From: a virus
Strand: one strand, 5' to 3'
DNA: 21,635 bases
IMG/VR virus record: IMGVR_UViG_3300002460_000187
Coordinates: 4-21,638 of that record
The notes under the pieces are model-generated. The model made no database searches. It was given only the letters and a program-made list of their open reading frames with translations, and was not told where the DNA came from. The position numbers and the translations under genes were made by a program. Positions 1 to 21,635 of this stretch are shown here, piece by piece (the first letter of the stretch is position 1; the number at the start of each line of letters is the position of its first letter).

Positions 1-55
1 AGGTGAACTTGTCGCGCTTGAAGATCTCAAAGCGAAGTGTTTTCGACAGGGCCAT
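1..55 (-). CDS. HNH-type endonuclease, N-terminal fragment (cut by window edge)
   Basis: Only the first 18 codons are present, reading MALSKTLRFEIFKRDKFT before the window ends. The pattern (L/I)RxEIFKRDxFTC is how many small phage and bacterial HNH endonucleases begin, directly ahead of their first zinc-binding CxxC. The ATG at 53-55 is preceded by AGGA about 8 nt upstream on the minus strand, which supports the start. It is the last gene visible in the left-hand minus-strand operon, after the methyltransferase and a small unknown protein. The catalytic residues lie outside the window, so the family call rests on the N-terminal motif alone. Confidence 0.55.
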   Translation of the reverse strand, partial: MALSKTLRFEIFKRDKFT

Positions 56-74
56 AGGCCTATCCTGAACGCGA

Positions 75-148
75 GTGGCCGGCGTCACCCTGTCAGAGAT
101 CCCGCCCCCGCGTGTAGCGGGATGAGGGAAAGGGCAAACACCGGCCAC
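75..148. repeat. Nested inverted repeat in intergenic DNA (possible RNA structure)
   Basis: An outer 8-bp inverted repeat, GTGGCCGG (75-82) with CCGGCCAC (141-148), encloses CCCT/AGGG and then a 7-bp stem, ATCCCGC (99-105) with GCGGGAT (117-123), with an 11-nt loop. The inner arm is also part of a second, 12-bp inverted repeat: 114-125 pairs with 228-239, the latter overlapping the stop codon of the upstream gene. The two pairings are mutually exclusive. There is no T-run on either strand, so a simple intrinsic terminator is not supported. It could be a transcript-processing or attenuation structure between the unknown gene and the HNH gene. Confidence 0.4.
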
Positions 149-231
149 AGACCTACGCTTCGCTGGTCGCCAGTCTGACTCTGACGCCAGCCCCAACTTA
201 CGGGTTTTCTACGCTGCGTGCAAGCGGTCAT
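85..231 (-). CDS. Possible 48-residue small protein
   Basis: An ATG at 229-231, four bases after the stop of the upstream gene, opens a 48-codon frame that ends with TGA at 85-87, 29 bp before the HNH start. The N-terminal half is basic and polar. A hydrophobic stretch (VFALSLIPLHAGAGSL) lies near the C-terminus. No clear ribosome binding site is visible and no family is recognised. The 3' half coincides with a nested inverted repeat, so the stretch may be structured noncoding DNA rather than a gene. Its only positive support is spacing that fits the tightly packed operon. Confidence 0.25.
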   Translation of the reverse strand: MTACTQRRKPVSWGWRQSQTGDQRSVGLWPVFALSLIPLHAGAGSLTG

Positions 232-235
232 CCCG

Positions 236-559
236 CTACGGTCTCCGGAGCCGGTACGCCTGGAGCTTGGTTCGGTGCCCCCTAGGAGCCGTGCTCTCCA
301 CCATCTGGCCGGTCCACGCCCATTCTTTGCTGGCAAACACGGCCGCCCGCCAGTTGGCGCTGCCGCCGCTGTCGTACTCGGGGTTCCGCTCAAGCCAGCG
401 CCTCACATCATTTCCGGAAACCGGGGCGTGGTCCCAGCCCAGCTCGAGCAGTCGGCTCCGGTAGAGTGCGGCCATCGCGTCCCGCAGGACCCGGAGGCGC
501 TGGCGATGCTGGACTTCATGGGCCTCGAAGACCATCTCGCGCTGCGCGGCTTCGGTCAT
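236..559 (-). CDS. Conserved-looking small phage protein, 107 aa, unknown function
   Basis: The start ATG overlaps the methyltransferase stop as ATGA (556-559), so the two are translationally coupled. The N-terminal 45 residues look helical and charged. The C-terminal half reads SGNDVRRWLERNP, then a spacer, then NWRAAVFASKEWAWTG and an ST-P-GH segment ending in basic and aromatic residues. I associate that arrangement (short helix, Asn-Trp, basic residues, TG, STxPxGH) with small phage proteins, possibly with a winged-helix DNA-binding fold, but I cannot name a family. It sits between a DNA methyltransferase and an HNH nuclease, so a DNA-metabolism role is plausible by context only. Confidence 0.8.
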   Translation of the reverse strand: MTEAAQREMVFEAHEVQHRQRLRVLRDAMAALYRSRLLELGWDHAPVSGNDVRRWLERNPEYDSGGSANWRAAVFASKEWAWTGQMVESTAPRGHRTKLQAYRLRRP

Positions 560-1551
560 AGCGCGATTTCCCGGCAGAGCAGCGGCCCGATCCGCTGGCG
601 GGCCAACGTCAGATACTTGGGATTCAGGTCAATGTAGATGGCGGCTCGACCATTGCCCGTGGCGACCTGAGCGACGGTCCCGCTGCCACCGAACGGGTCA
701 AGTACCATGTCACCAGGGGCGCTGCCCGCGAGGATGCAGCGGCGGGCCAACTCCTCGGGGAAGGTGGCGAAGTGCGCCTCGGGATAGGGCATAGTGGCAA
801 TTTCCCAGACGGAGCGGGCGTTGCGGGTGCCCGTTGTTTCGCCCGCCGCTTCCGCCGCATCCCGGCGCGCATTGAATCCAGCGTGCCGCCGAGCGTGGCC
901 GGCCCGTTTCCCGAGTGTCAGGGAGTTGCCATCATTGCGTCCCGCTCCCGGTTGGTTGCCACCGTTAGACTTGGCCGACCACGGCACGTTTAAGCTACCG
1001 GGTTCTGCGATCGCCTCTTGATCGTAGTAGTACCGCGCGGCCTTGGAGAACAGGAATACGTACTCATGCGCCTTCGTCGGCCGGTCGGTCACGCTTTCGG
1101 GCATCGGGTTAGGTTTCGACCAGATGATGTCCGAGCGCAGGTACCAGCCATCGGCACGGAGTGCGAAGGCCACCATCCAGGGGATGCCGATAAGGTCTTT
1201 CTCTTTCAGATCTCCACTCAAGGATGAGGGCCGCGCGGCCCGTTTGCCATTGGCTAGAGAACCTTGACCCACCACAGAGCGCCGGTCGCAGGGCCACGAT
1301 GACGCCCATTTATCTCCAAGGTTAAGCCAAAGCGTCCCGTCATTCCGCAGCACCCGCCGCACCTCGCGGAATACCTCGACCATCTTGCCCACATAGTCCT
1401 CGGGGCTGCGTTCAAGGCCGAGTTGGCCGACCACGCCGTAATCTCTTTGGCGCCAATAGGGGGGTGAAGTCACACAGGAGCGCACCGTCCTCTCGGGTAG
1501 TGTCTTGAGGACCGTAAGGGCATCCCCGCAGTAGAGCTGGGCATTCGTCAT
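556..1551 (-). CDS. Beta-class DNA methyltransferase (N6-adenine or N4-cytosine)
   Basis: The 331-residue protein transfers a methyl group from S-adenosylmethionine to an exocyclic amino group of DNA. The catalytic motif IV TSPPYW is at residues 28-33 and the AdoMet-binding motif DPFGGSGT at 285-292. The order IV then I defines the beta class (PF01555 type). The variable stretch around 170-260 is the likely target-recognition region. TSPPYW is compatible with N4-cytosine or N6-adenine modification, so the base is undecided. The start at 1549-1551 is preferred over an upstream in-frame ATG at 1573-1575: GGGAG lies 6 nt before it and it overlaps the preceding stop as ATGA. No restriction endonuclease is coupled to it, so it looks like an orphan enzyme that protects phage DNA. 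Confidence 0.95.
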   Translation of the reverse strand: MTNAQLYCGDALTVLKTLPERTVRSCVTSPPYWRQRDYGVVGQLGLERSPEDYVGKMVEVFREVRRVLRNDGTLWLNLGDKWASSWPCDRRSVVGQGSLANGKRAARPSSLSGDLKEKDLIGIPWMVAFALRADGWYLRSDIIWSKPNPMPESVTDRPTKAHEYVFLFSKAARYYYDQEAIAEPGSLNVPWSAKSNGGNQPGAGRNDGNSLTLGKRAGHARRHAGFNARRDAAEAAGETTGTRNARSVWEIATMPYPEAHFATFPEELARRCILAGSAPGDMVLDPFGGSGTVAQVATGNGRAAIYIDLNPKYLTLARQRIGPLLCREIAL

Positions 1552-1787
1552 GCCGGTCTCCCGCACCGCCGGCAACTCCGATGATCACCCCAGGAGACGA
1601 CACGCTGGCTCCCGCAATGGCCACAGCTGCCCGCGAAGACGCCTATGTCCGCCCGCAGCAACAGGAGCCCGCCCGTTTCGGGGCTTGCCCGGCCCACGTC
1701 CTCCGAGCGAATGATGGGAGGCCCCCGGAAGTTCCCCCGGACGTCGAAGGACGCAGCGATCCGTTGGCGGTTCTCAGCGCGATTCAT
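1548..1787 (-). CDS. Small zinc-ribbon protein, 79 aa
   Basis: Four cysteines, C55, C58, C72 and C75 (CGHC-x13-CRRC), form a two-knuckle zinc ribbon at the C-terminus, after a 50-residue head of no recognised family. The start at 1785-1787 has an excellent ribosome binding site, GGAGG with a 5-nt spacer. The stop overlaps the methyltransferase start as ATGA. Zinc ribbons of this size usually bind nucleic acid or a protein partner; which one cannot be told here. It could be an accessory or regulatory factor for the methyltransferase, but that is inference from coupling only. Confidence 0.85.
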   Translation of the reverse strand: MNRAENRQRIAASFDVRGNFRGPPIIRSEDVGRASPETGGLLLLRADIGVFAGSCGHCGSQRVVSWGDHRSCRRCGRPA

Positions 1788-1894
1788 CGTGTCCTCCGGT
1801 GAGCGGGATTCGGCGGGCATGCTGGGCTGTGTACCCTGTCCGGGGCTCCCACCGTGAAGTCGGTGATGGAGCAACCCAGCACGCCGCCGCTCAT
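1784..1894 (-). CDS. Possible 36-residue small protein filling the operon gap
   Basis: An ATG one base after the SSB-like stop (1896-1898) opens a 36-codon frame whose TGA overlaps the next gene's ATG as ATGA (1784-1787). This exactly fills what would otherwise be a 108-bp gap in a tightly coupled operon. The product is rich in Gly, Pro and Arg, has two cysteines, and matches no family I know. There is no strong ribosome binding site, so translation would depend on reinitiation after the upstream gene. The spacing favours a real gene; the composition is uninformative. Confidence 0.35.
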   Translation of the reverse strand: MSGGVLGCSITDFTVGAPDRVHSPACPPNPAHRRTR

Positions 1895-1895
1895 C

Positions 1896-2507
1896 TCAGA
1901 ACGGCAGATCATCATCCTCGTCGCCCGGGTCGTCGCCAATCGGAATGTCATCATCCACCGGCCGGAGCGTCTCCTTGCGATGCCGCGCCAGGGCGTCGGT
2001 ATATTGCTTCTTCTTGTCTTCCAGAAACTTCGGTCGCTCGTAGCCTTCCAACACCAGAGCGTCGGGCGACTCCATCGCCTTTGGCAGCGGCGAGATGGAG
2101 CGGACCTTGGCGAAATTGCGACCCCGCTTCGTAGTGACGTGCTCGACGGAAAGCAACCCCACTTGGCCCTGGAGTTTGTGGAGTGGGACACCGGCCTCCG
2201 CTTGCTGCGCGGTGTAGGACTTCCCACGCCATGATTCGAGGAACTTTCGGAGATTAGCCTTCTCGTTCATCGAGTTCGTCATCTCCACGGTCACCAAGGT
2301 CAGTTCATTCTCTACCCCTTGCGTCTCCCCGCTGGCGAACACCAGCGCGACCTTGTCCACCTCACGGGGATCGCTGCCGGGGAACTGCTCGACGTTCGTC
2401 CCGAGGTTCACTACGTCCACGCAGATCATGCTGAATTGCCCTTCGGAGTGGGGCTCGAACCCGCCCCCGGTGTCGCGAGCGGTTGTCGGATCAGGACGCT
2501 GGGTCAT
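1896..2507 (-). CDS. Phage single-stranded DNA-binding (SSB-like) protein
   Basis: The 203-residue protein ends in an acidic tail, residues about 183-203, finishing DDDLPF. This is the hallmark C-terminal tip of bacterial SSB (DDDIPF in E. coli), which recruits replication and repair enzymes. The body (about 25-165) shows beta-rich segments, then a helical segment with NEKANLRKFLESWRGK, then a second beta-rich segment with VEHVTTKRGRNFAKV. I associate that pattern with a phage OB-fold-like family distinct from cellular SSB. It probably coats single-stranded DNA during phage replication or recombination. A GGGAGG sits about 11 nt upstream of the ATG. It is followed, going left, by the Zn-ribbon and methyltransferase genes and preceded by the Gp157-family gene, a typical early replication and recombination cluster. 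Confidence 0.82.
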   Translation of the reverse strand: MTQRPDPTTARDTGGGFEPHSEGQFSMICVDVVNLGTNVEQFPGSDPREVDKVALVFASGETQGVENELTLVTVEMTNSMNEKANLRKFLESWRGKSYTAQQAEAGVPLHKLQGQVGLLSVEHVTTKRGRNFAKVRSISPLPKAMESPDALVLEGYERPKFLEDKKKQYTDALARHRKETLRPVDDDIPIGDDPGDEDDDLPF

Positions 2508-2529
2508 AGTGGTCGTTGCCTCCCGTTGT

Positions 2530-3030
2530 TCAGGAAATCCTCAGGTGCCGCCCATGGTCTACGATGAACCCCATCGGCAACGTGCCAGCCTTGAAGTCTG
2601 CGTAAGCCTTCTGCCCATCCAGGCTCACCGTCACCCGCTGGTAGCCCTCGGGAATCGGAAGCGTATCGGGCCACTGAATCGAGGGGCGACTGTTCTTTTG
2701 TATCCGCACCACGACCAACGGCGTTTCCACCTTGGGCTTCTCCACCCGGTCCAGCTGCGCCATCAAGTAGCCCTTCAAGCCCTCGGCTCCCTGTCGGCGG
2801 GTACGGGCCAATGTCGCCAACCGGGCGGCTTCCGCATCGGCCGCATCAGCCGTCAGCAGCAAGTTGCAGATGTAGAGCGCCACCCGCTCCACCTTCGCCT
2901 CGAAGGCCCCCTCGATGGCATCAAGATCCGCAGCCAGTTCGGGCGTGAGCTCGCCGCCGTTCTCGATCAACGCCTCGGCGATCTGCTCGTAGGTATCGGC
3001 GAGTTGGTAGAGTTTCAGTGTCACCCCCAT
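2530..3030 (-). CDS. Siphovirus Gp157-family protein
   Basis: The 166-residue product has the Gp157 layout (PF05565): MxxTLKLYQLADTYEQI at the N-terminus, an acidic helix, a long coiled coil (about 45-105), and then the conserved block KVETPLVVVRIQKN followed by a short beta-rich end. Members are common in siphovirus early regions next to SSB and recombination genes; the biochemical role is not established, and an older link to phage resistance in Streptococcus is only suggestive. An upstream in-frame GTG (3160-3162) would add 44 residues unlike the family. The ATG at 3028-3030 is preferred because it has AGGA about 5 nt upstream and starts where the family starts. Confidence 0.9.
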   Translation of the reverse strand: MGVTLKLYQLADTYEQIAEALIENGGELTPELAADLDAIEGAFEAKVERVALYICNLLLTADAADAEAARLATLARTRRQGAEGLKGYLMAQLDRVEKPKVETPLVVVRIQKNSRPSIQWPDTLPIPEGYQRVTVSLDGQKAYADFKAGTLPMGFIVDHGRHLRIS

Positions 3031-3140
3031 CGGTTCCTGCCTTTCGTCCCACGGTTCAGATCCCGTCCATTCGCGGGCCGTGCGGGCCTCGGCTTCTTGT
3101 CGCGTCTCGCGCCGCAGACCCAAGAGCGGCCGATCCGCCC
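3031..3140. other. 110-bp gap without a convincing gene
   Basis: Between the small membrane gene and the Gp157 gene the only open frame is the upstream extension of Gp157 itself. Its residues are charged (R, E, W rich) and lack an ATG start after the membrane-protein stop. I see no promoter or terminator here. Confidence 0.4.
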
Positions 3141-3248
3141 TTAGCGATACCACAGCCACCACACGACCAGAGCCACGGCGGCGGCAGCGGTGACGATCTG
3201 GGCCACCTCCCGCAGCGTGGCGCGGTCGTGCTCGCGGTCGGAGGTCAT
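3141..3248 (-). CDS. 35-residue single-pass membrane protein
   Basis: This small gene has a charged N-terminus (MTSDREHDRATLREV) and then a hydrophobic run to the end, containing TAAAAVALVVWWLWYR. That predicts one membrane helix with the N-terminus in the cytoplasm. The ATG overlaps the preceding stop as ATGA (3245-3248), with GAGGG in the upstream gene as ribosome binding site. Small membrane proteins in phage early operons often act on host functions or superinfection, but nothing here shows which. Confidence 0.7.
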   Translation of the reverse strand: MTSDREHDRATLREVAQIVTAAAAVALVVWWLWYR

Positions 3249-3739
3249 ATCTTCGGTCCCTCGTAGGGTTTGCTCTTCAGCCCGCACTGGGCCAGCAGTG
3301 CATTGAGTTCGTCCAGCGTGCGGAACCGCTTCGGCCCATCGGAGACATCGCGGACGTATCCGCCAATCGTCCGGTGCTCCACAAGGAGCCCATGCTGGGA
3401 GATCACCGCCCGCCGATAGGCACAAGCTGGCAGGTGCCGGCCATCTCGGAAGCTGGCCCAATCCTCAGTCCAGCGTTCCAGATGCCAGCCGACGCGCTGC
3501 ATGTGGGCCGCCACCGCTGGCACGTTCATGTGACACTCACGCGTCGCTTGACATGCTCCCGCGTCGAACAGCCCGTGGATTCTCTGCCGGGCATCCGCTT
3601 CCGCCGTGGTCAATTCCGCAATCCGCAGGTTCCAGGCGCCCCGTTCCGTCACCGTCAGCGGTGCGGGTTCCGCGCGCCACTCGCCGATCTTCCGGGCGGC
3701 ATCGATCAAGTCGGCCAGCGCTTGCTCCAGGTCGGTCAT
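3245..3739 (-). CDS. Hypothetical protein, 164 aa
   Basis: I do not recognise a family. The N-terminal 65 residues look like a helical hairpin (DLEQALADLIDAARKIGEW, then LRIAELTTAEADARQRI). The rest is mixed, with tryptophans spaced through the middle (GWHLERWTEDWASF) and two cysteines at about 63 and 70 that do not make a clear zinc site. It is coupled on both sides by ATGA overlaps (3736-3739 upstream, 3245-3248 downstream), which supports both ends. It is probably soluble, since there are no membrane segments or signal peptide. Confidence 0.8.
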   Translation of the reverse strand: MTDLEQALADLIDAARKIGEWRAEPAPLTVTERGAWNLRIAELTTAEADARQRIHGLFDAGACQATRECHMNVPAVAAHMQRVGWHLERWTEDWASFRDGRHLPACAYRRAVISQHGLLVEHRTIGGYVRDVSDGPKRFRTLDELNALLAQCGLKSKPYEGPKI

Positions 3740-4251
3740 ACCGCCTCGGTTTTCGGATTACTAAGGTCTTGCAGCCGCGCTTCGTGCCATGCGAGGCGTT
3801 GCTTCGCATCTGCGATTTCCCGGCGGTGGTAGCCCACCTTCCATGTCAATTTCTTCCGCTGGTAGGTGTTGTCGGTATAGCGATTCTCCGCAGCCGCCAC
3901 GGCCTTCGCGTGAAGTTCCTGGCGCAAGCCTTCTGCCTCGTCACGAGTTGCAAATACCTGGTCGGCTCCTTGGTGGTTCACATACCATTTGCCGGGGTAG
4001 CGTTCCTCCAGTGTCGTCACGGTACATTCGCGGATACCAGATTGCGGGCTGTAGCCCGTGACGAAGGCTCGCGGGCCTTCGAACCCAATGTCGCACATGT
4101 CACATTCCACGGGAACGTGCTCACCATTGCCGAGAATGAGCATGACAGAGCGATTACCGAAACACACGGGGCAGGGACGCCGTTCTTCAGCATGGGCAGA
4201 TGCCCATGGTTCATAGATCGTCTGCCCGAACACGAATGGCGGAGTTGTCAT
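3736..4251 (-). CDS. Zinc-finger protein, 171 aa, unknown function
   Basis: A CxxC pair at C27 and C30 (CPVC) and a second at C50 and C53 (CDMC), 19 residues apart, make a DnaJ-like or zinc-ribbon site. A beta-rich middle follows, then a basic helical C-terminus (about 105-160). The ATG at 4249-4251 is chosen over an in-frame alternative 8 codons upstream because GGGGAG precedes it by 5 nt and because it overlaps the upstream stop as ATGA. The downstream stop overlaps the next start in the same way. It is one of several CxxC proteins in this operon. A nucleic-acid-binding or protein-binding role is possible; function unknown. Confidence 0.8.
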   Translation of the reverse strand: MTTPPFVFGQTIYEPWASAHAEERRPCPVCFGNRSVMLILGNGEHVPVECDMCDIGFEGPRAFVTGYSPQSGIRECTVTTLEERYPGKWYVNHQGADQVFATRDEAEGLRQELHAKAVAAAENRYTDNTYQRKKLTWKVGYHRREIADAKQRLAWHEARLQDLSNPKTEAV

Positions 4252-4466
4252 CCTCGCTCCCCACAGCGCCAGCACAGCCAGCGTCGGCTGACGCGCCAGA
4301 TGCCGTAGCAGGGATGATCCTCCATGGGATCGGGGATGCCGCAGGGCTGGAGCACGCTATCCCGCGCCCCAGCATCGCCCCGGCGCGGCCCCGGAGCATG
4401 GGCTTGATGTGCCGGTTCACCCATTTCACCCGGCCGGATGGATAGGTCCGTCCTACTGGTAGTCAT
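4248..4466 (-). CDS. Small Cys-rich (putative zinc-binding) protein, 72 aa
   Basis: The C-terminal third holds C42, C53, C65 and C68 (ending LCWRCGERG), a plausible single zinc site, after a Gly/Pro/Arg-rich head. The ATG at 4464-4466 lies two bases after the stop of the previous gene (TGACGATG), and the TGA overlaps the next start as ATGA, so the frame fits the chain of coupled genes. An internal ATG at 4422-4424 would give 58 residues and keep all four cysteines. A different frame opening with GTG at 4429 overlaps it and was judged less likely because it ignores the coupling. No family recognised. Confidence 0.65.
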   Translation of the reverse strand: MTTSRTDLSIRPGEMGEPAHQAHAPGPRRGDAGARDSVLQPCGIPDPMEDHPCYGIWRVSRRWLCWRCGERG

Positions 4467-4468
4467 CG

Positions 4469-4726
4469 TCAATTCCGGTGCTGCACGATTCGCACGAACC
4501 GTTCCGGCTCGCGCCACTCGATATGCGGATGCGTCGGTTTGCCCGTCACGCCAGGAAGCGCCTTGGTGTGGGCCATCAGGGCCTCCCAGGCGATGGCGGC
4601 CAACTGGTCCCGTTCCTCCCGCGTCAGCGTCTCCAGGTCGGGGCGGCACTCGCGCCACAGTTGGTGGGCGAGGCGGGCGAGGACACCGAGGCTCAACGCG
4701 AGCCAGATTAGTGCGAGCCAGATCAT
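4469..4726 (-). CDS. Small N-terminally membrane-anchored protein, 85 aa
   Basis: A membrane helix occupies residues 2-20 (the near-repeat IWLAL-IWLAL, then SLGVLARLA). It is followed by a charged helical region (TREERDQLAAIAWEAL) and a polar tail. The start at 4724-4726 overlaps the upstream stop as ATGA, which argues against a longer in-frame start at 4804. The soluble part would face the cytoplasm if the basic residues after the helix (RLAHQLWRECR) obey the positive-inside rule. No family is recognised. It is the second gene of the leftward early operon. Confidence 0.75.
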   Translation of the reverse strand: MIWLALIWLALSLGVLARLAHQLWRECRPDLETLTREERDQLAAIAWEALMAHTKALPGVTGKPTHPHIEWREPERFVRIVQHRN

Positions 4727-4887
4727 GCGACGTTGGCGGGCTGACGGGGATGGGCCGCATCCCAAGCGAGCCAGCGGCACTTGGCCGAACAAAAGACCTG
4801 CCACTTGCGCCGGGGCTCAAACCTTCGGTTGCAACGCTTACAGCGTGCCCGCTGGGCGCGTTTGGGTAGGGGTGCCGACTTGGCCAC
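4723..4887 (-). CDS. Small zinc-finger protein with GTG start, 54 aa; first gene of the leftward early operon
   Basis: The frame opens with GTG at 4885-4887, preceded by GGAGAG with a 6-nt spacer, and ends with TGA overlapping the next ATG (4723-4726). It encodes a basic protein with C16 and C19 (RCKRC) and C33 and C37 (FCSAKC), a zinc finger resembling small phage FCSxxCR proteins. Arg and Lys make up about a quarter of the residues, suggesting nucleic-acid binding. It lies about 36 nt downstream of the predicted leftward promoter, so it should be among the first phage proteins made from that transcript. Its small size and GTG start make it easy to miss. Confidence 0.8.
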   Translation of the reverse strand: MAKSAPLPKRAQRARCKRCNRRFEPRRKWQVFCSAKCRWLAWDAAHPRQPANVA

Positions 4888-4905
4888 GTTGGTCTCTCCA
4901 ATGCG

Positions 4906-4934
4906 TTGACAATACGTTGCGACGGGCCTATACT
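4906..4934 (+). promoter_or_regulatory. Sigma70-type promoter for the rightward operon
   Basis: The -35 box TTGACA (4906-4911) is a perfect consensus. A 17-bp spacer leads to the -10 box TATACT (4929-4934), which matches TATAAT at 5 of 6 positions. Transcription should start near 4941 and give a leader of about 40 nt before the ATG at 4979, with AAAGGAGG (4967-4974) as the ribosome binding site. Confidence 0.82.
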
Positions 4935-4958
4935 ATGGCCCCGTAGAGGTCCTGTCAA
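4930..4958 (-). promoter_or_regulatory. Sigma70-type promoter for the leftward early operon
   Basis: On the minus strand TTGACA (4953-4958) is followed after 17 bp by TAGTAT (4930-4935), which matches the -10 consensus at 4 of 6 positions. The predicted start, near 4923, leaves about 36 nt before the GTG start at 4887. It is weaker than the rightward promoter and overlaps it, so the two should compete. Confidence 0.6.
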
Positions 4959-4978
4959 CTGTCCCCAAAGGAGGACAC

Positions 4979-5749
4979 ATGCCAAAGCCTAGAGCAAAGG
5001 AGACCGAGGTTCAAATCCTAGAACTGGAACGCGGCCAGATTCAGGTAGCGGCGGTCGGCACCACTCCGTTCATCTGCAACCGGGTGAGCGAGAAGGCGAA
5101 GCGCGAACTCCTCGCCCCCAAGGGCCGCAAGACCAGCGCGGAGAAGGCACAGAACCTCAAGCACGTCCCGCTGGAGGAATACCGACTCTCTCCATACACC
5201 ATCCCTGACGACACCGCCCCAACACTATTGGCGTTCCTGGCAGCGGGTTTCAAGCGGGCGATGATGACCGCCGCCCTGGACATTCCTGGAGCCAAGAAGG
5301 CGCAGATCGGCCGGTTGGTTCGCGTGGCTGGCGAGCGCATCCCACTCTACGGGTTGCCGAAGTTGCTCATGAGCGTGACCCGTTCGGCAGACATGAACCG
5401 AACGCCCGACATTCGGACCCGCGCCATCGTGCCTCAGTGGGCCGTGCTGCTGGAAGTCACCTTCGCCAAGCCCATGCTCCGTGAGAAGTCGGTGTTGAAC
5501 CTACTCGCTGCGGCCGGCGTGGTCTCAGGCGTCGGGGACTGGCGCGTCGAGAAAGGCTCAGGCGACTATGGCGCGTTCCGGTTGGCGAGCGCCAACGATC
5601 CCGAGCTACAGCAGATTCTCGCCACCGGCGGGCGCACTGCCCAACAGCAGGCCCTCAATAACCCGGTCTGCTATGACGATGAAACGGAATCCCTGCTCTC
5701 TTGGTGGAACAGCGAGATGGCGGAGCGGGGCTTCAAGGTGGCCGTATGA
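4979..5749 (+). CDS. Phage protein of unknown function, 256 aa, with a Gly-rich loop (RAMP-like pattern, unproven)
   Basis: The start is certain: AAAGGAGG precedes the ATG by 4 nt, behind a near-consensus promoter. After a basic head, residues 20-45 read as a beta strand with GTTPFICNRVSEKAKREL. The middle holds an alpha/beta region (80-130). A final strand (WAVLLEVTF, about 154-162) and helix lead to GVGDWRVEKGSG (184-195) and a short strand, GAFRL. The GxG-x6-GxG loop near the C-terminus, after an N-terminal strand, recalls the glycine-rich loop of RAMP/Cas7-type ferredoxin-like RNA-binding proteins. That is pattern recognition only; no fold was computed. I recall related proteins in other phage early regions, all uncharacterised. 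It is the first of two coupled genes directly upstream of the GG-periodic tract. Confidence 0.9.
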   Translation: MPKPRAKETEVQILELERGQIQVAAVGTTPFICNRVSEKAKRELLAPKGRKTSAEKAQNLKHVPLEEYRLSPYTIPDDTAPTLLAFLAAGFKRAMMTAALDIPGAKKAQIGRLVRVAGERIPLYGLPKLLMSVTRSADMNRTPDIRTRAIVPQWAVLLEVTFAKPMLREKSVLNLLAAAGVVSGVGDWRVEKGSGDYGAFRLASANDPELQQILATGGRTAQQQALNNPVCYDDETESLLSWWNSEMAERGFKVAV

Positions 5750-6210
5750 AGCACAAGCACACGCAAGAGATCGCCCGAAGGCTGGAAGCGCTCTACCGCC
5801 AGCATGGCGAATTGACGCCAACCCTCGTAGTGGAGGACGCCCGCGACCCGGAATCGCCCCTGCATTCGCACTTCGAGTGGGACGATTCCGCCGCCGCCGA
5901 ACGGTTCCGCCGAATGCAGGCGCGCCGACTGCTGGCCTCCGTGGAAGTGCTCATCCAAGTCAACCGGGTGAAGGTGGCTACCGTCGCCTACGTCCGAGAC
6001 CCCGACAAGGCACCGCGTGAGCAGGGATATACCGCAGTCGGGGAACTGCGCCAGGACGCCGAACGCGCCAAGGCGGCACTGCAATACGAGTTGCGCCGAA
6101 TAGCCGCATCCCTGGAACGCGCGCGTCGGCTCGCACTGGCCCTGGGGCTGGCCAAGGAAGTGGACTCACTGCTGGATGAGATTGAGCACCTGCGTCAGCA
6201 GGCGGCCTGA
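5746..6210 (+). CDS. Conserved-looking phage protein, 154 aa, helical, unknown function
   Basis: The ATG overlaps the preceding stop as ATGA (5746-5749). Residues 20-50 contain ELTPTLVVEDARDPESPLHS followed by HFEWDD, a block I associate with phage proteins of unknown function, and they are followed by basic and aromatic residues. The C-terminal half (about 100-154) is a long charged helix (LRQDAERAKAALQYELRRI and onward) suited to coiled-coil assembly. There are no membrane segments or zinc sites. It is coupled to the Gly-rich-loop protein and ends 27 bp before the GG-periodic tract, so the two proteins and the tract may form one functional unit. An in-frame ATG 15 codons upstream, inside the previous gene, is not favoured. 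Confidence 0.88.
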   Translation: MKHKHTQEIARRLEALYRQHGELTPTLVVEDARDPESPLHSHFEWDDSAAAERFRRMQARRLLASVEVLIQVNRVKVATVAYVRDPDKAPREQGYTAVGELRQDAERAKAALQYELRRIAASLERARRLALALGLAKEVDSLLDEIEHLRQQAA

Positions 6211-6237
6211 TACCGCCACGATAGACAAGACGAGGCA

Positions 6238-6629
6238 GGCAAGGTCCGGCGGTTACCGGAGAAGCCCGATGAGGTCGCCTCTGGCACGGGATGGCGAGTT
6301 GGTATGAGGTTGCGTGAGGTGAGGAGCGGTGTGGCGGGTGGGGCGACGAGTGGATGGGTACGGCTTGGCGTCTCGCAGACTGACGAGGCGCAACGAGACA
6401 CGGTAAGCATTGGTGTGGTCCGGTTGGGCGGGCCCGGATTGGTCGGCTACGGACCGGAGCCATCTGGAGAGAAGTGGTTGGGCGGGTACGGTTGGGCTGC
6501 ATTAGGCGTATCCCGGATTGCGATGGAGTGGCCGCCTTTGGCGGGCTGGGATTGGCACGGCATCCAGCGATCAGGCGAGGTTTGATGGGATCAGGCTAGG
6601 CTGGTGCGACCGGGAGCGATGTGGACAGG
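6238..6629 (+). repeat. Noncoding tract with GG every 5 nt (pentanucleotide periodicity)
   Basis: On the plus strand GG recurs on a 5-nt grid. The grid phase holds within blocks and slips by one base (a 4-nt step) near 6333-6337, 6427-6431, 6481-6485, 6540-6544 and 6599-6603. Counting by eye, about 53 of 80 grid positions are GG, against roughly one in ten expected by base composition. The bases between the GGs are not conserved, so this is not a simple tandem repeat. Period 5 conflicts with codon periodicity, so the constraint acts on DNA or RNA, not protein. It fills the gap between convergent genes and would be transcribed as a G-rich 3' segment of the rightward operon. Weaker GG spacing continues to about 6700. 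Confidence 0.85.
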
Positions 6630-6705
6630 CTTCGACGACGTGTCGACGAGGTCGCGTATCATGGGGTTAGTCGGAGTCAGGCGTGGCAGGCCTGGACGGG
6701 CGCGA

Positions 6706-6731
6706 GCGGCGGCTAGGCAACTAGCCGCCGC
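6706..6731. terminator. Strong hairpin at the convergent gene ends (terminator-like, no T-run)
   Basis: GCGGCGGCTAG (6706-6716) and CTAGCCGCCGC (6721-6731) form a perfect 11-bp stem closed on the plus strand by GCAA, a GNRA-type tetraloop. It overlaps the last codons and stop of the SWIM gene on the minus strand and marks the end of the GG tract on the plus strand. No U-run follows on either strand, so it may be a Rho-independent terminator lacking its tail, a 3'-end stabilising hairpin, or a block to read-through of the rightward transcript into the antisense of the SWIM gene. Confidence 0.5.
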
Positions 6732-6958
6732 AGTTCCTTGATGGCTTCCCCATTCCCTTCATGTAGTAAGCTGATAATCTGGTGCTTGCACAAGGCACCC
6801 CGGTAGCGGGCATCTTGGCAATCGCAGGGCTCTATCTCATCTAGAGTGACGATGTGTTGGCAGGCTCCGCCCCAGACGCGCCAGCGGGGCCTGTAGTCGG
6901 CAATCCGTTCCGCGTCGAGAAGTAGGGCCCTCCGTAGTCGGCCTTCGTCTATTCGCAT
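6713..6958 (-). CDS. Small SWIM-type zinc-finger protein, 81 aa
   Basis: The SWIM signature CxC-xn-CxH is present as C45-D-C47, nine residues, then C57-K-H59, within EPCDCQDARYRGALCKHQI. The N-terminal 40 residues supply the usual beta-rich lead-in (YRPRWRVWGGACQHIVTL) and a helix follows. SWIM domains bind DNA or proteins and coordinate one zinc. The ATG at 6956-6958 is chosen because GGGGGAC precedes it by 5 nt and because the predicted promoter would start transcription near 6978, downstream of the in-frame ATG at 6980-6982. The gene faces the GG tract and ends inside a strong hairpin. It appears to be transcribed on its own, unlike the coupled blocks on either side. Confidence 0.85.
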   Translation of the reverse strand: MRIDEGRLRRALLLDAERIADYRPRWRVWGGACQHIVTLDEIEPCDCQDARYRGALCKHQIISLLHEGNGEAIKELRRLVA

Positions 6959-6984
6959 ACTGTCCCCCGGAGAGGACACCATGC

Positions 6985-7013
6985 AAGATATTGCGCATCT
7001 TTAGAAATGGCAA
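6985..7013 (-). promoter_or_regulatory. Sigma70-type promoter of the SWIM gene
   Basis: On the minus strand TTGCCA (7008-7013; 5 of 6 to consensus) is followed after 17 bp by TATCTT (6985-6990; 4 of 6). The surrounding DNA is locally AT-richer than the rest of the window, which fits a promoter. The predicted start near 6978 leaves about 20 nt before the start codon at 6958. Confidence 0.6.
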
Positions 7014-7074
7014 GATTTTGGTACCCCGACCGGGGGCGCGGCGGCTGGTCAAACAACGAGCGGCATGAAGCCCA

Positions 7075-7290
7075 CTAACGATCCAGTCGTTGCTGGAAGT
7101 ACCGCACCCGTGCGTGGCCCAGGGAATCCGGGACGCACACCGCGCCCAGATAGACCAGCGTATCCGGCACGAGGCGCACCGCCAGCGTCAGGGGTTGTGA
7201 GCGTACCGCGTAGCCGATAGAGAGGGCGGCGCCGGTCATTGAGGCGCCAGCCAGGAAGGCCCAGGCCAAGGTGCGGCGCAGGGCGCTCAT
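7075..7290 (-). CDS. Small single-pass membrane protein of the lysis cassette, 71 aa
   Basis: A short basic N-terminus (MSALRRTL) precedes a membrane helix, about residues 9-31 (AWAFLAGASMTGAALSIGY). A 40-residue tail contains one cysteine and basic residues. The start at 7288-7290 overlaps the stop of an upstream micro-ORF as ATGA; an in-frame ATG at 7309-7311 would add seven residues. It is the last gene of the late operon, after the spanin-like gene. With a cleavable or anchored N-terminus it could be an outer-membrane or inner-membrane lysis accessory, but no lipobox is present. The function is unknown. Confidence 0.65.
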   Translation of the reverse strand: MSALRRTLAWAFLAGASMTGAALSIGYAVRSQPLTLAVRLVPDTLVYLGAVCVPDSLGHARVRYFQQRLDR

Positions 7291-7370
7291 GCGTTGGTCA
7301 CCGAGACGCATCCCTCGGGGATAACTGGTAGCCAGGGTGAGGCGCAGCCGTCCCGGGTTCCAGAGAGCAT
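7287..7370 (-). CDS. Possible 27-residue micro-ORF with ribosome binding site
   Basis: Nine bases after the spanin-like stop, AAGGTGG precedes an ATG (7368-7370) that opens 27 codons ending in a TGA overlapping the next gene's ATG (7287-7290, ATGA). The peptide has two cysteines (residues 9 and 21) and prolines, with no signal sequence. It fits the coupling pattern of the operon and bridges a 90-bp gap. It could be a leader peptide that couples translation of the small membrane protein, or chance. Confidence 0.4.
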   Translation of the reverse strand: MLSGTRDGCASPWLPVIPEGCVSVTNA

Positions 7371-7379
7371 CACCACCTT

Positions 7380-7958
7380 TCAGCGAACAATCAGGGCGCC
7401 CACGATGACGCCCGCCGCGGCGAATGGGAGCCCAATGCGGAGCCGCCCGAAGAATCCGGGGCGACTGCGTTGCTCCGCCGCCTGCCAGAGTTCCTTGGTG
7501 CGCTCCAGCGCCGGCCGCAGTTCCGCGATCACCGCCGCCAGCGTATCGGTCCGGGCGGTGAGCGTCAGGTTCAGCGCCCCGCAGTCCTCCAAGGCTACCG
7601 TACACGAGACGCGGAGCCGGCGTTCGTCCGTGATCGCGATGGCCAGGGGTGCGGTATCCGGCAGCGCCTGGAGTACGGAATCGAGTCGGTGGCCGGTGGA
7701 GTCGGCCCGCCGCGAGGCCACGACCAGCGCCGCTCTCGACGCCGCCAGTCGGGTCCGGTCCGCCGCTTCATGCTGGGCGAGCTGGCTGTCCGCCCGCGCC
7801 AGCCGGCCATCGCGGGCCGCGACCGAATCCAAGACGAGGGCCAGGGAATCCGCCCGTACCTGTGCCAGGGCGTTGGCCCGGATCTGCCCGTCATGGGCCC
7901 GTAACCACGCGAACCCGATGAGCAGGGCCACCACCAGCCAGGAGAGTTGCGTTTTCAC
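7380..7958 (-). CDS. Spanin-like protein with two membrane segments and a long coiled coil, 192 aa
   Basis: The N-terminal membrane helix (residues 5-19, LSWLVVALLIGFAWL) leads to a long charged helical region rich in Ala, Asp, Arg and Ser (20-100 and 135-165), with a small Cys-containing insert (C119, C126). A second membrane helix lies at the very C-terminus (174-191). The GTG start (7956-7958) overlaps the amidase stop as GTGA. Gene order amidase then coiled-coil membrane protein is the classical i-spanin position, and spanins disrupt the outer membrane at lysis. However i-spanins normally have one N-terminal helix and u-spanins have a lipobox plus a C-terminal helix. Two terminal helices and no lipobox fit neither type cleanly. 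Confidence 0.75.
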   Translation of the reverse strand: MKTQLSWLVVALLIGFAWLRAHDGQIRANALAQVRADSLALVLDSVAARDGRLARADSQLAQHEAADRTRLAASRAALVVASRRADSTGHRLDSVLQALPDTAPLAIAITDERRLRVSCTVALEDCGALNLTLTARTDTLAAVIAELRPALERTKELWQAAEQRSRPGFFGRLRIGLPFAAAGVIVGALIVR

Positions 7959-8545
7959 ACCGCGCCCACTTTGGTCATCGTGAGGATGCCGTACCAGGCA
8001 TCGTAGGCCCGCCAGAACTCCCCCCAGCTCCACGCAAGGCCCGGGTCCCGCTTCGCGTCATGGGCTCGGATGTCCTTCCCACTCACGGTTTCGTGGCCCA
8101 CGATCCGGGCGCGGGTGATCGCCGGGTACCGAAGACTCCAGCCGGCGTAGAGCCAGCCACCGGCGTCGTACTGCGCCGGCGTGTAGGGCGACTGCTCCGG
8201 GGTGCTGATCGCGGCCAGGAAACTCGAATAGTCATGGGTCCCCGCCACCAGGAACTCGCAACCCAGGAAGGTATCATTCAGGTTTTCCCGATCCAGGAAG
8301 CGGCTCTTGCCCGCATGGAAGCAGACCCGCTCCGGTGCAGGTCCCGTGTAGATCGTCCCGTCCGGGCCGACTAGGGCGTGGACCGAGAGGCCGATCCGCT
8401 GGAGGAAAGCTGGGGCGTGCTCGCTGTGCCCCTCGTTGACGACGTACTCCGCCATCGCATGCACCAAGGCCCCGTCCACGACGGTACCCGGTGGCCGTGG
8501 CCGGTGAAACGTCATCGTGATCGGGACGACCTTGGGTGCGTTCAC
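7955..8545 (-). CDS. Endolysin: N-acetylmuramoyl-L-alanine amidase (Amidase_2/AmpD type)
   Basis: This enzyme cuts the bond between N-acetylmuramic acid and L-alanine in peptidoglycan at the end of infection. The 196-residue protein shows the family's key residues: a first zinc-ligand candidate, H14 in MTFHRPRPPG; SVHALVGPDGTIY (54-66); FHAGKS (76-81); E97 in LGCEF; H151 in IVGHE; and K165 with D167 in AKRDPG, matching the AmpD His/Glu/His/Lys/Asp set. No signal peptide and no separate wall-binding domain are seen, so export depends on a holin. It overlaps the holin-like gene upstream (ATGA, 8542-8545) and the spanin-like gene downstream (GTGA). Confidence 0.92.
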   Translation of the reverse strand: MNAPKVVPITMTFHRPRPPGTVVDGALVHAMAEYVVNEGHSEHAPAFLQRIGLSVHALVGPDGTIYTGPAPERVCFHAGKSRFLDRENLNDTFLGCEFLVAGTHDYSSFLAAISTPEQSPYTPAQYDAGGWLYAGWSLRYPAITRARIVGHETVSGKDIRAHDAKRDPGLAWSWGEFWRAYDAWYGILTMTKVGAV

Positions 8546-8826
8546 GCCACTGGCGGGCTCCCGTTCTTCCCGCGGACGCTACTCAGCAGATCCTTGAGAA
8601 TCGCCACCACGAACGCCACGCCTTTCTGGGTTAGTTCTGCGCTCACGATGTGCGCGCCGAAGAACCCGAGCGGCAGATACACATACCACGGGACGGCGAG
8701 TTTCACCGCCATGAAGCCTGCCGCCGCCATGAACACCAGGCCGAACGCGGTCCGCGCTAGCTTGGCCACCAGACGTGGGCGAGGAATCGCCGCCAGCGTG
8801 CGGGTTACTTCCTCCGTATGCTTCAT
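8542..8826 (-). CDS. Putative holin, 94 aa
   Basis: Two membrane helices are visible at about 24-44 (ARTAFGLVFMAAAGFMAVKLA) and 47-63 (PWYVYLPLGFFGAHIVS), and a third amphipathic helix at 69-82. The N-terminus is polar and the C-terminus is short and basic (SSVRGKNGS). Size, topology and the ATGA overlap with the amidase start match holins, which form the membrane pores that release or activate endolysin. There is no dual-start motif at the N-terminus. The neighbouring membrane proteins upstream could instead be the holin, so the assignment is by position and shape. Confidence 0.7.
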   Translation of the reverse strand: MKHTEEVTRTLAAIPRPRLVAKLARTAFGLVFMAAAGFMAVKLAVPWYVYLPLGFFGAHIVSAELTQKGVAFVVAILKDLLSSVRGKNGSPPVA

Positions 8827-9191
8827 GTGCGGTGCTCCCGGATCAGCTCCTGAAGATCATCTAACTTGCCCATCAAGATCTGCGCGCCGTTGCGGTAGGC
8901 GTCCCGGTTCTTCTCCGCGGCAAGGGTCAAATCTTCTCGCGTGGCCAACGCCGCGCCACGCGCTTTCACCTCCGACATGTCCGCGCCGATCTGCTGAATC
9001 GCCTGGGTCAGATGATGCGTGGCGCCCGTCAAGGCCGCCACGGCGGCCACCGTGTTCGCCTGCCAGGTCCCGCCGCCATTGGGCTCCGATTTCCGGCTCA
9101 GCTTATCCCGGATGCCGATGCCGAACCACACACAGGCGAGGGCTGATGCGGCCGCACCGGGAAGCCCGAGCGGCCCGATCAGTTCGTTCAT
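8823..9191 (-). CDS. Membrane-anchored helical protein in the lysis cassette, 122 aa
   Basis: An N-terminal hydrophobic helix (about residues 5-27, ending GIGIRDKL) is followed by a soluble helical region (45-122) with heptad-like spacing of Leu, Ile and Ala and many charged residues (ATREDLTLAAEKNRDAYRN). The start overlaps the previous stop by one base (TGATG, 9189-9193) and the stop overlaps the holin-like start (ATGA). It could be an antiholin, a second holin component or an alternative spanin subunit. No family is recognised. Confidence 0.72.
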   Translation of the reverse strand: MNELIGPLGLPGAAASALACVWFGIGIRDKLSRKSEPNGGGTWQANTVAAVAALTGATHHLTQAIQQIGADMSEVKARGAALATREDLTLAAEKNRDAYRNGAQILMGKLDDLQELIREHRT

Positions 9192-9508
9192 CACGCCAGG
9201 ATCCACAGGCCCGCCGCCAGTCCAGCGCCGAGGGTGGCGAACACGATGTCCCCGATGTCCCCCGGTTTCCACTGGTAGGGTGCCCGCCAGGGCTGCTCGA
9301 CATTCCCGACCTCTTCGCGGAAGGCCGAGAGAAACGTGACTGCGGCGACTGGCCCCCACCACTGGAAGCTGGACAGGCCCAGGCCCCAGAGCAGGACCCG
9401 CACCGCACCGTACAGCACCACACCGCCTACGGCATGCGTGAAAGGATGATTCTCTCGCCACCAAGGCGAGCCGCTGAACCACCATGCAGGTGAGGGCAGC
9501 CAGGTCAT
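9191..9508 (-). CDS. VanZ-like or DUF2279-like multi-pass membrane protein, 105 aa
   Basis: Several tryptophan-rich hydrophobic segments are present: about 26-45, 50-64 and 84-103. Conserved-looking polar residues sit between or within them: H25 in THAVGG, the FREE motif at 63-66, and the D84 to D87 pair in GDIGDIVFATLGAG. The arrangement H, then E, then GDxxD-xx-LGAxLG, is seen in VanZ-like and related small membrane families of unknown activity. Position ahead of the holin suggests a role in lysis timing or envelope interaction, but this is inference. The ATG overlaps the upstream stop as ATGA (9505-9508). Confidence 0.72.
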   Translation of the reverse strand: MTWLPSPAWWFSGSPWWRENHPFTHAVGGVVLYGAVRVLLWGLGLSSFQWWGPVAAVTFLSAFREEVGNVEQPWRAPYQWKPGDIGDIVFATLGAGLAAGLWILA

Positions 9509-9825
9509 GGCGCTACGGCTTCCTCACGCCAGTAGGAGACCAACTGATCGGCGCGGCGCACCGCCAGGGCCGTCCACTCCGTGGCATCGAGGGCGCTCAC
9601 GATGAGCTTCCGCTCCACCTCCTCGATAGGTACCTCGACATCCGCGGTGACGCGAAACGTAATGATGGCGCCGGCTGGAGTCTGACGGATCTCCACGGGG
9701 GCGGCGACCGCTTCGAGTTTGTCGAGAATCTTGCCGATCACCCGACGCTCTCCAGCGGCAAAGCCCTTAGGGGACGACAAAATGCCATCATACGTCAGGG
9801 CGAATTGCTCCGGGCTGAGTTTCAT
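9505..9825 (-). CDS. Hypothetical protein, 106 aa
   Basis: Residues 1-45 are helical (MKLSPEQFALTYDGILSSP, then ERRVIGKILDKLEAV). A beta hairpin follows (APVEIRQTPAGAIITFRVTADVEV), then a C-terminal helix (EEVERKLIVSAL and DATEWTALAVRRADQLV). No membrane segment or metal site. It is coupled to both neighbours by ATGA overlaps and lies between a coiled-coil protein downstream of the fibre and the lysis cassette. I do not recognise it; a fibre-associated or virion accessory role is possible. Confidence 0.8.
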   Translation of the reverse strand: MKLSPEQFALTYDGILSSPKGFAAGERRVIGKILDKLEAVAAPVEIRQTPAGAIITFRVTADVEVPIEEVERKLIVSALDATEWTALAVRRADQLVSYWREEAVAP

Positions 9826-10199
9826 CCGAGCGCCTGCCGATCCCTAATGAGTTGGGTTTGTCGAGCCTGGAGTGCATCTACCGCATCCTGGGCCTTGCTG
9901 AGGGCAGCATCAGCAGCAGCCAACTCCGACTCGCAGGTGGCCAAGGCCTTATCCAGGGCATCCTGTTTCTCAGTGAGGATGCGCAGGGCTTCCGCCGCCC
10001 GAAAGGCGGCGATGGTGGCATCTCCTGCTAAGGTAGTGACTTGAAGCGCCAGTGCGTCATAATCCGCTTGGGCGCGATCATGCCGTTCGTGGCCGGCAGG
10101 ATAGAGGATCGTGACGTCCGTCTCCAACTCGATCAGGCGTGCCGTCAGTTGATCCAGCAAGGTCGCGCGTTGACGACCGATGGTCAGTACCTCAGTCAT
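9822..10199 (-). CDS. Coiled-coil protein downstream of the tail fibre, 125 aa
   Basis: Nearly the whole protein is helical: a first helix around RQRATLLDQLTARLIELETD, and a long one from about 60 to 125 with Ala/Leu/Asp heptads (ALDKALATCESELAAADAAL, then QDAVDALQARQTQLI). The ATG at 10197-10199 has AGGAG about 7 nt upstream and starts just after the fibre stop (10214). A longer in-frame start at 10275-10277 would run into the fibre gene without a ribosome binding site and was rejected. Small coiled-coil proteins here are often fibre chaperones or minor virion proteins; that is context only. Confidence 0.82.
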   Translation of the reverse strand: MTEVLTIGRQRATLLDQLTARLIELETDVTILYPAGHERHDRAQADYDALALQVTTLAGDATIAAFRAAEALRILTEKQDALDKALATCESELAAADAALSKAQDAVDALQARQTQLIRDRQALG

Positions 10200-10213
10200 G
10201 TGCCTGCTCCTGC

Positions 10214-11560
10214 TTAGGTGAGTGGCCCAACGGTGCCGCCGTTGATCCGCACGTATAAGCCTACCGTGGTCGTCCACATATCTCCATCCGTTGGTGAGGA
10301 CGGCGCCGTGCCGTGCGGTAGCCGCAAGCCCGCGCCCCCACTAGCAGTGGCAGGTGTGAGAAACAGGCCTGTCCCCGTCACCGTCGTCGCCGTGAGCGCG
10401 CCCATGGAGACGGCGTTAGTGCTGAAACTTGCACTTCCTCCTTGAGGCAGCAGGAAGATATTGTTGCCATAGAGGTACAGTGGCGCGTAGGCCGACGTGG
10501 TGCGGTTGTAGGACTGGATGATGCCGTCGCCGCCACTTTCGATGATCTCGACGCCCACACCCGCCGGGCTGCTTGGGAGCGTCGCCCCTTCGACGCGCAC
10601 GGCTTCCGAGGCTGCAATAGCTGTAGCTGACAGCGCGCCCACTGCGGCCGCGATCCCCGAGGCTGAGATGGAGCCGCCCGAGACGGTGAGCCCCGCCTGC
10701 GCGGTGACCAAGCCAACCATAGTCACCGCTCCAGCAAAGGTTGCTAATAGGTTAGCGCCCAGTTTCACAACCTCAACAAGCGAGCCCGCAGAAACTGCAT
10801 GAAGGTAGAGATCATAGGTCGTATCTGCCCCGGAACGTATTGCAGCGATGCGTCCAGCAGTCCGCACAGTGGCCGATCCATCCTCAGTTTGAAACAGCAT
10901 TGAGGGGCCGAATCCATCAGCCAGGCTACCGCTTGTTAACTGAGCATACGTCACCATGCAGGCGACGACGGCGTTGTTCGTCGCCGTCGTGCGTTTCAGG
11001 TAATTGGCAGATGCGCCAGTCGCCGTGATATTCGCACTCGCAGTGAGGAGACCGGCAATCGTCGCCGTTCCGGGAAAGCTGTAATCGCCTGACAGGTGGG
11101 TACTCGCCAGCTTCCCCCAAGCCGGTGCCGTGGCCGCCCCTTGGGAGATCAACAGGTTGCCGGTAGCCACGGCGGCCCGTTTGCTCAGGATGCTCGCAGC
11201 GCTGGCATACAACACATCGCCGACGGTATACGTCGCCGGCAGGGCGCTGGATTCCGTGAACGTCTGGTCGCCGACGCTATTCAAGTACTGGGGCGGGACC
11301 AGCTTCGGTTTGGCGCGGACATACGAACTCCATGCCCCATCAATGAGCCCCGTCAGGATATGCCGCACCCGATAGTGGCGGAAGCCATTGTCCGGTGGTA
11401 GGGCATCGTAGTAATACGTCTGATCCGGGAGGACCGTGGTCACCAATTCCGTCGTCGTGGTATCGGGGTTTCCCGAGCCATCGTCAGCGGTACGAGACAC
11501 TTGGACCCGCTGGCTGTAGTTCCCGGGCACCCAGCCGATCACCACGCCATAATCAGGCAT
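10214..11560 (-). CDS. Tail fibre protein with N-terminal fibronectin-like segment, 448 aa
   Basis: Residues 1-90 look like most of a fibronectin type III domain (VQVSRTADDGSG, then LPDQTYYYDALPPDNGFRHYRVR). The middle (about 100-390) is low-complexity, beta-rich and built of Ala, Thr, Ser and Gly turns such as SFPGTATIAGLLTASANI and TATTVTGTGLFL, typical of trimeric fibre shafts. The end carries LRLPHGTAPSSPTDGDMW, then GLYVRINGGTVGPL, a block I associate with the C-terminus of many phage fibres. The product probably contacts the host surface. Its start overlaps the tail-tip stop by one base (TGATG), so it may be made by reinitiation. Confidence 0.88.
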   Translation of the reverse strand: MPDYGVVIGWVPGNYSQRVQVSRTADDGSGNPDTTTTELVTTVLPDQTYYYDALPPDNGFRHYRVRHILTGLIDGAWSSYVRAKPKLVPPQYLNSVGDQTFTESSALPATYTVGDVLYASAASILSKRAAVATGNLLISQGAATAPAWGKLASTHLSGDYSFPGTATIAGLLTASANITATGASANYLKRTTATNNAVVACMVTYAQLTSGSLADGFGPSMLFQTEDGSATVRTAGRIAAIRSGADTTYDLYLHAVSAGSLVEVVKLGANLLATFAGAVTMVGLVTAQAGLTVSGGSISASGIAAAVGALSATAIAASEAVRVEGATLPSSPAGVGVEIIESGGDGIIQSYNRTTSAYAPLYLYGNNIFLLPQGGSASFSTNAVSMGALTATTVTGTGLFLTPATASGGAGLRLPHGTAPSSPTDGDMWTTTVGLYVRINGGTVGPLT

Positions 11561-13944
11561 CAGAACAGGTATTCCTTGCCGTAATCCCAGCCGCCATAGC
11601 CATCGGGATAGACATCGCCCGTGCTCTCATCACCCAAGAGGAGATAGAAATTGCCGATGGCGGCACAGGTCCCAGCACCCGCAGTACTCAACGTTTCCGT
11701 GCTCAACGATGTGCTCGGGCTGACCCCACCGTAGGGATCACGATATCGCACGGAAGCCGTATAGGTCGTGGCCCCGCTCAAGCCATCCAGCGTATAACGG
11801 TTCGTGCCAGGCTCCAGCACCTGGGTGGTCGCCAGTGTCCCTCCAAAGGTACTTGCTTGGAATTCGATACCGTAGCCCGTGGAGGCTGTACTATTGGTCC
11901 ACGAGAGCTGAAGCCGTGAGGCCGTAATGCCGGTGGCCGCCAACCCGCTCAGTCCCGCTAGTTCCTGGGTAGCCACACCGGCCGTCGTATAGGCCCACGC
12001 CGAGCGCCAGCGTTGCGGTTTGATGTTCCGGGCGCGGAAAAAGTAGGTAGAGCCCGATTCCAAGGCTGGGATCGTCACGGTCTGACTGGAGTCACTGGAA
12101 CCCAACATGAGTGACCAGGCCGTGGAATTGGACGCCAACGTGCTGGCACTTTGTGCCCCTTGGAGATCCCATCCGCCATCCGTCGTCACACTCCCGATGG
12201 AGACGTTGAGTGTGTGATAGGCATCCGCCGTATTCGCCGCGCCGGTACTGGTCGTGGCACTGATGGTGGGTGCGCTCAAGACCGTCGCATCGGGACCGAC
12301 ATCCAAATAGTCACAGACCGGACCACGCATCGTTTCAGCCCGACTCATGACCTGCACGATTCGGGTACCACCCCGTCCCAGGGTGCCGGGATTGGGCATC
12401 GTGCCCAGCGTGATCGTGGCAAACTGGCCGGCCCGGACCCCACTGGTCCCGGAACTCAGCAAAGAGAGGGACCCCCAAATCGGCCCATCCCCAAAACGGT
12501 CAAAGCGTTCCGCGGCGAGTGCAGGTGCCAGATGCCGGGGAACCACCGCCCCGAAATCGGCGACATCGTAGGTCACCAGGTATTCGCCGAACGCGGCGAG
12601 CCGATCATGATCCAGTTCAGTCGTATGGTCTGTGATGGTCAATCGGTCAGCGGCAAACTGGTACGATGCCGACATCTCTAACACCGAGAGTTCGCGCGCC
12701 ACCGGCCGCCGCCACCGGATTTTAGTGACCATTTCCCGCTTGCTGTGTCGCCAGGTAGGATGGGGACTGGCGATATTGGTGCTGGTCAGCTCCAGTAAGC
12801 TATCGATGTCCACGCTTGCAGAACTCGGTAAGAAGACGTTCTGCGGTTCGATCCGACCATCGGCATTGGTGAACGGCACCACCCCCAAGGGGCCATAGAT
12901 ATTCGTTTCCAGCCATGCCCCCATGTTCGCCGGTTCGGTGATGCGATAGAACTGCGGCTGGAATCCTCCGTTGGTGATGAGCGTATTGAGGGCCGTAGAA
13001 TCGTAGCGGAGGGTCTGGCCTCCATAACTGCCATCATAGATATCCTTGACCAATTGGAACGGATTGACGCCGGCCAGCCCACCGAGATGCAAGGGCAGCA
13101 CCTCGGTAGGCTGATGATCTGGCATGTAGAGGTAGACATCCGTAAGCTTGGGCGCGGTATCCACATTCGTCGTTGGCGTCCCGAGGACTGCGCTTGGATC
13201 AACGACCCAGAGTTCCGCGGCGCTGAAATTGTTCGCTCCCAAGTCCAACTGTCGTGTAACGTATTGGGCAAACGGTTCCGCGCCCCAGCCGTAGATTTCG
13301 TAATCTGCTCCACTGGAACGGAAGCGCAGGGTCTCGAAATTGCCGACGGTCGTGTCGGTCCCGAGCGAGAGCCGCTGTCGGAGATCTGTTTTGACAAGCT
13401 CCAGGATGTCTTGACTGATCGGGCCGGCGGCATCGAACCGCAGATAGGATAGATTGCCCGTGCGCCGCGTCAATCGCGCGGTACCTTTCCGCACCGCCTG
13501 GGCGATAAACCAGGCGGCATCCAATCCCGGTGGGTAGACGTGGACCGTCGTCGTCCCCACGTTGAAGATCATGGATTGCCGGGCCAGATAGTGTTCATCC
13601 TCCAACACGAACTGATAATTGGCAATCTGATCCCCGAGCAGGATGTCGCTCACCCGCCCCGTACCGATCGTGACCCAGCCCGAGGAATCGAGGTTCCGCT
13701 GCAACTCGGCAAGCCGTCCCAGTTTGTTCATCCGACCGGAGGAGTCGGCCAGGATGCTGGTAACGGCGGTTGAGACATCGGCGACATAGATGTTCCATGG
13801 TCGCGATTCCACATGGCCTTCCAAGGGCCGGACATCGACGCCGCCGATCTCCTCGAAGCCCTGGAGTTGGCTCGAACCGAACGTCACCTCGATCGCCGAG
13901 GAGCCGGAGGTATAGATGCGGAACCGATAGCTCGCGTCCGCCAT
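11560..13944 (-). CDS. Tail tip / baseplate hub protein with two fibronectin type III-like repeats, 794 aa
   Basis: This is the largest gene in the window. The N-terminal 550 residues are beta-rich and resemble siphovirus tail-tip proteins that form the hub below the tape measure (early part EVTFGSSQLQGFEEIGGVDV, middle GGQTLRYDSTALNTLI). The last 220 residues carry two fibronectin type III-like repeats (about 558-655, and 660-750 with LQLSWTNSTASTGYGIEFQ) and end with a short Tyr/Gly-rich piece, GYGGWDYGKEYLF. The ATG at 13942-13944 overlaps the previous stop by one base (TGATG); an in-frame start 16 codons upstream is inside that gene. No peptidase or lysozyme motif is obvious. Confidence 0.85.
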   Translation of the reverse strand: MADASYRFRIYTSGSSAIEVTFGSSQLQGFEEIGGVDVRPLEGHVESRPWNIYVADVSTAVTSILADSSGRMNKLGRLAELQRNLDSSGWVTIGTGRVSDILLGDQIANYQFVLEDEHYLARQSMIFNVGTTTVHVYPPGLDAAWFIAQAVRKGTARLTRRTGNLSYLRFDAAGPISQDILELVKTDLRQRLSLGTDTTVGNFETLRFRSSGADYEIYGWGAEPFAQYVTRQLDLGANNFSAAELWVVDPSAVLGTPTTNVDTAPKLTDVYLYMPDHQPTEVLPLHLGGLAGVNPFQLVKDIYDGSYGGQTLRYDSTALNTLITNGGFQPQFYRITEPANMGAWLETNIYGPLGVVPFTNADGRIEPQNVFLPSSASVDIDSLLELTSTNIASPHPTWRHSKREMVTKIRWRRPVARELSVLEMSASYQFAADRLTITDHTTELDHDRLAAFGEYLVTYDVADFGAVVPRHLAPALAAERFDRFGDGPIWGSLSLLSSGTSGVRAGQFATITLGTMPNPGTLGRGGTRIVQVMSRAETMRGPVCDYLDVGPDATVLSAPTISATTSTGAANTADAYHTLNVSIGSVTTDGGWDLQGAQSASTLASNSTAWSLMLGSSDSSQTVTIPALESGSTYFFRARNIKPQRWRSAWAYTTAGVATQELAGLSGLAATGITASRLQLSWTNSTASTGYGIEFQASTFGGTLATTQVLEPGTNRYTLDGLSGATTYTASVRYRDPYGGVSPSTSLSTETLSTAGAGTCAAIGNFYLLLGDESTGDVYPDGYGGWDYGKEYLF

Positions 13945-14417
13945 CAGAACATCGTGCTGAAACTGGCCCCATCGGAGCGGCGCCAGCGGCAAGTGACTTC
14001 CAGATCCTCGAAGCTCCCACGCTGGCGGTCGATCACCGTATCCACCACATCCCCCGTGGGATCAATCATGTACATAGTCGTCCCGGTCGGTGGAGTCCCA
14101 TCGGTGCTGCCCGTGGTGATCGCGGTGGAATAGATCATGGGCACGCCCTGGACCCCGTACTTGAGAAAGTCGATCAACTGCTGCTGATCGTCGTTATAGC
14201 GCAGGGTGGCTACGACTTCATAGACCCCCGAACTGATGGTGAGGACCTGTCGGCCTCGGAAGTCGAGCGATTCAGCCACGAACTGGGCCACCCGGTAGGA
14301 GGGCCGGACGTCGCGTAGCGGCACCGCCAACTTGAATTGCTGGCTGTAGCTCGTGCTCGTCGGGCTGGTGGTGTACTGGAAACCCGCGTTGGTACCGAGG
14401 TACTGTGTGTTGGCCAT
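13944..14417 (-). CDS. Distal-tail-like or tail-tip assembly protein, 157 aa
   Basis: The gene lies directly between the tape measure and the tail-tip gene, where siphoviruses encode the distal tail protein or a tail-tip adaptor. The product is beta-rich, with a central block YEVVATLRYNDDQQQLIDFL, a loop rich in Thr, Gly and Pro (about 97-115), and a final strand EVTCRWRRSDG. It is short for a full Dit protein (usually 200 residues or more), so it may correspond to only the N-terminal ring-forming domain. It sits three bases from the tape measure stop. Confidence 0.7.
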   Translation of the reverse strand: MANTQYLGTNAGFQYTTSPTSTSYSQQFKLAVPLRDVRPSYRVAQFVAESLDFRGRQVLTISSGVYEVVATLRYNDDQQQLIDFLKYGVQGVPMIYSTAITTGSTDGTPPTGTTMYMIDPTGDVVDTVIDRQRGSFEDLEVTCRWRRSDGASFSTMF

Positions 14418-14420
14418 CGG

Positions 14421-15653
14421 TTAGCGGAACCCTCCCGCCCGGCTGACTAACAGTGACTCTTTGAGGAACACCTGCCACTGCGCATCGCGGGTAGCGGCCA
14501 GTGGATTGGTAGCCGCCGGCATGTTCCCGAGGTTGATGGTCATCAGTCCCGCACCTGGCGTCACGGACTTGCCCATGCTCATGCCCGGCGCTCCACCGGA
14601 AAGCAAGCCGCCGATGACGGCCCCACCACCAGGGAACAGGGCATTGCCGATGGCCGCGCCAGCGAATCGGGAGAAGAGATTCAGGCCGATGCCTAGGAGT
14701 GACCGTCCGATGCTTTGGAAGAAATTGCCCCCACTCATGATGCTGTAGATGCCATCAGCCAAGGCGTTGCCGATGCTCTGGCCGATCTCCTGGAAGAACT
14801 CGTAGCGGGCCCGCACCTGTTGGGCGAATGGTTCAATCCAGCGATTCACCATCGCATCCAGACCAGCCGCAGAGGGCATCTCACGAGTAAACTCAGCAAG
14901 TGCCGTACCCTTGAATCTACCCAGGACTCGCGGAACAAACTCTTCCGCCCGTGGTGCTATGGCAGCGCCACGCCCAATCGGTCGTTCCTTACTGATGCGG
15001 CTCCATTCTTTCCAAAACGCAGCGGCGGCTTCTTGGGCTCGTGCCAATTCGACCCGTTGATCGGCGATCGCCTCCGTGACCGAACTCATCGCAGCCTGCG
15101 CCTCACGCAATCGGGTCGCCACATCTTCGGGGATGATGCCGAAGACGAAACCAGGCAACCGGTGCATTTCCTCTTGAATCTGGCGAAGACTGACCCGGAC
15201 CCGTTCTTGGATATCCAGCAACTCATTCAGCCGGGTGCGGCTCAACCCGAGACCTTGTTCCACGGCCCCGGCTTGGAACCGACGGCGAGCATCGGCCAAC
15301 GCTAGCAGCGTCCGCGCATTGGCCTCAGTTTCCTTGCGTGCCTCTTCTGCCCGTTTGGTGAACTCCTTCCAGATCAGGGCCATGGCCCCGACGCCGGCGA
15401 TGACACCCAAGGTGACCAGACCGCCAGGGGCGAAACGCAGCAGCGCCGAGGCTAGCCGTCCGAAGGGGCCAGGAAGCCCGGCGGCGCCAATCGCGAGACC
15501 GCGAAGCCCGCCTTCCAAAGCACGGAGCCCTGGTCGGGTGCGCCCCGCCAGGCCGTCGAAGCCACGCTGGGTTTTCATCAACCCCGCTTCGAGGTCTCGG
15601 ACGTCCGCCCGGATGCGGACCAGGAGTTCACCCACGGTCACGGATTCAGGCAT
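14421..15653 (-). CDS. Tape measure protein, 410 aa
   Basis: The start SVTVGELLVRIRADVRDLEA is typical of tape measure proteins. It is followed by a hydrophobic segment (about 76-95, GGLVTLGVIAGVGAMALIW), long helices with coiled-coil character (95-220), and a Gly/Ala-rich hydrophobic end (about 310-370, SIGRSLLGIGLNLFSRFAGAA). It sets tail length. At about 1.5 angstroms per residue this would give a tail near 60 nm, short for a siphovirus. GAGGAA lies 5-6 nt before the ATG, and the start overlaps the chaperone extension by 8 bp. Confidence 0.92.
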   Translation of the reverse strand: MPESVTVGELLVRIRADVRDLEAGLMKTQRGFDGLAGRTRPGLRALEGGLRGLAIGAAGLPGPFGRLASALLRFAPGGLVTLGVIAGVGAMALIWKEFTKRAEEARKETEANARTLLALADARRRFQAGAVEQGLGLSRTRLNELLDIQERVRVSLRQIQEEMHRLPGFVFGIIPEDVATRLREAQAAMSSVTEAIADQRVELARAQEAAAAFWKEWSRISKERPIGRGAAIAPRAEEFVPRVLGRFKGTALAEFTREMPSAAGLDAMVNRWIEPFAQQVRARYEFFQEIGQSIGNALADGIYSIMSGGNFFQSIGRSLLGIGLNLFSRFAGAAIGNALFPGGGAVIGGLLSGGAPGMSMGKSVTPGAGLMTINLGNMPAATNPLAATRDAQWQVFLKESLLVSRAGGFR

Positions 15654-16274
15654 GCGGTTCCTCGGGGGCGAGTTGTCCCTGGGCTTCCAGGCGGCGCAAC
15701 AATTCCTCCGTCTTCTGGGCCTTGCTCAATCCGCTGGTGGGCGTCTCGGCCACGTAGAAATCCTGCGGCCGCAATCGTTGCCGACTGAAGGGTTGGAGCA
15801 GATTCGCCAGCATCCAGGCATCCCGTTGACGGTCCCGTTGTTCCCGATCTCTCGCTCCCGCCAGCTGGGCCTCCAACTCCGCCGGCGTGGAACGCCAGAA
15901 CGCGATCCCTCTCAGATCGAGGACGGCGTAGGCGGCACGCTGGAGTTCGTGCCAGCCGGCTCGGGAGGGTTTGGGCCACCAGCCGCCTTCCCATTCTCGC
16001 CAAAGCCCAAGGCGAAGGCCCGGAGAATCTGTTCGCTCACCGCCGCGAAGTTGCTGCCATCGACCCAGCTACCCACGGTCTGTTCGGTCAAGGAGGGTTC
16101 GGCATGGAGCAGCCCGGCCCATAAGACCGTGCGGGTGAAGCGCATCGAGATGGGCAGATCCTTGAAATCCATGAGACTGATGTTCAGCCGTTCCTCGATC
16201 ACGGACAGCGCGTTGAGATCGTAGCGCAGCCACCGTTGGGTACCCGCCAATTCAATCGGCACCGCTGAGGCCAT
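15646..16274 (-). CDS. Tail assembly chaperone, -1 frameshift fusion product (gpGT-like), 209 aa
   Basis: The fused protein reads 102 codons from the ATG at 16274 to the AAC at 15971-15969, slips back one base, and continues for 107 residues from base 15969 to the stop at 15646-15648. The second part begins RAGWHELQRAAYAVLDLRGI, continues FWRSTPAELEAQ, and ends in charged helices. It has no start codon of its own near the junction, only an internal ATG at 15874-15876, which supports production by frameshifting. As with lambda gpG and gpGT, the ratio of short to long form is expected to guide tape measure folding and tail tube assembly. The stop lies inside the tape measure start region. Confidence 0.85.
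15912..16274 (-). CDS. Tail assembly chaperone, short form (gpG-like), 120 aa
   Basis: Unshifted translation gives a 120-residue protein. The folded part (about 1-90) includes LRYDLNALSVIEERLNISL and RFTRTVLWAGLLHAEPSLT, a pattern shared with GTA-gp10/gpG-like chaperones located before tape measure genes. The C-terminus after the slippery site is Pro/Ser/Thr-rich and probably disordered. The start is the ATG at 16272-16274, with GGGAG 6 nt upstream. A TTG at 16278-16280 overlaps the upstream stop and is less likely. It acts in the cytoplasm during tail assembly and is not expected in the virion. Confidence 0.85.
   Translation of the reverse strand: MASAVPIELAGTQRWLRYDLNALSVIEERLNISLMDFKDLPISMRFTRTVLWAGLLHAEPSLTEQTVGSWVDGSNFAAVSEQILRAFALGFGENGKAAGGPNPPEPAGTNSSVPPTPSSI
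15931..15975 (-). promoter_or_regulatory. Programmed -1 ribosomal frameshift signal: slippery CCCAAAC plus downstream stem-loop
   Basis: The heptamer C-CCA-AAC occupies 15975-15969 in the zero frame of the chaperone gene and fits the X XXY YYZ rule, so both tRNAs can re-pair after a one-base backward slip (CCC AAA). About 11 nt downstream a stem forms from GGC-T-GGCACG (15957-15948) and CGTGCC-GCC (15939-15931), with one bulged base and an 8-nt loop. The spacer is a little longer than the usual 5-9 nt. Confidence 0.85.
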
Positions 16275-16276
16275 CG

Positions 16277-17302
16277 TCAACTCCCTTCCGTCAGGGGACC
16301 ATCGCCATCGATCACCACATTCGCCAGCACCGCCCCGTGCGTATCACCGCCAAACGCGAAGTCGGACACGTACCCATCGCCGCTCCAGACGTAGCCCGTG
16401 GACTCCGTCGTCGGATAGAACTGGAACGAGAGCGCCCGGGGCACGATCACCCCATCCCGGATTTCGGTCTGCGAGAAGTCTGCCCCCAGATGGAGGGCCT
16501 GGGCCGTGGCCTGCCAGGATTTCTCGCCGGGGATGATGAGTCGAGCATCGGTACTCGATGTCTCCACGACCTCCTGGTGGGCGGCGATCCGCCAGTCCCG
16601 CACCTCGCCGACATCGGCATAGTTCCGGCTGGCGGTCAGATCATCGACGAAGGTGCGGGTTGATGCGCCGTTGCGGCTTCCCACAATGCCCATGAAGGTA
16701 TGGTTCCCATCCCGCAAATCCTCCGTCAGTGTGACGGCCGTATGGGTGACCCACGTACTGCCAGCGTCGGTGGTCAGGTATTCGCAGGTCACGTCCACGC
16801 CATCAACCGTGAGTCGCATCGTCAGCATTTCCGCCACGCTGGGTGGGAGACCCGTACCCAGGGTGGAGGTTTGGACAACCCCTCCCGTGGAGTTCCGTCG
16901 TTCCATCAAATGGCTGGTGATCCCGGCGCCCGTCCGTCGCCAGAGAAAGGCCACTCCCTCGCCGACCGTCCCAGCCGCTAAGGCCCAGAGGCCACCTTCT
17001 TGTCCGGTTCCATCGGCCGGGCCGCGGGTGATTTCTCCTTGGAGCGTAAAGGCATCATCGGCCAATCCCGTACCCCAGCGGGCCCAGACGCGGCTGGCGA
17101 TGTTGACCGACGCGGCATCCGAAGTCCCCTCCAGTAGCCAGGCGTCCGTGGTACTTGTCACCCAGGAGCCGCCGCCACTATCGGGCGTATGGTTCTGGAG
17201 CGGCATGTTGGTGGACTCGGTAAAGGTATCGGTGGCCAGCGTCGTATCGGCTTGCCGGCGCTGGCGCACCACGCCATAGCGACCCTCCACGGCCGCCGTC
17301 AT
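16277..17302 (-). CDS. Tail tube paralogue with inserted lectin-like (concanavalin A/LamG-like) domain, 341 aa
   Basis: The last 110 residues (about 230-341) align with the neighbouring tail tube protein. Both end in a YVxD-x3-GGxT segment, then ALxNVxI or FLTNVTI, then LTE, and both carry GxYxWxGxGYV. Before this lies an insert of about 200 residues (20-228) with the strand pattern of jelly-roll lectin domains: DTFTEST...H-x-P, GLWALAAGT, LTMRLTVDG, TFMGIVGSR and FVDDLTAS. Such domains usually bind sugars. The product is therefore likely a second, decorated tube subunit whose insert projects from the tail surface. The start is four bases after the first tube gene; the ribosome binding site is weak, which may keep its level lower. 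Confidence 0.8.
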   Translation of the reverse strand: MTAAVEGRYGVVRQRRQADTTLATDTFTESTNMPLQNHTPDSGGGSWVTSTTDAWLLEGTSDAASVNIASRVWARWGTGLADDAFTLQGEITRGPADGTGQEGGLWALAAGTVGEGVAFLWRRTGAGITSHLMERRNSTGGVVQTSTLGTGLPPSVAEMLTMRLTVDGVDVTCEYLTTDAGSTWVTHTAVTLTEDLRDGNHTFMGIVGSRNGASTRTFVDDLTASRNYADVGEVRDWRIAAHQEVVETSSTDARLIIPGEKSWQATAQALHLGADFSQTEIRDGVIVPRALSFQFYPTTESTGYVWSGDGYVSDFAFGGDTHGAVLANVVIDGDGPLTEGS

Positions 17303-17306
17303 CGTC

Positions 17307-17741
17307 TTAGGTGCTCGTGCTCTCGGTCAGCGCTCCGGTGCCCTGGATCGTGACATTCGTCAGGAACGCATCGTTGGTATTCCCGCCGATGTCGTAATCC
17401 TCCACGTAGCCCGTCCCGGCCCAGGAATAGGTCCCGGACGCAGCGGTCGACGGCTGAAACAGGAACGCCACGCTCGCAGCGGAACTCAAGGCGTTCCGGA
17501 GCTTGTACTGCGTGGCCGAGGTGGTCGGCACATACAGCGCTTCTGCCGTCCCGCTCCAACTCGCCGTCCCCGGCAGCAGTTCCCGCCATCCCGAGGAATC
17601 GTTCGAGGTGGCATCGATGCTATCCCGGTGGACCCGGAGCTGGATGTTCCGCAGCTCCGCGATAGCATCCGATCCCCCCGCCGAGGCTCCGGTACTGAGG
17701 GCGATCAGACCCGAGCGTGCAGCAATCGCAGCAGTCGCCAT
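17307..17741 (-). CDS. Major tail protein (tail tube subunit), 144 aa
   Basis: The position, between the tail terminator and the chaperone with frameshift signal, is that of the tube subunit. The protein is beta-rich with a single helix (TSATQYKLRNALSSAA) and the sequence GWRELLPGTASWSGTAEALY, a pattern of TP901-1-type tube proteins (mismatched-domain description: W-x-G-x-A-E-A). It polymerises into hexameric rings around the tape measure. AAGGAG precedes the ATG by 5 nt, the strongest ribosome binding site in this block, consistent with the high copy number needed. It is the shorter of two adjacent paralogues. Confidence 0.85.
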   Translation of the reverse strand: MATAAIAARSGLIALSTGASAGGSDAIAELRNIQLRVHRDSIDATSNDSSGWRELLPGTASWSGTAEALYVPTTSATQYKLRNALSSAASVAFLFQPSTAASGTYSWAGTGYVEDYDIGGNTNDAFLTNVTIQGTGALTESTST

Positions 17742-17750
17742 AACAGCTCC

Positions 17751-18182
17751 TTACGTGGTCCGGCTCCGCAGAGCCAGGAAGTTTTGGCCCAAGAGGGGCC
17801 GGCCCTCGGCGTCCGCTCCCAATGAGATCGCATCCGTAAGCGCGTAAATCGCCGCGTAGTAGCGGCCATTGATCGTGGTGCTGGCGAACCCATGGAGCAC
17901 GTCGGAACAGCCCTGGAGCTTGTCCCGGCCCGTCGAGTAGGCATTCGCGTCGGTATCCGTCCGGCTCGAGCGAACACGTACCTGGAACGTGGGCCGGTTG
18001 AGGTCCGAGCGTACCTCGGGCGCATAGCCGCCGGTCTCGAAGATGGTGATGCACTTATCGGGATCGGGCGGCATGAAGCTCTTGGTGACCAGCCAGCCGG
18101 TATCGGTGACCTGGGTGGTCCCAGCCGCGCCGGCCACGCTCTGGCTGGTAAACCGGGATTCGATGTCATCAAGCAGCCCCAT
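17751..18182 (-). CDS. Tail terminator (minor capsid-type) protein, 143 aa
   Basis: The central block DKCITIFETGGYAPEVRSDL, then NRPTFQVRVRS, then the helix DANAYSTGRDKLQGCSDVLHG matches the terminator family often annotated as minor capsid protein (PF12691-like), which caps the tail tube and joins it to the head. The ATG at 18180-18182 overlaps the preceding gene by 14 bp. A long in-frame extension upstream to 18422 has composition unlike a protein core and lies entirely over the neighbouring gene, so it was rejected. Confidence 0.85.
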   Translation of the reverse strand: MGLLDDIESRFTSQSVAGAAGTTQVTDTGWLVTKSFMPPDPDKCITIFETGGYAPEVRSDLNRPTFQVRVRSSRTDTDANAYSTGRDKLQGCSDVLHGFASTTINGRYYAAIYALTDAISLGADAEGRPLLGQNFLALRSRTT

Positions 18183-18636
18183 GGCCCACGATCCGTTCAA
18201 ACGACCGCCACAGATGGGTCGCCAGCCGGGACGCCACCCCACCACTCCGCTGCTGGATGGCCGTTTCCAGGAACTTGGCCTGGCCCACGGGATGGTGGAC
18301 CTCGACCCGTTCGTGGACCCAGACTGCATAGCCGACATCCTCAGGGTTGGTCTGGCCGGCCTGATTGCCCGAACCCGCAGGGCCACCGAACCCCATGATG
18401 ATGCTGACGACAGGCCCTTCAACCACGGGCGGTGCGACGTGCCCAGAGGCTCGGAGGTTCCCGGTATCCACGGGCGTCAGCACCTTGGCATCCGTCATCG
18501 TCCCTTCCGCTTCCTGATAGAGCCCCGCCGCTACCGCTTTCGGCGCTTCCAGGCCCAAGGCGCGTAGCACCTTCTGGATCTCCCTGGTGCCGGAGATCTC
18601 CACGCTGGGCAGCACGGCCGTCACCGATCTAGGCAC
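18169..18636 (-). CDS. HK97-gp10-like neck / tail completion protein, 155 aa
   Basis: The family pattern is clear: an N-terminal helix (REIQKVLRALGLEAPKAVAA), then the hallmark LTPVDTGNLRASGHV, a beta hairpin, YAVWVHERVEVHHPVGQAKF, and a terminal helix. HK97-gp10-like proteins take part in head-tail joining. The start is GTG (18634-18636), overlapping the preceding stop by 8 bp; the ribosome binding site is weak (GGTGG), so coupling is likely. A GTG a few codons further in is possible. Confidence 0.88.
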   Translation of the reverse strand: MPRSVTAVLPSVEISGTREIQKVLRALGLEAPKAVAAGLYQEAEGTMTDAKVLTPVDTGNLRASGHVAPPVVEGPVVSIIMGFGGPAGSGNQAGQTNPEDVGYAVWVHERVEVHHPVGQAKFLETAIQQRSGGVASRLATHLWRSFERIVGHGAA

Positions 18637-18997
18637 AATGCACCACCGCGAGATAGTTCTGCGTGGATTCCGGGTCGATCCAGCGTTCGATGCTCAAGGG
18701 CCGCGGGAGATTGGTTGAACTCGAACTGTCGGACAGGATGAACCGATCCTTGACGCTGGGATTCGGCACACTTCCGCCGCTGGTGGTCTGGCCCAAGAAA
18801 ATCGCTAAGGTCGCTACCGCTTCCGTACCATCCGCTGCGATCACCTTATGTTCCCCCCGTTCCAGGTAGGCACGGTAGACCGTCGCCCCACTGCTGCTCG
18901 CATAGGTCTGGTTGCCGTAGGCTCCAACGGTGGAGAAGACCTGGAGCGTCACCGTGTCGCGGAAAAAGTCGAGCGCCCATTCGTATTCCCAAGGCAT
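18629..18997 (-). CDS. Head closure / head-tail joining protein, 122 aa
   Basis: The sequence RDTVTLQVFSTVGAYGNQTY followed by VYRAYLERGEHKVIAADGTE and later ATLAIFLG is the beta-barrel pattern of head closure (minor capsid, SPP1 gp16-like) proteins, which plug the connector after DNA packaging. It lies between the adaptor and the gp10-like gene as expected. The start overlaps the adaptor stop by one base (TGATG at 18995-18999). Confidence 0.82.
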   Translation of the reverse strand: MPWEYEWALDFFRDTVTLQVFSTVGAYGNQTYASSSGATVYRAYLERGEHKVIAADGTEAVATLAIFLGQTTSGGSVPNPSVKDRFILSDSSSSTNLPRPLSIERWIDPESTQNYLAVVHCA

Positions 18998-19434
18998 CAG
19001 TCGTCCGTTGACCCGCGACCGATCCCGGTCCCCGGGATGTCATCCCAGCCCTTGACGAACAACGGCCGGACCCGATCGCTATCCTCCTCAATCGCATCCT
19101 TGTCGCTCTCTGAGATCCCACCCACGTAGGGTGTGATGCCGCTGTAGAGCGCTGCCTGGGCTCGTAGCGATGCTGCCTGTTCCCGGTAGCCCTTGGCGCG
19201 TTGCGAGGCGGCGAGACTAGCGCGTCCAACGCTTTTGTCTACCCGACGGGCGTACTTGCCGGCCAGCGCCTCGGAAATATTGGCAGCGGCGTAGTAGAGA
19301 TTGCCGGCGTTGTCGAGGTAGAAGTCGATCTCTTCGTCAGTGAGTTGCTGGTCGTTCGTATCCGTATCGCCGACCAGCGAACGCAGCTTGGCGAGATCGG
19401 TGGAGAGATCGGTTGAGCTGTAGGTCCACGTCAT
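18997..19434 (-). CDS. Head-tail adaptor (gp6-like connector), 145 aa
   Basis: The N-terminal block KLRSLVGDTDTNDQQLTDEE followed by IDFYLDNAGNLYYAAANISE is the gp6-like adaptor signature: a helix, a D-x-n-Q/E-LTDEEI turn and a helix binding the portal. The C-terminal half is charged, with GRASLAASQRAKGYREQAAS, and a disordered acidic end. The protein forms a ring below the portal. It starts a few bases after the previous gene and is coupled downstream by TGATG. Confidence 0.88.
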   Translation of the reverse strand: MTWTYSSTDLSTDLAKLRSLVGDTDTNDQQLTDEEIDFYLDNAGNLYYAAANISEALAGKYARRVDKSVGRASLAASQRAKGYREQAASLRAQAALYSGITPYVGGISESDKDAIEEDSDRVRPLFVKGWDDIPGTGIGRGSTDD

Positions 19435-19437
19435 CGC

Positions 19438-19779
19438 TCATCCGGCGCACGCGACACTGAGGGTGACGACATTGCCTCCCGTGCTGGGCAGACCGCTGGA
19501 GACGAAATTGAGCCAGCCGCAGGGAATGGCGGTGGTGTTGTACCCACTGGCGGTGCTATTGGAAATGGTCGCCAGGACGACCGTCGTGGCAGTGGTGCCC
19601 CCCGAGGAGGTGCCTCCGTAGAGCGAGCCCGCAAAGGTGCCCGTCGAGATGGACTGCGCGCCCTGGAGATGAAACCGGCTGAACGGCACCCCCAGCGACA
19701 GCCAGCCGGTTTGGCTACTGTTGGTTTCCGTGCTGACGGTGCCCAGCGAGAACGAGAGATTGGCGAACGAGCGGCGCAT
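19438..19779 (-). CDS. Hypothetical structural-region protein, 113 aa
   Basis: The product is almost entirely Ser, Thr, Gly and hydrophobic residues in alternating patterns, indicating an all-beta fold, with two cysteines (C87 in IPCGW and one four residues from the end). I do not recognise a family. It lies between the capsid genes and the adaptor, where decoration or head-fibre proteins are often encoded. The start ATG follows the previous stop by three bases without a strong ribosome binding site. Confidence 0.72.
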   Translation of the reverse strand: MRRSFANLSFSLGTVSTETNSSQTGWLSLGVPFSRFHLQGAQSISTGTFAGSLYGGTSSGGTTATTVVLATISNSTASGYNTTAIPCGWLNFVSSGLPSTGGNVVTLSVACAG

Positions 19780-19782
19780 CGC

Positions 19783-20223
19783 TTAGGTCGAGCTCGACGT
19801 GACGATGTTGCCGCCATGCCGGTGGCTGATGATCCATTGCGCCGTCGTGAGCGCCAGAAAGGTGACAGCCGCTTGGCCATTGATCGCTACCTGCCGCCCG
19901 CCAGAACTCCCGGAGGACGTGTACAACAACACGCTGGTCGTGTCCGGGATGATGTAATGGGTTGAGGCGCTGGTCCCGCCGCTGATGAATTGGATGTTCA
20001 TGCCCGGCGTGGCCGGTGGATCGAGGCGGTAGTAGCCCCCATCGCTGGTCGAGATCAGCACATGCACATCGCCCAAGACGAGATCAGTCCCGGTACTCGG
20101 GCCGGTACTCAGGGGCCAATCGACGCCCGAGCTCAATGTCACGGTATCCGTGACGGCGAGTTCACTGGAGACCGTGGCATTGCCAGCCACCTGCAACCGC
20201 CGGAACCACCCAACGGAGGCCAT
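19783..20223 (-). CDS. Putative head fibre or capsid decoration protein, 146 aa
   Basis: The N-terminus contains FRRLQVAGNATVSSELAVTD, a repeat style seen at the base of trimeric fibres. The rest is beta-rich, with IQFISGGTSASTHYIIPDTT and VLLYTSSGSSGGRQVAINGQ, and ends AQWIISHRHGGNIVTSSST. An excellent ribosome binding site (GAAGGAG, 6-nt spacer) suggests high expression. The position two genes after the capsid protein fits a head fibre or decoration protein. A small tail-associated spike is the alternative. Confidence 0.72.
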   Translation of the reverse strand: MASVGWFRRLQVAGNATVSSELAVTDTVTLSSGVDWPLSTGPSTGTDLVLGDVHVLISTSDGGYYRLDPPATPGMNIQFISGGTSASTHYIIPDTTSVLLYTSSGSSGGRQVAINGQAAVTFLALTTAQWIISHRHGGNIVTSSST

Positions 20224-20226
20224 AGC

Positions 20227-20688
20227 TTACTCCTTCACCTTGCGCGGCCGGCCCCGCTTGCGCTTGACTGGCTGGCCCGTGGTTTCCGTAGCCGTCGTAT
20301 TGATCCGTGTGCCGCCATCACCGCTGGTCTGGCTCTGTTGGAGCTTCCGGTCGATGCCACCCGGGTCCTGAATGGTGACGAGTTCACCCGTCTTCCGGTC
20401 TACCTGGGTAATGGTGCGCGGGGCTCGTAAGACCACCTTGGCCCGCCCCGGTGTTGGCAGTGGCTCAGGCGTTCCCGTCCGGGTGTTGATCTGCACACTC
20501 AAGGGGTCACGCACGAATCCCGTGTTGCTCATTGAACGGCGGGAGCGGGCCGGTGCCCGATCCCAATCCGCCCGGGGCAGGAACTCGCCAGGATGAAACT
20601 CCCGAATCTCCTGGCGGGTCCCATCCGCACTCGCCACCGGAAACTTGAAGCGGTGCATGACCAGCAGCGCTTCCCGATGCTCAGGCAT
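20227..20688 (-). CDS. Capsid-adjacent protein with C-terminal AT-hook-like tail, 153 aa
   Basis: A small folded N-terminal part (MHRFKFPVASADGTRQEIRE, then FHPGEFLPRADWD) is followed by a long disordered polar region and a strongly basic end, KRKRGRPRKVKE, which contains the RGRP core of AT-hook DNA-binding motifs. The protein could sit inside the capsid and touch packaged DNA, or simply be a basic tail; the sequence does not decide. The start overlaps the capsid stop by one base (TGATG); an in-frame ATG ten codons later is possible. Confidence 0.75.
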   Translation of the reverse strand: MPEHREALLVMHRFKFPVASADGTRQEIREFHPGEFLPRADWDRAPARSRRSMSNTGFVRDPLSVQINTRTGTPEPLPTPGRAKVVLRAPRTITQVDRKTGELVTIQDPGGIDRKLQQSQTSGDGGTRINTTATETTGQPVKRKRGRPRKVKE

Positions 20689-21635
20689 CAGGACACCGCG
20701 CTGATGAAGGCTTCACCCAAGAGACTGGAGGTCAGCACGAACTGCACCCAGATCTCCGTCTCCACGCGATCCGATTCCACGCTTTCCGGGAGTCGGTATT
20801 TCTTGGTCGCCACGCCGAATTCGTTCCCCGCCCCCGCCTCGGGCCAGACGAAGGTCTGGAAGGCGGTCGGGGTCATCAATCCCTGAGTCGGCGAGACGTA
20901 GGCCAGCAGGGCGTTGGTCTGTCCGGCCACGAAATCCATGGAGCGGGTGACGCCTTCCAAGGCCGTATTGCGGGTGGCCCCGCAGACGACCACGCGATCC
21001 AGGTCCATGGCCGCCGCGATGAGATCAGTCGTCACGATCCCGCGCTCCGAGAACTTGATCCGATCCAAAAGATCTGGGTTGTTTTTTAGGCCATCGGAAT
21101 AGGTTTGGGCTCCGAGATACAAGGTATTGGGACGCCGACCGGTGTTTTCCTGCATCACCAGGGCCCGGGCTTCCATGTCACTGATCGGGTCTGAGGTCGC
21201 CACATCCCACAAGACGCCCGGTGTCGTAGAAGCATTCCAGACCCCGGTCACGAAGTTGACCGCGGCCCAGAGGGCTTCCAGACGGATGTTCAACTGCATC
21301 GCCGTCCACTCGGCGGCCTCACGATCCAGGTTGAGGTCGGCATCGGCGTTCCGGCGGGTGGGGTCATCGATGTCATGATGAATGGCCCACCGATCCGTGG
21401 TCACCGTGGCCGTGGTCACGGCATAGCCAGAGCCAACCGATTCGGTCCCTGGCGCCCGACGCTGGGCCTCGGTGCGGAACCAGAAGTCCTGATCATAGGT
21501 CCGGTAGACGTCTGAACGGTGGGTGAGGCGCACCGGCCGCGTCGAGTTCCAGGCGTAGCCCTGGGATTGCCAGACGGCCAACGAGAAGTTGGTCAGCGGC
21601 TGGTTGACGTGGACCGAACTGATATAGGGCTGTGG
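20688..21635 (-). CDS. Major capsid protein, N-terminus beyond the window
   Basis: The frame stays open to the window edge, and its first visible residues (PQPYISSVHVNQPLTNFSLA) are typical of the early part of this capsid family, so the start lies outside. Further conserved-looking blocks are HHDIDDPTRRNADADLNLDR, LEALWAAVNFVTGVWN, SDPISDMEARALVMQENTG, RRPNTLYLGAQTYS, LLDRIKFSERG and a final beta-rich third. The visible part is 315 residues. It builds the icosahedral shell. An internal TTG at 21579-21581 is not the start. Upstream genes such as protease or scaffold should lie to the right of the window. Confidence 0.9.
   Translation of the reverse strand, partial: PQPYISSVHVNQPLTNFSLAVWQSQGYAWNSTRPVRLTHRSDVYRTYDQDFWFRTEAQRRAPGTESVGSGYAVTTATVTTDRWAIHHDIDDPTRRNADADLNLDREAAEWTAMQLNIRLEALWAAVNFVTGVWNASTTPGVLWDVATSDPISDMEARALVMQENTGRRPNTLYLGAQTYSDGLKNNPDLLDRIKFSERGIVTTDLIAAAMDLDRVVVCGATRNTALEGVTRSMDFVAGQTNALLAYVSPTQGLMTPTAFQTFVWPEAGAGNEFGVATKKYRLPESVESDRVETEIWVQFVLTSSLLGEAFISAVS

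Follow-up and report, generated by a model that had tools for sequence, protein, structure and literature searches.

A GG-periodic tract beside a vipr-vap gene pair in a virus record is very probably a guide-RNA array of a phage VIPR system

The window, by which is meant the whole 21.6-kb virus record that was analysed, carries a minimal VIPR locus layout. A vipr gene and a vap-like gene form a pair (4979-6210) that is kept in relatives, and a long intergenic region (6238-6731) follows. VIPR stands for Viral Interference Programmable Repeat. A bioRxiv preprint of 2026 describes the phage systems of this name as consisting of the protein Vipr, the accessory protein Vap, and vrRNAs made of GGY/NN repeats (PMC13142463). 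The main features of the window locus are the following.

4906-4934, plus strand: promoter-like site TTGACA-17-TATACT, 45 bp upstream of vipr (11/12 matches in a consensus scan)
4979-5749, plus strand: vipr, encoding a 256-aa Cas7-like RAMP protein, a putative guide-RNA binder (PHROG 4652, structure model)
5746-6210, plus strand: putative vap (accessory), 154 aa (PHROG 15946); its start overlaps the vipr stop, and it lies beside vipr in relatives
6238-6703, plus strand: very probable vrRNA array of 94 GGYNN-like repeats, 60 of them with GG; no ORF of its own is required
6706-6731, no strand assigned: perfect 11-bp hairpin (GCGGCGGCTAG/CTAGCCGCCGC) immediately behind the array, where the convergent gene 6713-6982 ends

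Three promoter-like sites were present in the scanned region against 0.5 expected, although consensus matches of this kind carry no functional evidence. Just upstream of vipr, at 4906-4958, such sites overlap on both strands (TTGACA-17-TATACT on the plus strand and TTGACA-17-TAGTAT on the minus strand). The overlapping, opposed arrangement suggests a control region from which vipr and the leftward genes are read divergently. An N4/N6 DNA methyltransferase and a Gp157/Mu Gam-like end-protection protein are encoded at 556-3117 on the minus strand. Beyond the array lies a convergent 89-aa gene (6713-6982, minus strand) with a weak SWIM zinc-finger match (E 0.0025), whose last codons make up one arm of the hairpin. 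The hairpin could possibly mark a transcription end; no T-tract terminator was found. No tandem identical repeats, spacers or cas genes other than the Cas7-like one, which would indicate CRISPR, were seen in the window, and the neighbours that were tested are ordinary phage genes.

What does vipr encode? Pfam and NCBIfam gave zero matches for its product. The product falls in PHROG 4652 (E 4.6e-13), and the Vipr of Escherichia phage SUSP1 falls in the same PHROG (E 1.4e-96). A comparison with solved structures returned one match of interest, a faint one to 36pp, the 'SUSP1 Vipr protein'. Profile searches of the whole PDB made this match firm, reaching 36pp and no other sequence (E 6.6e-6 and 8e-9), and hhalign aligned the family with SUSP1 Vipr at an E of 7.4e-10. 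Further evidence comes from an AlphaFold2 model built from 62 relatives (pLDDT 83.8), whose best structural matches were the Csm3/Cas7 subunits of type III CRISPR complexes. The predicted fold aligned with these subunits at VIA-align Z values of up to 8.0 over ~155 residues, and full-model TM-scores were low (0.3-0.4). The structural values are modest taken alone, but they are in line with the sequence evidence for Vipr. The window family and SUSP1 also have in common a G-rich stretch, GVGDWRxEKGxG, near the C-terminal end of Vipr, a candidate counterpart of the glycine-rich loop of RAMP proteins. By sequence and predicted structure, the window protein has the Vipr-family RAMP/RRM fold and is homologous to the known Vipr. 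The vap product had no Pfam match, and its NCBIfam matches were weak and far below cut-off.

The first-pass annotation of this DNA had reported GG at about two thirds of the positions on a 5-nt grid in 6238-6629, with about five one-base slips. Both observations were borne out by counting: 53 of 80 grid units (66%) start with GG, and there are exactly five 4-nt steps (6333, 6422, 6476, 6540, and 6599) and zero 6-nt steps. The mean step, estimated by eye at near 4.94 nt, coincides with the Fourier peak of GG over 6201-6720, which has a period of 4.94 nt and a power of 27.7 (best of 200 dinucleotide-preserving shuffles, 13.9). The autocorrelation at lag 5 was 35, compared to a mean of 14.7 and a maximum of 25 in 500 shuffles. 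A tract segmentation score of 47.4 likewise stood far above 1000 shuffles (mean 7.5, sd 2.0, maximum 18.3), and the rest of the window, on both strands, stayed at or below 7.2, which shows that the periodicity is not a general property of this genome. The annotation's further claim, that selection acts on the regular spacing of GG, is upheld. The signal becomes weaker but persists to ~6703, and one more 4-nt step, the sixth, falls at 6685. Rfam recognized zero families in the window, and Tandem Repeats Finder found zero arrays there because the repeats are too divergent.

The third base of the GG repeats is C in 21, T in 17, A in 13, and G in 3 cases. It avoids G, and the motif is therefore GGY-like. 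Two of the slips fit better five bases later, where the sequence is read as GGTTG GGCG. After this re-placing, the junctions from 6333 to 6599 are 94, 54, 59, and 59 nt apart, and the units that they delimit contain 10-11 repeats plus the 4-mer (A, B, and C) or 18-19 repeats (Z and Y).

Is this kind of tract found elsewhere? The annotation had given, as an unverified impression, that comparable GG tracts occur in other phages; they do, and they adjoin the same two genes. Searching with the window protein and with its family yielded 82 related loci, a few of which were contigs fetched earlier; another profile for locus searching, A1, was dropped as too diverse. A GG array of the same kind was present in 75 of the 82. 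As a positive control, the scanner recovered two vrRNA repeat runs in the SUSP1 locus when its threshold was lowered to 7. The array lies on the vipr strand in 101 of 101 segments (relatives, the window, and four named phages). Over these segments, steps of 5 nt numbered 7500 and steps of 4 nt 645, followed by 49 of 3 nt, 18 of 6 nt, and 9 of 7 nt. The 4-nt junctions of relatives are mostly GGCA or GGCG and mostly 8-12 repeats apart. Arrays of Gordonia, Mycobacterium, and cyanobacterial phages are nearly perfect in GG. The window array is noisy, with a GG fraction of 0.64-0.66, but it is inside the observed range, as several relatives have 0.8-0.97 and several others 0.52-0.66. A second, shorter array was seen directly upstream of vipr in L036, L061, L065, L069, L079, and others, so that the gene pair has an array on either side in those relatives.

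The bases between the GG motifs had been described as varying freely. This description does not hold, since every fourth and fifth base forms a guide dinucleotide (NN), and the dinucleotides decode to target genes. The code was tested by searching all nine-dinucleotide stretches from the arrays of relatives in phage and prophage contigs totalling 1.18 Mb. When one target base was skipped between dinucleotides, the relatives' guides gave 3 exact and 84 one-mismatch matches. Skips of 0, 2, 3, and 4 bases each gave 0 exact and 6-9 one-mismatch matches. Many of the skip-1 matches are one gene in related contigs, and the 84 are thus not independent events. Loci L109-L228, which were retrieved via unit C, are a selected, prophage-rich set, and the guides in the 1.18-Mb test came from other arrays. 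On vipr-flanking DNA alone, where the arrays were incompletely masked, skip 1 was in only weak excess (11 one-mismatch matches versus 5-8), which tells little about the code. The skip-3 matches in that test probably come from unmasked array stretches, because 3 is the array's own step.

Most skip-1 matches lie in the frame that places the skipped base at the codon wobble position. The genes matched by relatives' guides encode Sak4-like and RecT-like annealing proteins, a RuvC-like resolvase, and two nameless phage families. Guides of several relatives (L091/L092, L102, L095-L097, and L100) converge on one Sak4-like recombination gene at different positions. Moreover, TA is depleted among the NN dinucleotides of 352 non-redundant units (165 versus 214 expected; 0 of 2000 permutations), as is expected for dinucleotides of the first two codon bases. 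As read from these sequence comparisons, guides and DNA targets agree at the NN bases when one target base is skipped, and the skipped base is mostly the wobble base. The earlier statement that no codon constraint produces such a pattern is right for the spacing, but what the variable bases hold is codon positions one and two of target genes. With this code, the array can be divided and read as follows.

6238-6336, plus strand: guide unit Z, decoding to KPGPDPDRLTIDGDWDDAV; probable target a small GPxPD...IEGDWEEAV protein
6333-6336, plus strand: junction 4-mer GGCG (one-base register slip)
6337-6430, plus strand: guide unit Y, decoding to GDVWTFVALDADTK[FL]VP; predicted target an IS1-type transposase
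6427-6430, plus strand: junction 4-mer GGCG
6431-6484, plus strand: guide unit A (CC TT CG AC CC GC CT GA GT TG); no convincing target
6481-6484, plus strand: junction 4-mer GGCG
6485-6543, plus strand: guide unit B, antisense decode NRTIKGTYHHV; no convincing target
6540-6543, plus strand: junction 4-mer GGCG
6544-6602, plus strand: guide unit C, decoding to [CW]FTIAHE[LF]GHY, an ImmA/IrrE metalloprotease active-site motif
6599-6602, plus strand: junction 4-mer GGCT
6603-6703, plus strand: degenerate 3' part of the array, with the final junction GGCA at 6685-6688

Unit C, whose full reading is [CW]-[FL]-T-[IM]-A-[HQ]-[DE]-[FL]-G-[HQ]-Y, gives the clearest result. Its 16-base gapped pattern had at least 120 matches in IMG/VR, compared to 8 for unit A and 8 for unit B. 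The frame was the wobble frame in 79 of 80 examined matches, and the HExxH motif TIAHE(L/F)GH was present in nearly all. Ten of the 11 dinucleotides fit in 47 of 120 among the matches listed, the first repeat (TG) being the misfit. The sole Pfam match of the decoded peptide was Peptidase_M78 (ImmA/IrrE; E 0.024). For such peptide queries plausible residues were chosen at ambiguous codons, and the Peptidase_M78 match was repeated without the undecoded first residue. The stretch 6544-6602 has the appearance of a coding sequence of 3-nt period written into 5-nt repeats, and nothing was seen that would betray a mechanism of guide acquisition.

Unit Y points to a transposase. Its 26-base gapped pattern, with up to 3 mismatches allowed, matched 5 times in 395 genomes of the phylum of L029, and the reversed control matched 0 times. 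All five matches are one transposase family and are in frame, and both of the two that were tested contain DDE_Tnp_IS1. The only tblastn match was an annotated 'IS1 family transposase' in Acidiphilium. The unit was absent from viral contigs, from a tblastn search of phages, and from 395 genomes of another phylum.

For unit Z, 13 of 19 dinucleotides fit a 52-aa frame, GPKPDSVKIEGDWEEAV, in L233, in the wobble frame; its target is probably the small GPxPD...IEGDWEEAV protein. A tblastn search of plasmids with unit Z was negative. Three of its five IMG/VR matches lie in one unrelated DNA polymerase-like gene with little match beyond the searched core, and in a fourth (L229) only the searched core fits; these were set aside. 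The 8 IMG/VR matches of unit A belong to no single gene family. One of them, a SNF2-type helicase gene (L013:2700-2722, minus strand), fits 10 of 10 dinucleotides, but its skip falls at codon position 1 and it stands alone among unrelated matches, and it is probably due to chance. The IMG/VR matches of unit B are at background level. Its genome search gave 5 matches versus 3 in the control with no common gene family, and tblastn gave zero; an IS1595-type transposase, considered as its target, was unsupported by the genome and IMG/VR matches.

The NN bases of repeats that lack GG still fit the decoded targets (in unit C, the repeats CCAGC, GATCA, and GATGG). No decoded unit had a complete match to known sequence, the best being the 10 of 11 dinucleotides of unit C. 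The targets read in this way are competing phages and mobile elements, namely ImmA/IrrE-type proteins in viral contigs, IS1 transposases, and Sak4, RecT, and RuvC genes.

How do these findings compare with what is known of VIPR? The preprint text describes a vrRNA as 9-16 GGY/NN tandem repeats whose NN bases pair with DNA, one target base being skipped between pairs (PMC13142463). The systems tested were SUSP1 and P. fulva, and for SUSP1 the expression of vrRNAs, their binding, and the repression of targets were demonstrated (PMC13142463). The window system belongs to VIPR, as its protein is of the Vipr family, its array is of the GGY/NN kind, and its code skips one base. We therefore regard the tract as very probably a vrRNA, that is, guide-RNA, array.

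The window and the SUSP1 system (type II; L027) share the Vipr PHROG, the GVGDWR motif, a short vipr-vap pair, an adjoining GGYNN repeat RNA, the 1-nt skip code, and targets in competing elements. They differ in layout. The vrRNAs of SUSP1 are four distinct units of ~100 nt that each end in a structured 3' tail, whereas in the window there is one continuous array in which only one-base slips separate the guides. No SUSP1-type 3' tails were seen in the window array, whose units are directly adjacent. The preprint describes the conserved structured tail for the SUSP1 clade and mentions other array designs for other types (PMC13142463), so that the missing tails argue against the SUSP1 design and not against VIPR. 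The window Vipr is also longer (256 aa, with a C-terminal extension, compared to 195 aa), and the window accessory protein (PHROG 15946) is unrelated to SUSP1 vap (PHROG 5926; vap1 of type II), hhalign finding no similarity between the families (probability 0.2%). The window locus is thus a new VIPR member with a design other than that of SUSP1.

Gordonia phages ODay and UmaThurman, Mycobacterium phage Saal, and cyanophage Cy-LDV1 (L007-L010) resemble the window in having vipr and vap-like genes and a slip-punctuated GGYNN array, with GGCA as the junction. Unlike the window, they have a much cleaner GG backbone and a vipr without the C-terminal extension, and their genes are annotated as hypothetical. 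'Staggered arrays with overlapping vrRNAs' are named among the designs in fig. S18 of the preprint (PMC13142463); compared by name only, the slip-punctuated, tail-less array of the window may be one of these. Cas7/Csm3 effector subunits of class 1 CRISPR are alike in fold and in the logic of an RNA-coating filament, but there 5 of 6 bases pair, compared to 2 of 3 in the window.

Sites of TRAP (trp RNA-binding attenuation protein) are short G-containing motifs 2-3 bases apart. They differ from the window array in number (11 repeats versus ~94) and in that the variable bases of the window carry a code.

Could the array be a decayed one, descended from a working system but degenerating and no longer functional in this copy? 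Only 60 of 94 repeats have GG, which is noisier than in the Gordonia and Mycobacterium arrays and makes partial decay possible; the GG fraction lies below the 0.8-0.97 of several relatives, and the 3' end of the array is ragged. However, vipr and vap are intact, the GVGDWR motif is conserved, several relatives are equally low in GG (0.52-0.66), and units C, Y, and Z decode through non-GG repeats. Loss of function is thus an unlikely state of this copy, though one that retains some weight.

The remaining readings do not treat the tract as a set of guides. GG every 5 nt is compatible with a short G-quadruplex motif, and GGN3 repeats might fold as two-tier G-quadruplexes or another regular structure. 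The minimum free energy of the array-region RNA is unremarkable (z = -0.6, by a method that does not score quadruplexes), which speaks against the regularly folding G-rich RNA suggested earlier. A structured RNA or DNA element would also leave the NN code and the 4-nt slips unexplained, and we consider it very improbable. Equally improbable is the reading that the tract is a DNA site for a repeating protein (a packaging, origin, or partition signal) that is not read as RNA. It is intergenic and adjoins two conserved genes, as such a site might, but the array strand is tied to vipr in all 101 segments and the variable bases spell the coding sequence of other elements. The packaging or recombination signal proposed in the first-pass annotation is likewise rejected. 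Finally, a 93-aa open frame at 6304-6585 might suggest that the tract is protein-coding. The array is G-rich and TA-poor, so open frames arise in it by chance; the period of 5 runs across codons and the variable bases decode otherwise, making this reading extremely improbable.

What computation shows here is the array and its occurrence in relatives, the fold of Vipr, and a wobble code with one skipped base. How would such a guide array act? It follows vipr and vap on their strand and is probably read from the promoter of these genes; the promoter-like site at 4906-4934 could start a transcript that covers all three. Each 5-nt repeat of the RNA would be coated by one Vipr subunit. Among the explanations first offered for the spacing was a nucleic-acid-binding protein with a 5-nt footprint; this one fits, and the Cas7/Csm3-like fold predicted for Vipr agrees with it. 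GGY would be the protein-binding backbone, and the two bases that follow would pair with target DNA, one base being skipped between pairs. The skipped base is the wobble position, so a unit of ~10-12 repeats would read the first two codon bases of a target stretch. The decoded target changes at every slip, which indicates that a slip marks a guide boundary. One-base slips (4-nt GGCR/GGCT steps) would then separate successive guides, and processing may take place at them. The complex would silence or block a gene of the rival element, silencing having a precedent in the SUSP1 preprint. In the window, the guides would act on the ImmA/IrrE gene of a lysogeny module, on an IS1-type transposase gene, and on the gene of a small protein from a mobile element. 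Special RNA folding is neither needed nor seen.

A distinct design of this clade can be put forward tentatively, as an idea somewhat short of probable. The clade may make one transcript without tails, punctuated solely by a one-base contraction (GGCR for GGCNN) that breaks the register of Vipr so as to define or cut guides, some of them directed against IS1 in addition to lysogeny and recombination genes.

In the preprint that first described it in 2026, VIPR is presented as a possible CRISPR ancestor with a gapped guide code (PMC13142463). The window and ~80 related loci back the gapped code independently, from sequence alone, beyond SUSP1 and P. fulva. The array design makes guide boundaries readable, and the guides can be translated directly into motifs of target proteins. 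With ImmA/IrrE and an IS1-type transposase decoded in the window, and Sak4, RecT, and RuvC in relatives, the proposed war among mobile elements becomes directly testable. Among the relatives, guides of two different phages (L061:3369-3905 and L069:4339-4833) decode to nearly one peptide (TYWFSTVALGF and HTYWFSAVAAGF, respectively), which points to a common target.
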